A stretch of 57,719 bases of DNA from a virus, in IMG/VR virus record IMGVR_UViG_3300037963_001723, positions 1-57,719 of that record. One strand, written 5' to 3'. A model generated the notes under the pieces. It was given only the letters and a program-made list of their open reading frames with translations, did no database searches and was not told where the DNA came from. Below are positions 1 through 57,719 of this stretch, in pieces. Position 1 is the first letter of the stretch. Every line of letters begins with the position of its first letter. A program made the position numbers and the translations under genes.

Positions 1-117
1 TAAAGTGCTAAATGCTTGAAATCCAGCTTTAGCTCCTGCAAGCGTAAGTGTTCCTGTACCAGAAGTAGTGCTGGTTTCTTTCACTCTGTCTGCTATTTTC
101 AGACTAAAGTGAGGCAT
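1..117 (-). CDS. Virion protein, N-terminal fragment cut by window edge
   Basis: The frame starts at ATG 117-115 and runs off the window as 39 open codons. The protein begins MPHFSLKIADRVKETSTTSG and continues through a GTGTLTLAGAKAGFQAF segment. This opening is familiar from structural proteins of marine podoviruses, where the full product is much longer. It follows the next gene's stop directly, so it is the next gene of the same late transcript. Its exact role (adaptor, fibre or tail) cannot be told from the fragment. Confidence 0.75.
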   Translation of the reverse strand, partial: MPHFSLKIADRVKETSTTSGTGTLTLAGAKAGFQAFSTL

Positions 118-552
118 TTAGACAATCCTAATTATAGCATTAGTTGCATCTGGAGTAGGAAATTGAATTGTAAAATCCCCACTTGTTGAGCTTTTATCTG
201 AACCAAAATCTAAAACCGCAACAGCAGTATCTGAATTAGTATCATTAAAAATTAATGCACCTCTTGCTGTAATTGTTGAACTACTCCATGTAACATTATC
301 AAAATCAACAAATGCAGTTGTACCGCCTGTTGTTGGCGTTACATTAGTAAGAAGTTTACCTTTAGCAGTATAACCTGTACCACTTGCTTCATTAGATGTA
401 GTATATGCAGTTGTAGAAGCATCTAAACTAGCTGAACTTGTATATAAAGCTATATTAAATGAGTTACCTCCTGCACCACTTGTTTTAAAGTTATGCCCAG
501 CTTCTAATAATTCTTTTTTAAAAGATGTGCACATTGCTTGAGTAATTGCCAT
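118..552 (-). CDS. Conserved phage structural protein, 144 aa
   Basis: This is a Ser/Thr/Gly-rich protein with alternating beta-type segments, as in small head or tail structural proteins. I see no catalytic motif. The type (start MAITQAMCTSFKKELLEAGHNF, then a strand-rich body) is common in marine phage late modules. Its start overlaps the stop of the upstream gene by one base and its own stop abuts the next start, so translation is probably coupled. The exact function is unknown. Confidence 0.7.
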   Translation of the reverse strand: MAITQAMCTSFKKELLEAGHNFKTSGAGGNSFNIALYTSSASLDASTTAYTTSNEASGTGYTAKGKLLTNVTPTTGGTTAFVDFDNVTWSSSTITARGALIFNDTNSDTAVAVLDFGSDKSSTSGDFTIQFPTPDATNAIIRIV

Positions 553-845
553 TACATTCTCCTAATTATATCAGAGCCACATTTATGACCCTCTTTTTCT
601 AAAGTATATACTAATGTAGTTCTGTCAGATTGAACAGCTTTTTTCATATAGTCAAGAACAACAGTATATATAACATTCTTAAACTCTTTTGCTTGTTGTT
701 GCAACACAGGATCAACATTATCTGAATATTTTATAATTCTATGTGTTGCTTTTTCTGCCCAATATTCTATTGGATGTCCTGAATTTTCTGTTGTATCAAC
801 TATAACATTTCCTAATGACATTTCTGTGTTTACTGTAATAGACAT
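552..845 (-). CDS. Conserved phage protein, 97 aa
   Basis: This is a small soluble protein with a GHPIEYWAEKA segment near residue 23 and a helical C-terminal half. Proteins of this kind recur next to head-tail joining genes of podovirus-like marine phages, but I know of no assigned function. It overlaps the next gene by one base and follows the 214-residue gene by ten bases, so it belongs to the head-tail operon. Confidence 0.65.
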   Translation of the reverse strand: MSITVNTEMSLGNVIVDTTENSGHPIEYWAEKATHRIIKYSDNVDPVLQQQAKEFKNVIYTVVLDYMKKAVQSDRTTLVYTLEKEGHKCGSDIIRRM

Positions 846-855
846 TATATCTCCT

Positions 856-1500
856 CTACTCTACTATTTGTCTTGGCTGACCATATCTATAGCTATCTTG
901 CATACTTTTACCAGCTGATTCGTTTCTTAGTCTTGCTAACGCCTCCTGGTACTGAGTTTCATACAATTGCTGCATATCAGCTTCACCCTTTAAAAATAAA
1001 TTTGCTTGCACCATACTACCATATAATAAACATTCAGGAGCATTAGTTCCTAACCATGTTTGACCTCCTGCAACTTCAGTTATTGACGGAGGACTATAAA
1101 AATAATGTAATTCTGTTGTATAACCACTTGTAGGTGTAGGAGCTAACATAAAAGTATCATCATCAAACAAAGCATAGTATTTTGGCTCTCCTTCTACAGA
1201 TGCATTAGGATATGCCTCTCTTAAAAAAGCTACTTCTTTTAACAATAAAAAAGACTGTTTATTTGAATCTGTAACAGATAAAGAAAAAGGAGCTAAAAAA
1301 TCAGAAGGAGTAGCAAGATATTGAGTTCCTGCTGACATTTGACCTTCTACATTTTTTCTAAAATTTGGTAATTGACAAGTTCTTAATATTCTATCTTCTG
1401 CACTTGTTATAAAATTATCAATATTGTTATTAAAGGAAGTTTCATTTGTATTAGCGTAATCTTTAATTGCTTGTTTTAATGTAGTGTAAGTAAATGACAT
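856..1500 (-). CDS. Putative head-tail joining protein, 214 aa
   Basis: The helical N-terminus (TTLKQAIKDYANTNETSF, then an AEDRILR segment) leads into a beta-rich middle with tyrosine-rich strands (TELHYFYSPP) and a helical C-terminus. This architecture fits head-tail adaptor or connector-type proteins of marine podoviruses. Position supports it: it lies between the capsid genes and the tail genes and next to a P22 gp4-like protein. The assignment rests on context and general resemblance. Confidence 0.55.
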   Translation of the reverse strand: MSFTYTTLKQAIKDYANTNETSFNNNIDNFITSAEDRILRTCQLPNFRKNVEGQMSAGTQYLATPSDFLAPFSLSVTDSNKQSFLLLKEVAFLREAYPNASVEGEPKYYALFDDDTFMLAPTPTSGYTTELHYFYSPPSITEVAGGQTWLGTNAPECLLYGSMVQANLFLKGEADMQQLYETQYQEALARLRNESAGKSMQDSYRYGQPRQIVE

Positions 1501-1503
1501 AAT

Positions 1504-1839
1504 CTAACTCGTTACTATTGTTACAGAACCTACTGTTCCGTTAATTATTAAATTTCCTCCTCCCCCACCATTGCCGTTTCCTACAGGATCAAAAGCAGAC
1601 ATTCTTCTACTTTCTTCTAAATTTTGATCAGGCCTAGCAAATGGTAATGCTTGTGCGTCAAGAAACTTATATCTTCCTTGAAAGTTTTGACCTTGATCTT
1701 TATCCCATACATCTTTTCCAACTAAAAATCCTGTTTTACTACCACCAACAAATTCTTGTTTTAAATCTTTTAATTTGTAACGAAAACCTGTTCTGTCACA
1801 AAATCCAAATGCATGTTTTCCTGTAGCGTATTTAGGCAT
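1504..1839 (-). CDS. Conserved phage protein with glycine-rich tail, 111 aa
   Basis: The N-terminus carries a motif typical of a widespread phage family: KHAFGFCDRTGFRYKLKDLK, followed by a LVGKDVWD segment and an ALPFARPDQNLEESRR segment. A Gly/Asn-rich linker near residues 86-97 joins a short hydrophobic beta tail. In relatives it sits among head-tail completion genes, as here between the adaptor-like and gp4-like genes. I cannot name its job. The short plus-strand frame antisense to it is a shadow. Confidence 0.65.
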   Translation of the reverse strand: MPKYATGKHAFGFCDRTGFRYKLKDLKQEFVGGSKTGFLVGKDVWDKDQGQNFQGRYKFLDAQALPFARPDQNLEESRRMSAFDPVGNGNGGGGGNLIINGTVGSVTIVTS

Positions 1840-2537
1840 TATTCACCATAACTATAACTATAAGGAACAAACTGAAAAGATGCTTTTACTCTATCTTCTT
1901 GAGCAGCTAAATCAAATTGCTCCATATAATATTCTCTTAATAAAACAACTCTATCAGCAAGTTCAGGTCTTTTCATAGCAATATGAAAAGCAAGACCTGC
2001 TATTAAAGCTGGTAAAAATCTTACAGGAACATCAGCATTATTGTTTGCTGTATCACCTACATCAAAAATTCTTCTTAAATAATAATACACAAAAGTATAT
2101 GTGTCAGCTCCATCAGGAACTGGCCAAAAATTAATTACTGGAGCTTCTCTTTGTCTGTTTATCCATAATTGAATAGGTCTACCTTTACTTAATTTATTTG
2201 GTAATGCTGAATATGTAGAATTACTTATTCTAGTTATTGGTATATCATTTTGTTTACTAGAATCTCCTGAATCAGTTCTTATAGTATATTCAATTAAATC
2301 AATTATATCTGATCCTAATGTATATTCTCCAGTTCCTTCTGTAAGAACTTTCGTACCTTTAGCAACAGTCCAAAGATTAACCCCTCTATTTTGCCATTCA
2401 AGACATAATAAATCTAACGATCTTCTTGCAGTTCTTAAGTCATAGCCAGTTCTCATTTCTAAGCCAGCTCTTTCAAAAGCTTCTTCACAAATCTCACCGA
2501 TGTCTAAATTAAATGTTGATGTATTTGTTACTGCCAT
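1839..2537 (-). CDS. P22 gp4-like / tail tubular-A-like head completion protein, 232 aa
   Basis: The N-terminal FNLDIGEICEEAFERAGLE segment, the following RTARRSLDLLCLEWQNRGVNLW helix and a later run of aromatic beta strands (YTFVYYYLRR) match the family of P22 gp4 and related tail-accessory factors. These bind the portal and close the head. The length of 232 is in the expected range. It lies between the phosphoesterase and the glycine-tailed protein and overlaps the latter by one base. Confidence 0.65.
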   Translation of the reverse strand: MAVTNTSTFNLDIGEICEEAFERAGLEMRTGYDLRTARRSLDLLCLEWQNRGVNLWTVAKGTKVLTEGTGEYTLGSDIIDLIEYTIRTDSGDSSKQNDIPITRISNSTYSALPNKLSKGRPIQLWINRQREAPVINFWPVPDGADTYTFVYYYLRRIFDVGDTANNNADVPVRFLPALIAGLAFHIAMKRPELADRVVLLREYYMEQFDLAAQEDRVKASFQFVPYSYSYGE

Positions 2538-2549
2538 ATTTATTCCTTG

Positions 2550-3635
2550 TTATTTCTTTTTATCAGAATATTTATCTAAAAGAAACAAAAGAAAGTCTCT
2601 TCCTACTTCTATATCCTTAAAACACTGTACCATATTATGTTCTTCAGCGTTAGGGTCAATTACTTGCATTATAGCTTGTCCATGACTTTGTTCGTCTAAA
2701 CCTTTATCTCTAGCATACTTATCAAAAAATTTATACCCACGAGCACGAGCTAACCAATGTATTTTACCATCATATAACTCATGTTGTGCTAATGCCCAAG
2801 TATGTCTATGACCTGCTATATACAAATGAGCATCTCCTTGAAAATTAGCTTTTTTCATCTGCGCATGAAGTGGGTTCCACATAGAATGCCCAGGCATATC
2901 ATGGGCCGTATAAATCTTACATTGTTTTCCATTAGGAAAATCAAGAGATATTCTGCTTTCCCAAGGATCATATATCGTATGAGGAGATTTCATATAATTT
3001 ATTGGGTCTCCAGCTCCACTCCATAAATCGTGGTTACCCCCAATCAATAAAAGAAAATCAGTTTCTTTAATAAACCATTCCACGAGCTTCCATGCAGTTG
3101 ACTCACTCGTGTCCTGGTCGCCATATAGGCGTGCCAATCTCCCCACCCAATTATTGCTCATATCTCCCAAACTTGCGCCTTTTATGTTTTCGTGAGAGTT
3201 TATAATGTCTATATCTCTTCTTAATGTAGTCCAATCACAACCATTATCATCAATATGAGGGTCTCCCATCCAAACAATCGCTATAGGTTCATCAGATTTT
3301 ATTTTTATGTGATGCCATTTAGTTTTCTTTTTTCTGTTTCTATATTTTTCAAATCTATTTGTTAAATGATCTACATATTCTGACATATCTTCTTTTTCTT
3401 CAATAGTTTCAGAATCTATCTCAAACATCATATCGTTAGGAAGTTTATGAGCAAATTCACGAGCCCAATATTCTTCTTCAGATATTTTAAATTTTCTTTT
3501 CCCCATATCAATATGTGACCTATATGTGGTCATAGGCAACCCAAGTTCGTGAGCTGCCTGTTTTTGACTGTCGCAATATAAAAATTGTTTTAAAGCACGA
3601 ATCAGAATTTTATCGTCTAGCTTATGATTAGCCAT
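2550..3635 (-). CDS. HTH plus calcineurin-like metallophosphoesterase, 361 aa
   Basis: Residues about 1-55 look like a helix-turn-helix (QAAHELGLPMTTYRSHIDMG). Residues about 115-300 carry the full metallophosphoesterase set: GDPHID, a GD in SLGDMSNNW, GNHD and GHRH. Known members of the superfamily hydrolyse phosphomono- or diesters with two metal ions. The fusion suggests a DNA-directed phosphoesterase or nuclease. The start is supported by GGGAG seven bases upstream. Its place among head genes is unusual for an enzyme, and the substrate is unknown. Confidence 0.8.
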   Translation of the reverse strand: MANHKLDDKILIRALKQFLYCDSQKQAAHELGLPMTTYRSHIDMGKRKFKISEEEYWAREFAHKLPNDMMFEIDSETIEEKEDMSEYVDHLTNRFEKYRNRKKKTKWHHIKIKSDEPIAIVWMGDPHIDDNGCDWTTLRRDIDIINSHENIKGASLGDMSNNWVGRLARLYGDQDTSESTAWKLVEWFIKETDFLLLIGGNHDLWSGAGDPINYMKSPHTIYDPWESRISLDFPNGKQCKIYTAHDMPGHSMWNPLHAQMKKANFQGDAHLYIAGHRHTWALAQHELYDGKIHWLARARGYKFFDKYARDKGLDEQSHGQAIMQVIDPNAEEHNMVQCFKDIEVGRDFLLFLLDKYSDKKK

Positions 3636-3660
3636 GATTTCTCCCTTTTAAAAATTGATT

Positions 3661-4071
3661 TTAATAGTATTTTTTAAATTCAATAACAATTGTATAAGTG
3701 TCACCTGAACCTGCACCAACAGTAGTAAATAATACATCTCCATTAGCACCTGTTGCTTCGCTATTAGTTAAGGCAGTAAATTCTTTAAAACATATTGTAT
3801 CTGACCAATCTTCTTTTAATTCAATTGCAAGATCGTTAGAATTAGCTTTCCAAAGAATTTTTACACCCATACCCACATTAGAATACCATATTTTTGATAT
3901 TCCAACTCTTCTACACGCTTTTCCTAATTGATTTGGTTCTAGTGTAAGACCTGTTCCACCACTATTTAAATCAATTTTAACTGCATTAGTTTCTGCTGTA
4001 TTGTCAGGATTAGTAAAAACACAGATAGCTTTAGATGGTCCATCTTGAAGTTTTCTTAATTGTGCTGCCAT
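3661..4071 (-). CDS. Small phage structural-type protein, 136 aa
   Basis: This beta-rich Thr/Gly/Asn protein has no catalytic motif and ends YTIVIEFKKYY. Composition and place downstream of the capsid gene suggest a minor head or decoration protein, but I do not recognise a specific family. Its ATG abuts the stop of the 40-residue lysine-rich gene upstream. Confidence 0.6.
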   Translation of the reverse strand: MAAQLRKLQDGPSKAICVFTNPDNTAETNAVKIDLNSGGTGLTLEPNQLGKACRRVGISKIWYSNVGMGVKILWKANSNDLAIELKEDWSDTICFKEFTALTNSEATGANGDVLFTTVGAGSGDTYTIVIEFKKYY

Positions 4072-4194
4072 TTACTTCTCCTTTTTATTGGATTTTACAG
4101 CTTGAACAAAACCAACTCTAGTGTATTTATCTTTTACTTTTTTAGGTTTTGACTTAGCTTTAGACTTAGCTTTGCTTTCTTTTTCTTCTGCCAT
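4072..4194 (-). CDS. Small lysine-rich protein, 40 aa
   Basis: This short frame starts at ATG 4194 with GGAGGTCTAA just before it, a good ribosome-binding site. The product is MAEEKESKAKSKAKSKPKKV followed by DKYTRVGFVQAVKS and a KEK tail. It fills the gap between the 151- and 136-residue genes exactly, with its stop abutting the next ATG. The AKSK repeats make it strongly basic, so nucleic-acid binding is possible. No family is recognised. Confidence 0.65.
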   Translation of the reverse strand: MAEEKESKAKSKAKSKPKKVKDKYTRVGFVQAVKSNKKEK

Positions 4195-4211
4195 TTAGAC
4201 CTCCTTAGTTA

Positions 4212-4667
4212 TTAAGAAAGGTTATTGTTTTGAACATAAAGAACAGTAACTGTAGCAACACCTGCTGTTCCGTTACCATTAGCTCCTGTAAAGTCAGCAA
4301 GAACTTCTAAATCAGTTGCTCCTACATTTGTAGCTTCAGTATCTAAAGTTCCGTGTGTTGTCGCAACAGCTTTTACATTAACAGTACCTAAAAAGGCATC
4401 TGCGTCTGCTGCAGTACCAACTGAAATTGTTGCTGCACCGCCATCATTACTTGCAGTTGTTACATTTAAAATAACATCTACAATTTGTGAGTTTGCAGGA
4501 ACTACTGCAACTCTTTGGTTAAGATGACTTGCACCTGTGATATCTGCTAAAATTGATTGTGACATTACAACAGAACCAACATTAGTAACATTAGTTCCTA
4601 CTGTTGTACCTGTGGTATCGTTAATAGTGCCTGCTTTAATTGGCCCTGAAAATGTTGTTTTACCCAT
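4212..4667 (-). CDS. Putative head decoration or minor structural protein, 151 aa
   Basis: This Ala/Val/Thr-rich, beta-type protein opens MGKTTFSGPIKAGTINDTTG, an opening I associate with small structural proteins beside major capsid genes. It is the first gene after the capsid terminator on the minus strand, with GGAG ahead of its start. No enzyme motif is visible. The call rests on composition and position. Confidence 0.6.
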   Translation of the reverse strand: MGKTTFSGPIKAGTINDTTGTTVGTNVTNVGSVVMSQSILADITGASHLNQRVAVVPANSQIVDVILNVTTASNDGGAATISVGTAADADAFLGTVNVKAVATTHGTLDTEATNVGATDLEVLADFTGANGNGTAGVATVTVLYVQNNNLS

Positions 4668-4741
4668 GTTAATCTCCTTGTCGTTGGGTTGTCTAACCGA
4701 AGTTAGTCAAGTGATTCGTTTTCATATATTTAAAATACACG

Positions 4742-4773
4742 AAAAAAAAGGAGGATGCAAGACATCCTCCTTT
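4742..4773 (-). terminator. Intrinsic terminator after the major capsid gene
   Basis: Read on the minus strand, AAAGGAGGATG (4773 to 4763) pairs with CATCCTCCTTT (4757 to 4747) around a five-base loop. A run of eight T residues follows. This 11-bp hairpin plus T-run lies just past the capsid stop at 4796 and before the next gene, so it can cap the abundant capsid transcript and lower expression of the genes beyond. Confidence 0.85.
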
Positions 4774-4795
4774 AATTGTTCTATACGCTTAAAAC

Positions 4796-5734
4796 CTATG
4801 AAGAACCAGGACTTCCGTATATTCCTAGAGGGTCTGATACACCGAAGCTGTATCTTTCTCTAGCACGATATCTCACATTACCTGTGTCGAAATCGCCATC
4901 CATACCTGTTTCTAATGGTGTTCTAACGAAGTGCTTCATACCATTAGGTATATCAGTAAGTAAGAACCAAGCGTTAGTATCAGTTAAATAGTGATTAACT
5001 GAATAACCGTCAGGTATTACTCCTAATGATTTGATAGCATTAATATCGTTATCAGCAGTATTTGGTCTTAAATCGGTTGCTAGTATCCTTTGAGCAACGA
5101 ACATTAGATTAGATGGTACAATAAGTTTTCTTGCACGACCTGCAACTAATAATCCTCTTTCATCGGTATAACCAGAAATGTCGATTATCGCAGCTTCTAA
5201 TGAAGTTTCATTAAGGTCTGCAGCTGTTACAGGGCGGTTACTGTTCTTACCACCATTAACTAGTGGGTGACCATCACCTCCTGCAACACCATCACCATCG
5301 GCAGTAAATAAATTTACGCCATCTCCTGATTGATATGTGTTAGTAAAACCATTATTTAGAGGAAAAGCAGCTTTTACTTGCTTAGTATAAGCCATTGCTC
5401 TAGCTAGTGCTTTCGTGTATCTGCTTGATAGACTATCGTATAGATTGTCTTCCATAGCTTCTTCAGTAATTGCGAAGCCGAGAGCAATTGTTTCGTGGTT
5501 ATATCTAGCTGTAAAAGATTCCTGAGCAGAATCATAAGTCATTGCTGCTCCTTCATTTTTTACTGGTGCTTGACCAAAACCAGAAAGTTTTACTTCCTCT
5601 TCAAATGAACGATCAGAATTTTCAGTTTCATAAATTTCTGCGTGTTCTGAATCGTATCCTTCATACTCTAAACCAAACAAAGCATTTAAGCCTGGTAAGA
5701 GTTCTTTAAGCATCTGGGCTCTTGAAATTGCCAT
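4796..5734 (-). CDS. Major capsid protein (HK97 fold, Mu gpT-like type), 312 aa
   Basis: The N-terminus MAISRAQMLKELLPGLNALF, the long acidic N-arm, the ARYNHETIALGFAITEEAMEDN segment and the PSNLMFVAQRIL segment are typical of Mu-type capsid proteins in marine phages. The length suits a T=7-size HK97-fold shell subunit. It lies after scaffold and a decoration-like protein and is followed by the window's clearest terminator, as expected for the most expressed late gene. Confidence 0.88.
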   Translation of the reverse strand: MAISRAQMLKELLPGLNALFGLEYEGYDSEHAEIYETENSDRSFEEEVKLSGFGQAPVKNEGAAMTYDSAQESFTARYNHETIALGFAITEEAMEDNLYDSLSSRYTKALARAMAYTKQVKAAFPLNNGFTNTYQSGDGVNLFTADGDGVAGGDGHPLVNGGKNSNRPVTAADLNETSLEAAIIDISGYTDERGLLVAGRARKLIVPSNLMFVAQRILATDLRPNTADNDINAIKSLGVIPDGYSVNHYLTDTNAWFLLTDIPNGMKHFVRTPLETGMDGDFDTGNVRYRARERYSFGVSDPLGIYGSPGSS

Positions 5735-5746
5735 ATCTTATTCCTC

Positions 5747-6337
5747 CTATACGCCTGTTGCTTTATCGTATGCATGCATTCCTGCGTTGAATGTCACAAT
5801 AAGATCAGTATATGCATCTCCTGCTGTGCTTTCTCCGCTTTCAACGAATCCAAGTATACGAAGTGGTAGAGTGTTAGTTGTAGCGACTGTACTCGCATCT
5901 AGTGCATTTTTGCTTCTACCAATATCTGCACTACCTGCTGTTTGTACAACGCCTGCGTTTTTACCAAATGCGTCTTTCGTTACAGCGCCATCTGCTTGCA
6001 TTCTGAACTCTACATTAGGATCGTCTAAGACAATCGCTTCGATATCAGAAGCAGCAATTGGTTGGTTGTAAGATTGAGCAAAGGTAAGTTGATTGGTGTT
6101 AGGGTCAGTATATCTAACTCCTAAAAAGATACCAATAGGTGTTAATGTTGCAGTTCCAGTATCTTTAGCGATAGTTGTTGTTGCTCCATTATCTACTAGC
6201 TTAACGAAATCACCATAGAAAATACTTGTAGCATATCCTGATGCAATCGGAATATGTCTTGTTTTTCCACTAAATGATCCACTAGCTGAAGTAGTTCCTA
6301 CTGGCTCTGCACCCATAGGTGTAGCTGTTGTAGCCAT
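5747..6337 (-). CDS. Putative capsid decoration protein, 196 aa
   Basis: This beta-rich protein contains TRHIPIASGYATSIFYGDFV and a C-terminal strand block ending YTDLIVTFNAGMHAYDKATG. It resembles the small protein often placed directly before the capsid gene in marine phages and thought to decorate or stabilise the shell. It sits 12 bases from the capsid gene in the same transcript. Confidence 0.6.
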   Translation of the reverse strand: MATTATPMGAEPVGTTSASGSFSGKTRHIPIASGYATSIFYGDFVKLVDNGATTTIAKDTGTATLTPIGIFLGVRYTDPNTNQLTFAQSYNQPIAASDIEAIVLDDPNVEFRMQADGAVTKDAFGKNAGVVQTAGSADIGRSKNALDASTVATTNTLPLRILGFVESGESTAGDAYTDLIVTFNAGMHAYDKATGV

Positions 6338-6356
6338 AACTTACTCCTTAAGTTAA

Positions 6357-6908
6357 TTAATGTTTACCGAATGTAACCCTTGATTGTCTTTGCGGTTCTA
6401 GCATTGGCATTCTTGGATCACTTTCTCTTAAATAATTGTTATCTATTGATTCTACCTGTTGTTGAGCTAACTGATCATAGTATGCTCGTCTTGCTTCCAC
6501 AGTTTCAACAGGAGCTTTACATAATAGTAGACCACCTATTTCAATACATCCATCATCTGCCCATCTTGAGTTTTGATCGCACAAGATTTTTAATTCTGGA
6601 TGGTCTTCTGATTTACAAGCTTCCCAGCCCTCTCTGAATCTATAAGATACATTTGGGTTATCTGATTGACCTACAATAGAAGTTCTTATCCACCTAAACA
6701 CATAACCAGCTTGTGGTTTTGGATCAGGCAATACTGAAGGTGGTTGCCACGCTTTTGTTCGTTGCGTGTTATCACGATTGGTTTCTTCACGAGCTTCTCG
6801 TGGAGTGCGCCCAGACTCAGCAGTCTCTAGCACATCGGATTCAATGTTTTCTTGTTGATCAGTATTCTTACCAACTTCTACATCTTCAAATTTTTTATTT
6901 TTAGTCAT
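6357..6908 (-). CDS. Conserved phage protein between scaffold and capsid, 183 aa
   Basis: The first 60 residues are charged and disordered (EEVGKN and TREAREETNRD type). The conserved core follows: GYVFRWIRTSIVGQSDNPNV and a YRFREGWEACKSEDHPEL segment, which I have seen in pelagiphage-like late modules. The function is unknown; a capsid-assembly role is likely from position. Its start overlaps the stop of the scaffold gene by one base. Confidence 0.65.
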   Translation of the reverse strand: MTKNKKFEDVEVGKNTDQQENIESDVLETAESGRTPREAREETNRDNTQRTKAWQPPSVLPDPKPQAGYVFRWIRTSIVGQSDNPNVSYRFREGWEACKSEDHPELKILCDQNSRWADDGCIEIGGLLLCKAPVETVEARRAYYDQLAQQQVESIDNNYLRESDPRMPMLEPQRQSRVTFGKH

Positions 6909-7939
6909 TATCTATCCTTTACTAATTGAGCTGCATATTGCTCTGGTGTTATACCAAGTTTCCTTGCGAGAGAAACTTGAGTAGCAGTTAATTTGACCTT
7001 TTTAGGTCTTGCTCCGTTATTTCTAGTCGCTGGAGCTACTACTTCTGCCGACTTGCGAGGTTCTTCAGGCTCTGCTACTGCCTGTTCTGTACCCTCGAAC
7101 GAATCAGGAAATACTTCCCTCATTCGTGAATTAATGCGATCATAATACTCATCTGTAGTTGGGTCAAGCCCTTCTTTAGTGACGAGCTTATTGTGTAAGC
7201 CATATGCAAAACTTGTCATTTCTTCATCTTTACCAAACCATTCATTCTTTTCTGCCCAAGCCTGCGCTTTTGCATCTGGTTGAACTGGTTCAGGTATAGG
7301 TTCTGGTTGTCGTTGTTGCGGTTGTGTATTTTGATTATTTCTAGCAATTTGTTGCTCTTCAGCTATTACTTTATTTGCTATATCAGTAGGAAGGTTTACT
7401 GCCTCTTGATGTGCAAATGTTGCTTCTGTGAGAGCTGTTTGAGCTTTTGCAATCGCCTCAGCGTCTCCAGACTCATAGGCCTCCTTATACGCTTTAGTTG
7501 CTGATTTTTTTGCATATTCAGCTTTTTCTTGGGCTTGCTTAACGAGCTCTTGCTGGCCACTTCCGACAAGTCGAGAAAGGCGTTGATTTTCAGCAACTGC
7601 CCTTTTAGCATGAGTAACAGCTTCATCCCTGAGCCGTAATGCTTTTTCTTTTTCTCTTCTTTCTTCGTGGTAATCATATTTTAATTTTTGTATTCTTTTA
7701 GTTGCTCCTTCAGATAAATCTTCAACTTCTTTCTTATTACCTGCTTTAGCATCTTGTCGAGGTGGCTTTCTATCTTCTTCAGGCCTGTCATCTACGACTT
7801 CTACCTCTATGTTTTCGGAGTCTTTATTAGTGCCTACAGTAGATTTAACTCCTAAAAATTTATCTTCTGTACTTGTTTGAGGCTCAGGAAGCGGTGATTC
7901 GCTTTCTAAAGACTCTTCGGCTAGTTGTGTTTCGGTCAT
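6908..7939 (-). CDS. Scaffolding protein, 343 aa
   Basis: The N-terminus is acidic and disordered, a long charged coiled coil spans about residues 75-190 (YHEERREKEKALRLRDEAV), a Gln/Pro linker follows, and the C-terminal helical region is followed by a basic tail (ARPKKVKLTATQVSLARKLG). This is the usual layout of podovirus scaffolds, whose basic C-terminal end contacts the capsid subunit. Position between portal and capsid agrees. Confidence 0.8.
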   Translation of the reverse strand: MTETQLAEESLESESPLPEPQTSTEDKFLGVKSTVGTNKDSENIEVEVVDDRPEEDRKPPRQDAKAGNKKEVEDLSEGATKRIQKLKYDYHEERREKEKALRLRDEAVTHAKRAVAENQRLSRLVGSGQQELVKQAQEKAEYAKKSATKAYKEAYESGDAEAIAKAQTALTEATFAHQEAVNLPTDIANKVIAEEQQIARNNQNTQPQQRQPEPIPEPVQPDAKAQAWAEKNEWFGKDEEMTSFAYGLHNKLVTKEGLDPTTDEYYDRINSRMREVFPDSFEGTEQAVAEPEEPRKSAEVVAPATRNNGARPKKVKLTATQVSLARKLGITPEQYAAQLVKDR

Positions 7940-8361
7940 ACTCTTTCTATGCCTCTTGGGTCTTGAACGACAGCTTCTACATTGTCGTCATTAATAATTC
8001 TAAATTCTTTGCCGTGTATTTTCAAGCGTGTGCCTGTAAAAGCACGAAAAACAATCCAGTCTCCTTCTTTACACCATGCTCCTGATGGGAATTTCTTCTT
8101 ATCATCATAGCAATCTTCACCCATTTTTAGCACAAAACCTACTACTGTGGCAATCTCTTCCGTTTGTAATATTGATTCTGTCTTATAAATACCACCCTCT
8201 GTCTTATCGTCAGGCTCAGGTAAAGCAATTAAAATTCTATATCCTTTAGGTTCAGGAAGTTGGTTTGCAGTTTCTTTTTCTTCCTTTTCTTTCTTTTCTT
8301 TTCTTTTATCTGTAACTTTTGTAAGTTTTGATGTTGTAGTCATTTCTGATGGTACTCCCAT
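7936..8361 (-). CDS. GroES-like co-chaperonin, 141 aa
   Basis: After a charged 35-residue lead (KRKEKKEKEEKE), residues about 38-135 follow the Cpn10 pattern: PKGYRILIALPEPDDKTEGG, the mobile-loop stretch IYKTESILQTEEIATVVGF, and VKEGD-like CKEGDWIVFRAFTGTRLKI with a closing NDDNVEAVV. Phage GroES homologues such as T4 gp31 replace host GroES so that GroEL can fold the capsid protein. It lies between portal and scaffold and overlaps the scaffold by four bases. The start has GAGGAATAA ahead. Confidence 0.8.
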   Translation of the reverse strand: MGVPSEMTTTSKLTKVTDKRKEKKEKEEKETANQLPEPKGYRILIALPEPDDKTEGGIYKTESILQTEEIATVVGFVLKMGEDCYDDKKKFPSGAWCKEGDWIVFRAFTGTRLKIHGKEFRIINDDNVEAVVQDPRGIERV

Positions 8362-8550
8362 TTATTCCTCCATTAATCTAGCTTCTAAATCTGCGACTTC
8401 TCTATCAGCGATTGATAATCCTTCTATAATTCCTATTATTTTTTTATATTGAGCAAAATCTTTAGCAGAACCTTGACCAAGATTCTCCTCATGTTGTTTT
8501 CTCATTTTTTGTAAATTTTGTCTTAAAAGACTAAAAGCTGATTCTGCCAT
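8362..8550 (-). CDS. Small helical phage protein, 62 aa
   Basis: This short protein is entirely helical and charged (FSLLRQNLQKMRKQHEEN, then an AQYKKIIGIIEGL segment, ending EARLMEE). Proteins of this type recur beside portal genes in podovirus-like phages, without a known function. It abuts the GroES-like gene and its start has GGGAG upstream. Confidence 0.65.
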   Translation of the reverse strand: MAESAFSLLRQNLQKMRKQHEENLGQGSAKDFAQYKKIIGIIEGLSIADREVADLEARLMEE

Positions 8551-8568
8551 GTTTCTCCCTAAATATAT

Positions 8569-8742
8569 TTATAATAAATATTTTCTTCTATTGTACCATA
8601 ATATAAAAGCTATGTTTACAGGTAATATAAACATAAACATAGGAATATCAAGAGGTGGCAATAAAGATTTTATCGTTACATAAAAACTAAAGACACCAAC
8701 AATACAAAATAATATTTTAAAAAACTCTAGTAACGCAAACAT
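8569..8742 (-). CDS. Two-span membrane protein, 57 aa
   Basis: The frame starts at ATG 8742, two bases after the stop of the lipoprotein gene. Two hydrophobic stretches (about residues 10-22 and 34-49) are separated by a PPLDIP turn, and the end is basic (YNRRKYLL). The ribosome site is weak, so coupling to the lipoprotein gene is likely. An inner-membrane partner of that lipoprotein is possible. It lacks the coiled coil of a classical i-spanin. Confidence 0.55.
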   Translation of the reverse strand: MFALLEFFKILFCIVGVFSFYVTIKSLLPPLDIPMFMFILPVNIAFILWYNRRKYLL

Positions 8743-8744
8743 CT

Positions 8745-8885
8745 TTAAGATGTTTCGTTATCTTGAGTTGATATTCTTATATCTATCTGTTGGGATTCTG
8801 GTATATCAGCGTTCAACATAATTCTTGAACTACCACATCCTGCTAGAAAGATAGTTAATATAAAAATAATTGTTATATTTTTCAT
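8745..8885 (-). CDS. Small lipoprotein, 46 aa
   Basis: ATG 8885 has AGGAGGAGTT directly before it, the strongest ribosome site in the area. The protein has a hydrophobic N-terminus (MKNITIIFILTIFLAGCGSS) with a clear LAGC lipobox, cysteine at residue 16, giving a mature lipoprotein of about 31 residues. Phage lipoproteins of this size can be outer-membrane spanins (Rz1 type) or superinfection blockers. Position between portal and GroES-like genes is unusual for either. Confidence 0.7.
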   Translation of the reverse strand: MKNITIIFILTIFLAGCGSSRIMLNADIPESQQIDIRISTQDNETS

Positions 8886-8893
8886 AACTCCTC

Positions 8894-11374
8894 CTATTCT
8901 GTTATTCCTTTTTTACTTAATTCTCTTTGTATTTCTATAGCTAATCTTATTCCTTCTGCAAATTCTTTTGAATGCGAGCTTTCACCTTCCATTGCAGCTT
9001 CTAATAAAGCGTCTCCAATTTTTTGACCTATCTTAGCTCCTTCAATTTTCTCATCTGATTCAATTCTTCTTAATTCAGTCATTACATCTGCTTTAATTCT
9101 AGCTCTATTAGCCGCAGCTTTTTCTTCATCTGCTTTAGCTTTTCTTATTAGCTCGCCTTCTTGTATATCCAACTCTCTATTTCTTTGTTGAATAATTGGG
9201 TCTTCAAGCTGTTCTTGAATTTGTTGTTGTTGAGCTTGTTGTTGTTTGCGAGCAGTTAATTTTTCAGCTGCTTGAGCAACAAGGTCTGAAAGTCTTTTCT
9301 CTACATCTGCTGGTAAAGGTTCTCCAATAGGTGGTAATGGAGTTCCTAATTCATTTTCAATTTCTTCTCTATATTGGAAAGCTAAATGTTCTCTAATATG
9401 ATCATCAATAGCCATCATTATAACTCCGCTAGAAGCGCTTTGTTGAGATTGCTCTTGGAACTCTGGGTCTTGCATTCCTGCCATATGAACTGCAATATGA
9501 GCTTCATGGTCTTGAAACTCAAAGGCTTTATTTGGTTTCATATTTAAGAAGTTCATATTTTCAGTTACTGGATCAGTAGGTTTAAAGTCATCAGGGTTAG
9601 GAATAACTTTATCAACATTTTCAATACCTAATACTTCTAACATTTGTCTATGAAGTTCTGGCATATCATACATATCTGGCGCTTGTTGAGCTAACTGTAA
9701 AGCTGCTTGATACTGCATAATTCTTTGAGACATTGTAGCAGCGTTTGGATTACTTACTGGTATAACATCTACACGACCATCAAAATCTTCAGACTTTAAA
9801 AATTCATCTGGGTCTTCATAATAAGGATATTCTGGTGGAGTAAAATCTCTAATTATATCTGTAAGTATTGTAAATTCTTTGTGCATTGCAGCATGAAGCC
9901 TTGATTGTATTGCTCCCATAACTTTCATTTGTCTTTCCATAAGAGCAAGTGTTGTTCCAACTGGAGCTTCATTATTCATATCAGCAATTTTTAAATCGCC
10001 TAAACTTGCAAACCTTCTTCCTTCATCAACTATTGTTGTTAATAATTGATACAATGTAGGGCTTGGTTCTTTATAAGGTAAGAAAGAAATGTTTTCTGCT
10101 ATAGTTCCGCCTGGAACATCTACATCTCTAAACTCACCTGGCATTATAGGTGTGTCATCACCTTTAATTCTTAAACCTCTGGTTTTTAATCCGCCTGGAA
10201 GATTTGATAAAGTACCAGCGTCAATAAGTTGTCTTAATAAAGAAGTGGCCGATCTACTTAATCCACCAATCATATGTATTAATCCAAATCCATAAAAACC
10301 TATTCCAGGCAAATATTGATAATGAACAAAGTGTTGAATTCTTCTTTTCTTAGGATCGCCTTCTTCATAGTTTCTTCTAATAGCTAAAACTTTAGCACTC
10401 GATTTATCAACAGTTACTATATAAGGAAGAGCAATACCTGTGGGCTCACCATTTACCGTATCTTCAAAGCCAGGAAGGTCAAGGTCAACTTGCATTTCAA
10501 GAATAGTGTAACGGCCATCATTATCATACTCTACGCTGCTTTCACCTGTTAATTTGTTATATTTATCTGTTATTTCGTCAATATCAGGGCTTGGATTAGG
10601 TAAATCACATTCTTTAAAGAAACCAGAATACATTAGTTTTTTGATTTCATTTTCTGTTTTTTTCATTACATGAGTAGCTCTTTCACATGTAAGAAGATCA
10701 CTTGCTCCATAACTAACTACAAAATCTTCTGCTGGAACGAATATAGAGCAAGGTCTTCCCATGTTTGAGTCATAATAGACTTTACGAAAAGCTGATCCTG
10801 CTAAGGGGAGAGAAAAAAGTAGCTTTTCTGTTTCAGTTCTATACTCAACCATTTTTTCAGTTAATAGATAATTCATATACTCTTGAATTCTATTAGCTTG
10901 TTTTTCTTTTTCATCGTTAATAGTTCCCAGAATTTTAGTTTTTACTGGACCTTCTGCTGGAAATATTTCTGATATAGCTTGTGATTGAAACCTTATAACT
11001 GCCTCAGATAAAAGTGGATGAAAAACTCCACAAGCTCCTGGCCAAGGTTCTGTTCTTTCATCAACAGTTAATCCAAGTTGATCTAAACCTTTTATATATG
11101 TTTCTTCCCAATCAGCTCTTGATTCTTTATCAGCTGAAAAATCACTAACAATTTGACTACCTAAAGCATCTAATTCACTTTCATCTAAAATCTCAGCTAA
11201 ATTTTCTCCAAAGCCAGACTCAAGACCAGTAGGCCCTCCACCAAAATCAATTTCTATACCGCCATCTTCTGTTTCTATTCCAACTGATTCTGGGTTAACT
11301 ATTTCTATTTCTATAGCTTCACCGTTTAAATTTTTTTTATCTTCTACTTGTTGTATGCCTTTTTCTATCGCCAT
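8894..11374 (-). CDS. Portal protein (P22-like family), 826 aa
   Basis: An acidic lead of about 70 residues is followed by a conserved portal stretch: DWEETYIKGLDQLGL, then TEPWPGACGVFHPLLSEA, then AISEIFPAEGPVKT and the ATHVMKKTENEIKKL region. The C-terminal 130 residues are Gln-rich and coiled (KQQQAQQQQIQEQL). The length fits P22-like portals, which form the dodecameric ring for DNA entry. It is ten bases from TerL. Confidence 0.85.
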   Translation of the reverse strand: MAIEKGIQQVEDKKNLNGEAIEIEIVNPESVGIETEDGGIEIDFGGGPTGLESGFGENLAEILDESELDALGSQIVSDFSADKESRADWEETYIKGLDQLGLTVDERTEPWPGACGVFHPLLSEAVIRFQSQAISEIFPAEGPVKTKILGTINDEKEKQANRIQEYMNYLLTEKMVEYRTETEKLLFSLPLAGSAFRKVYYDSNMGRPCSIFVPAEDFVVSYGASDLLTCERATHVMKKTENEIKKLMYSGFFKECDLPNPSPDIDEITDKYNKLTGESSVEYDNDGRYTILEMQVDLDLPGFEDTVNGEPTGIALPYIVTVDKSSAKVLAIRRNYEEGDPKKRRIQHFVHYQYLPGIGFYGFGLIHMIGGLSRSATSLLRQLIDAGTLSNLPGGLKTRGLRIKGDDTPIMPGEFRDVDVPGGTIAENISFLPYKEPSPTLYQLLTTIVDEGRRFASLGDLKIADMNNEAPVGTTLALMERQMKVMGAIQSRLHAAMHKEFTILTDIIRDFTPPEYPYYEDPDEFLKSEDFDGRVDVIPVSNPNAATMSQRIMQYQAALQLAQQAPDMYDMPELHRQMLEVLGIENVDKVIPNPDDFKPTDPVTENMNFLNMKPNKAFEFQDHEAHIAVHMAGMQDPEFQEQSQQSASSGVIMMAIDDHIREHLAFQYREEIENELGTPLPPIGEPLPADVEKRLSDLVAQAAEKLTARKQQQAQQQQIQEQLEDPIIQQRNRELDIQEGELIRKAKADEEKAAANRARIKADVMTELRRIESDEKIEGAKIGQKIGDALLEAAMEGESSHSKEFAEGIRLAIEIQRELSKKGITE

Positions 11375-11383
11375 TTATAATCC

Positions 11384-12898
11384 TTAATAGTACTCAGCTC
11401 TTTTTCTGTCATCAAACGGTTCTTCTAGCTCATCACTAAATAAACTAACAAAACCACCTTGTCTAAACCTTATTAAAGCTTGAGTACTGCTATCAACAAG
11501 GTCATCGTGTTCTGCATTTGGAAAAGCAGCAAACTGCTCAACCACTTCTTCTGCCCATCTAGTTTCTGGACACCATACTACACCAGAAGCAAACAAGTCT
11601 GCAACTGCATTCACACGAGCTATCTTATCATTTCCTCTGCTTGGTGTATACTCTGAAACTGGAATACCCATAGAACGCAATTCAAATATTAAAGGAGTAC
11701 CTGCTGCTTTAGCTTCAACTACAAAAGCGTCAGGTTGATATGATTTATACATTTCCATTGCTTTTGCTTTTAATTCTGGAAACTCTAATCTTTCTTGATA
11801 TGCATCTAATAAAATTAATTGTGGCGCTAATGCTCCATCAAACTCATCTTCTGCATAAAAAACACCCCATGTAGTGCAAGCAGAAAAGTCTGCTCTTTGT
11901 GTTTTTAAAAAAGCAGTATCCCAAGATTGAATAATAAACTGACAATTAGGTGGGTTTTCATGTTCCCATATTCTCCACCATTCTCTTTTTACTAAAGCTC
12001 CTTCTTCTGAGCTAGGGTTTTGTTGATACTGAGCAGACCATTTAGAAACTGGAAGTTCAGCTTTTAATGCCTCAAGTTCTTCTTGAGACCAAAATTCTGG
12101 CCACAGAGGATTTCCAGACGGCATTATTGCAGGAAGTTCAATAACTTTCCATTCATCTGCTCCGCCTCTTTTAATACTAGCGTCAATAATTTGACCAGTT
12201 AAATCACGCTCGTGCCATCTTGTCATAACAATAACAATAGCTCCGCCTGGCTGAAGTCTTTGTCTAGGACCAGAAGTATACCATTCATAAGTTTTATTAA
12301 AAACATTTACATCAGCTGAAGCGCCTTCTTGTTCAGAATGAGGATCGTCAATGATAAGTAAGTCAGCACCTTTACCTGTAACAGCACCACCTACACCAAT
12401 CGCAAAGTATTCTCCGCCTTTATTAGTGTTCCATCTACCAGCAGCTTTACTGTCTGATTGTAATTTAACTTCACCAAAAACACCGCTAAAATCTTTATCA
12501 CCAACTAAGTTTCTTACTTTACGACCAAAGCCTACAGCTAATTCTGCAGTATGGGCTGTTTGAATAACTTTCTTTTCAGGAAACTTACCTAAAAACCAAG
12601 CAGGTAAAAGATAACTAGCAAACTCTGATTTAGTATGACGAGGGGGCATATTAATAATTAATCTTTTTAATTTGCCATCAACAACATCTTGAAATGCATC
12701 AGCCATAATTTTATGATGATTACCGCTAATAAATGCAGGCCACATCTTTTTTACAAAAGGAAGATACTCATCTTTGCATTTCTCTCTTGTTTTTGCGTCT
12801 TCATACTCGTGTAATAACTCAAGTATTTCTTTACGCTTATTAGGAGGAAAAGTAGATATATTACTTAAAACATCTCCTGGATTTATTTCAAGCGTCAT
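11384..12898 (-). CDS. terL: Terminase large subunit, 504 aa
   Basis: The ATPase domain has Walker A PPRHTKS (residues 85-91) and Walker B LLIIDDP (180-186). The nuclease domain has the three acidic sites of the RNase H-like fold: D327 in IQSWDTAF, E395 in FVVEAKAAG and D465-466 in HDDLVDS. It drives DNA packaging through the portal and cuts the concatemer. It overlaps the HNH-like gene upstream by four bases. Confidence 0.93.
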   Translation of the reverse strand: MTLEINPGDVLSNISTFPPNKRKEILELLHEYEDAKTREKCKDEYLPFVKKMWPAFISGNHHKIMADAFQDVVDGKLKRLIINMPPRHTKSEFASYLLPAWFLGKFPEKKVIQTAHTAELAVGFGRKVRNLVGDKDFSGVFGEVKLQSDSKAAGRWNTNKGGEYFAIGVGGAVTGKGADLLIIDDPHSEQEGASADVNVFNKTYEWYTSGPRQRLQPGGAIVIVMTRWHERDLTGQIIDASIKRGGADEWKVIELPAIMPSGNPLWPEFWSQEELEALKAELPVSKWSAQYQQNPSSEEGALVKREWWRIWEHENPPNCQFIIQSWDTAFLKTQRADFSACTTWGVFYAEDEFDGALAPQLILLDAYQERLEFPELKAKAMEMYKSYQPDAFVVEAKAAGTPLIFELRSMGIPVSEYTPSRGNDKIARVNAVADLFASGVVWCPETRWAEEVVEQFAAFPNAEHDDLVDSSTQALIRFRQGGFVSLFSDELEEPFDDRKRAEYY

Positions 12899-13140
12899 TT
12901 TTTTCTAGCCTTTTTAGTTCTAGGAAACGATCTGTTTTTACTTCTTGATTTTACAACTAAGTTCTTTTTTGAATTGTTTTTAGGGTTTCCGTCTTTGTGA
13001 TGAACATCTTTGTTATCACCTTTGCGGACTTTACCACTCTTTAATGCTCTACTCCTAGCTGTATTCCGAGAAGCTCTACGCTTCTTTTGTTTATCAGTTC
13101 CCTGATAATTCTTATATTCTTTTTTGTAATTTCTAGCCAT
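12895..13140 (-). CDS. Small basic HNH-like protein, 81 aa
   Basis: The protein is about 40% Lys/Arg. Its core, KDVHHKDGNPKNNSKKNLVV, has the H-H-x-D-x(3)-N-N-x(3)-N-L pattern of small HNH-type nucleases and related phage proteins. HNH proteins beside terminase genes are known to help packaging cuts in other phages. It overlaps terL by four bases. Activity is uncertain: the protein is short and may only bind DNA. Confidence 0.65.
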   Translation of the reverse strand: MARNYKKEYKNYQGTDKQKKRRASRNTARSRALKSGKVRKGDNKDVHHKDGNPKNNSKKNLVVKSRSKNRSFPRTKKARKK

Positions 13141-13382
13141 TATCTTTTTTTACCTTTATGTAAACCATGTCTAGCATGTTGTTTACCTTTAGATGTGGCT
13201 TCTCTTTTCTTTTTGTTTGCTCTTGAAAGTTTGGCTCTTCCTTTTGCAGTAGATTTTAATTTTTTAATAGTAGAAGAAGGTGCATATACTTCTCCAGTCT
13301 CAGATGATTTTTTTCCACTAGGAGTTCTCCATTTTTGTTTACCCCATCTTTTTAAAGATTTTTGTGTTTTTTTAAGTGCCAT
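13140..13382 (-). CDS. Highly basic phage protein, 80 aa
   Basis: A very basic protein with the segment WGKQKWRTPSGKKSSETGEV, then YAPSSTIKKLKSTAKGRAKL and a KGKQHARHGLHKGKKR end. The type recurs in marine phages without a known function. It is the second of a run of small basic genes beside terL, with one-base overlaps on both sides. A DNA-condensing or packaging role is an inference from charge. Confidence 0.65.
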   Translation of the reverse strand: MALKKTQKSLKRWGKQKWRTPSGKKSSETGEVYAPSSTIKKLKSTAKGRAKLSRANKKKREATSKGKQHARHGLHKGKKR

Positions 13383-13582
13383 TATTTATAGCCACCACCT
13401 TTTGATTTATATTGTTTAGCAAGCATTTGTGCTTTTCTAGCAGACCATTGACCTGCTTTGCCACCTTTAGTTCCTGCTTTTATTTTACTAAATAATCTTT
13501 TTCTCATAGTAGGTTTAGTATAATTACCTGCTTCATTTACACGAGATTTAGTTTTCTTTTTTGTTTTTTTCTTTGTAGCCAT
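13382..13582 (-). CDS. Highly basic phage protein, 66 aa
   Basis: After a Lys-rich head it contains NEAGNYTKPTMRKRLFSKIK and then KGGKAGQWSARKAQMLAKQY. This is a recognisable domain found in cyanophage, marine phage and some large eukaryotic virus proteins (DUF5872-like region, recalled from memory). The function is unknown. It overlaps the neighbouring basic gene by one base. Confidence 0.7.
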   Translation of the reverse strand: MATKKKTKKKTKSRVNEAGNYTKPTMRKRLFSKIKAGTKGGKAGQWSARKAQMLAKQYKSKGGGYK

Positions 13583-13597
13583 TTTTTTTACATTACC

Positions 13598-14251
13598 TTA
13601 TTTATATAAATTATTAAAGGTTATATTGGGATCAGTATAACTTTCATGTTCTTCACTACTATGTATTTCTTGACTAGGCATAAAATCAGGAGGTCCTTCT
13701 CCTGTTACCCAAAGAGCTGGATTTGTTACTCTAACTCTATTATTTGGTAAAGCAACTAAGTTACCTTTCCATTGACCTTCAGTTAAGTATAACACATGAC
13801 TTTGTTTATGTTGATCTGGACTGTCAGCTATTTCATGTTCAGTATAATCAACTGTAAAAATATATTTAGCCATATAAAACTCACCATCTATTTTTGCATA
13901 CCAAGGTGATGATGATGCTCTATCTATTGATACAACTGAATGATGATGTGACATGCAATCCCAAGGTTGACATAAATGATTCTCCATTCTGTCAGGCCAT
14001 TCTTTTACAGGAATATCTGCTACAATTCCTTGTATTGGCATTCTAGCCCACATAGCACCACCATGAACATTATTGTCCATGTCTTCACAACCTGTAAAAA
14101 TTATTTGAAATGATAATGACCTATCTGGAATGCAATTAACTGCTACAGCTAATCCATGAATAAACTCTCCATGATATTTCTCGTGATTAGCCGTAAACTC
14201 TTTTCTTACCCACACTTTAAAGTATGGAATATTAGATATTAGATAAGACAT
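13598..14251 (-). CDS. Conserved marine-phage protein, 217 aa
   Basis: The start is supported by GGGAGG seven bases upstream. The sequence has a conserved set of segments, SYLISNIPYFKVWVRKEF, GGAMWARMPIQGIV and LCQPWDCMSHHHSVV, known to me from uncultured marine phages and never given a function. It is rich in His, Trp and Asp and has no signal or membrane segment. It lies between two groups of small basic genes. Confidence 0.65.
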   Translation of the reverse strand: MSYLISNIPYFKVWVRKEFTANHEKYHGEFIHGLAVAVNCIPDRSLSFQIIFTGCEDMDNNVHGGAMWARMPIQGIVADIPVKEWPDRMENHLCQPWDCMSHHHSVVSIDRASSSPWYAKIDGEFYMAKYIFTVDYTEHEIADSPDQHKQSHVLYLTEGQWKGNLVALPNNRVRVTNPALWVTGEGPPDFMPSQEIHSSEEHESYTDPNITFNNLYK

Positions 14252-14270
14252 AAAACCTCCCTATGTTTAG

Positions 14271-14441
14271 TTATCTTTTGCCGCCTCTCATTTTACCTTT
14301 AACTTTTTTGCCGTATTTCATACGAGTAACTCCACCTCTCGGTTTTGCTTTAACAGATTTGCCACCCATCATTCTGCGAGACTTTGCTTTTACGGATTTG
14401 CCACCCATCATTCTACGAGGTTTACCTTTAGATTTTTTCAT
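14271..14441 (-). CDS. Basic repeat protein, 56 aa
   Basis: The frame starts at ATG 14441 behind AAAAGGAGATAATT. Nearly half of the residues are Lys/Arg, and a 13-residue unit, RRMMGGKSVKAKS/P, is repeated twice in tandem near residues 9-34, visible also as a DNA repeat. There is no acidic residue at all. Such composition suits nucleic-acid condensation inside a head, as for protamine-like proteins, but this is inference. No known family is recognised. Confidence 0.7.
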   Translation of the reverse strand: MKKSKGKPRRMMGGKSVKAKSRRMMGGKSVKAKPRGGVTRMKYGKKVKGKMRGGKR

Positions 14442-14456
14442 AATTATCTCCTTTTG

Positions 14457-14756
14457 TTAACATTTCCACCTTCTTCTCGCTTGTCTGATTCGAGAATTAG
14501 GATCATTTCTAGTTTTAGCACTACTTCTTTTTAACTGACCTAATGATCTAGCACAATAAGATTTTCTTCTTTTTGCAGCTTTACTACCTTTTTTAACTTT
14601 GCCTGTTACAGCAGTCTTTAATTTAGAGCCAGGATTAGCCTTACGATAAGCCCTAACTCCCTTTTTCGTCATTCCTGCGCCTTTTTTAGTAGGGCGATAA
14701 TTAGCATTCTTACCTTTAGTAGTCTTTCTTATTGCTTTTTCTTTTCTTTTCGCCAT
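14457..14756 (-). CDS. Basic phage protein (DUF6321-like), 99 aa
   Basis: The core AYRKANPGSKLKTAVTGKVK then GSKAAKRRKSYCARSLGQLK and a closing RQARRRWKC match a domain common in marine phages and large viruses (DUF6321 by memory). I place the start at ATG 14756; an upstream ATG at 14798 would overlap the previous gene by 32 bases and add 14 residues of a different character. The function is unknown; the charge suggests nucleic-acid binding. Confidence 0.7.
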   Translation of the reverse strand: MAKRKEKAIRKTTKGKNANYRPTKKGAGMTKKGVRAYRKANPGSKLKTAVTGKVKKGSKAAKRRKSYCARSLGQLKRSSAKTRNDPNSRIRQARRRWKC

Positions 14757-14766
14757 TACTTGCTTT

Positions 14767-15627
14767 CTAAACTCCGCACATTCCTTCGCATTCGCCAAGA
14801 AAATTTAATTGACCTTTATCTTCTGCATTAGAAAAATCAACTTCATCTAGTGGCTCACAACTTCTATGAAGATATTGTTCATTTTCTAATTTAGAATTTT
14901 CACGAACATAATCTTCTCGTAACATTTTGTCATATTTAACTGCAAAATCCCAGCTCTTTTTATCATTAATCTTCATATCTCTCCATGTTGCTTGATCGTG
15001 GAAAGGACAAAATATACAAGCAGATTTAGCTAAAGTTCTTCCTGGATAACGACTTTCAAACCAATCAATAAGTTGATGTCTTCTTAATTCTAATTCTAAA
15101 AGAGGCCATCTATTGTATGTCCATTTATCACGAGCTTCTTTTGCACGAATCATTTCATCGTAACTAATACCAATCCATTGTTCTACAACAACATCTTTAG
15201 GAACTTGTTTGTGTTTTTTAACGCCTAATAGTTCTCTTACTTTTTTTCTAATTGGTCTTATTTTATAATCTGTAGTGCATTGTCTTCTACCCATTCCACC
15301 ATCACCACCTTTTTTATGTTTAGGTGTTTTTAAATAAAAAGGTACTGCTGCAAAGTGATTAGGCCTACCAACTCTACCTTTTACAGCATCGTGCCCTAAA
15401 TCCCCTGCTGTGACAATATGAATAGGAAAATCTAATTGTTCTTGTAACCATTCTAAATGTTCATAAACATGATCTGGTTCTGATTGAGTATCTGCAAATA
15501 TACCGCAGTCTGGTTTATCTTTTATTTCTCCAGTCATTGTCATCAAAGCCATTACTGTTGATTGAACGCCTGCACCTAAACTAAGAACTCTTAATGTAGG
15601 TTTTTCGTGTAATTCAGCTAATTGCAT
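14767..15627 (-). CDS. PAPS reductase-like / adenine nucleotide alpha-hydrolase family protein, 286 aa
   Basis: The PP-loop SLGAGVQST (residues 16-24) is the ATP-pyrophosphatase signature. Further family marks are RRQCTTDYKIRPIRK near residue 115, the ACIFCPFHDQATWRDM cysteine pair near 205 and a C-terminal CEGMC. Related enzymes adenylate a substrate for sulfur or nitrogen transfer. Phage members are common but the substrate is unproven; nucleic-acid modification is one option. The start has AGGTTAG ahead. Confidence 0.75.
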   Translation of the reverse strand: MQLAELHEKPTLRVLSLGAGVQSTVMALMTMTGEIKDKPDCGIFADTQSEPDHVYEHLEWLQEQLDFPIHIVTAGDLGHDAVKGRVGRPNHFAAVPFYLKTPKHKKGGDGGMGRRQCTTDYKIRPIRKKVRELLGVKKHKQVPKDVVVEQWIGISYDEMIRAKEARDKWTYNRWPLLELELRRHQLIDWFESRYPGRTLAKSACIFCPFHDQATWRDMKINDKKSWDFAVKYDKMLREDYVRENSKLENEQYLHRSCEPLDEVDFSNAEDKGQLNFLGECEGMCGV

Positions 15628-15634
15628 ATCTAAC

Positions 15635-15892
15635 CTATATATGTTTCATAACATTAATCATAGCTTCTGTTTTTTCAAGAAGTTTTTCTGATTGTTTCTC
15701 TATTCTTACAGCATCATTAAGTAAAGCAATAGATTTTTTTTGAAAATACGATTGAAAACATGATTGCAAAATATTCCCATGTTGTTCTTCAGTTAAATAC
15801 TTTTTATGATATTCACCATCAATATTTACTAAAACATATACTCCTTCATGGTCAGGATTAAATGTTATTGTTAATTGTTTTACTTCTTTCAT
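15635..15892 (-). CDS. Small unknown protein, 85 aa
   Basis: An N-terminal beta segment (QLTITFNPDHEGVYVLVNID) is followed by a helical, charged C-terminal half ending in a coiled-coil-like stretch (RIEKQSEKLLEKTEAMINVM). GGGAGAT lies 12-18 bases before the ATG. I do not recognise the family. It is seven bases from the PAPS-reductase-like gene and so belongs to the same minus-strand transcript. Confidence 0.6.
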   Translation of the reverse strand: MKEVKQLTITFNPDHEGVYVLVNIDGEYHKKYLTEEQHGNILQSCFQSYFQKKSIALLNDAVRIEKQSEKLLEKTEAMINVMKHI

Positions 15893-15975
15893 TTGTTTTA
15901 ACTATCTCCCTGCTCTCTATTTTTTTTAAAGTAATTATCCAGTTTTTTGTATTGGTCTTAATAGACCCCCCTTTT

Positions 15976-16104
15976 TTATTCATTAGTTTTTTTCTCCATA
16001 AATGTATAATAGGGCATTGTAACTTTGTTTTTTCGATTTTTTTGATATGCCTTCAGTTCATATTTCCATCTAGGCATATTAGTTTTTTTGTATTGTTTAC
16101 GCAT
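15976..16104 (-). CDS. Possible small basic protein, 42 aa
   Basis: An open frame starts at ATG 16104, overlapping the stop of the upstream gene by eight bases, and ends at TAA 15976-15978. The product MRKQYKKTNMPRWKYELKAY followed by QKNRKNKVTMPYY and FMEKKTNE is basic, like its neighbours. Coupling and gap filling favour a real gene, but there is no separate ribosome site. Confidence 0.45.
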   Translation of the reverse strand: MRKQYKKTNMPRWKYELKAYQKNRKNKVTMPYYTFMEKKTNE

Positions 16105-16318
16105 TTTTATTGCTATTAGTTTCTCCAACTAGAAAATTACCTCTAACTTCAAAGACTTGGTCATTGTGAACTAACTTCTCAGCTCTCTCTTGGCGCTTTT
16201 TCTTCTTTCTAGCTGACCTTTTGCCAGAACCACTAAAGAGTTCTGGAAACATTTTTCTAATCCAAGGTCTTTTCTGCGCAGTATGCGATCTTTTACCTTT
16301 ATAGTTTTTATCTTTCAT
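16097..16318 (-). CDS. Basic protein, 73 aa
   Basis: I chose ATG 16318 because AAAGGGAGATTTCA precedes it. The frame is open further upstream, but that part covers a strongly folded leader and reads as unlike protein. The product is basic (KGKRSHTAQKRPWIRKMFPE, then SARKKKKRQERAEK) with a short beta tail. No family is recognised. It is the first gene of the minus-strand group whose leader holds the hairpin at 16354-16418. Confidence 0.6.
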   Translation of the reverse strand: MKDKNYKGKRSHTAQKRPWIRKMFPELFSGSGKRSARKKKKRQERAEKLVHNDQVFEVRGNFLVGETNSNKNA

Positions 16319-16353
16319 TGAAATCTCCCTTTGTTTCGTAAAACATAGCATTG

Positions 16354-16418
16354 TTCGGAAAGATTTGGAAGCCCTAAAACAAGGGAGGGTGCTGAAGGGC
16401 TTCCTCGCCTTAACCGAA
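16354..16418 (-). promoter_or_regulatory. Folded leader RNA upstream of the 73-residue basic protein gene
   Basis: GGAAGCCCT (16367-16375) pairs perfectly with AGGGCTTCC (16396-16404). Around it TTCGG (16354-16358) pairs with CCGAA (16414-16418), with partial outward extension. The fold lies in the minus-strand 5' leader about 35 bases before the gene start and has no T-run, so it looks like a cis-regulatory RNA or stability element. No known riboswitch class is recognised. Confidence 0.5.
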
Positions 16419-16511
16419 TCACAAAGTCTCACCCATTCATCATGGAGCATTGCTGACGGTTAACAGCGAAACCAAACACTTGCATAAATTTACGCAAGAG
16501 TATATACTTAT

Positions 16512-16585
16512 ACTAGGTAATAACTAGTTAGTATCTTACTATATATTATCTATACTAGGTAATTACCTATTATCTAGTATTATAC
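16512..16585. promoter_or_regulatory. AT-rich palindromes in a divergent control region
   Basis: Between the divergent genes starting at 16318 and 16739 lie ACTAGGTAATAACTAGT (16512-16528) and TAGGTAATTACCTA (16556-16569, a perfect 14-bp palindrome), followed by CTAGTATTATA. Both share ACTAGGTAAT, about 42 bases apart. Such paired dyads are what a repressor or activator would bind. The rest of 16419-16738 is AT-rich with no gene. Confidence 0.5.
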
Positions 16586-16698
16586 TAAGGGGGTTGTAGG
16601 AATGCTACTGAAAAGAAGAGAAAAAAAAGAGAAAGTTTAAATAATTAAAAAAAATTTTTTGAATTAAGGGATTGTTTGCCTTATATTCTGAAAAAAAG

Positions 16699-16712
16699 GG
16701 GGTGCTGACCCC
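16699..16712 (+). promoter_or_regulatory. Short GC hairpin before the ribosome site
   Basis: GGGGT (16699-16703), a GCTG loop and ACCCC (16708-16712) form a compact hairpin 27 bases before the ATG at 16739, upstream of TAGAGGAGGAAAAA. It is the only GC-rich stretch in its surroundings. It may protect the mRNA 5' end or mark it; there is no T-run, so it is not a normal terminator. Confidence 0.4.
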
Positions 16713-16738
16713 TATAAACTTACCTAGAGGAGGAAAAA

Positions 16739-16975
16739 ATGCCAGCAAAACGAAAAAGAGCTCGTAATAAGAAGGGCCACTACATTAAAGACGATCCAAA
16801 TACGCCAGATATAAATGAAGCGTATGAACAACCTAAGAAAAAAGCTAAGAAAACAGTAAAAAAACCAAAAATTACTAAAAAAACGCCTGAACCTGTGCAA
16901 CCAATTACACCATATGGGGTGTTAGGTGTATGTTTAGCGCTACTTTTGATAGGTTTATACTTTTTATCTAACTAA
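16739..16975 (+). CDS. Tail-anchored basic protein, 78 aa
   Basis: The start follows AGAGGAGGAAAAA. Residues 1-54 are basic and disordered (KRKRARNKKGHYIKDDPNTP, then KKKAKKTVKK). Residues about 59-76 form one membrane span (GVLGVCLALLLIGLYFL). The layout puts a charged cytoplasmic arm on a C-terminal anchor. Similar proteins occur in marine phages. It is the lone plus-strand gene among minus-strand packaging genes, so it may be expressed early. Confidence 0.7.
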   Translation: MPAKRKRARNKKGHYIKDDPNTPDINEAYEQPKKKAKKTVKKPKITKKTPEPVQPITPYGVLGVCLALLLIGLYFLSN

Positions 16976-17017
16976 ATGTTGTATTAATACTACTATTATT
17001 ACTAGAAACGACTAGCC

Positions 17018-17038
17018 AATTAGGAAATTAACCTAATT
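17018..17038. other. AT-rich stem between convergent genes
   Basis: AATTAGG (17018-17024) pairs with CCTAATT (17032-17038) across seven bases. It lies between the plus-strand tail-anchored gene and the 3' end of terS, where transcripts meet. A T-run is missing, so a terminator role is uncertain. The rest of 16976-17177 is AT-rich with the palindrome GTATTAATAC at 16981-16990 and no gene. Confidence 0.3.
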
Positions 17039-17177
17039 ATTTGAGCAAATCACTGTGTATATGGTAATCAACTAATCGTTATGTATCTAAGGGGGTGGGT
17101 ATCTGCATTTCCATGTGATAATTAACCTTAATTAAATCCTGAGAAATTAGTTTTTTTCTGTCTTGGTATGCTGTCTG

Positions 17178-17675
17178 TTAATCTGATAAACCTAATTTCT
17201 TTCTAAGCTCTGACTCCAACTGTTCAATAGATTTATCTTCTTCAGAATTTTCTATCTTGTCAGTAAACATGGCTACAGATTTTCCTAGCCAAGACAATGC
17301 CGAAACCTTTGCGTTAGAATTTGTTTCTTCATCTTCAATTATTTCCTTGAGTCCATTTTCGACATACTCTTTGACAGAGAGCTGTGTAGCGACTGAATTC
17401 AAAGTTATGGACTCCTCATACTCCTTGAGTCGTAGTGAAATCTTAGGGTGAGTCATTAGCCGACTCGACTCAACATACACAGACGAGTCTTTCATGTTCT
17501 CGCAATCATATGCTTTCCTATAACTCTCTGTCGCTGTTAGTTTTTCTTTCGTTATGCCTTGAATAAATGCTAACTGTTTCGCAGTCAGTCTGTCTTTCTT
17601 CTTCGGCTCTTTTTCATTACTTGCCGAATTCGATACTAAAACTAATTTCGGTTTATCTTCTTCACTATCTTTCAT
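17178..17675 (-). CDS. terS: Terminase small subunit, 165 aa
   Basis: A charged N-terminal arm leads into the Terminase_2-type core: LTAKQLAFIQGI, TATESYRKAYDCEN and a VESSRLMTHPKISLRLKEYE segment, then helical regions that would form the oligomer. The small subunit binds the packaging site and presents DNA to TerL. It lies about 4.3 kb upstream of terL rather than next to it. GGAG stands ten bases before the ATG. Confidence 0.8.
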   Translation of the reverse strand: MKDSEEDKPKLVLVSNSASNEKEPKKKDRLTAKQLAFIQGITKEKLTATESYRKAYDCENMKDSSVYVESSRLMTHPKISLRLKEYEESITLNSVATQLSVKEYVENGLKEIIEDEETNSNAKVSALSWLGKSVAMFTDKIENSEEDKSIEQLESELRKKLGLSD

Positions 17676-17733
17676 AATAATTTATACTCCAAATAATTTT
17701 GATTATTACCACTACTTCCTCATCTGTTCAATC

Positions 17734-17878
17734 TTAAATTTACAAACTCTCCGCTGTATCTTGGTTTAAAATATTTACCTCTTTACCTGTTTTAGCTGTG
17801 ATTGTGATTTTCTAATTTTCAAAGAAACTTGGGCGAAAGTAAATTTAAGGAATTATACTAGTATTATTCTATTTTTTT
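17734..17878 (+). promoter_or_regulatory. Regulatory module 1: phased AT sites and 18-bp palindrome
   Basis: Sites resembling GTAAATTTAC begin at 17734 (TTAAATTTAC), 17769 (AAATATTTAC) and 17839 (GTAAATTTAA). The spacings are 35 and 70, with a degenerate site (GTGATTTTCT) at the expected 17804. AATTATACTAGTATTATT follows at 17851-17868, one base from the common palindrome, then a T-run at 17872-17878. This is the control region between terS and the first early gene. Confidence 0.6.
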
Positions 17879-17947
17879 ATCCGACAATTTTCCTCTTTCG
17901 GTTGTTATATACATAGAGCTTATAAAATCGAATTATGTCTAAAGGTC

Positions 17948-17976
17948 TTGATAAATCGTTAATATTTTGATACTTT
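17948..17976 (+). promoter_or_regulatory. Probable early promoter
   Basis: TTGATA (17948-17953) and TACTTT (17971-17976) are separated by exactly 17 bases, fitting a sigma70-type promoter with a weaker -10. It points to the first early gene at 18019. A 17-codon frame (17982-18035) starts within the leader and overlaps that gene, but it has no ribosome site. Confidence 0.5.
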
Positions 17977-18018
17977 TAGATATGAACGAATCAATAAAAT
18001 TTTTTACGAGGTTTAACA

Positions 18019-18198
18019 ATGTCAAAACAAAATAAGACTGAAACAAAAATTTCAGAGTTAATTATTTCATTACAAGGTCAGGTTGATATGCTTGAACATA
18101 TCAATGAAATTCTAATGGAAAATATAGACTACGAAAAGTATGCAGAAATTGAAGATAGAATTCAAAATATTATTACAACATTTAATGGTGGAAAATAA
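18019..18198 (+). CDS. Small helical early protein, 59 aa
   Basis: The frame begins at ATG 18019 with ACGAGG nine bases before it. The product is almost fully helical and acidic (ISELIISLQGQVDMLEHINE, then YAEIEDRIQNIITTF), suggestive of a small dimeric coiled-coil regulator or adaptor. No family is recognised. Its TAA overlaps the next ATG by one base, so it leads the AAA+/VWA operon. Confidence 0.7.
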   Translation: MSKQNKTETKISELIISLQGQVDMLEHINEILMENIDYEKYAEIEDRIQNIITTFNGGK

Positions 18199-18575
18199 TG
18201 GAACAACTAAAATTATATCCCACAGCTGACGCAGTTATTAATGTAAATTTACACTCCAGCGGTGGAAAAATCTCGACCCCTGTTTTGAAAAAAAACTGGA
18301 TTTGCAAGAATGTGGGAAAGAAATTTTTTACAGTTCTTGATTATGAGAAATTAGAACAAGATGAAAATGAAAAGCCATTGATAAGAAATATCAACTGCCA
18401 AATAGCTGTTGATGATTTTCAAAGATTATCTAATGGAAAAGAATTAACCGAGAAACATTTAATGGTTAAAGATTTGAAACAGAATAATGGTTTCAAATTA
18501 TTAAGAATGGAATCCTTACTCGCCATAAAATTCAAAGGAGTAATTTTTAACTTTCCAAATAACGAGGTATCATAA
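18198..18575 (+). CDS. Unknown early protein, 125 aa
   Basis: A mixed alpha/beta protein without a recognised motif. The segment TPVLKKNWICKNVGKKFFTV is basic and aromatic, and the C-terminal half is helical. It overlaps genes on both sides by one base (TAATG arrangement), which ties it to the AAA+ ATPase directly downstream and suggests that it works with it. A TGTAAATTTACA palindrome lies inside the gene at 18242-18253. Confidence 0.65.
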   Translation: MEQLKLYPTADAVINVNLHSSGGKISTPVLKKNWICKNVGKKFFTVLDYEKLEQDENEKPLIRNINCQIAVDDFQRLSNGKELTEKHLMVKDLKQNNGFKLLRMESLLAIKFKGVIFNFPNNEVS

Positions 18576-19684
18576 TGGAAAACTTGAACGAACAGTCATT
18601 TAATATTTTAAATGCAAAAGACTCAGTTAAGAAAATTTTAACTGATAAAAAAACAAAGCATAAGCCATGCTTATTAAGAGGAGCTAGTGGGATTGGAAAA
18701 TCTGACTGCGTCAAACAACTTTGGTTAGATGAAGAAATAAATGGTGGATTGAAACCAACTACTAATTCTCAACCAAAGAAAAATGAATTTGCTCTTATCA
18801 CTCTGATAGGGAGTCAAATCGAACCGCAAGATTTATATTTGCCAAGATACGACTCCGAAACAGACACTCAGAAATATGCTTTCACAGACAGACTGCCAAA
18901 GGATAAAGACTCAAAAGGAATTTTGTTTCTTGATGAAATTGGTAGTGCGAGTCCAACTATTCAGAAAGCATTTCAACAATTAGTTCTAGCTAGAGAATTC
19001 AATGGCTATGTTCTTCCTGAGAATTTTGTAATTCTTGGAGCAACAAATAGACAAGAAGATAATGCTGGAGTCGGTGTTCAGAATTCTGCATTGATGAATA
19101 GGTTTCAAATATTTGATGTCGAAATGAATACTGACATTTGGCAAAAATGGGCTAGTGAAAATGGTGTTAATCCTCTAGTTCAAGCATACTTCAGATATGA
19201 ACCACAGAATCTTCACAACTTTACAAAGGACAAAAGGAATGAACAATTCTGTTCACCAAGAAGTGCTGTTACTCTTTCAGATTTAGTTTATCAGAATCAT
19301 GATGATTTAATTCAACTACCACTCTATACAGGTTGTGTCGGTTTTGATGTTGCTCAAAGTTTTATAGCGTTTTCAAAAGTTATTGTTAATGCTCCAAGCA
19401 TTGATGACATAATTGAAAAACCTATGGAAACAGAATCAATAGACCAAAATCAAACGAATGTAAGATTTGCTGTTGTTGGAGCTTTACTACAAAAGCTGAA
19501 AGAAAATTCAGGTAAGAAACAGGAAAAGATTTTCTCTAGTGCTACAAAATATTTAAGTAGATTTGAGAATCCTGAGTTCGTTATATTTTTTGTAAAACAA
19601 TCTATCAATATGGAAAGAGGATTATTAGTAACAAAAACTTATACTGATTTTTCTCTTGAACATACTGATGTTAATTTTGAATAG
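18575..19684 (+). CDS. MoxR-type AAA+ ATPase, 369 aa
   Basis: Walker A is GASGIGKS (residues 36-43), Walker B is GILFLDE (115-121) and sensor 1 is ILGATNR (153-159). The helix between them, SPTIQKAFQQLVLAREFNGY, is typical of the MoxR/chelatase branch. Such ATPases remodel partner proteins together with VWA proteins. Two genes downstream is a zincin-VWA protein, so this is probably the motor of that pair. It overlaps the upstream gene by one base. Confidence 0.85.
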   Translation: MENLNEQSFNILNAKDSVKKILTDKKTKHKPCLLRGASGIGKSDCVKQLWLDEEINGGLKPTTNSQPKKNEFALITLIGSQIEPQDLYLPRYDSETDTQKYAFTDRLPKDKDSKGILFLDEIGSASPTIQKAFQQLVLAREFNGYVLPENFVILGATNRQEDNAGVGVQNSALMNRFQIFDVEMNTDIWQKWASENGVNPLVQAYFRYEPQNLHNFTKDKRNEQFCSPRSAVTLSDLVYQNHDDLIQLPLYTGCVGFDVAQSFIAFSKVIVNAPSIDDIIEKPMETESIDQNQTNVRFAVVGALLQKLKENSGKKQEKIFSSATKYLSRFENPEFVIFFVKQSINMERGLLVTKTYTDFSLEHTDVNFE

Positions 19685-19694
19685 GGAGAAAAAA

Positions 19695-20672
19695 ATGCTT
19701 AGTAATAAATTTGATTTAACAGACTCATTTAGAGCCAAAGGTAAATTAGTTAAAGTTCAAACTAAAATTTGGGGTGGGAAAAAGCTATCTCCTGAATTAA
19801 GTTCCCATGTTGCTACCGCAGTTAGCGGTAGCGACAAATCTTTCAAGGTTAATAAATGTCTTATTGATGAAGATAGAATAAAAACCATGAGAGGAATTGA
19901 TAGGAAAAGAAGAAATGCTTTCAATCCATATGTTTGTATGTGGGATAGGGAATGGCAATTACTACCAAATAAGAATGAAGAAATAATAACTTCTGCTTGG
20001 AATGATTTTTCTAAAGAATTCAATGATGAAAAAGATAAGTTAGTAGCTGATTATCCTGATTTAAAAGAACAAGCGAAATTTGATTTAGGAGATTCTTACA
20101 ATGAAGATGATTACCCAACTATCGAAAGATTGAAAGGTGGCAAAGTTCAAGTAAGAATTGGCGGAACAGATTCCGAACCTGAGTATAAAGAAAAAGAGGT
20201 TAAAGGATTATTCCATGCTGACATTTTCTTTGACCAAGTGCCTGAGTTAAATATGGTAGAGGACAATGCTTACTACCAAGACTCAGGTATAGGTGGATTG
20301 ATTGGAAATGTTGCCTACAATTCTCACGAATATTATGAAGATAAAATCATAGAATTAAATCAGAGAAATAAACAAGATTTAATTTCTTCTCTCGGTGGTT
20401 TTGCTAATGCTATTAGCGGTTACGATAAATCCAATAAGAAAGGTAAGTTCTTCAAAAATTCTATTGTAGATAATTTAGAAAAATCTCTTAATGGATTGAA
20501 AGGTAAAAACGATTTCTTTGAAGATGACTATTATGATGAAATCATAGAACAAGCTAAAGAAATTGTTAAAGGTAAAACTGCTCAAGAGTTAAGAGAAGAT
20601 GATTCACTAAGAGAATCTGTAGCTGAAGAAATTAAAGGTTTAGAAACCAAAGCTACAGATATTTTCGGATAA
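19695..20672 (+). CDS. DUF3150-like partner of the AAA+/VWA module, 325 aa
   Basis: I start at ATG 19695 because AGGGAGAAAAAA precedes it; an upstream ATG at 19656 would overlap the ATPase gene. The N-terminus, KLVKVQTKIWGGKKLSPELS, resembles the opening of DUF3150 proteins, which in bacterial mobile elements sit between an AAA+ ATPase and a VWA/CobT-like protein. The rest is acidic and helical. The family call is tentative; the gene order supports it. Confidence 0.55.
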   Translation: MLSNKFDLTDSFRAKGKLVKVQTKIWGGKKLSPELSSHVATAVSGSDKSFKVNKCLIDEDRIKTMRGIDRKRRNAFNPYVCMWDREWQLLPNKNEEIITSAWNDFSKEFNDEKDKLVADYPDLKEQAKFDLGDSYNEDDYPTIERLKGGKVQVRIGGTDSEPEYKEKEVKGLFHADIFFDQVPELNMVEDNAYYQDSGIGGLIGNVAYNSHEYYEDKIIELNQRNKQDLISSLGGFANAISGYDKSNKKGKFFKNSIVDNLEKSLNGLKGKNDFFEDDYYDEIIEQAKEIVKGKTAQELREDDSLRESVAEEIKGLETKATDIFG

Positions 20673-20710
20673 TCCAAGTTAACTGGACTTACTTAAAAAA
20701 AGGAAAAAAA

Positions 20711-22003
20711 ATGATAAATGCAGACATAGAAATGAAAAAAGCTAAGACAAAAATTATTAGCAAACACTCAGGTTGGGCTACTATTGTGATACCTCTTAAT
20801 TTAGTTAAGACTGATGAAGTAGAGGTTATGGCTACAAATGGAAAATCTATTTTCTATAATCCAACAGCTATTGAAAAATGGTTTGAAGAAAATGGTAGAA
20901 GAAAAGGACAGGATTTTATTCAGACTGTTATTCTTCACGAGGTTCTTCATGTAGGTTGGCAACATTGTTTTCGTAAAGGTAATAGAGAACATGAATTATG
21001 GAATATAGCTACTGATTTGGTTATTAATTATCATCTTAGCGGAATTAGTAATAGCGATATGACTACCTCTTATGACCATTGTCTACAACATCTTGGTGGT
21101 TTAAGTATTTTTGATTATCGAGAATGGTTAGATAGTAAGAGAGATTTAAATTCTTATGGAGCAGAAGAATTATATTCTATTCTTCAGAAGAACCAAGATG
21201 AAGATACTCAAAAAAATAATGGTGGCGGTTATCATAATCCACAAGGAGATGAGATAACAGGACATAAAACATTAGGTGGCGAGGTTCAAGAATATGAGGG
21301 TAGCGAAGAAGAAAAACAAAAAGTTTCCCAAAATATTTCTGAAAGAATTATTCAATCTCATCAAGTTCAAAAAAAGGTTGGTGGCGGTAGTGATTTTCAA
21401 TCTATTGAAAAAGCTAGACAAGGACAAAAGAAACCTTTGGATTGGAGAGAAGTTTTAAGAGATAAAATTGCAAACCAAGTTCAAAGCGATTATCAATCTT
21501 ATGCTAGACCAAGCCGAAGATTTTTAGCTAATGGAGATTACTTACCTAGTAATGTTCCGACACCGAGTTTGAGTTTGGCTATTGGAATTGATATTTCAGG
21601 AAGTGTAGGTCTAGAAGAAAGACAACAATTCAATTCTGAGATTCAAAGAATTGCTGAAGATTTTCAGATTGAAAGAGTTCTTATTGCCTACATAAATGAA
21701 ACAACTGTTTGTCTTGATAAATCAAAAAGCGATACTGATTTGACTCGATTTTGGGATTGCTTTGAGTATGGCGAAGAAATAGAAACAAGAGATTTTATGA
21801 ATGGTGGAACAGAGTTCAAACCATTTTTTAATCTGATAGAAAGAACAGGAGAAGATGAAAATATTTCTTGTGCTATCTATTTCACAGACTGCTATGCCTA
21901 TGATTTAGAAGAAGAAGATGAACCAAATTATCCTGTGATATGGGCTACTACCTCTGCAAAACCGCCTGTGAATTGGGGAGAAGAAGTGAGGATAATAGAC
22001 TGA
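20711..22003 (+). CDS. Zincin-like metallopeptidase with VWA domain (DUF2201 type), 430 aa
   Basis: Residues 76-80 are HEVLH, a zinc-binding HExxH motif, followed by WNIATD near 97-102, where relatives have the third ligand Asp. A Gly/Glu-rich linker follows. From about 287 a VWA domain carries the MIDAS motif DISGS (294-298), a GGTEF threonine motif near 367 and a later FTD. Known members pair with MoxR ATPases. The start follows AAGGAAAAAAA. The target is unknown. Confidence 0.82.
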   Translation: MINADIEMKKAKTKIISKHSGWATIVIPLNLVKTDEVEVMATNGKSIFYNPTAIEKWFEENGRRKGQDFIQTVILHEVLHVGWQHCFRKGNREHELWNIATDLVINYHLSGISNSDMTTSYDHCLQHLGGLSIFDYREWLDSKRDLNSYGAEELYSILQKNQDEDTQKNNGGGYHNPQGDEITGHKTLGGEVQEYEGSEEEKQKVSQNISERIIQSHQVQKKVGGGSDFQSIEKARQGQKKPLDWREVLRDKIANQVQSDYQSYARPSRRFLANGDYLPSNVPTPSLSLAIGIDISGSVGLEERQQFNSEIQRIAEDFQIERVLIAYINETTVCLDKSKSDTDLTRFWDCFEYGEEIETRDFMNGGTEFKPFFNLIERTGEDENISCAIYFTDCYAYDLEEEDEPNYPVIWATTSAKPPVNWGEEVRIID

Positions 22004-22164
22004 TGAAACATATTTCCTCTTATTTAGATTTATCAGTTATCAATGTAGCTAAGAAAGGTTTGGAGTCAGGTAGTCTGACTCCAAATCAAGTTATTAGAGC
22101 TTTGGAAAAATTTGATAATCCAAGCTATCAAAATTTTATCAGGGAATTACAAGATGAATCTTAG
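22003..22164 (+). CDS. Small protein ending the AAA+/VWA operon, 53 aa
   Basis: ATG 22003 overlaps the TGA of the VWA gene by one base. The product MKHISSYLDLSVINVAKKGL followed by SLTPNQVIRALEKFDNPSYQ and an acidic end is helical and soluble. No family is recognised. The tight coupling suggests that it belongs to the ATPase/VWA module. It is the last gene before regulatory module 2. Confidence 0.65.
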   Translation: MKHISSYLDLSVINVAKKGLESGSLTPNQVIRALEKFDNPSYQNFIRELQDES

Positions 22165-22180
22165 CGGTGGGTATAAGTTT

Positions 22181-22323
22181 GTAAATGGGCCAAAAAGTTT
22201 GGTAATTTTACGAAGTTTTGCGGCCCCAACTTTTCGTAAATTTACTCGAATAATACAAGTATTATTCCTTCCATTTTTTAAAAAAAAATTTTTGATGACT
22301 ACTATCATTCTTTGTGATTGTCG
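22181..22323 (+). promoter_or_regulatory. Regulatory module 2: phased sites, palindrome and 24-bp element
   Basis: GTAATTTTAC (22202-22211) and GTAAATTTAC (22236-22245) lie exactly 34 bases apart with GCGGCCCC between them; a half site GTAAAT is at 22181. AATAATACAAGTATTATT follows at 22249-22266 and a T-run at 22274-22279. Then TACTATCAT, TCTT and TGTGATTGTCG fill 22300-22323, 15 bases before the next start codon. It separates two early operons and looks like a combined terminator, operator and promoter. Confidence 0.6.
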
Positions 22324-22338
22324 ATTGGGGTTTGCGAT

Positions 22339-22692
22339 ATGAAATTAAGACAGATAATCGGTATGTATGGTTGCAGACAACCACACCATAAAACAGACAC
22401 GCATTATGAATGGGCTACCTCTGAAGAAAATTTAATATTTCATTTTAATAATTTAGACGATTTGATTATGGAAAATATTACTGTTTATGAATTGTCATTT
22501 GATGTGATTATCAACGACATAAATACAAAAAAATATTTTTATCAGTCTGAAGATATGAAATGGAAACTGCAAAGAATTTTAGACACCTTTGAATATAAAG
22601 GAGTTGATACCTCTAAAGATAAAATAAAAGAATTAAACTTTAACAACACTATTGAATTTTTAAATTACCTAAAGGAGAAACACTATGGTTAA
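22339..22692 (+). CDS. Unknown early protein, 117 aa
   Basis: I start at ATG 22339; an upstream ATG at 22318 would lie inside the 24-bp element. GGGG nine bases upstream is the only ribosome-site candidate. The product opens MKLRQIIGMYGCRQPHHKTD and is then acidic and aromatic, alpha/beta, without a recognised motif. It overlaps the following gene by eight bases. Confidence 0.6.
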   Translation: MKLRQIIGMYGCRQPHHKTDTHYEWATSEENLIFHFNNLDDLIMENITVYELSFDVIINDINTKKYFYQSEDMKWKLQRILDTFEYKGVDTSKDKIKELNFNNTIEFLNYLKEKHYG

Positions 22693-23173
22693 AAATAAAA
22701 TAAAACAGCATTTAATTGAAGAAGAAGATAATGATTATATAGATGTAATTATTAAGTTAGCATTAGAACAAAATGATATTGGAAAAAATATTGATACTGT
22801 TATGAAAGAAATCGCAAAAGCTATTTCTTTTGATGATGTGAATATTGATGATTATGATAAGGATAATTTTGGTTACAAAGATGTAGAACCTATATTTTCA
22901 AGAGCATTTGATTTATCTCAAGCTATCTTTTCAATTATTGCTTTATGTTCAATCGCACAATCATTAATAGAACATGATGATGACGCAAAATCTCATTACG
23001 AAAAATCATTTGCTATAAACTTTAAAAGGTATATCAAATCTTGTCCTGAATTTTTGGCAGAACTTTTAAAAAGATTTCGTAAAGAGGGATTTATGATTAA
23101 CAAAGAATTAATAGAAAAATTTATGGAAAACGCATTTGAAGATATTGGCGGTAAAAAAGGCATGGAGAATTAA
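22685..23173 (+). CDS. Unknown helical early protein, 162 aa
   Basis: This acidic all-helical protein has a possible hydrophobic core (SQAIFSIIALCSIAQSLIEH). There is no catalytic motif. GGAG lies before the start at the end of the upstream gene. It is part of a run of small accessory genes between 22.3 and 24.9 kb that probably act early against the host or for regulation. The function is unknown. Confidence 0.6.
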   Translation: MVKNKIKQHLIEEEDNDYIDVIIKLALEQNDIGKNIDTVMKEIAKAISFDDVNIDDYDKDNFGYKDVEPIFSRAFDLSQAIFSIIALCSIAQSLIEHDDDAKSHYEKSFAINFKRYIKSCPEFLAELLKRFRKEGFMINKELIEKFMENAFEDIGGKKGMEN

Positions 23174-23174
23174 A

Positions 23175-23516
23175 ATGGGAACTACTAATGTAAATTTACA
23201 AAAAGAAGAACTGGCCACAAACTTTAAGGTTTTTGACAGGGAAAAATTCCCACATTTAATTGAAAGAGTTGAGTCAGAATTAGATAAATTTTATGAAGAA
23301 CAGGAATGGCATTTCATTGAAGATATTTATGTAGAAGAAAATACATTGTATTTTTGGATAAACTCAGGTTGGGATAGGAACAGCTCAAGAGTAACTATGT
23401 TTAGTTATTTCGTTCCTAATGGGAAACTTTCTCATGTCTTTAATCCTGATGAAATGTTCATAATTCAGTCTAAAATCGACAGTTTTAAAGGAAAATTAGA
23501 AAATCGACCTTTTTAA
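23175..23516 (+). CDS. Unknown early protein, 113 aa
   Basis: I start at ATG 23175 because GGAG stands in front of it; the longer frame overlaps the upstream gene. The body is alpha/beta with an acidic, aromatic core (YEEQEWHFIEDIYVEENTLY then FWINSGWDR). No family is recognised. A TGTAAATTTACA palindrome lies at 23189-23200 inside codons 5-9. Downstream, GGGGT/ACCCC (23538-23542 with 23559-23563) can form a small stem. Confidence 0.6.
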   Translation: MGTTNVNLQKEELATNFKVFDREKFPHLIERVESELDKFYEEQEWHFIEDIYVEENTLYFWINSGWDRNSSRVTMFSYFVPNGKLSHVFNPDEMFIIQSKIDSFKGKLENRPF

Positions 23517-23590
23517 ATGCGATTACAGAGGGTTTTAGGGGTTGCCCAATAGTAGAATACCCCCCAAAAATGATAAAAATGAGGGAAAAT

Positions 23591-24346
23591 ATGCCTGATA
23601 TAGTAACTAATAAAGTGAGATTAACACTTAAAAATGATGATTATAATTTTTTTGAAGATTATGATAAAGCCATTAGAGATATAGTTGATAATTATTTTGA
23701 AATAAGATTCGACTCCTTTAATGAGAACGACAACAATCTTTATCCACAGTTTGATTTTAATAAACTAATTAAAATGCCTGATGATGTTTTTATCGGACAT
23801 TTAACTGTTAGTTTAAGAGAAGAACATAATAATAATTGGTATGATTGGAGAGTTAAAAATTGGGGTTGTAAATGGAACGCAAAGGAAAGCTCTATTGGTT
23901 TTGATGAAGATAAACATATATTTGAATTAAAATTTGAAACACCAAACACACCACCATTAAAAGTAATTAAAAAGTTTTATAGTTTGTTTGAGGATAAAGT
24001 TAATATTGAATGGCATATAAGAACTGAAAATGACGAAACATTTAATATAGGAGATATGTTGAAAAGTAAAAAATTTGTTATGAATAAAGCTATGAAACAA
24101 ATTAAAGAAGATAATGAAAACACTACTTGGAATGTTATAAAAAGACTAAGCGAAACAAAAAAAATTTCAGAAATAGCTATAGTAAAAGATGAACAAGGTA
24201 ATAAATTATCTGATAAAGAAGTCGAGGAAAAATTAGATGATATTTCTGTTCAAGAAATTTTTGATAATTTTGTTGTAGTTAGTGATTTAATTCCGCATGA
24301 TGTTGATGTTAAAGAGGGAGTAAAAGAAAATGCAATTATCAATTAA
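23591..24346 (+). CDS. Api92/YubB-like protein, 251 aa
   Basis: I start at ATG 23591, preceded by GAGGGAAAAT; the frame is open 21 bases further. The opening MPDIVTNKVRLTLK and the central WYDWRVKNWGCKWNAKESSI then FETPNTPPLKVIKKFYSLF follow the pattern of Api92-like proteins with a ferredoxin-like domain, found on phages and plasmids. The biochemical role is unknown. It overlaps the next gene by 17 bases. Confidence 0.65.
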   Translation: MPDIVTNKVRLTLKNDDYNFFEDYDKAIRDIVDNYFEIRFDSFNENDNNLYPQFDFNKLIKMPDDVFIGHLTVSLREEHNNNWYDWRVKNWGCKWNAKESSIGFDEDKHIFELKFETPNTPPLKVIKKFYSLFEDKVNIEWHIRTENDETFNIGDMLKSKKFVMNKAMKQIKEDNENTTWNVIKRLSETKKISEIAIVKDEQGNKLSDKEVEEKLDDISVQEIFDNFVVVSDLIPHDVDVKEGVKENAIIN

Positions 24347-24530
24347 AGAATTAACAGACAAATCAAAAGAGCATTTAGAGTTTGTTAATAAAATATCTTT
24401 TGATTTACACGACTGTCTTAAACTAATTAAAGACATTGAGATATGGTCTAATAATAAAAATTTAGATGACGAAACTAAAATAACTTTAATTCAATCAAGA
24501 ATTAAATCTTTTAATGAGGAGAGAAAATAA
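24330..24530 (+). CDS. Small helical protein, 66 aa
   Basis: The product is a single helical, charged domain (IKELTDKSKEHLEFVNKISF, then LIKDIEIWSNNKNLDDETKI). GAGGGAG lies nine bases before ATG 24330, inside the upstream gene. No family is recognised. The TAA overlaps the next start by one base, so it is coupled to the 27-residue membrane peptide. Confidence 0.6.
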   Translation: MQLSIKELTDKSKEHLEFVNKISFDLHDCLKLIKDIEIWSNNKNLDDETKITLIQSRIKSFNEERK

Positions 24531-24613
24531 TGGATAAATACCCAACAACAATGCAAAAAGTTTGTTTAGTAGTCGCATTTTTAACTATAATAATGTATTA
24601 TTTTGTGAGATAA
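24530..24613 (+). CDS. Tiny membrane peptide, 27 aa
   Basis: ATG 24530 overlaps the previous TAA by one base and GAGGAGAG lies upstream. The product MDKYPTTMQKVCLVVAFLTI followed by IMYYFVR is one membrane span with a basic end. Peptides of this size on phages can modify membrane proteins or lysis timing, but no function is known here. Confidence 0.55.
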   Translation: MDKYPTTMQKVCLVVAFLTIIMYYFVR

Positions 24614-24623
24614 GGAGAGAGAT

Positions 24624-24875
24624 ATGGCTAGAGAATTAACTCATGTTTATAAAGGTAAGTTAAGCGGTCTTAAAGTTTGGACTAATAACTTATTAGAACA
24701 ATGGGAAAACGATAAAAAGAAAACAGATGATTTAAGAAAAGCTGTTTTTATCGTTAACCAAAGATTACAAGAAATTGATTTCACAAGAGAGAAATCAGAC
24801 TTTGATGTCTTAGACTCTTGGAGAAAAATAACAAGATACCTCTTAAATACACCTAAGTATTGGGGTAAAGAATAA
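24624..24875 (+). CDS. Unknown basic helical protein, 83 aa
   Basis: The start follows AAGGAGAGAGAT. The protein is helical and charged with several tryptophans (SGLKVWTNNLLEQWENDKKK, then VLDSWRKITRYLL). No family is recognised. It is the last gene of this early operon; its stop abuts the folded RNA/terminator at 24877-24986. Confidence 0.6.
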   Translation: MARELTHVYKGKLSGLKVWTNNLLEQWENDKKKTDDLRKAVFIVNQRLQEIDFTREKSDFDVLDSWRKITRYLLNTPKYWGKE

Positions 24876-24876
24876 A

Positions 24877-24986
24877 CCACAAAAACAAATAAACCTCGTA
24901 GTTTGTGGTTGAAACCTAGCGATTAGGTTTGTATCTTCTTCTTCGTTCAAAGATACAAGCCGACTAAAAAATCGCTAGGTTTTTTT
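24877..24986 (+). terminator. Large branched RNA fold ending in a terminator
   Basis: Three stems are visible. CCACAAA (24877-24883) pairs with TTTGTGG (24902-24908). AAACCTAGCGATT (24912-24924) pairs perfectly with AATCGCTAGGTTT (24970-24982). Inside it, 24926-24937 (ending TTGTATCTT) pairs with 24950-24961 (starting AAGATACAA). Seven T residues end the fold (24980-24986). It begins one base after a stop codon. It terminates the early operon and may also be a stable small RNA. Confidence 0.75.
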
Positions 24987-25028
24987 ATGTCTAAAAAATA
25001 TATCCCATAAATTCAGCGACCTACATTT

Positions 25029-25305
25029 GTAAATTCACGAAATGCGTGGCGCCCTTCTTTTTGTAAATTCACGCAAAACTTTCTTGCGCCCAGTTGTTCT
25101 TTTGTAATTTTACAAAATAAAAAAGTGATGTAAAAAAAGTTAATTTATAAGTGCGTAATGCAAAAATGAAAATAGAATAATACTAGTATTATTTAAGTGT
25201 CATTTTTTTTTGCTTTCAATAAAAAGGGTGGGGTGGCTACTATCATGATGTGTGATTGTCGTCTGGAGTTTTTACCTTGACAACTTTTTCATTATATGTG
25301 ATAGA
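25029..25305 (+). promoter_or_regulatory. Regulatory module 3: phased sites, palindrome, 24-bp element, promoter
   Basis: Sites begin at 25029 and 25063 (GTAAATTCAC, 34 apart), 25104 (GTAATTTTAC) and 25139 (GTTAATTTAT, 35 on), with GGCGCCC and GCGCCC between sites. AATAATACTAGTATTATT lies at 25176-25193 and a T-run at 25203-25211. TACTATCAT, GATG, TGTGATTGTCG occupy 25238-25261. TTGACA (25277-25282) with a poor -10 (GATAGA, 25300-25305) would start RNA at about the ATG 25311, a possibly leaderless gene. This and the folded RNA fill 24876-25310. Confidence 0.6.
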
Positions 25306-25310
25306 CGAGT

Positions 25311-25625
25311 ATGGCAGAGATTTTTGATATAAAAACTCGCAAGAAAATTAGCAACAACAATCAAGAAAATTCTGAAATTGATATTCTTTATGAACTAGGA
25401 GATGAACAGTCTATTATATTCTCAGAGGGGGAAATACTAGTAACTATTCAATCAGAAAAGATTGGTTCAGATTCTTTTTGGTCTATGATGTGTGCGTTGC
25501 TTTTCCTTTATGAAGATACAGATGAACTTGATGATGTCAGGTTAAAGGTATTAAAAAAGGCCATAAAAAAGGGCATACCCATAATGACACCAACTATTAA
25601 TTTTGATTTCGACACAGACGAATAA
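25311..25625 (+). CDS. Unknown acidic early protein, 104 aa
   Basis: ATG 25311 has no Shine-Dalgarno site, unlike nearly all neighbours, and may be leaderless. The product is acidic with a hydrophobic helix near residues 60-75 (SMMCALLFLYEDTDELDD) and an acidic end. No family is recognised. It stands alone between two regulatory modules, so it is a good candidate for a regulator of them, though no DNA-binding motif is evident. Confidence 0.6.
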   Translation: MAEIFDIKTRKKISNNNQENSEIDILYELGDEQSIIFSEGEILVTIQSEKIGSDSFWSMMCALLFLYEDTDELDDVRLKVLKKAIKKGIPIMTPTINFDFDTDE

Positions 25626-25658
25626 ACCTGCACTTTAGACCTGTATAACCTGCACTCA

Positions 25659-25958
25659 GTAAATTTACAATGAAGCGTTGCGATCCCAGTTTGTTAAATT
25701 TACTTAAACCTTCTTGGGCTGCACATTTAAAAATTTACATAACCCATCTGGCTCGGGCAGCTAACCTGTTAAGTATTTAAACTATGAAGATGATTTAGAA
25801 TAATACTAGTATTATTTTATTTATTTTTTTTTATCTCTTTGACTGCAAAGCAAACAGAGTTACTATCATTGAATGTGATTGTCGCCTGAACTGGTTTGGT
25901 CAAAGCAAAAAACAGGCCTGATTTCTTAAAAATTTTAAAGCATAAAATGTGATTGTCG
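25659..25958 (+). promoter_or_regulatory. Regulatory module 4 between convergent genes
   Basis: Sites begin at 25659 (GTAAATTTAC), 25694 (TTAAATTTAC) and about 25729 (AAAATTTAC core), 35 bases apart, with GCGATCCC and GGGCTGC between them. AATAATACTAGTATTATT is at 25799-25816, followed by T-rich sequence. TACTATCAT, TGAA, TGTGATTGTCG occupy 25861-25884, and a partial copy (CAT, AAAA, TGTGATTGTCG) lies at 25941-25958, two bases before the primase-helicase stop. No gene starts here, so the element is not only a promoter. It fills the gap 25626-25959. Confidence 0.6.
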
Positions 25959-25959
25959 G

Positions 25960-27717
25960 CTAGAAGTCATCAAGAAATTCCCAATTTTCTGGGTTGTAAC
26001 CTGCTACTTTAGAAAAAGCTCCTGTTCTTGGGTTGTGGTCAAGATGTATGGTTTGAGGTTTCCCAAGCCAACTCCATCTAACTTTCCAAATTTTACATAA
26101 AGGGTCACCAGTTTCTTTTTCTCTATGTATAGTAATTCCGTTATCTGTTTTTGCAAACCAAGCCATACTACCTGATATTTCCATTCCTTCTGGAACATTT
26201 CTATCTTGAAGTTTTGATGGGTGTGCCACAAAGATAACATGAGAGTCATTTGCTACTGCCCAGTTTTGAACTTTTGTTAACATATTACTTATGCCTTCTG
26301 ACATATTTGTGTTTTGTTCTGGCTCAATCCAGTTATAAGGGTCTATAACTAATATTGAACTACCCCACATTGTTCCAGCACTCGCAACATCTAAAACTTC
26401 TTCTATTTTCGTACTTCTCCCAGAGGTGAAGTCCTGGAAGATAAAATGTTGATTTACAAAGTCCAACGCTGCGTCTAATTCTAACGAACTAATTCTTTCA
26501 TCTTTTCCATCAAAGAATGGTTTCTGAGCTACATGAGTTACTAATTGTGTTATGTGTTCGGCTATTGGTTTCTCGAAGCTGGAATAACATATCTTTAATC
26601 CGTAAGTCCTAGCTAAATGAATACAACAATCATCAACAAAATTAGATTTACCTGACGCTGGTAGTCCAGTAACAACAGTCATCTGCTGTCTTGCTATTTC
26701 AAGTGGTATAACTGGGTGTATTTGATAACCAGTTGGTTTACCATCCGTGTAAAGCTCTTGTATTTTTGATATGACATCTTCGGCTCGGTATAAACCTGAA
26801 ACAGGATAAGGTTTTGCTTGTGCTAGTCTATCAAGTAAAAATTGTTTACCTTCTTTTTGTAAAGCTTCATTTGCATCTTTGTGATCCCCCAGGTCAATAA
26901 TTGTACATTTACCTCGGCCTAATCTTTTTGCCATTTCCTCCAACAGGGCGTTACCTTGTTCATCGTTATCTCCTGAGAATACAATCTCTGGTATTGCGTT
27001 TAGTTTCTCTCGTGCAGACCAAATGTATTTATATTTCTTATCTTCATCTGGTTCTAATTTTTGGTCAGATACTTTAAGAGGCGCACCATTAGGAACGGAA
27101 ACAACTCCGTAGTGCTGATTGTCCTCTAAAACAGTCATCCATGTTAAAGCATCTATTTCGCCTTCACATATTATTAGTGCCTGTTGTTCGACTATACTAT
27201 TTATATTAAAGAATTCATTACAACTGTTAGTCTGCGAAAAAAACTTTTCATCACCAGCGCTTCTCCACTTTACAGCAACTGTATTGTTATCTTTATCGTA
27301 ATAAGGAAAGCCAATCGCTTCTGCTGTTTTCTCTCTAAATTTATACAGTTTGCCCACTGTATGTTTTTTAATTATATCTTCAGATATTCCTCTCTCTTTT
27401 AGAAAGTTAATCGTCTTGTCTGTATGTTTAAAATCTTCCAGTTCTATCTCCCTTTGTATTTCTTCAACTTTTTTTCTGCTAATGTTTGTTTTAACATTTC
27501 TTTGTCTATTTTGTAAATTTACATTAGCCCCTTCAAATCCGTTTATACCACAATGATGGCAAAAATATTTTATGCCTTTATCGTCTACTTCTACAGATAG
27601 CTCTCTCTGTGATTGATTATGTTTCTTTCTCTTTGGATGGCATGATGGACATTTTATTCTATGTTTACCATGTGATAATCCTTTAAGAGTTGGTATTATT
27701 AAATCTTTCTCTCCCAT
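25960..27717 (-). CDS. Primase-helicase (T7 gp4 / Twinkle type), 585 aa
   Basis: A zinc finger has CPSC (residues 23-26) and CHHC (53-56). The Toprim domain has CEGEIDA (184-190) and SGDNDEQ (248-254). The DnaB-type helicase has Walker A GLPASGKS (351-358), Walker B ILVIDPYNW and VIFVAHPSK. It would unwind DNA and make primers at the fork. GGAG precedes the start. It is on the minus strand within early plus genes. Confidence 0.9.
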   Translation of the reverse strand: MGEKDLIIPTLKGLSHGKHRIKCPSCHPKRKKHNQSQRELSVEVDDKGIKYFCHHCGINGFEGANVNLQNRQRNVKTNISRKKVEEIQREIELEDFKHTDKTINFLKERGISEDIIKKHTVGKLYKFREKTAEAIGFPYYDKDNNTVAVKWRSAGDEKFFSQTNSCNEFFNINSIVEQQALIICEGEIDALTWMTVLEDNQHYGVVSVPNGAPLKVSDQKLEPDEDKKYKYIWSAREKLNAIPEIVFSGDNDEQGNALLEEMAKRLGRGKCTIIDLGDHKDANEALQKEGKQFLLDRLAQAKPYPVSGLYRAEDVISKIQELYTDGKPTGYQIHPVIPLEIARQQMTVVTGLPASGKSNFVDDCCIHLARTYGLKICYSSFEKPIAEHITQLVTHVAQKPFFDGKDERISSLELDAALDFVNQHFIFQDFTSGRSTKIEEVLDVASAGTMWGSSILVIDPYNWIEPEQNTNMSEGISNMLTKVQNWAVANDSHVIFVAHPSKLQDRNVPEGMEISGSMAWFAKTDNGITIHREKETGDPLCKIWKVRWSWLGKPQTIHLDHNPRTGAFSKVAGYNPENWEFLDDF

Positions 27718-27727
27718 TTTTTCTCTC

Positions 27728-28129
27728 CTAATTGGTGTCTTTTAAAGTCATCATTTCTATATCATCCCACCATTCTTTAAGCCCCTTAGTTAACTTAAAT
27801 ACCTGTATGTTAGTCCTTGGATTTTCTTTATCTAAATGATGTCTAATTAACTTAACTTTAACTTGTTTATTTTTTTTGTATGCCCTTCCTTCCAATAATT
27901 CTAATATTAGTGATTCGTCTAAATCAAGTTTTCTTACTGAAGAATAAACATCAAAGACAACGCCAACATCCCCCAGTATTAATTCGCCCTCTCCTAATTC
28001 AGGCACCTGATCGTAGAAAGCCTTCTGATAAGATATTGATTTACCGCCAAAATTTCTTGTTAATTTATTTTTAGATTTTGATGCTGGTTCGCCTGAAACA
28101 ATCGTTCTAAATACCCTTGACATTCGCAT
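27728..28129 (-). CDS. RusA-like Holliday junction resolvase, 133 aa
   Basis: The N-terminal FRTIVSGEPASKSKNKL, the GGKSISYQKAFYDQV region and the KLDLDESLILELLEG motif follow the RusA pattern, whose first two catalytic Asp lie in DxD. The third Asp, normally in a DDxQV motif, is replaced: this protein has KNKQV. RusA resolves four-way junctions formed in recombination or replication. It lies 10 bases upstream of the primase-helicase gene. AGGAAAAT precedes the start. Confidence 0.65.
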   Translation of the reverse strand: MRMSRVFRTIVSGEPASKSKNKLTRNFGGKSISYQKAFYDQVPELGEGELILGDVGVVFDVYSSVRKLDLDESLILELLEGRAYKKNKQVKVKLIRHHLDKENPRTNIQVFKLTKGLKEWWDDIEMMTLKDTN

Positions 28130-28232
28130 AAAATTTTCCTAATATTCGATTCATTGTTGGATTACATACTTGTAAGTATCTTTATATATTATCTATCAGT
28201 ATGTTATCTGTCAATATAAATGAGGAGATAAG
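28130..28232. promoter_or_regulatory. Divergent promoter region of replication and recombination genes
   Basis: This gap separates the start of the RusA-like gene (minus) from the start of the recombination operon (plus). It holds the dyad ATACTTGTAAGTAT near its centre and several TATA-rich stretches (TTTATATATTATCTAT). Promoters in both directions are expected, but I cannot fix the boxes. GAGGAG precedes the plus-strand ATG. Confidence 0.4.
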
Positions 28233-28529
28233 ATGAACAACATTAACATAAAAATTGAAAGGAATCAAAAACCCACATCCCCTTTAGGAAAGGGGGGTAA
28301 AACCAGATGGAATTTACCTTTAGGTGAGCTTGAGCCACCTAGAAAAGACGAATCAGGAGAGTGGGTTTATGACAAGCTAAGAATAAGCATGACATATAAC
28401 GAAGCAGAAAAAAATATGTTTGCTGTCAGAAGCCATGTTTGGAGATGGAGAAAGAAAAATGATGAAAAAGCAAAATTTTCTGTAAACCACGGAGAAACAT
28501 CGGACATACTTATATGGAGGACAGAATAG
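28233..28529 (+). CDS. Unknown early protein, 98 aa
   Basis: The start follows GAGGAGATAAG. The protein is basic, with GKGGKTRWNLPLGELEPPRK early and then SMTYNEAEKNMFAVRSHVWR and a tryptophan-rich RWRKK segment. The spacing of hydrophobic and basic residues near 50-75 resembles a DNA-binding helix pair, but I cannot assign a family. It overlaps the nuclease gene by 16 bases. Confidence 0.6.
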   Translation: MNNINIKIERNQKPTSPLGKGGKTRWNLPLGELEPPRKDESGEWVYDKLRISMTYNEAEKNMFAVRSHVWRWRKKNDEKAKFSVNHGETSDILIWRTE

Positions 28530-29287
28530 CACATCGTACAAACAATAAAATGATACCTCTTGATATATTAAGAGGGATTCAATCTACATGGACACATAGT
28601 AAAGGTGACGCAGATTATTCTGTTACTGAACTATTAAGTCCACCAAAAGTTAGGGCTTTAAAGATAATTAATAAAGAAGATATAACAGAAGATTACTCTG
28701 ATTCTATTGCTACATTTATAGGAACATCTATTCATAAAACAATAGAAGATGCTAACAAAGATAAAGATGATTGTTTAACAGAAGAAAGAATGGAAGTTTC
28801 TATAAAAGCTGGAGACAAAACTATAACCATTTCTGGAACTGTAGACCATTATCATACAAGTAATCATCTATTAACTGATTATAAGACAACAGGCGCTTAT
28901 GGTATTAATTATGAAAAACCAGAATGGACACAACAATTAAATATATATAGATGGATGTTCAGTAAGGTTAAAGAAAAAGAAATGCCTGACGCTCAGATAA
29001 TTGCTATTTTGAAAGACTGGAGTAAACCAAGGTCAATAAATAGTAATACCTACCCACCTTCACCAGTTATGGTTAAACCAATCGCAAATTGGTCTGAGGA
29101 AGAAATAATAAAATTTATAATGGAAAGAATAGCCCTGCATGAAAAAGCTATAGAAAATCCACAGCAAATTTTATGTTCTGATGAAGAAAGGTGGCTTTCA
29201 CCAAAGGGTGTTTACAACAGATGTGAACACTATTGTAATGTTAATAAATTCTGTGACCAATATATAGGAGAGAAAAATGGCGAATGA
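28514..29287 (+). CDS. RecB/Cas4-like PD-(D/E)XK nuclease, 257 aa
   Basis: The nuclease core reads SGTVDHY (Asp), TDYKTT (D-x-K) and QQLNIYRWM (the QxxxY motif), near residues 115-160. C-terminal cysteines (LCSDEERW, then CEHYCNVNKFC) fit an iron-sulfur cluster like that of Cas4/AddB. It would resect DNA ends to feed RecT, whose gene overlaps by 11 bases. ATG 28514 lacks a good ribosome site and is probably coupled. Confidence 0.82.
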   Translation: MEDRIAHRTNNKMIPLDILRGIQSTWTHSKGDADYSVTELLSPPKVRALKIINKEDITEDYSDSIATFIGTSIHKTIEDANKDKDDCLTEERMEVSIKAGDKTITISGTVDHYHTSNHLLTDYKTTGAYGINYEKPEWTQQLNIYRWMFSKVKEKEMPDAQIIAILKDWSKPRSINSNTYPPSPVMVKPIANWSEEEIIKFIMERIALHEKAIENPQQILCSDEERWLSPKGVYNRCEHYCNVNKFCDQYIGEKNGE

Positions 29288-30194
29288 ATTAAGTAAGATG
29301 TCTGGAATGACACCAAGCACATTTAATGAAGCAAAAGAATATGCACAATTAATATCTAAATCTGATTTTGTTCCAAGAGAATATAAGAACAAACCAGCTG
29401 AAATATTAATTTGTATACAAATGGGCGCTGAATTAGGATTAAAACCTATCCAGGCGCTTCAAAATATTGCTGTAATAAATGGTAAACCATCAATTTATGG
29501 AGATAGTGCTATTGCATTATGTAGAACTAATCCAGATTTTGCTGGTATAGAAGAAAAAGTTGAAGGAACTGGAGATAATAGAAAAGCTACTTGTACTGTT
29601 AAAAGAAAATTAAAAGCTACTGGAGAGATAGAAGTAACTATAAGGACATTTAGTATGCAAGAAGCTAAACAAGCTAACCTTTCATCAAGAGGCCCTTGGA
29701 AAAGCTATCCAGATAGAATGTTACAAATGAGGGCAAGAGGTTTTGCATTAAGAGACTCTTTCCCTGATTCTTTAAAAGCATTAATAACAACAGAAGAAGC
29801 AGCAGATTACCCATCAGAAGAAAATAAAACTACAGTTGAAGTAGAAATACCCAAACAGAATGGTTTTGATACAGAATCTTTAATGGAAGAAGCTGAAGAA
29901 CTGACTCCTGTTCAACCAACAGACGAACAAGTTGAAGCTGAAGAAGTTGAGCCAGAAAGTGACTTTGATCCAAACAGTGGGGTAGTTACCTCTTATAGAG
30001 AAGCTGTAATGTTTCACGATATGATTAAAGCATTAGTTCCAGAAATTGATAATTTAGAAGAATTAACTGATTTATGGAAAAACAATAAAGATCAGTTTGA
30101 AAGAGTTAATGCTTTAGCAGAACCTAACTACAAAGAAATATTAGAATTATTTAAACAACAAAAAGCTAAGATAAAAGGAGAAAACAATGGCTAA
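29277..30194 (+). CDS. recT: RecT-family single-strand annealing protein, 305 aa
   Basis: The core IQMGAELGLKPIQALQNIAV then GKPSIYGDSAIALCRTNPDF and YPDRMLQMRARGFALRDSFP are the standard RecT signatures. The C-terminal 100 residues are acidic and less conserved. RecT anneals single strands made by the partner nuclease upstream. GGAGAG lies before the ATG. It overlaps the next gene by eight bases. Confidence 0.9.
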   Translation: MANELSKMSGMTPSTFNEAKEYAQLISKSDFVPREYKNKPAEILICIQMGAELGLKPIQALQNIAVINGKPSIYGDSAIALCRTNPDFAGIEEKVEGTGDNRKATCTVKRKLKATGEIEVTIRTFSMQEAKQANLSSRGPWKSYPDRMLQMRARGFALRDSFPDSLKALITTEEAADYPSEENKTTVEVEIPKQNGFDTESLMEEAEELTPVQPTDEQVEAEEVEPESDFDPNSGVVTSYREAVMFHDMIKALVPEIDNLEELTDLWKNNKDQFERVNALAEPNYKEILELFKQQKAKIKGENNG

Positions 30195-30504
30195 ATATGA
30201 CACAACACTACAAACGGAAGGCGCTATCTTTTTAAATGGTTATAAAGATAACGCAAAAAAACCTGACTATTTAGGTAGTATTAAAATAAATAGACAGCAA
30301 ATTAAGGCGATGGCCGAAATCGCTAAAGGCAATAACCTTGAAGAAGTAGAATGTAAAATTGCTTTATGGAACAGAGAAGCTAGAGAATCTGGCAAGAAAT
30401 ATAAATATTGTAAGTTTGAAGTTCCACAGGATGCTGTTAAAGAAGAATCACCTGCACAGGAAATTTCTACACCTGCTCCAGATGATGATATTCCTTGGGA
30501 GTAA
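30187..30504 (+). CDS. SSB-like or recombination-associated protein, 105 aa
   Basis: The first 80 residues are a compact beta-rich domain (EGAIFLNGYKDNAKKPDYLG, then QIKAMAEIAKG and EVECKIALWNREA). The last 20 are disordered and acidic and end DDDIPWE. That end closely resembles the DDDIPF tail of single-strand binding proteins, which recruits replication partners. Position after RecT agrees. GGAGAAAACA precedes the start. Confidence 0.6.
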   Translation: MAKYDTTLQTEGAIFLNGYKDNAKKPDYLGSIKINRQQIKAMAEIAKGNNLEEVECKIALWNREARESGKKYKYCKFEVPQDAVKEESPAQEISTPAPDDDIPWE

Positions 30505-30511
30505 CATAAAA

Positions 30512-30613
30512 ATGTTAAACTTTAGGGAGATTTTAGCAATTGCTATAGGGTTGATTTTAATGGCTTTTTTTGTCATTAGGTCAACCTTACTAGCTATGGA
30601 AAGTATTTTATAA
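30512..30613 (+). CDS. Tiny membrane peptide, 33 aa
   Basis: ATG 30512 begins eight bases after the upstream stop; the ribosome site is weak (GGGAG lies further upstream only in the previous gene). The product MLNFREILAIAIGLILMAFF then VIRSTLLAMESIL forms one membrane span with charged flanks. No function is known. It is one of five such tiny proteins in the early region. Confidence 0.5.
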   Translation: MLNFREILAIAIGLILMAFFVIRSTLLAMESIL

Positions 30614-30702
30614 ATAAATAGTGTCTATGTTAATAATTCGTTTGAAAAATATTTTATCAGGTATATATACATTTTTATCTAACTACTTATTGGAGAGAAA
30701 AA

Positions 30703-30768
30703 ATGGAAAAACTATTGGACATAATGTCATTATATACAATACTAATTTGCCTGCTAAAAATTATATAA
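30703..30768 (+). CDS. Tiny membrane peptide, 21 aa
   Basis: ATG 30703 has TGGAGAGAAAAA in front. The product MEKLLDIMSLYTILICLLKI ends with one more Ile and a TAA. It is a single hydrophobic helix. The gene is short enough to be chance, but the ribosome site is as good as those of its larger neighbours and the spacing matches. Confidence 0.45.
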   Translation: MEKLLDIMSLYTILICLLKII

Positions 30769-30823
30769 TAGTCAAAGAGTTTAGAACATCACACAAATGA
30801 ACGCTAATAAAGGGAGAGAAAAA

Positions 30824-31654
30824 ATGCGTGCGCAAACCACATTAACGCCAGTTAAAAAAATGGAAAAAGACATCTTAAACACTGCTAAGGCTTTTAATGA
30901 AACAGAAATAAGAGTTTTAGTAGATAGATATTATCAAACACAAGAAAACAGAAAGAGAAGTGCGAATCAGTTAAGAGCTGCAATAGAAGATGGAGAGGAG
31001 TGTACTGCTCTTACATATCTTCTTGAGCAAGATAAACTTATTGAAAATCAAATTAAAAAGTTTCTTACTGAATTTTCTAATTCTCATAAAGTAGGTAGAT
31101 GGTGTATGGCTAATTACGGTATAGGTGGTGTAATAACTGCTGGGTTATTAGCTCATATAGATATAAAAAAAGCTCCTACAGCTGGTCATATTTGGAATTA
31201 CGCTGGATTAAATCCTGATCAAGTATGGAAAAAGGGAAGTAAAAGACCTTGGAATGCTCAGTTAAAAACGCTTTGTTGGAAGATAGGGGAAAGTTTTGTT
31301 AAAGTTTCCAATCAAGATGAGGCATTTTATGGTCAATTATATTCTCAAAGAAAAGAATTAGAAGTTAATAAAAACGCTTCTGGTCAATATAAAGACCATG
31401 CAGAAAAACAATTAAAAGAAAAAAATTATAATAAATCTACTGTAGCTTATAAACATTACATAAAAGGGGAACTACCTCCAGGTCATGTTCATGCAATAGC
31501 TAAGAGATGGACTGTTAAATTGTTTTTAAGTCACTTACATTATATTTGGTATCAACATGAGCACAGCGACACCCCTCCCCAACCTTATGCGCTGGCCCAA
31601 CTAGGGCATGCTCATTTGATAGAACCCCCTATTAGTCTTGAGGACATTGATTGA
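30824..31654 (+). CDS. Orphan IS110-type C-terminal domain protein (Transposase_20-like), 276 aa
   Basis: I start at ATG 30824, preceded by AAGGGAGAGAAAAA; the frame is open to 30797. Residues about 10-85 are a helical arm. Then WCMANYGIGGVITAGLLAHI, HIWNYAGLNPDQVWKKGSKR and NAQLKTLCWKIGESFVK follow the IS110/IS116/IS902 C-terminal domain, with its helix-hairpin-helix. The N-terminal RuvC-like DEDD domain is absent. There are no inverted repeats nearby. It is probably a domesticated recombination protein, not an active element. Confidence 0.7.
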   Translation: MRAQTTLTPVKKMEKDILNTAKAFNETEIRVLVDRYYQTQENRKRSANQLRAAIEDGEECTALTYLLEQDKLIENQIKKFLTEFSNSHKVGRWCMANYGIGGVITAGLLAHIDIKKAPTAGHIWNYAGLNPDQVWKKGSKRPWNAQLKTLCWKIGESFVKVSNQDEAFYGQLYSQRKELEVNKNASGQYKDHAEKQLKEKNYNKSTVAYKHYIKGELPPGHVHAIAKRWTVKLFLSHLHYIWYQHEHSDTPPQPYALAQLGHAHLIEPPISLEDID

Positions 31655-31668
31655 GGGAGATAGGGGTC

Positions 31669-31703
31669 GTGGTGGTTGCTAATTCACTCCTAGTAACCAC
31701 CGC
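31669..31703 (+). promoter_or_regulatory. Hairpin ahead of the nuclease gene
   Basis: GTGGTGGTT (31669-31677) pairs with AACCACCGC (31695-31703), including one G-T pair, across 17 bases. It lies 17 bases before ATG 31721 and just before AAGGAG. No T-run follows, so it may be a leader element or RNA processing site between two genes. Confidence 0.4.
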
Positions 31704-31720
31704 ATTCTAAGGAGAAAAAA

Positions 31721-32107
31721 ATGAGTAAAAATAAAAAAGTTGAAGCATTTATATATAATGCTGAATTAGAAAGAGTTGTTGATGGCGATACTATAGATAT
31801 TACTATTGACCTTGGCTTTAATGTTAAACTACATAAACAAAGATGTCGTTTAGCTGGTATAGACACACCAGAATCCAGAACTAAAGATTTAGCTGAGAAA
31901 GCATTAGGTAAGAAAGCATCCGCAAGATTAAAAGAGTTATGTGGAAAAAAATTAAAGATTAAATCATTAGGTAAAGGAAAGTATGGAAGAATATTAGCAA
32001 TACCATACACAGAAGATGGCCAAGATATTTGTAAAATACTAATTGAAGAAGGTCATGCTGTTGAGTATCACGGTGGAACTAAAGTAAAAGTATGGGGGGA
32101 TTACTAA
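31721..32107 (+). CDS. Staphylococcal-nuclease-like (thermonuclease) protein, 128 aa
   Basis: VVDGDTID holds the first acidic site, RCRLAGIDTPES holds the Arg, Asp, Thr and Glu of the active site, and KYGRILAI the second Arg, so all key residues of the SNase fold are kept. There is no signal peptide, unlike secreted homologues, so it should act in the host cytoplasm, perhaps on host DNA. AAGGAGAAAAAA precedes the start. Its stop overlaps the next ATG by one base. Confidence 0.85.
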   Translation: MSKNKKVEAFIYNAELERVVDGDTIDITIDLGFNVKLHKQRCRLAGIDTPESRTKDLAEKALGKKASARLKELCGKKLKIKSLGKGKYGRILAIPYTEDGQDICKILIEEGHAVEYHGGTKVKVWGDY

Positions 32108-32274
32108 TGAAAAAAGAACCAATATTTAAATGGCATGAAAAACTATTAATGTATTTTGTAGCTCTTGTTGTCATAGCATTTATAATTATAATGCAAGATG
32201 TTAAGGCAGAACGAGAAAAGAGCGAAAAGATAAAAGAGTGTGTTCAGTTTTTAGAAGATAATCAAATAGAATAA
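32107..32274 (+). CDS. Small membrane protein, 55 aa
   Basis: ATG 32107 overlaps the stop of the nuclease gene; a longer frame from 32092 would run inside that gene. The sequence has a short basic N-terminus, a membrane span (LLMYFVALVVIAFIIIM) and a charged helical C-terminus (VKAEREKSEKIKECVQFLED). The stop codon TAA (32272-32274) is also the first three bases of the 34-bp array, so the array begins exactly where coding ends. Confidence 0.65.
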   Translation: MKKEPIFKWHEKLLMYFVALVVIAFIIIMQDVKAEREKSEKIKECVQFLEDNQIE

Positions 32275-32620
32275 ACATCAACATCCAAGAATGAGCCAAT
32301 GCCGATGAACATCATTTCGATCGAACGAATCATGGACTGCGAACATCACAACATATAAATGAACCAGAGGAGTTAAACATCAAATTTTGCGAATGAATCA
32401 TAATTAATAAACATCAAATGAATAGAATGAATCACTAGTCATGAACATCAAGTGATAAGAATGAATCAGGACAAATGAACATCAATAAAAATAAATGAAT
32501 CAATATCAACGAACATCATGGCTAATAAATGAACCAACATACCTGAACTTTATTATATCATAGTGAACCAATGTGGATAAACATCATATCGCTCGAGTGA
32601 ACCACGGACTTTGAACTTCA
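32272..32620. repeat. Phased 34-bp array of two alternating motifs, 10.5 units
   Basis: Each unit is motif A (TGAACATCA or TAAACATCA, 9 bases), 10 variable bases, motif B (ATGAATCA, ATGAACCA or GTGAACCA, 8 bases) and 7 variable bases. Units start at 32272, 32306, 32340, 32374, 32408, 32442, 32476, 32510, 32544, 32578 and 32612 without any slip; the last has only motif A. Both motifs have TGA...TCA-like arms. Thirty-four is not a multiple of three and all frames have stops, so it is non-coding. It fits a multi-site protein-binding array such as an iteron origin or partition site. Confidence 0.9.
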
Positions 32621-32946
32621 TTAGAGGCAAGTGCCTTTTTATAGCCATAATTAGCTTAGATTCCTATGCTGAAAAAAAATGTAAAGTCAATCTTCTAATT
32701 ATAGATTAGACCCCCTACTTATTTACTGGGTGGTTTTCTTTTTTTTAAGGAGAAAACCATGGGAGTAGAAATTCTTCATAATTAATAAAGAAAGAAAACA
32801 CTTACTAGTGAACATTATAAGTTTATTAGTGGTGTGTGCTTACGAGTTAACGCTCGACTACGATATTCGTAATTTCATGGATATTGATTGCGCTATAACT
32901 TGTGGCACAAGAAGAAAACTAAATAACGAATTAGAAGGAGAAACAT
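32621..32946 (+). other. Non-coding stretch after the array, with a weak terminator and an 8-codon frame
   Basis: ACCCCCT (32710-32716) can pair imperfectly with GGGTGGT (32728-32734) and a T-rich run follows, a weak terminator candidate. TTTAAGGAGAAAACC then leads to ATG 32759 with eight codons (MGVEILHN, stop at 32783-32785), a possible leader peptide. The remainder, 32786-32946, has no frame of note and ends in GAAGGAG, the ribosome site of the next gene. Confidence 0.4.
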
Positions 32947-33027
32947 ATGACTTTTACTAAATTCTTATCAATGATAATGGTTATCCAACTTCTTGGTGTG
33001 ACTTTGTTTACTATAATTGTTGGCTAA
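32947..33027 (+). CDS. Tiny membrane peptide, 26 aa
   Basis: ATG 32947 follows TAGAAGGAGAAACAT, a strong ribosome site. The product MTFTKFLSMIMVIQLLGVTL then FTIIVG is one membrane-spanning helix with a basic N-terminal end. It is the last plus-strand gene before the minus-strand tail module. The function is unknown. Confidence 0.6.
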   Translation: MTFTKFLSMIMVIQLLGVTLFTIIVG

Positions 33028-33049
33028 TCACGATCCCTGGAATATATAT

Positions 33050-33169
33050 GTAAATTTACAGTTTTGCTTGTTTTGCAAATAATTCTAACAAAATCTATTC
33101 GTAAATTTACATTGCTGGATACGCAGCGTGGAATCATCTGCATGTTAATGGAATAATACTAGTATTATT
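33050..33169 (+). promoter_or_regulatory. Regulatory module 5 between convergent genes
   Basis: Perfect GTAAATTTAC sites start at 33050 and 33101, 51 bases apart, and AATAATACTAGTATTATT starts at 33152, again 51 bases on (1.5 times 34). The palindrome ends four bases before the stop of the methyltransferase gene. The 24-bp element is absent here. The gap 33028-33173 is otherwise AT-rich and empty. Confidence 0.6.
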
Positions 33170-33173
33170 CTAT

Positions 33174-33686
33174 CTATAACCACCACAGAGTTGGTCTGTC
33201 TTTATTACCTTTTTCCCAGACATACCAAGCATATGGTGTTATTCCTGATCCATTTCTTTTTTCATCACCTCGCCAAAGGGTAAATCTTTTACTCATAACC
33301 CATACTCTTACTGGTGGATTTTCCTGAAAAAACGATCTTCGTTTAACGCTTTCTAGGAAAGATAATCTAAGAAACATGGCTATCTTTTCTACTTCGAGGT
33401 CAAAACACTTCTGTATGAACTCCTGAGCGAGTTTAAAGGGTGGATTAGTACAGACATTTGGTGCCAATTTTTCCTTCTCTAATAAAAAGTCTCTTCCAGG
33501 CACTCCATAATCGTAATAATTAAGGTCAGTAGCAACTACTGTATACCCATTTTCTTCTAATGTTTTAGCCATTGCTCCATTACCACAGGCGCATTCCCAT
33601 ACCAAACCATCAAATGATTCGTTATCTAATAGTAATTGAGTCGCCTCTGGTGGAGTCGGATAGAAATCATCCTTCTGTCTTGCCAT
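33174..33686 (-). CDS. DNA adenine methyltransferase-like protein, 170 aa
   Basis: DFYPTPPEATQLLLDN, the SAM-binding WECACGNGAMAKTLEENGY (near residues 30-48) and the catalytic CTNPPFKLAQEFI with its NPPF motif define an amino-methyltransferase of the N6-adenine class. It is short and has no target-recognition domain, as in several phage orphan enzymes. It could protect phage DNA from restriction or mark it for replication. GGGAGATT precedes the start. Confidence 0.82.
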   Translation of the reverse strand: MARQKDDFYPTPPEATQLLLDNESFDGLVWECACGNGAMAKTLEENGYTVVATDLNYYDYGVPGRDFLLEKEKLAPNVCTNPPFKLAQEFIQKCFDLEVEKIAMFLRLSFLESVKRRSFFQENPPVRVWVMSKRFTLWRGDEKRNGSGITPYAWYVWEKGNKDRPTLWWL

Positions 33687-33709
33687 AATTAATCTCCCTA
33701 ATTTAATTA

Positions 33710-33943
33710 TTATTGTGCTAGTGGATTTTTATTGTTGTTCTCTAATTTATCTATAGTTTTTTCTAAATTATCTACTTTAGTCTCAAGTGTTACAATTTTT
33801 TCATTTATAGGGCCAACATCAACAGAAGAAGCGCTTTCTAATACTTCTAATCTATTGTTAAATACACCCCAAGTGTAAAATCCTCCTCCAATAGCGCTTA
33901 CTAACGCTAAAAGAGTTCCAATACTTTGTAATTTATTAATCAT
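33710..33943 (-). CDS. Membrane-anchored coiled-coil protein, 77 aa
   Basis: A hydrophobic N-terminal segment (SIGTLLALVSAIGGGFYTWG) is followed by a coiled coil (NEKIVTLETKVDNLEKTIDK). Length and layout recall small phage membrane proteins near lysis genes, including i-spanin-like proteins. I cannot confirm this. It overlaps the 640-residue gene by four bases. Confidence 0.6.
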   Translation of the reverse strand: MINKLQSIGTLLALVSAIGGGFYTWGVFNNRLEVLESASSVDVGPINEKIVTLETKVDNLEKTIDKLENNNKNPLAQ

Positions 33944-35862
33944 CTAAAAAACTCCATGTTTTGAGAACCTATTAAGTTACTTTGTTGTTCTAAGTTAGTT
34001 CCCACTAAATCATAATATCCCTCAATATTATCATTTAAAACTACATTTGCATATATTATTCTTGGCTCATACCAATTTGAATTATCTGGTATATCCATTT
34101 GTTGATATTGATTAAAACCAGCTGAATACCCCATATAAGCTAATAGATTAGCTTGTCCTTGAGTATTATATTCTCCAGACTCATTTTGACTTCTTTCGTT
34201 TTCTTCCTGTTGAGATTGTATATTTTGGGCTACAATTTGATCTGCAACCTGATCTGCTTCCGATGCAGTCATTACAGATGATGTAACGCTTTCTATTTGA
34301 TTTTCCATTGTAGTAACCTGAACTTCTGCCATTACAACAGAAGGCGTGTTATCAACACTAGGCATAGGCATTATTGTAATAGATTGTAACACATTATTAG
34401 TTTGAACTTGGTCTGCAGCGACCTGGTTGGACACAGTAGGTGAATTTACATTTGCTGCTGTAGCGCCAGAAACGCTTACAGAGCCGTTACTACTATCACT
34501 TCTTGTGTTATTTGATGAACTGTAACTACCTCTTACAACGCTTGTAACAAGGTTAGAAACAAGGTTTCTTGTCGTTACTATATTTCTTCTGGTAGCTCCC
34601 TTTTCTTCCTGTTCTTCTTCAACTTCTTCTGGGCTTATTTCATCAATAGCTTCGTCTAATGCCTCTTCCTCTTCCTCTATTGCTTCTTCTTCATCAAATA
34701 GTTCTTCTACAATATCAACAAATTCTTCTTCAGAAACTTCTTCTTCCATAAACACAAGAAAGTCTTCTTCCATTCTTTCGTGGACTTCTTCAAAATGTTG
34801 GATAAATTCTTCTTCTTCTATCTCGACTATTTCTAAAAAGTCGATTTCTTCCACATCAGGCAATGGATCAAAAAACTCAATATCGTACTCGCCATCAAGA
34901 TGTATAAATAATGTGTCATCTTCTAATTCAAACTCTTGACCAGGTTCAATATCGTTAAAGATAAGAAAAGTATCGTCATAATGACCATCATCACTCCAAT
35001 CACCGTCATCCTCAAAAACAACTGAAATGGAGAAAAGCTGTTCATCTTCATCCATATCATATCCATAATAGATTTCATCTTCGTCATAACCAAATATTAT
35101 ATCTTCATCTACACCATAAAGATAGTCATCATCTTCAAAATTGTTGCTTAAATCATACACATCACACAATGTAGAAAAGCTAGAATCAATTAAACATTCA
35201 GAAGAAAGATTGCTAAATGATTCATCAATAGCTGTGCTTACACTAAAATCATCTGTCTCAACAAAAGTTGTGCTATTAGTATCTTCATATCTCAGATAAG
35301 TCACAGCTTCGTTATTACCTTGTAATCCTATTGTTATGTCGTGATTCTGTATGCGTAATTCATCATACCTAAAAGCAATTTCATTAGTCGTTTCATATAG
35401 TATAGCTTGAAAGGTACTTTTTAACCCATTACTATACTCAGAAACATTGTCCCACATAATGACAAAGTATTGATCTGTATCTGATGTTTGTCCAAATGTT
35501 TGTATGTAGGGAGATTGATTGCCACTAGACCTTCTAATAAAATCACTCCATGCAGGGAATACAGAATAATTAAATGAAGTGGCTGGAAGCGTTTCCGATC
35601 TGTAATTTCTTACTCTAGGCACAGAAAAATTTGACTGAAAGGTAAAGAATCCGTTCATAGATATATTTACTTGAGAGAAAGTCTGATCATAGAAGGTGAA
35701 GTCAAAACCGATATTTTTCATCCCAGACATTTGATCGTCTCCAAGGCTTAATCCTTGGCCAGTTCCAGTTATATCAATTATAGGATCAGAACCAAGAGTG
35801 AATACAGGATCGGTTGCCCATGCAGATGTCGTTAAAAATAATAGTGTGATTAGCCTGAACAT
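33940..35862 (-). CDS. Exported acidic surface-type protein, 640 aa
   Basis: A signal peptide (MFRLITLLFLTTSAWA) is followed by a beta-rich domain with NIGFDFTFYDQTFSQVNISM and a MNGFFTFQ stretch, like nidogen-type extracellular domains. The middle (about 240-410) is extremely acidic, with long Glu/Asp runs; then come Ser/Asn-rich and helical parts and a conserved end. A signal peptide on a phage protein of this size is unusual. It overlaps the next signal-peptide gene by 13 bases. Confidence 0.65.
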   Translation of the reverse strand: MFRLITLLFLTTSAWATDPVFTLGSDPIIDITGTGQGLSLGDDQMSGMKNIGFDFTFYDQTFSQVNISMNGFFTFQSNFSVPRVRNYRSETLPATSFNYSVFPAWSDFIRRSSGNQSPYIQTFGQTSDTDQYFVIMWDNVSEYSNGLKSTFQAILYETTNEIAFRYDELRIQNHDITIGLQGNNEAVTYLRYEDTNSTTFVETDDFSVSTAIDESFSNLSSECLIDSSFSTLCDVYDLSNNFEDDDYLYGVDEDIIFGYDEDEIYYGYDMDEDEQLFSISVVFEDDGDWSDDGHYDDTFLIFNDIEPGQEFELEDDTLFIHLDGEYDIEFFDPLPDVEEIDFLEIVEIEEEEFIQHFEEVHERMEEDFLVFMEEEVSEEEFVDIVEELFDEEEAIEEEEEALDEAIDEISPEEVEEEQEEKGATRRNIVTTRNLVSNLVTSVVRGSYSSSNNTRSDSSNGSVSVSGATAANVNSPTVSNQVAADQVQTNNVLQSITIMPMPSVDNTPSVVMAEVQVTTMENQIESVTSSVMTASEADQVADQIVAQNIQSQQEENERSQNESGEYNTQGQANLLAYMGYSAGFNQYQQMDIPDNSNWYEPRIIYANVVLNDNIEGYYDLVGTNLEQQSNLIGSQNMEFFR

Positions 35863-36797
35863 ATCTTGTGCTTAGGATATTTTTTACAGAAGTCACCTTT
35901 TTTGTATGCTTTTATTTCATAACCAGTAAGTTCTTTTTTTACCTCATCCCAGTCTGGTCTATCTTGTGGGTTTTCTTCCCATGCAATTTTTGCTTCAGCA
36001 CCTATCTTACCTTTATACGGACAGGGACTGCCAGCTTGCATCATCGAACGCCACACGCGAGCATCCTCACAAAGTAAGGCAACAGCTGCTACCTTCATCC
36101 CCATGTCATAGAGACCTTTGGAAAGTTTCAGTCTTTCGCAGTTTTCGTCTCGTACACTTCTACCAGTAGATATACCAAAGAATTGTGTCTGAACGGCTGA
36201 TGAAGCGCCTGAAGTGCAAAGGTCTTGAGAATAAGACATTATAGATGGAGCCACCGCTGAAGGTGGAGGGCTCTTAACTCTTTGCGTTACCTTTTGTGAA
36301 CTTTGGCTTGTGGAATTATTCGTGTTCACATTTTGTGAAGTGTTGTTGTTAGTGTTAAAATTTTGGTTATTTGTTGTAACATCGGAACTTGATGTTGAAA
36401 CATTGTTGTTATTGTTTGTCGAAACACTTGTTGAATTGTTGGTGTTTAAGTTGGTATTTTCTGATGTAGAGTTGTTAGTTATCAGTGAGGTGTTGTTAAC
36501 ATTTTGTGTCTGATTAATTGTGCTCGTCACCGTTGATGTGTTTACATTTGTATTGTTCGATGTGGAATTGTTTGTCTGAGAAATTGTCGTGTTGTTGGTG
36601 TTAAAATTGGTATTTGTGCTTGTGCTGGTGCTTTGATTCACATTGGTATTATTGTTGGTATTGGTATTGTTCGAGGTCACTGTGGAGGTCGTAGTGGTCG
36701 TGTTTGTAATATTAGAATCCTCAGCAAAAGCAATTATGCTGACTAAACTAACTGCCGAAATTAATATCGTTATATCTCTTAAATAAGTTCTTATCAT
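35850..36797 (-). CDS. Exported Asn/Thr/Ser-rich protein with Cys domain, 315 aa
   Basis: An N-terminal signal or anchor (ITILISAVSLVSIIAFA) leads into about 145 residues made almost only of Asn, Thr and Ser (TNTNNNTNVNQSTSTSTNTN type). A folded C-terminal domain of about 120 residues with six Cys follows (SYSQDLCTSGASSAVQTQFF, then CEDARVWRSMMQAGSPCPYK). Proteins like this occur in marine phages. An external adhesion or envelope role is inferred; no known enzyme motif is seen. Confidence 0.65.
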   Translation of the reverse strand: MIRTYLRDITILISAVSLVSIIAFAEDSNITNTTTTTSTVTSNNTNTNNNTNVNQSTSTSTNTNFNTNNTTISQTNNSTSNNTNVNTSTVTSTINQTQNVNNTSLITNNSTSENTNLNTNNSTSVSTNNNNNVSTSSSDVTTNNQNFNTNNNTSQNVNTNNSTSQSSQKVTQRVKSPPPSAVAPSIMSYSQDLCTSGASSAVQTQFFGISTGRSVRDENCERLKLSKGLYDMGMKVAAVALLCEDARVWRSMMQAGSPCPYKGKIGAEAKIAWEENPQDRPDWDEVKKELTGYEIKAYKKGDFCKKYPKHKICSG

Positions 36798-39700
36798 ATT
36801 CCCCAGAGAGGCGAGCCTACCATCTTCTTAATTTTTGGTACTTCCATTAACACTCTATCTCTCTCAAGGTTCATCTGTTCTATTAAAGCTTTTCTGGTAT
36901 CAGAGTCAATAGTTTTATCCCTCATCACAAGATTTCTTCTTTGTCTCCATTTAGAAAGGTATCTTTCTATCCACCTTAATCTGCCTTTTTGTTTATAAAG
37001 GTCTCCATGACTTTGCATTAAAGCTTCTACATCCTCTAATCTTCCTTGCTTTCTAAGCTCATTCATTGTTCCTACTAATCTATCAAGCTCTCCTCTCATT
37101 TGATAAAAATCTTGAACAAGACCACCGCCATATGCTCTATCTCCAATAAATCTTTTTACTACATAAGCATTATGGAAACCCATAGGAATTTGAGGAGTTC
37201 CTGTAGCCATTCTTGAAGCTCTGTCAGTTAAATCTAAAGCATACCCACCAAGAGTTCCGAAATAACCTTTACCAACATGTTCTATTTTCATTGGGGATAT
37301 ATTAAGAGCTGCTCCAAGAGTTCTTGCCCATAGCTGTGTATTATCTGTATATCTTTCTTCAGGAATTCTACTTGATAACATCCAGTAAGGAACAATCTCT
37401 CTACCAGTGTAATCACTTCTATTATTAAAAGCTTCTTGTAATGGAGCCCAAATTTGCCAGTTAAATGGATTAACTTTAAATGTTGTTTCAGCTTGTCTCC
37501 ATGTAGCTTGAGCAAAATCATTAATATTATCGTCACCTAAAAATAGATTAAAGAATCTTTCTGGTAATACTTTTGTTAATACCCCTACTTCAAAAGGTAT
37601 TGGTATTTTAAAGCTGTATCTATCCCCTAAAGGTATAATGTAATTATCATCTCTTATTTCTTTTTTAGAATTTAACTCTTTATATTCTTCACTGTCACTT
37701 ACAAATAACCAATACAATGCTGTGACACCAATAAGAAGAGCTATTCTGTTAAGAAATCTTCTAGCTGCTGCACTGCTAATTTGTTTTTTACCTTCTTCTG
37801 TTAATGTGTCCATAACATTAGCAGAGTACCTACCAGCTCCAGCTCTATAAAGAACATCAAGACCTTGTATTCTGGCATTTAAAAATGGAATAGCTGTAGT
37901 TAATACTTTAAATAATGGGTCTCCACCTCTTCTGTTAAAGTTAATTATCTCTAACGCTTGAAAAGCAGCTTCTATTTGATTGCCTGTTTTTTTCAATACA
38001 TCTTGATAAACTGCTTGTCTAGTTGCAGCATCAGATTTTGTTGTAACTCTACCTAAAGCATCCCATATTCTTACTACTGCATTTTCAGTATCAAGACCTC
38101 CGTTTTTATCTCTACCCATTCTCCTCATTTCTTTATTAATAAACTTCATAAAGTCTTTTGGATCACCAGCTAAATCGTAACCACCAACAACTCCAAGCGC
38201 CTCAAGCTCAGATATTTCAGAAAAGAATCCATTAATAGTACTTATAAATGGTTTTATATCAGCACCAGATGTAGTGTATGCTGATAAAGTATCTCTCATC
38301 ATATTCACCATAATAAACCCAGGGTCTCTTGTTACCATTTCTCTTAATACAGAAGAAGGAGCTCCAACAAATCTTAAAAATCCTTTTAATATTGGTTCTC
38401 CCATAGTTTCTAAAGAATAAAGAATAGCTGGGTCATCTATGTAGTATATATGTTCCTCGCCATTTCTTTTAACTGATATAAGTTGACTTGAATCTATAGG
38501 GATATTTGTTCCATCTACATCAATGCCTTGTTCTAATTTTCTCTTTAAAGATGTTGAGTCTTTTTTAGGGCCTAAATCTATAACTAAATTTTCTATATTA
38601 TTAGGTGAAGTTACACCTTCTGGTTTTAATTCTTTAGTAAATTCTAAATCATCAACTATTCTTTGCCTTGCAACATTTTTAGCAGCAGCTGTAGCTAAAG
38701 ATAAATGATTTAATACCATTGCTTCTAAAGGATTTTGAAAATCACCGCCTATATTTTCTGGGTCAACCTTTTGATCAAACACACTAAACTGTCTGTTCAT
38801 TTCATCAGTATTAAATATTCCGTAACCAGGGGTATCTATATTTTCATGCTCTCTGTAGAAAGGATAGAAAGAAGAAAGCTCAGTAAATATAGCTGCTTTT
38901 TCATCTGTTATTAAACCAGTCTTTCTTGCAAGTTCAATCATTGAGTCATTAATAGCATCATATATTTCAGCAGCTCTTATTAGTTGAGGATATTTATTAG
39001 TAAGTTGACTAAAATAATCATCATTTAAAAAATCTTTTAATTTACCAGTTGCTTCTAGTTGTTTAAATAACTCTGATCCTTCAAACATTTCATTAGCTTG
39101 TAATGACCTTATTCTTCTCCATATCATGTAGTTACCAAAATGTTCATCAAGAAGTATTTCTTTTCCTTCTGCATTTTTTGTATGAAGTAAAGCCATAAGC
39201 TCTTTCATATCTACTAAACTGCCGTCTTCTAAATATTTTGGAACTCTTTTTATTGTTCCTGATGTGTAATCATTAGCAGGTAATACTCCACCTTTTCCAT
39301 CTGATTTAACAAACTCTAAAACCCCACCTTGTTTAATATATGCTGAAACATGACCTCTTGCTCTGTCTGCAAATGTTAAAGCTCCTATAGCGTTAGCATC
39401 GTGCATTATTCTTCTATCAGCTTCATCCATATTTATTTGCTTGGCTTTACCTATTGTTTTTGCCCAAACTTTTCTAAAAGCATCATGTCTATCAACTATT
39501 TTTTGTCTTAATGTTGTAAAAGTTTTTTCATTAAAGAAATTTTCTCCTGGGTCTGCATTTTTACCTCTCATAAACTGGAAAGGTAAGGTAAGAGTATTTA
39601 ATAGTTTTCTTGCAAAAGGTACTGTTTGATCTTCAGCAAATTTTATTGGTTTAAAACCAGTGCCAAAGTCATCAAACTCATCTCTAGTTCTTTGTCTACT

Positions 39701-42700
39701 AGCTTTATAATCATCATCTATAATTTCATCATATTTAAAACTAAAATCATTATCTGAATTTAATTGTTTACCAGCAGAATCTATAGAAGTAGGTAGTGCG
39801 TTTCTTAAATTATACGGAGGTATACCGCCTGGCCATTGAATTTCATTAGATTCTTCTAAATCTATTTTATATTGTTCAGTACTTTCTGTTGATTTTTCTG
39901 TGTATAAAGCAGAATTAGGTTTGTCTACTTGTGAAAATCCTTGAGGAGGTGGTACTAATCCTTCTTCTTCGTAGAATTGGTTAAGGACTCTGGAGATCGG
40001 TTCAAAAAGCGTATTGTTGGCTGCTGTTTGTATATTGGGTGATTTGGAGACACTACTGAAGCGTTGGATTCCTTCAAAGCCATCTCTATAATCTCCCTCT
40101 TCGTAAGCATAATAATCTCCATCTGTAAAAAAGTTGTCTAATATTACAGGAGTTTGCAGTATTCTTGCAAGTTCTTTTTCTATATGGTCTTTAAATGTAT
40201 TTACTCTGTTGTATATTACCTCCTGTGGAACATCTTCAACTTTGTAAGACAATAATGTATCATCTATAAAGTAAACACTGTTATCCTCTGGTATTACATT
40301 AAAAGTAAATCCTAATGCTTGACCGTCAAGATCGTTCATTCCTTTAGTTATTGCTTCTGCGTCTTGTCTAGTAAATGGTTCATTATTTTCTTTTCTAACT
40401 ATTACACCAGTATTATCTCCACCATAATCTGGTTGTATTGTAACAACCGCATCTTGATGTAATGCAGAGGCAAGAATTTTAGCTATTGATTCAACCTCTC
40501 CTTCTGATCCTTTTTTACCAACTTTCATTCCTGGTAAAGTTACAAGATATGTTGGTTCTGCTACAGCTCCCCACCCACCATATGTTTTTTGTATTTCGTG
40601 AGGTATGCCTAAATCTTTTAAGAATTTTATTTGCGGTCTTCCGTTGCTTTCAATTGTTATAGCATTAAATATTTCATCAGATAATTTTTCCCACTGAGAT
40701 AACTCTAAGTCACCTTCGTATATATTAGAACCTAATTTAGGAGATACAGCTATTTGTGGAGCAACTGCTCTTTGTAAATAATAAAGAGGGTCTGCTCCTG
40801 CATCCCAACTTAAAAAATCTTGCCTGCCTTTATATAAAATATCTGATATATCTTGTAGACCTATATCTAATGATTGATCTGTATTAAACAATCCTTTTTC
40901 CATTAATTCTTTTGATTTTTTAACAGCAGGAGCAACTAAAGAATCTTGTAATAAAGATTCTATATCTGCCTCACCATATTGATCTTCATTACTTCTTTGG
41001 TCAAACCATATTAATGCTTGTATTTCATCTGGAGCAAATGTCTGAAACTTTTTACCTCCTCTCGTATCATTAACTTCATATCTTTTTGTTGATAAAACTG
41101 TATTAATAAATTGAAGAACACCTTGTTCATTAGTGTTAAACATTGGTTGTCTTCTTTTGCCTTCTTTATCAAGAGGAGTAACACCATACGCATTACCCAT
41201 ATGAGTGTCCATTACTCCAAACGGAAAATATTCTCCTTGAGATGTTAAAAATAAACTTCTTACATATGTAGGTGTTTTAGCTGATGTAAGAGCTTTAACA
41301 TCCCACTCACCATTAACATATGTTCTTGCAATAGACCTCGCTTCTTTTTCAGATATATTATATTTCCTAATTAATTCATGTAAATTAGTTGTTAAGCTTT
41401 CTACAGAATAGGTTTGACCACTTGCTAAAATTTGCCTAACTCTATTCATAACTTCTAAAGTAGCTCTTAAATTTTTGTTTGGTGGATTTTGAGCTGATGT
41501 AATACCAAACACTACAGAAAACTCAACCATGTTTGGTCTTCCTACTAATGCTTCTATTGATCTTCCTAATTTTCTATACCAGTCGTAATCATTACCTTCA
41601 TTAAAGCTTCTTGTAACTCTTTCCATTAAACTTCCAACAGATGGAACATTAATTCCTTCTGGCATAGTTAATCCAAGTGCTTCATAAGCTTGTTCTACTT
41701 GCGCTTGTCCAAAACTATTCTCATTGCCATTAGCTCTCATTTCTTCGTATATTTTAATAAGTTCTTGAGCAACCTTATCTTCTGACATTAAAGGATATCC
41801 TTGCCCTGTATTGTTTAAATACTCATAAGCAGCTCCTTGCGGACCTGGAACTTTAGGCATAGTTATTCTGCTAAAGAAAAGACCTTGTGGTAATTCTGTT
41901 TGTAATTCTGTATCAATTAAACTTCTTGTAGCTAACTCAAAACCTCTACCAGCTTCAAATGGTCTATCTTCTTCTTCAGAATCATCAAGTGCTCCTACCG
42001 CTTCTTCTCCTGTTTCAACAGCTATATCTCTACCGCCTATTTCACCAGCTTGTAATCTTGTTGCTATAGTTGCAAAAACCTCTACAGAAGGTAAGTCAGA
42101 TTGTTTTAAACCTTTAATTAAATTTTGGAAGAAGTCTAATATTCTTTGCATTACACTTCTTGGTTGACCTGATAAAAGTTTAGCGTCTTTAGACCAAGCC
42201 CTATACAGTTCTGCTACAGCTTCTTCTTCTTGAACTGGTATAGACCTATCTCCATACATTTTTCTAGCTCTGTCATAAAATGTTTCGTTGTTTTGAAAAG
42301 CTACTGAATCCGTTGCCTCTGGAACTAATATTCTTTTTGACGAATTAACAAGATTTTCCCATTCTTTGTTTGTAAATAAATCTAAATTTTTTAAAGCATG
42401 AACAACTTCGTGATTTAAAACTTGTTCTAATCTTGCTTTTATCTCTCCCTCACTTAAATTTAAATCAGGATCAACTGCTTCAATATTTAAAAATATAGTA
42501 TTTAACGGAGCATAATAAGCTCCTTCATCTTTTCCTAATTCTCCAACTTTCTTTTGTTTGCTTTTACTTCTTATTATTGGGGAAAGGGCAACTCTTACAT
42601 CATGTTTTTTATCAATTAATTTACTTAGGCTTTTTTCAATATCTTTTCCTATTTTATCAGCCATTCTTTCTCTATTAAAAATTTCATCTGTAGAACGATT

Positions 42701-45103
42701 AATACTAGTTAAAGGTACCTCACCTCTCATATTTCCAGCTACAAGTCTTTCTTTTAAATTAGCTTCTTGAACATCAGACAATCCTCTTTTATTTACAGTT
42801 CCTTTTCTTTTGCCTTCAGAGTTAACTAAATTGTTTACCTCTTCACGAGTAAACATATTTTGATTACCTATCTTGTAATTAGAAAGTCTTTGAGCGTATT
42901 CTTGTGGGGTTTCCATAAAGGAAGTTCCGTTTTCATAAGAATATTTTTTAAACCAATCTTCATTTATAACTGGTTGATTATTTTTTGTTTTTAAACTTCC
43001 ATCAAAGAAAATATATTTATTACCTTTTTTAGTTAATCTTTTACTAGACAATAACCTGTTTATTAATTGAGTTGCTTCTGCTCCTTTTAAACCAGAGTAT
43101 TCTGATATTTGTTTTCTTGTATATTCTATTGGATTATTAGGATCAGTTTGTTCTTCTCTTACTTTGTTTAATAAATTATCTAATGGCCTTCTATCAAATC
43201 TTTGAGATTGTTCTTGAGATTTTTCTAAAACATTAGAAACATCAATCATAGGACTTGGCGTTCTTTGTTTTGGAATGTCAGCTAATCTTACAACTAATAG
43301 TTCTTTTTGACCTTTAGTCATTTCAGTTAATTTTTTAGCGCCAGTAACTTTTAATGCATATGCTTGAAATTCTTTAGAATTTACTTTTGATGTTATATTT
43401 TTTGAGTTAAGAATTTTTTGAACATTGTTTACAGTTATGTTACCACTTTTAGTTCTTGCTCTTTTTAAAGCTCCCTTACCTTGCTTTTTATTAGAAAACT
43501 CAGCTCTTCTAGCAAAAAAATCACTTATAGATTGTTTATTTGGTAACAATCTATATTTAATAGCTTCTTCAAAAGTAAATGGAATATTTCGTTCTAATTT
43601 ATTTTTTACTTCTTTATTTTTAATTTTAGAAATTCTTGATCTTAATTTATTGTTTAAAGCTAATCTGTATTCTTTATTAGGAACTTCATCTTTTCCTAAT
43701 CCATATAAATCTTGAGCTAATTCTGTTTTGCTTATTGAAGAATATTCTGGAGCAGATGTTTGTATTAATATTGTTTGCGCTGATGAATTACCTTCCACTC
43801 CTAATTCATAAGCATCTTTACTTGTTTGAGCCATTTTTTTAGCATCACTAACAGCTCTTATTAATTTATTAGCATTTATATTTGCTTGTTCTTCTGTGTT
43901 ATAAGTTCCTAATATTCTGCTGTTATCATTTAAATCTACAATATCAAAAAGACCAGAACTTTTATCTTCTACTACTGATGGTTGAAAGTTAACAATGTTT
44001 TGATCGTAAACCTTATGTTGATTTTTTAATTTTTTTACACCAATTCTTTCTTGTTCTTCAGCTAAAATATTTTGTTCTTCTGTGGAATTTATTTCTACTT
44101 CTGATAATGGTATAGCTTTACCTTCATCATCAAATCCCATTCTATATCTACTTCTTGGTAACATAGTTTCAGAAAGTAAATCTACAGTAGCACCCACAGC
44201 ACCACCAACAGTAAACTCATCAAATATACTTTCTCCAATATCTAATGTAGGATCATACAATCCTTTTGCTACTGCTCTTTGTAATAAACCAGCACCAGCT
44301 TCTTGAATACCTTCTGCTAAAGCCTGAGCCCCAACAGAACCAGCTAAGTAAGCTCTTCTTTGTGAACCTAATAATTGACTTAAAGCATCATCAACTAAAA
44401 CTTTACCTTCAGCTGTTTTAGGTATCTTTCTAAATAATCTCCAAAGAGGAGCTAATTCTGTTAAACCTATTGCTCCGCCAGATAACTTAGAAAGAAACTG
44501 TTCCCCACCACTTATTTCAATACCTTTTTCTCTAGCTCTTTCTCTATAATCTAATTGTTCAGAAGCTCCCATACCTACTGCTAAAGGAACTGTTGATATA
44601 GGTATGCCATATTTACTGTATTTTAATGCGTTAGAAGCGATATTTGCTGTCTGACCAACCCTACTAGCAGCTCCTAAACCTGATCCTATGGCGCTTAAAC
44701 CGCCTGATAAGACCATTGGAGCAAAGAAAGAGCCAACATTACCTATACCAGTACCAAATTTAACCGCCCAAGAATCTTCATATCCTTCTCCTATAGAATC
44801 ATTCCAACTATCTGTCCAATCTTGTACAGCATCAAGCATAGGATTATCGTCATCCATACCTCCTAAACTTAAAAGGCCTTCTGCGGTCATTCCTAAACCT
44901 TGCATAAAACCTCTAGGAACAGCTTTTATTGTTTCTTTTACAGTTCCAAATACTGTTGTATTTTCTTGAGAGTCAAAACCTTCTCCAAACTCTTCTGGAA
45001 AATCTTCAGCTAACATTGTATCTAATTGAGATTGTTGTTCCTGACTCATATTGTCAGGTAACTCTAATGTTCTACCGTCTGGAAGTCTTACATACTCAGG
45101 CAT
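36794..45103 (-). CDS. Giant virion-associated polyvalent-type protein, 2769 aa
   Basis: The largest gene of the window. The N-terminus (MPEYVRLPDGRTLELPDNMS) is typical of large internal phage proteins. Near residue 898 NHEVVHALKN carries an HExxH zinc-protease motif. Near 2250-2420, MVTRDPGFIMVNMMRDTLSA and AIPFLNARIQGLDVLYRAG resemble the LPD38 region of polyvalent proteins (memory). A membrane-like helix is near 2455. It is probably packaged and ejected with DNA. It overlaps the next gene by four bases. Confidence 0.75.
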   Translation of the reverse strand: MPEYVRLPDGRTLELPDNMSQEQQSQLDTMLAEDFPEEFGEGFDSQENTTVFGTVKETIKAVPRGFMQGLGMTAEGLLSLGGMDDDNPMLDAVQDWTDSWNDSIGEGYEDSWAVKFGTGIGNVGSFFAPMVLSGGLSAIGSGLGAASRVGQTANIASNALKYSKYGIPISTVPLAVGMGASEQLDYRERAREKGIEISGGEQFLSKLSGGAIGLTELAPLWRLFRKIPKTAEGKVLVDDALSQLLGSQRRAYLAGSVGAQALAEGIQEAGAGLLQRAVAKGLYDPTLDIGESIFDEFTVGGAVGATVDLLSETMLPRSRYRMGFDDEGKAIPLSEVEINSTEEQNILAEEQERIGVKKLKNQHKVYDQNIVNFQPSVVEDKSSGLFDIVDLNDNSRILGTYNTEEQANINANKLIRAVSDAKKMAQTSKDAYELGVEGNSSAQTILIQTSAPEYSSISKTELAQDLYGLGKDEVPNKEYRLALNNKLRSRISKIKNKEVKNKLERNIPFTFEEAIKYRLLPNKQSISDFFARRAEFSNKKQGKGALKRARTKSGNITVNNVQKILNSKNITSKVNSKEFQAYALKVTGAKKLTEMTKGQKELLVVRLADIPKQRTPSPMIDVSNVLEKSQEQSQRFDRRPLDNLLNKVREEQTDPNNPIEYTRKQISEYSGLKGAEATQLINRLLSSKRLTKKGNKYIFFDGSLKTKNNQPVINEDWFKKYSYENGTSFMETPQEYAQRLSNYKIGNQNMFTREEVNNLVNSEGKRKGTVNKRGLSDVQEANLKERLVAGNMRGEVPLTSINRSTDEIFNRERMADKIGKDIEKSLSKLIDKKHDVRVALSPIIRSKSKQKKVGELGKDEGAYYAPLNTIFLNIEAVDPDLNLSEGEIKARLEQVLNHEVVHALKNLDLFTNKEWENLVNSSKRILVPEATDSVAFQNNETFYDRARKMYGDRSIPVQEEEAVAELYRAWSKDAKLLSGQPRSVMQRILDFFQNLIKGLKQSDLPSVEVFATIATRLQAGEIGGRDIAVETGEEAVGALDDSEEEDRPFEAGRGFELATRSLIDTELQTELPQGLFFSRITMPKVPGPQGAAYEYLNNTGQGYPLMSEDKVAQELIKIYEEMRANGNENSFGQAQVEQAYEALGLTMPEGINVPSVGSLMERVTRSFNEGNDYDWYRKLGRSIEALVGRPNMVEFSVVFGITSAQNPPNKNLRATLEVMNRVRQILASGQTYSVESLTTNLHELIRKYNISEKEARSIARTYVNGEWDVKALTSAKTPTYVRSLFLTSQGEYFPFGVMDTHMGNAYGVTPLDKEGKRRQPMFNTNEQGVLQFINTVLSTKRYEVNDTRGGKKFQTFAPDEIQALIWFDQRSNEDQYGEADIESLLQDSLVAPAVKKSKELMEKGLFNTDQSLDIGLQDISDILYKGRQDFLSWDAGADPLYYLQRAVAPQIAVSPKLGSNIYEGDLELSQWEKLSDEIFNAITIESNGRPQIKFLKDLGIPHEIQKTYGGWGAVAEPTYLVTLPGMKVGKKGSEGEVESIAKILASALHQDAVVTIQPDYGGDNTGVIVRKENNEPFTRQDAEAITKGMNDLDGQALGFTFNVIPEDNSVYFIDDTLLSYKVEDVPQEVIYNRVNTFKDHIEKELARILQTPVILDNFFTDGDYYAYEEGDYRDGFEGIQRFSSVSKSPNIQTAANNTLFEPISRVLNQFYEEEGLVPPPQGFSQVDKPNSALYTEKSTESTEQYKIDLEESNEIQWPGGIPPYNLRNALPTSIDSAGKQLNSDNDFSFKYDEIIDDDYKASRQRTRDEFDDFGTGFKPIKFAEDQTVPFARKLLNTLTLPFQFMRGKNADPGENFFNEKTFTTLRQKIVDRHDAFRKVWAKTIGKAKQINMDEADRRIMHDANAIGALTFADRARGHVSAYIKQGGVLEFVKSDGKGGVLPANDYTSGTIKRVPKYLEDGSLVDMKELMALLHTKNAEGKEILLDEHFGNYMIWRRIRSLQANEMFEGSELFKQLEATGKLKDFLNDDYFSQLTNKYPQLIRAAEIYDAINDSMIELARKTGLITDEKAAIFTELSSFYPFYREHENIDTPGYGIFNTDEMNRQFSVFDQKVDPENIGGDFQNPLEAMVLNHLSLATAAAKNVARQRIVDDLEFTKELKPEGVTSPNNIENLVIDLGPKKDSTSLKRKLEQGIDVDGTNIPIDSSQLISVKRNGEEHIYYIDDPAILYSLETMGEPILKGFLRFVGAPSSVLREMVTRDPGFIMVNMMRDTLSAYTTSGADIKPFISTINGFFSEISELEALGVVGGYDLAGDPKDFMKFINKEMRRMGRDKNGGLDTENAVVRIWDALGRVTTKSDAATRQAVYQDVLKKTGNQIEAAFQALEIINFNRRGGDPLFKVLTTAIPFLNARIQGLDVLYRAGAGRYSANVMDTLTEEGKKQISSAAARRFLNRIALLIGVTALYWLFVSDSEEYKELNSKKEIRDDNYIIPLGDRYSFKIPIPFEVGVLTKVLPERFFNLFLGDDNINDFAQATWRQAETTFKVNPFNWQIWAPLQEAFNNRSDYTGREIVPYWMLSSRIPEERYTDNTQLWARTLGAALNISPMKIEHVGKGYFGTLGGYALDLTDRASRMATGTPQIPMGFHNAYVVKRFIGDRAYGGGLVQDFYQMRGELDRLVGTMNELRKQGRLEDVEALMQSHGDLYKQKGRLRWIERYLSKWRQRRNLVMRDKTIDSDTRKALIEQMNLERDRVLMEVPKIKKMVGSPLWGI

Positions 45104-46960
45104 TTAATTGCCTTTTCTGTTTTCTTTATACTCTTGATATGTTTGCACGCCAATATTAGAAGTGCCTAATGACGCATCAATTAGTAAATTAAGATCAGCT
45201 ATCTTTTTTAGAATAACCTCTCTTTCTTTCTCACTTATAGGTTGTTCTAATTGTTTTTGCAAAGTTTCTACCTGACCTTGTAATAAAGTAAGTTTATCTT
45301 TTTTACTTAATGTTCCTAATTTTTGTTGATTAGCCATTAAATTTAAAATACCCATTTTATCTTTTGAAGCTTGTCTATCTTCAGCTACTAACATTTTCTG
45401 TATTCCTGGGAAACCTTTAGCTATATCACCAGGTTGAGTTGCTTGAGAAATAGCACTACCTAAACCAAGTAATAAAGATGTTGTTTTGTTTCTTTGTCTT
45501 TCTTCTGCGCTAGGTAATCCTAATATTCCAGCATATCTTTCTACTTCACTAGCTAACATATCTGGAGTATTTTCTAATTCATCTATTTCAGTTTGTGTAT
45601 CTTCTTTTGGTTGTACTTCTTCAACAACTTTATCATCAGTGCCTACAAAATCACTTACAATAGTTTGACCTTCTTCAGTTTCAAAAGGAACTCTTTCAGC
45701 TTTTCTTTTAATTCTTTTATTAATTCTATCTAAATTAGATTGAGTTTTTTCTATTTCAAGATCTAAAAACTCTAACGCTCTACTATCTCTAAATGTAAGT
45801 TTAGAAGCATCTCCTCCAACTCTTTCTAATATTTCTTTTTCTTTTTGTAATCTTTGATTTTTTAATGTTTCTAGTCCAGCACTGTAATAGTCTAATACTG
45901 CATCATCACCTTCACTAGTAATTTGAGGAGGAACAGCTCTCATAGTATTAAATCTACCTCCTTGATTAAATCTAGCAATACCACCTGTCTTATAACGATT
46001 TTCATTTGTTGTAATATCCATAGTATCAATACCTGCTGCAATATCTAATATTGTTTCATAATCAGCGTCAGGGTACATTTCTCTAGCTTTTGCTATTTCT
46101 TCCCTAGTGGGTTTTGGGATTGAGGTATCTAAACTAGTTAAACCACCTTCGTTATATAATTTAGATTTAACTCCGTCTTTTTTTAGTCTATCTTTATACT
46201 TATCATACTTACCAGAAAAATTTTCAAGTTCAAATTGATAGCTATCTTCGTGAACTAATTCAGGATAACCTCTTGCTAAATTTATTGAATCTTTTTTAGA
46301 AGTGCCTTCAATACCATCAAAAGTGTTTAAAAATAAATCAGGAATATTCATTATCATTCCTATAGTATTATCAACTGCTTCATTTCCTGTATCAGTAACT
46401 GGCGTAAATATATTTCTAAAAGCACTTGGAAGTTCTTTTTTAGAATCTACATTTAAATAATCAGCAAATTTTTTACCTAATTCTGTTCTTGTATCATAAT
46501 CTACAATATTTCCATCATCATCATATATAGGTGGATAATCTTCACGCTGTGTAAAACCTTCTCTTGGAATACCAAGCATTTCTCTAATATCTCCTAATCC
46601 ACCTTCATTATACCTAACAGCTCCTCCATCTGCCATCATTTGAGGGCCAGCTTGAGCAATTCCCCCTGCTGGATTAACCTGGTTTGAGAGAGATGAGGAG
46701 GGACCAAGTGTATTAATGCCAGCAGGAGGTTCGCTTGCAGATTCATTAACTAAATCTTGAGCGACAGTAGTGTCACCAACCATTGACGCTTTTTCAGCGT
46801 CATAAGCCTGCTTATAACGGTTTCTTCTTTCTAACTCTGTTAAAACAAGATACTGAGGAAAAAGACCATCTGGTTGTTGTGCCATTTGTACTAATCTTTG
46901 CATAGGAACATTTTCAAGTTCGTATTGTTGTTCAACTAAATTTTGTCCTAAATTTGCCAT
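45104..46960 (-). CDS. Internal virion or tail protein with GG-RFN-GG motifs, 618 aa
   Basis: The sequence is charged and helical with long Gln/Lys stretches near the C-terminus. Three short repeats stand out: MADGGAVRYNEGGLGD near residue 110, KLYNEGGLTS near 270 and TGGIARFNQGGRF near 330. Related motifs occur in the 1107-residue protein. The N-terminus (NLVEQQYELENVPMQRLVQM) is familiar from marine podovirus internal proteins. An ejection-apparatus role is inferred from position next to the giant protein. Confidence 0.6.
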   Translation of the reverse strand: MANLGQNLVEQQYELENVPMQRLVQMAQQPDGLFPQYLVLTELERRNRYKQAYDAEKASMVGDTTVAQDLVNESASEPPAGINTLGPSSSLSNQVNPAGGIAQAGPQMMADGGAVRYNEGGLGDIREMLGIPREGFTQREDYPPIYDDDGNIVDYDTRTELGKKFADYLNVDSKKELPSAFRNIFTPVTDTGNEAVDNTIGMIMNIPDLFLNTFDGIEGTSKKDSINLARGYPELVHEDSYQFELENFSGKYDKYKDRLKKDGVKSKLYNEGGLTSLDTSIPKPTREEIAKAREMYPDADYETILDIAAGIDTMDITTNENRYKTGGIARFNQGGRFNTMRAVPPQITSEGDDAVLDYYSAGLETLKNQRLQKEKEILERVGGDASKLTFRDSRALEFLDLEIEKTQSNLDRINKRIKRKAERVPFETEEGQTIVSDFVGTDDKVVEEVQPKEDTQTEIDELENTPDMLASEVERYAGILGLPSAEERQRNKTTSLLLGLGSAISQATQPGDIAKGFPGIQKMLVAEDRQASKDKMGILNLMANQQKLGTLSKKDKLTLLQGQVETLQKQLEQPISEKEREVILKKIADLNLLIDASLGTSNIGVQTYQEYKENRKGN

Positions 46961-47850
46961 TAGCTACCTCCTCTCATTGCATTAAACATACCTAAACCAC
47001 CTAGACCTAATCCAAGTGCCTGAGAAAATAATCCTGGTCTTTGTTGATACTGACTTACAGCTCTATCTGGTTGTGTGAAAGAACCATGTAACATATTGCC
47101 ATACATACCTAATTGTTGCTGAGGATATCCTTGCTGTCTTAAGAAATCTTCATAACCTATATCAAGACTTGCTTGTTGCATTCCTCTTTGATCTGCTCCT
47201 ACTGCTTGTAAAGCTCTTAATCTTTCCATAGCAGCAGCTTGTCTTGCTTGACCCATTTCATTTAAATACTTAGCTTGTTCCATTCTTGACAATCTATCTT
47301 GATTAAATCTATTTGAAGCATCCATAAATGCGTCTTGTCTTCCTCTATATTCTAAATCTTCTAATTGTCTATTTCTATTACGCATTCTTTCAGTTTGCAT
47401 AATAGCTTCTCTATATCCTCCAAGACCACCTGTTCTTGCAGCCTCATCTCTTATATCTCTGCCCATCATAGCAGACTCTCTTCTTATTTCTCTTTTAGCT
47501 GGGTCTAATGCTTGAGCAAAATAAGGAGACATATATGTTCTTGATATTGTGTTATTCATAGCAGCTGGAAGAGATTCCATCATGCGAACACCTTGTCTTA
47601 CTTGCCTTGGATCACCAACTCTTGCAATATTAGCAATACCTTGTTGAGCAAATTGTTCTGCTGGAGAATAACCTACTAATCTAGCTTGGCCATAAGGCTG
47701 ATAAGGTTGAAGGCTTTCAAACTCTGAACGCCTAAGTAATGCCTCAAATTCATCTTGAACATATTCAGGTAAATTAGACTGTGTTACAGTTGATGTTGTA
47801 TGGCTTGGTCCGCCACCACCTTTAAATCTTCTTACTCTTCTTCTAAACAT
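46960..47850 (-). CDS. Tail or internal virion protein, 296 aa
   Basis: A basic start (MFRRRVRRFKGGGG) and helical core with TGGLGGYREAIMQTERMRNR and the closing SLDIGYEDFLRQQGYPQQQL, then GMYGNMLHGS, match a conserved protein of marine podoviruses placed between the GNAT-like and internal proteins. The function is not established; a DNA-ejection component is likely. It overlaps the neighbour upstream and the one downstream by one base. Confidence 0.65.
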   Translation of the reverse strand: MFRRRVRRFKGGGGPSHTTSTVTQSNLPEYVQDEFEALLRRSEFESLQPYQPYGQARLVGYSPAEQFAQQGIANIARVGDPRQVRQGVRMMESLPAAMNNTISRTYMSPYFAQALDPAKREIRRESAMMGRDIRDEAARTGGLGGYREAIMQTERMRNRNRQLEDLEYRGRQDAFMDASNRFNQDRLSRMEQAKYLNEMGQARQAAAMERLRALQAVGADQRGMQQASLDIGYEDFLRQQGYPQQQLGMYGNMLHGSFTQPDRAVSQYQQRPGLFSQALGLGLGGLGMFNAMRGGS

Positions 47851-48284
47851 TAATTTAAAAACCTTTTCTGATAAGCTACTGCTATTTTATCCCAAGAATC
47901 ATCTTTCAACCAGTTCCAAAAACCAGGTCTTCCTAAAGCTTCAATTCCATCACACTCAGAATCTTTAGCAAATTTTTCTACAACCTCTAATCCTTCTTTA
48001 GTCCATTTATCTTGATGTCTACCAGCTAAATGATCAATATTAAGCATTCTTAATCCTGACGGATAGTCGTTTATTTGAGTTATACCACATCCTAATATTT
48101 CAGGATATCTTTCTTCTTCATAAAAAATCCATAAATGACTTTCGCCATATAAACATTCTTGTAATAAATCTGATGTGCTTGTTCTTCCGTAACTTCTTTT
48201 AATACTTTTATTTAATAGTTTCTCTACGAAAGGCCACACATGACCTAAATCTTTTGGTTGTACTAATGTTTGTTTTACCTTCAT
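47850..48284 (-). CDS. GNAT-fold virion protein (T7 gp13-like), 144 aa
   Basis: The pattern SHLWIFYEEERYPEILGCGI, LNIDHLAGRHQDKW and KDSECDGIEALGRPGFWNWL is that of acetyltransferase-like proteins found in podovirus virion modules, including T7 gp13. Whether it acetylates anything is unknown; T7 gp13 is needed for morphogenesis. It overlaps genes on both sides by one to four bases. Confidence 0.7.
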   Translation of the reverse strand: MKVKQTLVQPKDLGHVWPFVEKLLNKSIKRSYGRTSTSDLLQECLYGESHLWIFYEEERYPEILGCGITQINDYPSGLRMLNIDHLAGRHQDKWTKEGLEVVEKFAKDSECDGIEALGRPGFWNWLKDDSWDKIAVAYQKRFLN

Positions 48285-51200
48285 GCTGGCATTACCTCAT
48301 CTAAATCAATTGGATCAGGTTGTTTAGGAGTTCCATGTTTAGCGTAACGAACTCTTTGCATAAAATCATCCATTATCTCTGCGCCTTTTTCATTATTACC
48401 ATCACCCAAATCACTTACAACATCAGCAGTAACAATATATTCACCTGGGCTTAAAGCAACCTGTTCTTCTCCTAGAGTTCCAGAAACTCTATCATCCATT
48501 CCTCCGCCTTCACCTTCAATCATTCCTTTTGTTTGTTCTGCTTCAGGGTTTAAATAAGCTTTTAAATTATCTAATTGCTCACTTCCAAATAAAGCAACAA
48601 ATTGAGAAATTATTGTTCCATCATCTTGTATTTCACCTAAAATTACAGAAGATGTTTTTCTTAATAAATCTTTATCTCCTTCTGATAAAGGTTGTCCTTT
48701 TTGTTCTGCAACATCTTCAAAAGAAGATACTAATTGTTCTACTTTAGGATTAGACATCGGTTGTTGCATACGACCTTGAGGTAAAGGTTGCGCATAATCT
48801 TCTATTGTTGCTAATGAAGGACCTCCTTCTTGATATCTATTTACAGTTCCGCCTTCAGCCCATCCTATATTTCCAAAATTAAATCCTGCCCCATAAGGGT
48901 TAAAATCAATTCCATAAGGATTATTGTAAGGTTGAACTGTATTATTTGTTGTATTAGTAGTTGTATTATCTGTTGTATTAGCTGTTGTATTGTTGGTTAT
49001 AGTGTCTGTTCCAGCTCCCCCTGGTAATGTAGTTGTAATATTACCTCCAGTTAAACCGCTTGTATCAGGAATAGTAAAACTACCTCCGCCTACACTTGAA
49101 AGGTCAATATTTGTTCCTGCAGGCAGATAATCTTCAACAGTAACTATACCATCGCCATTAGTATCGCCATCAACACCTGCACCACCGTCTACGGTATCAG
49201 TGCCTGAACTACCGTCAACTGTACTTGAACTTGAAGTGTCTGATGATGAACTTGAAGTTTCTGATGATGAGCTTGAAGTTTCTGATGAACTTGAAGTGTC
49301 TGATGAACTTGAAGTGTCTGATGAACTTGAAGTGTCTGATGAACTTGAGCTTGATCCTATTAGAACCCACTTACCATCAACTAATTCATGCGTTGCTTCA
49401 CCTACAATTTCTTTCGTAGTCTCACCGAATGTTGGTGAATCAGGGTTTTGATCTGTTTTTGTAATTTCTGTTCGACCATCATTTAATGTAACACTTCCTG
49501 TTTGTTGCCAATCAGGTTCTGTATTTTTATCTTCATCATCATCTGAACTTATTGGAACCCAATTTCCGTTTTCATCTTGTTCATGTGTTATTTCACCAGT
49601 ATATTCTTGTTTTTCTTGATTATAACTAGGTGAGTATGGATTAGTATCAATAGATGTAACTAACATTTGACCATTGTCTACTCTTACACTAGTTTTTACT
49701 TCCCAAATAGGTGTTTTGTTACTTTCAGCTACCTCTTGTTCTGTTTTTGTATCACCAAATGTAGGTGAATTAGGATTTTCATCTGTAAATGTTTTTACAA
49801 GGTTTCCGTCATCATTTGTATATGAACCAGTTAAAACCCATTTTGGTTCTTTATCGCCTTTATCTTCTTTATCCTCTTTATTTTCATTTTCATCTTCTGT
49901 AGTTTCTGTTTCTGTAGTTTTACCTTCTATTTGAGCTAATAATTCATCTATTCTTGCATTAAGTGAAGCTATTTGCTCTTCATAAGGATTAGGTTGAGGT
50001 TGTGTGTCTGCTGGCGGTAAAACTGGAGCAGGTCCTCCCATTATTGGATAAGGATATCCTGTAAAAGAAGGAGTTCCATATCCACCGCCACCGAATATTT
50101 CGTCAAATGATTGGTCAGCATATTGATAATAAGGCATATTAGCCATATATTCATCCATATATGAAGACCTACCTATTTCCTCATTACCCATTAAAAACTC
50201 ATTCCAGTCTGAACCGTAAGCATATGGATTGACACTTAAATCTCTTTTAGTAGGATCAATTTCTGGAATACCTCCAGGATTATCTGGAACTTCTATTCTT
50301 CCCATAGGAGTATCATAAGTGCCTCCTACTCCTCCACTAAGAGCTGGATTTCCTCTAATATCAGTAGCGCTTGGAGAAAGATTAGTTAAGTATTGCCATT
50401 CTGGCATAAACCCAGGCATATAATTGCTAGGTGTAGCGTTATAACCACGAGGAGGTGTTGCTCCTACTTCTGTAGGAGGTCTAAACTGACCTGGTTCTCC
50501 TTCATACTGATACCCTGTCTCTTCTGTTGCTCCGTCTCCTCCGTCTCCTCCGTCTCCTCCTGCGTCTGCTCCATCACCTGGTTTTCTCCAGTATGGGTCT
50601 TGGAATGTTGCTCCATTAGGACCTGACCAAGTTCCTGTGCTTGAATCATATGACCAACCATTTGCTACTAAATAAGGATTGTTACCAACTCCAAAATGAC
50701 CTGGAGTAATGCCACCTATATTAAATCTTCTAACAGCTCCGCCTTCATTTCCGTATCTATTAGCATAAGGACCGCCTAATCCTGTTGGTCCAGAACCCCC
50801 AGCTGTTCTTGTTGGGCCAGTTGGATTTAAAGCTACTCTTCCTGGTATTTGTTCTACATAAGCTGCTTTATCAGCTGCTCTTTTATCTTTTCTTGCTTGT
50901 TCTGCATTTTCCATGCTTTCTACATAATTTTTATAGTCTTCTTCTACAGCAATTCCACCCATACCAACTCCTATAGGAGCAAGGTTTGCTGGGCTCATTA
51001 AAGCACTACCAGCGCCTTTCATTCCTGCTTCAGTAAATAAATTGCTCATTCCTGGTTTATTTACAGCAGTTGTTAAATCTGTAATTTGATTACTAGTTAA
51101 ATTTGCAAGCGTATCTTTACCTGTAAGAGTTAATGCGCCTTTAGCACCATCAACTCCTGGAACCCATTCAGTTCCTATACTAGATATCGTTTCAGGGTTA

Positions 51201-51604
51201 AGGCCAAGTTTAGTTCCTTCTTTTGTTAAAGTTCCTGCTGTTTGCCCTGCTTGAGCTACTTGACCAATACCAAAGCCAGTAAGACCAGCTAAAAGACCTT
51301 CTTCAAGACTTCCTGTTACAGCTGTTGTTGCAAGTCCAGAACCTAGAGCAGCGATACCTGAAGTTGCTAAAGGAGATAAAGCCATACTACTTGCTAATGC
51401 TGTGCCACCTAAACTACCTAAAACAGGAGCTAAGAAAGGAAGAAAAGCTTCTGGATATCCTGTATCTGGATTTACAGTTAATGGTGTTAAACTTGCTAAT
51501 CCTTCTACTTCAGCTGGATTAACATGCATTAAGGTAGTATCTCCGTAACGACCTCTGCTCGCTACTTGGTCTGCCATACTCTTATAAGGTCTATTATAGT
51601 TCAT
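48281..51604 (-). CDS. Large repeat-rich tail or internal protein, 1107 aa
   Basis: An Ala/Gly-rich N-terminal part (about 40-230) is followed by RYGNEGGAVRRFNIGG near 290 and a Gly/Pro/Tyr-rich region. Three repeats of about 70 residues follow, each holding a D-NP-SPTFG type core (near 600-770). A Ser/Thr/Asp run, a calcium-site-like DTNGDGIVTVEDYL, an Asn/Thr linker and a closing helical domain with EGGTVNRYQEGG complete it. The layered low complexity suggests a flexible fibre or internal protein. Confidence 0.6.
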   Translation of the reverse strand: MNYNRPYKSMADQVASRGRYGDTTLMHVNPAEVEGLASLTPLTVNPDTGYPEAFLPFLAPVLGSLGGTALASSMALSPLATSGIAALGSGLATTAVTGSLEEGLLAGLTGFGIGQVAQAGQTAGTLTKEGTKLGLNPETISSIGTEWVPGVDGAKGALTLTGKDTLANLTSNQITDLTTAVNKPGMSNLFTEAGMKGAGSALMSPANLAPIGVGMGGIAVEEDYKNYVESMENAEQARKDKRAADKAAYVEQIPGRVALNPTGPTRTAGGSGPTGLGGPYANRYGNEGGAVRRFNIGGITPGHFGVGNNPYLVANGWSYDSSTGTWSGPNGATFQDPYWRKPGDGADAGGDGGDGGDGATEETGYQYEGEPGQFRPPTEVGATPPRGYNATPSNYMPGFMPEWQYLTNLSPSATDIRGNPALSGGVGGTYDTPMGRIEVPDNPGGIPEIDPTKRDLSVNPYAYGSDWNEFLMGNEEIGRSSYMDEYMANMPYYQYADQSFDEIFGGGGYGTPSFTGYPYPIMGGPAPVLPPADTQPQPNPYEEQIASLNARIDELLAQIEGKTTETETTEDENENKEDKEDKGDKEPKWVLTGSYTNDDGNLVKTFTDENPNSPTFGDTKTEQEVAESNKTPIWEVKTSVRVDNGQMLVTSIDTNPYSPSYNQEKQEYTGEITHEQDENGNWVPISSDDDEDKNTEPDWQQTGSVTLNDGRTEITKTDQNPDSPTFGETTKEIVGEATHELVDGKWVLIGSSSSSSDTSSSSDTSSSSDTSSSSETSSSSSETSSSSSDTSSSSTVDGSSGTDTVDGGAGVDGDTNGDGIVTVEDYLPAGTNIDLSSVGGGSFTIPDTSGLTGGNITTTLPGGAGTDTITNNTTANTTDNTTTNTTNNTVQPYNNPYGIDFNPYGAGFNFGNIGWAEGGTVNRYQEGGPSLATIEDYAQPLPQGRMQQPMSNPKVEQLVSSFEDVAEQKGQPLSEGDKDLLRKTSSVILGEIQDDGTIISQFVALFGSEQLDNLKAYLNPEAEQTKGMIEGEGGGMDDRVSGTLGEEQVALSPGEYIVTADVVSDLGDGNNEKGAEIMDDFMQRVRYAKHGTPKQPDPIDLDEVMPA
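49219..49355. repeat. 18-21 bp tandem repeats coding a Ser-rich run
   Basis: Inside the 1107-residue gene the unit GTGTCTGATGAACTTGAA and close variants are repeated seven times in a row (some units with three more bases). They code for SSSSDTSSSSET-type sequence on the minus strand. Such slippage-prone DNA probably varies in copy number between related phages and sets the length of a flexible linker. Confidence 0.75.
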
Positions 51605-51966
51605 TATGTTGTTTCTACTCCAAATAAGTTAAAACTTAAAGTGCCATTTGTAGAGTATACTTCTATGACATCCGATTCATTTAGCGTAATACCAATTACT
51701 GCTGCAAGAGTATCTTTAGCATTAACGCTTTTATCATAATATATGAATTGTTTATTGTCATCACTTTCGTTACGAACTTTTACTCTTACTCTAAATGTAT
51801 CGGCATTTGTTCCATGTCTATTGCATACTACTAATGAGCTTACGGTTGTTTGTGCTGGAAATGAAGCATTAACACCTGTTCCTTCTCTAACTGGAACAGT
51901 ATAAAGAACTGTTGAAGTTGCTGAACTAGGGTTTAACTGAGCTAATACTTTATAATTATCCGCCAT
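51604..51966 (-). CDS. Small structural-type protein, 120 aa
   Basis: The sequence YKVLAQLNPSSATSTVLYTV, VVCNRHGTNADTFRVRVKV and NAKDTLAAVIGITLNESDVI is a beta-sandwich pattern seen in many marine phage tail modules. It is probably a small virion protein near the tail hub; the function is not established. It shares one base with the following large gene and is preceded without a gap by the 66-residue gene. Confidence 0.65.
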   Translation of the reverse strand: MADNYKVLAQLNPSSATSTVLYTVPVREGTGVNASFPAQTTVSSLVVCNRHGTNADTFRVRVKVRNESDDNKQFIYYDKSVNAKDTLAAVIGITLNESDVIEVYSTNGTLSFNLFGVETT

Positions 51967-52167
51967 TTAATTTGTCCAATTTGGTGCTCCAAGTAACATT
52001 AATTGAAGCCTTCTAACGCTTTTAGAGCTGTTAGTTGTTTTTGTTTCTTCTATTAAATCTACTTTATTGCTTATCTCATTCATAAAATTAATTACTTGTT
52101 GTCTAAATAAATCTTCATCTACTGAATTATATTCTTGTTGTGCTGGTCTTAAAGGTTGTCTTGCCAT
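51967..52167 (-). CDS. Small helical protein, 66 aa
   Basis: This charged helical protein (EDLFRQQVINFMNEISNKVD, then KTTNSSKSVRRLQLMLLG) has no known family. The start overlaps the stop of the 731-residue tail gene by one base. Its size and place suggest a small tail-assembly factor, as an inference. Confidence 0.55.
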   Translation of the reverse strand: MARQPLRPAQQEYNSVDEDLFRQQVINFMNEISNKVDLIEETKTTNSSKSVRRLQLMLLGAPNWTN

Positions 52168-54362
52168 TATCTTCTTCCATCAGGGTGTATATCTGCTCTT
52201 ATACCATATAATTTAAAGAATGAATCTTGATTTTTATGTTCATAACGAAGTATAGCTGATCTTCCTCTTGCACGAACATCTGTTTTTGTTGTTGTGTTTG
52301 TTACAATATTCGTAGAAGATGATGTTGGTGATTCGGAAGGGTAATTACTTACAGATAGCTTTGTTGTAACATCTGATTCAGTTTGACCGCCTATTTCAAG
52401 ATCATGTATCAATGATTTTATAGCTATAAATTCATTTCCATCAGCAATAGGAATAGAGCCACTTTCAATAAATGAACTAAAATCAGTTCCTTCAGCATCA
52501 GCTGATAAACTATTAGCTCTATCTCCATCATCCTGTCTTACTAAATAACTATTTGTTGTATTGTATTGTTGACCTAACAACATATAATCTTCCTCATATG
52601 CTGTTGCTCCTGCAGAACGCCACATATTACTAACTGTCCAAGTATTTTCTACATAATTATAAATAATACATCTAGTTGGGTCTGCAGCTTGAGCTGCTTG
52701 AATTAAATCAATATTAGCTGTTTGACTTCCTGAATAAGTAGCATTCATTTCATTACTTGGATAAAACCACCAAACTTCATTATACCTAGGATTAGCAACA
52801 GAAAATACTTTTTGTTGCTCACTAACATCTAAATCATCAAATATATAATTTAATATTGGGCAAGGTATTGGCTCTACAGCACCTGAATATTTATAAAAAC
52901 CTCTTTCTCCCATAAAGTATGTACTAGCTCCAGCATTAGAAGCAGCTCTAGGAGAAATCATTGTAATGCCATCTTGAATTTCATCGAATTGAAAAACAAG
53001 ATTTCCTCCAATAAATTTCATTGAATACATAGCTTTATCTGTCCATATAAGTATTTCTGATCTTCCTGATAAGGCTCCAACTATTTCTGAACCACTGCTT
53101 AAATCAACACCACCTGCTGAATTTGTAGCACGAGGTGTCCAATCCATAGCATTTTCTGAATCTGACCATCTTATATGCATAGGATTAATACTGTCTTCAT
53201 AATATGGATTACAGCCAAATGAGATACAGTGGCCATCTTGGTCACTTGTTAATACCTGCAAAGAAAAGAAAGGAGCATTTGATTGGTACTGTTGCAGGTT
53301 AGCTCCTGAAGAATGAGCTTTAGCAATAGTATTATTTTTTCCTCTTATACATCCTGTAAATGATGTTGCTGTTGAACTAGCGTAAAAAATAACTTCATTA
53401 CCTACTATTATGTATCCGTTTTCTTTATAAAATCCATCTGTTGATGTAACATTAATTGTTGTAGCAGTTCTAGTTAAAGCACCATTTAATGCTGTTGATC
53501 CTATTTCTGTTTGACTAATAGGAAATAAACTTTGAGATTGCGTTGAAATTAACTTAGCTCTTTGACTTGTTCCAGTTGATTTTTTCCAATAATATATAGG
53601 ACCTCCTCTAGGATTTATAAGAAGATCATCACCAAAATTATCTTCAGACCATAATCTTAATTGATTTTTATAATCTAAAGCAGCTGTACTGCCCCAAGCT
53701 GTATTATCAATTAAACCACCCCAATCACTAGCTCCCCATCCAGTACCTTGTAAAAAACTATTTGATCCAACAGATAAATAAGCATCAACAACAACACTAT
53801 TACCTCCACCACTTGTCGTAGCATTAGCAGAAGAAGAACTTGATAATGTAAAAGTTGTTGTACTTGGAGCGCTTAAAACAACCCTTGTGTCATATGAATT
53901 AGTAGCCACAGCGTTATATGTAGTTAAATCTATGCCGCCTATTGTTCCTGTTAACCCTGATACTCTTACAAGGTCTCCTGATTTTAATCCATGTGGGTCT
54001 GTGCAAGTAAAAGTTACAAAAGCATTTCCTGTAGCACAAGAAACAGGATTATTTCCTAAAACTAAAGATGTAACAGGTGTTATATCTGTAGGAGATGTTC
54101 CTTCTATAATAGTATAATTAGATGTAGTTCCTACTCCTGTATACCTAGTATTATCACTAGATTTATAAAGATATATTGATCTAATATTATTATTAGGAGA
54201 AGCTGTTTGAGAAAGACTAACCCAAGAAGTCCAGCCCCCTAATTTTTCAGGAACACCATTAAAGAATCTCATAAGGTTTGCATTAAACCATTGACCTCTC
54301 GCAGTATAGCGAGAACCTATTTTGTTTAATCCTGGCGGTGGTGTTATATCAGTATAAGGCAT
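52167..54362 (-). CDS. Tail hub / DNA-stabilisation protein (P22 gp10-like), 731 aa
   Basis: The N-terminus PGLNKIGSRYTARGQWFNAN then MRFFNGVPEKLGGWTSWVS and the repeated beta blades across the length fit the P22 gp10-type stabilisation protein and related tail hubs of marine podoviruses. A late WFYPSNEMN and ENTWTVSNM region is part of that fold. It would close the tail below the gp4-like adaptor. It is two bases from the holin gene. Confidence 0.65.
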   Translation of the reverse strand: MPYTDITPPPGLNKIGSRYTARGQWFNANLMRFFNGVPEKLGGWTSWVSLSQTASPNNNIRSIYLYKSSDNTRYTGVGTTSNYTIIEGTSPTDITPVTSLVLGNNPVSCATGNAFVTFTCTDPHGLKSGDLVRVSGLTGTIGGIDLTTYNAVATNSYDTRVVLSAPSTTTFTLSSSSSANATTSGGGNSVVVDAYLSVGSNSFLQGTGWGASDWGGLIDNTAWGSTAALDYKNQLRLWSEDNFGDDLLINPRGGPIYYWKKSTGTSQRAKLISTQSQSLFPISQTEIGSTALNGALTRTATTINVTSTDGFYKENGYIIVGNEVIFYASSTATSFTGCIRGKNNTIAKAHSSGANLQQYQSNAPFFSLQVLTSDQDGHCISFGCNPYYEDSINPMHIRWSDSENAMDWTPRATNSAGGVDLSSGSEIVGALSGRSEILIWTDKAMYSMKFIGGNLVFQFDEIQDGITMISPRAASNAGASTYFMGERGFYKYSGAVEPIPCPILNYIFDDLDVSEQQKVFSVANPRYNEVWWFYPSNEMNATYSGSQTANIDLIQAAQAADPTRCIIYNYVENTWTVSNMWRSAGATAYEEDYMLLGQQYNTTNSYLVRQDDGDRANSLSADAEGTDFSSFIESGSIPIADGNEFIAIKSLIHDLEIGGQTESDVTTKLSVSNYPSESPTSSSTNIVTNTTTKTDVRARGRSAILRYEHKNQDSFFKLYGIRADIHPDGRR

Positions 54363-54363
54363 T

Positions 54364-54834
54364 TTATTTCATTGCCTTTCTTATTGATTTCATACCTCTT
54401 TGGCCAAACCAGAACGAAATTATGGTTGAAAATAAAATTTTCGATTCTTCATCCCAACTATTTAATATAGCTTGGTAAGCATCGTCACCTTCTTGTATGG
54501 CTACATAAACAGCTAATCCTTTAATAAGACCAAATACTACAAAGAAAAAATAAGTAATTACAGGTCTAACAGAAGCTTGTAAAGCAGACACAAAAGATGA
54601 TTTATTAGCTTTAGCTAATTCAGTTGCGTGTTTATATATATTCTCAGCTTCAGATACATCAGCTTGTGCGTCAAGTTCTTCTACTTTTAGTTTACTAAGA
54701 ACTTCAGCGTGTTTTGCCTGCGCATCCAATAATTTTAATTGATGACGATTTTTCTGTCCTTGTTCTAAGAATGAAAGAATTGAAGGGAGAAAAGAAGTTC
54801 CAAAGCCGAGTAAACTGCCGAAAAGTGATAGCAT
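54364..54834 (-). CDS. 3TM-type holin, 156 aa
   Basis: Hydrophobic segments lie at residues about 1-22, 88-112 and 130-150, separated by a charged helix (QLKLLDAQAKHAEVLSKLKV). The end SWDEESKILFSTIISFWFGQ then RGMKSIRK matches the three-segment holin family first seen in gene-transfer agents, with its SFWFG signature. It would permeabilise the inner membrane for lysis. It begins the small membrane-protein cluster of the tail module. Confidence 0.72.
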   Translation of the reverse strand: MLSLFGSLLGFGTSFLPSILSFLEQGQKNRHQLKLLDAQAKHAEVLSKLKVEELDAQADVSEAENIYKHATELAKANKSSFVSALQASVRPVITYFFFVVFGLIKGLAVYVAIQEGDDAYQAILNSWDEESKILFSTIISFWFGQRGMKSIRKAMK

Positions 54835-54836
54835 AA

Positions 54837-55028
54837 TTACCCCTTAGATATTAAATATAATCCGTATGCACCTAAGCCTATAGCTAAAATAAATAAGGTA
54901 ATTGAAGACATAAAATATCCTATACCTAAAAGTAACCATGAAACGCCTAAAGCTATATGAGGTTCTTTTGTCCACTCAGTTAGTGTACATGCGTTTGATT
55001 TTATTGTTTCTATTATTTTGTTTAACAT
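54837..55028 (-). CDS. Small two-span membrane protein, 63 aa
   Basis: Two hydrophobic segments (ALGVSWLLLGIGYFMSS and ITLFILAIGLGAYGLYLI) follow a charged N-terminal helix with one Cys. Two-span proteins beside holins can be antiholins or lysis helpers. It lies two bases from the holin gene and eight from the next, with GGAG before the start. Confidence 0.6.
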   Translation of the reverse strand: MLNKIIETIKSNACTLTEWTKEPHIALGVSWLLLGIGYFMSSITLFILAIGLGAYGLYLISKG

Positions 55029-55036
55029 ATTATCTC

Positions 55037-55246
55037 CTAATTTAAACTTCTTGTAATAAGTTGAACTACTACTAATACAGTTCCCCCAACTACTGATAAA
55101 AGGGTAGCTATAATAAAATATTCTAATCTTTTAACTCTTTCTAATGTTTCTTCTGCTAATTGTTCACACGATTTTACATGGTCAACTAACTGTTGTTCAA
55201 TTACGGCAACTTTTTTGTCTACTTCTGCAACAGTTACTTTAGCCAT
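55037..55246 (-). CDS. XhlA-like membrane protein, 69 aa
   Basis: A coiled-coil N-terminal half (VAEVDKKVAVIEQQLVDHVK, then EQLAEETLERVKRLEYF) leads to one membrane span (IIATLLSVVGGTVLVVVQL). This layout is that of the haemolysin XhlA-type proteins of phage lysis cassettes. It is the first gene of the membrane cluster read from the minus strand. Confidence 0.6.
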   Translation of the reverse strand: MAKVTVAEVDKKVAVIEQQLVDHVKSCEQLAEETLERVKRLEYFIIATLLSVVGGTVLVVVQLITRSLN

Positions 55247-55258
55247 GTATAACTCCTA

Positions 55259-56314
55259 TTAATTACTAGCTTCTATTAAATAATGACCTGATATAACATT
55301 AGCAGGTGTTGTAAATCTTAAACCACCAAATGTATTCCAAGAACCATTATTTGTAGCTCCCATAGAAACCTCTACTACATAAGATTTATCTGCATCTTTA
55401 CCTGATCTTGAATAAATTTTACCAAATCCATAATAAGGATAACCATTACCAGATTGATAAGTTGGGTCTCTTTGTAAATTAATCTCCCACCAAACATCTT
55501 GTTGATTAGATGAGCCAACACCACTCAAAGGAACTGTCCATGAAGTTGTTACACCATTTGTAAGTTGTGCAGTAGTTAAACTATTACTTCCTAAATCAGT
55601 TCTCATTCCTGATCCTAAAAAGTTTCCTACACCTGTAGCATTGCCAGTTGTTACTGGTTGAATAGTTAAATTTCCTGCTGAACTTGTACTTATTTGCAAA
55701 GAGCCTGTAAATTTATATCTGTTATAATTAGTTCCATTATAAAAATTATTAGTAACAGTACCTGTTGCAGCATTTCCTGATGCTATTTTTCTCATAATAC
55801 TGCCGTCTAAAGTCAAACCAACATTTCCTGTTGTAGCACTTGTTACTATTTGATTAGCAGTTCCTGTAACTTGAGTAACACCTGGCGAAGCTGATTCGGA
55901 TTGTTTCATAGCTCCTGCACCTGTAGAATATAAAAGAGCGTCTTTACCAGCTGCTATAGTTATTCCAGAATCTCCATTTGACATTTTTAATACAAGACTT
56001 TGGGCAGTTGAGTTTTTAAATAACCACATTTTTTTTAATGTAGATGGTTGTAATACAACATTTCTTGTTGCTGTAAGAACCGTTCCTGTATCAGTAAATT
56101 CTAAAATTTGTTCACGGCCACTAGGAGAACCTGAAGAACCTACTGTTCCATCAGCTACTGTTATTGTTAAGTTTGCATCAGATGTAAAGTTTTTTGAGTT
56201 ATATTGAAATGTTTCATCAACAATATCTAAATTAGTGTTTGTGGTTGTGCCCCATGTACCTGCTTCATCACCTTGAGTGATTAATTTTATTCCTAAATTA
56301 CTATATGTAGCCAT
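55259..56314 (-). CDS. Tail fibre-type protein, 351 aa
   Basis: The N-terminus MATYSNLGIKLITQGDEAGT then WGTTTNTNLDIVDETF is a frequent opening of fibre or spike proteins in marine phages. The body is beta-rich (LILEFTDTGTVLTATRNVVL-type segments) and the C-terminal half carries a carbohydrate-binding-like fold with repeated Gly/Ser/Tyr. It would contact the host surface. No chaperone-cleavage motif is seen. Confidence 0.7.
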   Translation of the reverse strand: MATYSNLGIKLITQGDEAGTWGTTTNTNLDIVDETFQYNSKNFTSDANLTITVADGTVGSSGSPSGREQILEFTDTGTVLTATRNVVLQPSTLKKMWLFKNSTAQSLVLKMSNGDSGITIAAGKDALLYSTGAGAMKQSESASPGVTQVTGTANQIVTSATTGNVGLTLDGSIMRKIASGNAATGTVTNNFYNGTNYNRYKFTGSLQISTSSAGNLTIQPVTTGNATGVGNFLGSGMRTDLGSNSLTTAQLTNGVTTSWTVPLSGVGSSNQQDVWWEINLQRDPTYQSGNGYPYYGFGKIYSRSGKDADKSYVVEVSMGATNNGSWNTFGGLRFTTPANVISGHYLIEASN

Positions 56315-56325
56315 TATTTAATCCT

Positions 56326-57291
56326 TTATGCCGCAATCTCAGTCCAATTTGGGTTTTGACTTGTATCAATTTCACTCCAAACTAACACATTTGATGTAGA
56401 TACTGAAGCAAAAACTCCAGTGACATCAACATCTGCACTTAATGATATACTTACAGTGCCTATTGCTGTTGATGCTGAAACTCCTGATGGGAATGATGTA
56501 ACTCCTGTATGTACTGTAGAACCTGTTCCTAAGGTAGTATTTCCTTTAATTTGTACATTTTCACCTATAGTAACGGCAAATCCCATTCCGCTATGGATAT
56601 TACATTTTACATACAAAGTGCTAGGCGCATCATCAGCAACAACAATTTGTGTATAAGCTCCTGATTGACCTGCTGTGCCTACTACTGTAACTCCATCAGT
56701 ATAATTTGAACCATCTTGTGTAGTGCTAAATCTTAAAGGATGACCTGAATTACTTATATCTGATTGGTCAAACTTATAAGTAAAACCTTTATGCAATGCT
56801 GTAGGCATTTGTTGTTGGGAGCCATTAACAAAATATTTATTACCACTGCCAGTGCTTTTTACTGTTACATCAAAGTCTTCGCTTTGTCTTGGTTCTGTTG
56901 TAACATCTATCTTAAAGTCTACAGAATTAACAGAAGCACTAGCTTCTACTCCTGTCATAGTAAGAACGCAATCTAAGCTAAGGGTTTCATTTCCAAGATG
57001 GGTTGTTGCTGTTACAGGAGTTTCTAAGATAATAGTAACATTGCTTTCAGTAGCAATAGAATAAGGACCAATAGAAGTTGTAGCAGAAACACCTGTTACA
57101 AATTGTCCGAGTTTTCCTGCTAATGCTTGTGCTTGTACGCCTGTTGGTAATACTGTTACAAATTGACCTGCATGGGCATTACCTATCTGTCCTGTACCTG
57201 CAACACCATTTACAACAATAGATATGCTTTGTGTAAATTCACCTGCACCTGCGTAAGTATCTTCTGAATATGCTGTAAAGCCGTATGACAT
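56326..57291 (-). CDS. Tail protein with cupredoxin-like copper site, 321 aa
   Basis: Repeats of about 40 residues with GQFVT and V-ATTSIG type cores make the N-terminal half. A domain near 155-250 reads GHPLRFSTTQDGSNYTDGV, then YTQIVVADDAPSTLYVKCNI and HSGMGFAVTI. The C-x2-H-x2-M pattern plus the earlier His are the copper ligands of plastocyanin-type folds. The closing part repeats again. It is a fibre-like protein with a metal-binding module. Confidence 0.65.
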   Translation of the reverse strand: MSYGFTAYSEDTYAGAGEFTQSISIVVNGVAGTGQIGNAHAGQFVTVLPTGVQAQALAGKLGQFVTGVSATTSIGPYSIATESNVTIILETPVTATTHLGNETLSLDCVLTMTGVEASASVNSVDFKIDVTTEPRQSEDFDVTVKSTGSGNKYFVNGSQQQMPTALHKGFTYKFDQSDISNSGHPLRFSTTQDGSNYTDGVTVVGTAGQSGAYTQIVVADDAPSTLYVKCNIHSGMGFAVTIGENVQIKGNTTLGTGSTVHTGVTSFPSGVSASTAIGTVSISLSADVDVTGVFASVSTSNVLVWSEIDTSQNPNWTEIAA

Positions 57292-57324
57292 TGTCTAAAT
57301 TACTCCTAATATAGACAATTTACA

Positions 57325-57534
57325 CTATTCTATTGTGTATTGTCTATTTTCTTCTTTAATGAGTTTTTTTATTTGATCGCCTAATTCATTAGAATCAATT
57401 TCAAGCAATGCATCTAAAAAATTATTAGTTTTGCTCATAACAGAAAAATTAACTTCGTAATTATGAAGTGTTTTAGAAGAATGTAATTTTTCTATTTCTA
57501 TCTGTTGTGGTTCAAATTCTTCTTGAGAAGACAT
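57325..57534 (-). CDS. Small protein next to tail chaperone, 69 aa
   Basis: I start at ATG 57534, whose A is also the last base of the upstream stop; a longer frame from 57594 would run inside that gene. The product opens MSSQEEFEPQQIEIEKLHSS and is acidic and helical in its second half. The tight coupling suggests a partner of the chaperone-like protein. No known family is recognised. Confidence 0.6.
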   Translation of the reverse strand: MSSQEEFEPQQIEIEKLHSSKTLHNYEVNFSVMSKTNNFLDALLEIDSNELGDQIKKLIKEENRQYTIE

Positions 57535-57719
57535 TAAGCAGAACCTTGAACAGGTACTTGACTTACTGTAATACCTAATGAAGCTACTGGACAATCAGGA
57601 ATTGTAATTTCATCAGCTTTATCATCAGATTTAGTAGATGGCAAGTCTCTTAATTGTTGTCTCCAAGTTTTTAATTTAGCTAAATCGTCAGAACTAAGAG
57701 TTGAATCAGGTAAAACTGC
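57534..57719 (-). CDS. Tail assembly chaperone-like protein, C-terminal fragment
   Basis: The frame is open from the window edge to TAA at 57534-57536 and gives 61 residues. DLAKLKTWRQQLRDLP is the mark of fibre-assembly chaperones (XkdW/APC-type C-terminal), followed by a short acidic linker and an apolar end. The beginning lies beyond the window. It is the most upstream tail-module gene visible. Confidence 0.65.
   Translation of the reverse strand, partial: AVLPDSTLSSDDLAKLKTWRQQLRDLPSTKSDDKADEITIPDCPVASLGITVSQVPVQGSA

What the first reader, a model, noticed from the sequence alone, without database searches (positions are those of the whole stretch)
32272..32620. Exact 34-bp-period array built from two alternating motifs
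Ten full units and a half unit keep the same architecture: motif A (TGAACATCA-type), 10 free bases, motif B (RTGAAYCA-type), 7 free bases. Spacing never slips while the filler sequence is free to change, so selection acts on the two short sites and their phase, not on an ordinary duplicated repeat. It begins exactly at the last stop codon of the early operon and ends before the weak terminator. An iteron-like replication origin, a partition or packaging locus, or a titration array for a host factor would all fit. I know of no phage element with this two-motif layout.
Basis: seen in the sequence. Interest (0 to 1): 0.88.

Follow-up and report, generated by a model that had tools for sequence, protein, structure and literature searches.

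The report
Phage TIGR guide-RNA array beside tas
The repeat array is a TIGR array, a recently described CRISPR-like string of tiny paired guides, sitting in a marine-type phage next to the gene for its RNA-guided DNA-binding partner; the kind of system is known, but these arrays give fresh natural evidence about it and a first, unproven lead to what such phages may target.

Summary
Eleven units keep an exact 34-bp period (z = 11.2; best of 60 shuffles 5.6), with two conserved blocks and free filler. The proposed functions (replication origin, partition or packaging locus, titration array) are not supported. The block is a TIGR array: edge repeat RARTGAAYCA, 8-nt spacer A, loop repeat RAACATCA, 8-nt spacer B. 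It is the 3' part of the early operon that also encodes a Tas protein (30797-31654), which scores 193.7 bits against NCBIfam TIGR_Tas (cut-off 100); TasH and TasR are its only Foldseek hits in PDB at E<=0.001. Four other phages carry the same array at the same place, one of them twice; more distant phages have a period-34/35/36 array next to a Tas homologue. One base pair that should exist only in the processed guide RNA covaries between consecutive edge repeats (p = 4e-5) and not within one edge (p = 1.0). The Tas protein has no recognisable nuclease, so I infer RNA-guided DNA binding without cutting (TasA type). Natural targets stay open: no self-targets, and one weak lead to marine T4-like phages. 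New member of a known kind.

The parts
32255..32638 (+). TIGR (dual-repeat) array: 11 units of 34 nt, from a degenerate first edge to a 3'-truncated edge
   Evidence: unit table; period and motif statistics
32289..32298 (+). first well-formed edge repeat (GAATGAGCCA); further edges every 34 nt to 32595-32604
   Evidence: consensus RARTGAAYCA over 52 units of 6 arrays
32273..32280 (+). first loop repeat (AAACATCA); further loops every 34 nt to 32613-32620
   Evidence: consensus RAACATCA
32265..32628 (+). 22 spacers of 8 nt (A after the edge, B after the loop), alternating between the repeats
   Evidence: spacer columns mostly carry 0.05-0.4 bits against 1-2 bits in most repeat columns
32623..32642 (+). 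intrinsic terminator stem-loop AGAGGC-AAGT-GCCUUU, then U-rich tail; overlaps the last spacer B and truncated edge
   Evidence: fold (-6.6 kcal/mol, weak here; -16 to -22 in the five other arrays)
30797..31654 (+). tas gene, 285 aa, Nop-domain protein of the TIGR-Tas family, no recognisable nuclease (TasA type)
   Evidence: NCBIfam NF052498.1 193.7 bits, cut-off 100; all 20 aligned relatives match it; PDB profile search; AlphaFold pLDDT 87, Foldseek top ten all TasH/TasR
31721..32107 (+). SNase-type nuclease gene between tas and the array
   Evidence: Pfam PF00565 51.3 bits
32092..32274 (+). 60-aa ORF; its stop codon lies at the first loop repeat
   Evidence: 81% identical over 54 aa in G001
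32673..32696 (.). 24-mer AAAAAAATGTAAWGTCAATCTTCT downstream of the array terminator, conserved in the related phages; the minus strand reads TTGAC[AT] like a -35 box
   Evidence: exactly one hit in the window and in four related contigs, none elsewhere in viral contigs
28233..30504 (+). upstream part of the same operon: 98-aa protein, exonuclease, RecT, 105-aa protein
   Evidence: PHROG matches for the exonuclease and RecT; homologues in G001-G004 for all except RecT, which had no ORF match

Best explanation
The array is the TIGR array of a TIGR-Tas system. It is transcribed rightwards as the 3' end of the early operon exonuclease-RecT-tas-SNase-60aa-array-terminator. A host RNase, with Tas bound, cuts the transcript inside each edge repeat into guide RNAs of about 34 nt: half edge, spacer A, loop, spacer B, half edge. 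A dimer of the 285-aa Tas protein holds one guide. Spacer A pairs with one strand of a target DNA and spacer B with the other, side by side. This Tas lacks a recognisable nuclease, so it most likely binds and bends the target, blocking its transcription or replication rather than cutting it. The likely opponents are other mobile elements competing for the cell. Shown here: array architecture, strand, linkage to tas, Tas family and fold, and the covarying edge pair. Inferred: transcription, processing, DNA binding, lack of cutting, and the class of target. The confidence given is for the identity (TIGR array plus Tas); I hold about 0.6 for binding without cutting and about 0.5 for rival mobile elements as targets.
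For: Tas protein next to the array: NF052498.1, 193.7 bits; TasR and TasH are the best PDB profile hits (5.6e-25, 1e-16) and the only Foldseek hits with E<=0.001. Of 41 Tas relatives in IMG/VR, most have a period-34/35/36 array beside the gene. Three distant phages (L190-L192, Tas 47-48% identical) have the same 34-nt unit and an identical loop GAACATCA; L190 is visibly GC-rich. Three independent DNA patterns over the array and its flank retrieve the same related contigs and no others. Layout matches the published description (5'-truncated first edge, 3'-truncated last edge, terminator). Edge base 8 pairs with base 3 of the NEXT edge: T-A 29, C-G 13, T-G 9, C-A 2, p = 4e-5; same-edge control p = 1.0. 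The array RNA folds worse than all 100 shuffles (z = +2.6), as expected of an open guide precursor. SpTIGR of Salicola phage CGphi29 has edge RAGCGAGYCA and 8-nt spacers.
Against: No transcription or processing data. The published guides are 36 nt; 34 is extrapolated from the period. No natural target was established: no excess in the own or related genomes. The Pfam test for HNH is blind: it also misses the HNH of Salicola TasH, so 'no nuclease' rests on the missing N-terminal half and the changed histidines in the alignment. In the two closest phages by Tas (L175/L176) the array has collapsed. In G002 tas reads as interrupted, with N bases and a frame change, possibly an assembly fault.
Confidence: 0.94

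Rival explanations
1. Iteron-type replication origin or partition/packaging site: a protein binds the two DNA motifs in phase.
For: Regular non-coding array between convergent operons.
Against: The covarying pair links neighbouring units as in an RNA; five of six arrays start at a stop codon and all six end at a terminator; one phage has two; no skew switch beyond gene direction; Tas genes accompany the arrays in unrelated phages.
Confidence: 0.02
2. RNA antitoxin or anti-toxin decoy of the type III (ToxIN-like) kind, or a sponge for an RNA-binding protein.
For: Tandem RNA repeats of about 34 nt ending at a terminator; phages are known to carry such decoys (own knowledge).
Against: The filler is free and the RNA folds worse than shuffles, whereas ToxI units are near-identical and fold; no toxin recognised next to the array; Tas is present.
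Confidence: 0.02
3. TIGR array whose Tas still cuts DNA, through a divergent or partner nuclease (for example the SNase encoded next to it).
For: NCBIfam calls the family an endonuclease; an SNase gene lies between tas and the array.
Against: Only about 15 disordered residues precede the part alignable to TasH, and the TasH histidines are K and D here. SNase is common in phages (one search shows it in cyanophages) and need not be linked.
Confidence: 0.1
4. Targets are the host chromosome or the phage's own genes (gene regulation or guided recombination, given the RecT/exonuclease neighbours).
For: Early-operon neighbours; Tas relatives are predicted to bend DNA (PMC12045711).
Confidence: 0.2

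Closest known systems
TIGR-TasH of Salicola phage CGphi29 (SpTIGR; PMC12045711)
   Same: Array 3' of the effector gene, edge RAGCGAGYCA, 8-nt spacers, box D 'RA' and box C 'YCA' in both repeats, ends at a terminator; protein 26.8% identical over 92%.
   Different: Period 36 (10-nt loop AAGACAACCA) against 34 (8-nt loop RAACATCA); N-terminal HNH present there, absent here.
TIGR-TasA systems (PMC12045711)
   Same: Nop-domain effector without a nuclease, dual-repeat array, mostly in mobile elements.
   Different: Sequence of repeats; unit length; the authors' loci were not compared one by one.
TIGR-TasR (TaTasR, PDB 9mty)
   Same: Nop/coiled-coil fold (Foldseek E about 5e-7), dual-repeat array.
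   Different: RuvC domain at its N terminus; boxes UG/CCA; 9-nt spacers.
IS110/IS621 transposases and box C/D Nop5
   Same: Shared Nop-type RNA-binding domain.
   Different: No DEDD domain here, no bridge RNA, no fibrillarin.

Membership tests
TIGR-Tas | Tas protein with Nop domain encoded close to the array | tested here: met
   NF052498.1 193.7 bits vs cut-off 100; Foldseek top ten = TasH/TasR
TIGR-Tas | Two different alternating repeats of 8-12 nt | tested here: met
   10-nt RARTGAAYCA and 8-nt RAACATCA
TIGR-Tas | Short variable spacers A and B (9 nt; 8+8 in SpTIGR; up to 12) | tested here: met
   8+8 nt; 16 nt total as in SpTIGR
TIGR-Tas | 5'-truncated first edge, 3'-truncated last edge followed by intrinsic terminator | tested here: met
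   (terminator in the window is weak)
TIGR-Tas | Box C/D motifs shared by edge and loop, and a covarying extra edge pair across one guide | tested here: met
   RA ... YCA in both; next-edge covariation p = 4e-5, same-edge p = 1.0
TIGR-Tas | Transcription and processing into about 36-nt tigRNA with Tas | not testable with these tools
   needs small-RNA sequencing
TIGR-Tas | Tandem-spacer DNA targeting | tested here: inconclusive
   no self-target excess; one spacer pair has a repeated hit in a T4-like gene family, two others none
TasH / TasR (nuclease types) | N-terminal HNH or RuvC | tested here: not met
   N terminus too short; TasH histidines replaced; Pfam is not informative here
CRISPR | One repeat of 25-36 nt with spacers of similar length, cas genes | tested here: not met
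   two 8-10-nt repeats, 8-nt spacers; no Cas effector among genes scanned
Type III toxin-antitoxin RNA | Near-identical structured repeats plus toxin gene | tested here: not met
   filler free, RNA less folded than shuffles; no toxin recognised in the neighbours scanned

The most novel reading that the evidence does not exclude
The paired 8-nt spacers are an inter-phage weapon aimed at conserved coding sites of rival phages in the same water (for example the peptidase/VWA gene of marine T4-like phages), binding without cutting, and the arrays follow silent codon changes of their targets.
Probability: 0.15. Interest if true: 0.8.

Novelty: new member of a known kind. Interest (0 to 1): 0.5.

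Why it matters
The biology of TIGR-Tas is open: natural targets, spacer origin and the role of nuclease-free TasA are all unknown (PMC12045711). Here is a small phage group with a TasA-type locus, six comparable arrays, shared and diverging spacer pairs, one array duplicated at a second site and one collapsed. That is material for asking how spacers change and what they hit. The edge-to-next-edge covariation, seen in natural sequence, supports the guide RNA model independently of the TasR structure.

Tried and rejected
RecT as anchor to find relatives: no locus. Rfam: no family. The nearest cultured relatives by terminase (HTVC023P, HTVC027P, DSL-LC04, 023Pt_psg01) show no period-34 array. Targets in own and related genomes: 9 one-mismatch hits for the predicted geometry against 2, 14 and 8 in three control geometries, so no signal. 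In the 120 loci fetched by the P2 pattern: 28 one-mismatch hits against 14-20 in controls and shuffles, weak and driven by AT-rich pairs. Codon-phase test on diverging spacer pairs: 52 of 172 site pairs concordant, the chance level, so the apparent wobble-position changes in a few shared spacers are not supported as a general rule. P3 target: scattered. Iteron, ToxIN-like and LexA-box ideas dropped for the reasons given under rivals.

Full report
What is in the sequence. From 32255 to 32638 (+) the window holds eleven 34-nt units without a slip: edge RARTGAAYCA, 8-nt spacer A, loop RAACATCA, 8-nt spacer B, then a truncated edge inside a terminator hairpin. The period is far beyond chance: z = 11.2 against at most 5.6 in 60 shuffles. 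The array begins at the stop codon of a 60-aa ORF and lies between the early rightward operon and the convergent late genes.

Related phages. The window is an IMG/VR virus record. Three patterns (loop-edge-loop, edge-loop-edge, and a conserved 24-mer past the terminator) all return the same four other contigs. These share most structural genes with the window at 55-99% and early genes at about 25-65% identity (G004 is a 19-kb fragment). All carry the array 3' of tas; G001 has a second array 9 kb away, also between a stop codon and a strong terminator. In G004 the array overlaps an ORF instead of following a stop codon. Spacer units are partly shared between phages and stand at different positions in the arrays.

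The protein. Gene 30797-31654 matches NCBIfam TIGR_Tas (193.7 bits, cut-off 100), as do all 20 aligned relatives. Its profile finds TasR and TasH in PDB first and IS110-type transposases far behind. The AlphaFold model (pLDDT 87) matches only TasH and TasR chains at E<=0.001. It lacks a RuvC domain. Against TasH only the end of the HNH region aligns, with both histidines replaced. I read it as TasA type.

Independent test of linkage. Searching IMG/VR with the Tas alignment gave 41 loci; most have a period-34/35/36 array beside the gene. Edges across this set follow RARYGARYCA. L190 is visibly GC-rich and has GAGCGAGCCA-N8-GAACATCA-N8; L191 and L192 share the loop. The Salicola phage reference array has the same edge form and 8-nt spacers.

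Independent test of the RNA model. The published structure has an extra covarying pair between the two half edges of one guide. In the six arrays, edge base 8 and base 3 of the next edge give 29 T-A, 13 C-G, 9 T-G and 2 C-A (Fisher p = 4e-5), while the same two positions within one edge are independent (p = 1.0). Related units are not fully independent, so the p value is approximate. This fixes the sense strand as plus and places the cut inside the edge. The array RNA is less folded than every shuffle.

Targets. From the 3' overhang and the cleavage rule in the paper I derived the target order spacer A followed by the reverse complement of spacer B, with a gap of 0-2. No excess of such sites exists in the own or related genomes. 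One shared pair (CCAACWGC with CAAAATAT) hits, in viral contigs, at least 30 members of one gene family in the same frame, the IPTAYFD segment of the peptidase/VWA protein of marine T4-like phages. I treat it as a lead only. A test for codon-phase agreement in diverging spacers was at chance level.

Verdict. TIGR array of a TasA-type TIGR-Tas system: identity close to certain on sequence evidence; activity and targets not shown.

Noticed in passing
L175 5750-6120 (and L176): The two phages with the closest Tas (72%) keep tas, the neighbouring small ORF region and the downstream flank, but the array has collapsed to about two remnant loops; no second array found in their contigs.
   Followed up: partly
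G002 contig about 27480-28200: The tas reading frame is interrupted by N bases and a frame change while the adjacent array is intact; assembly fault or real decay not resolved.
   Followed up: partly
window 32947-33027: A 26-aa hydrophobic peptide (MTFTKFLSMIMVIQLLGVTLFTIIVG) is conserved in L175, L002 and L003 downstream of the array.
   Followed up: no
window 32673-32696: Conserved 24-mer past the array terminator; its minus strand carries TTGAC[AT], possibly a promoter firing back through the array or for the late genes.
   Followed up: no
L005 8983-9171: In G004 a 62-aa ORF reads from upstream through the first units of the array with a plausible hydrophilic sequence.
   Followed up: no
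window 18575-22003: AAA ATPase followed, after one unassigned ORF, by a DUF2201 metallopeptidase/VWA protein in the early region, kept in the related phages at about 30-37% identity.
   Followed up: no
MN698239.1 12470-12570 (HTVC023P): A short near-exact non-coding repeat (AATCTTGAGAATACATACCGAAAATTTTTTGCA, period about 33) in Pelagibacter phage HTVC023P; no dual-repeat structure.
   Followed up: no
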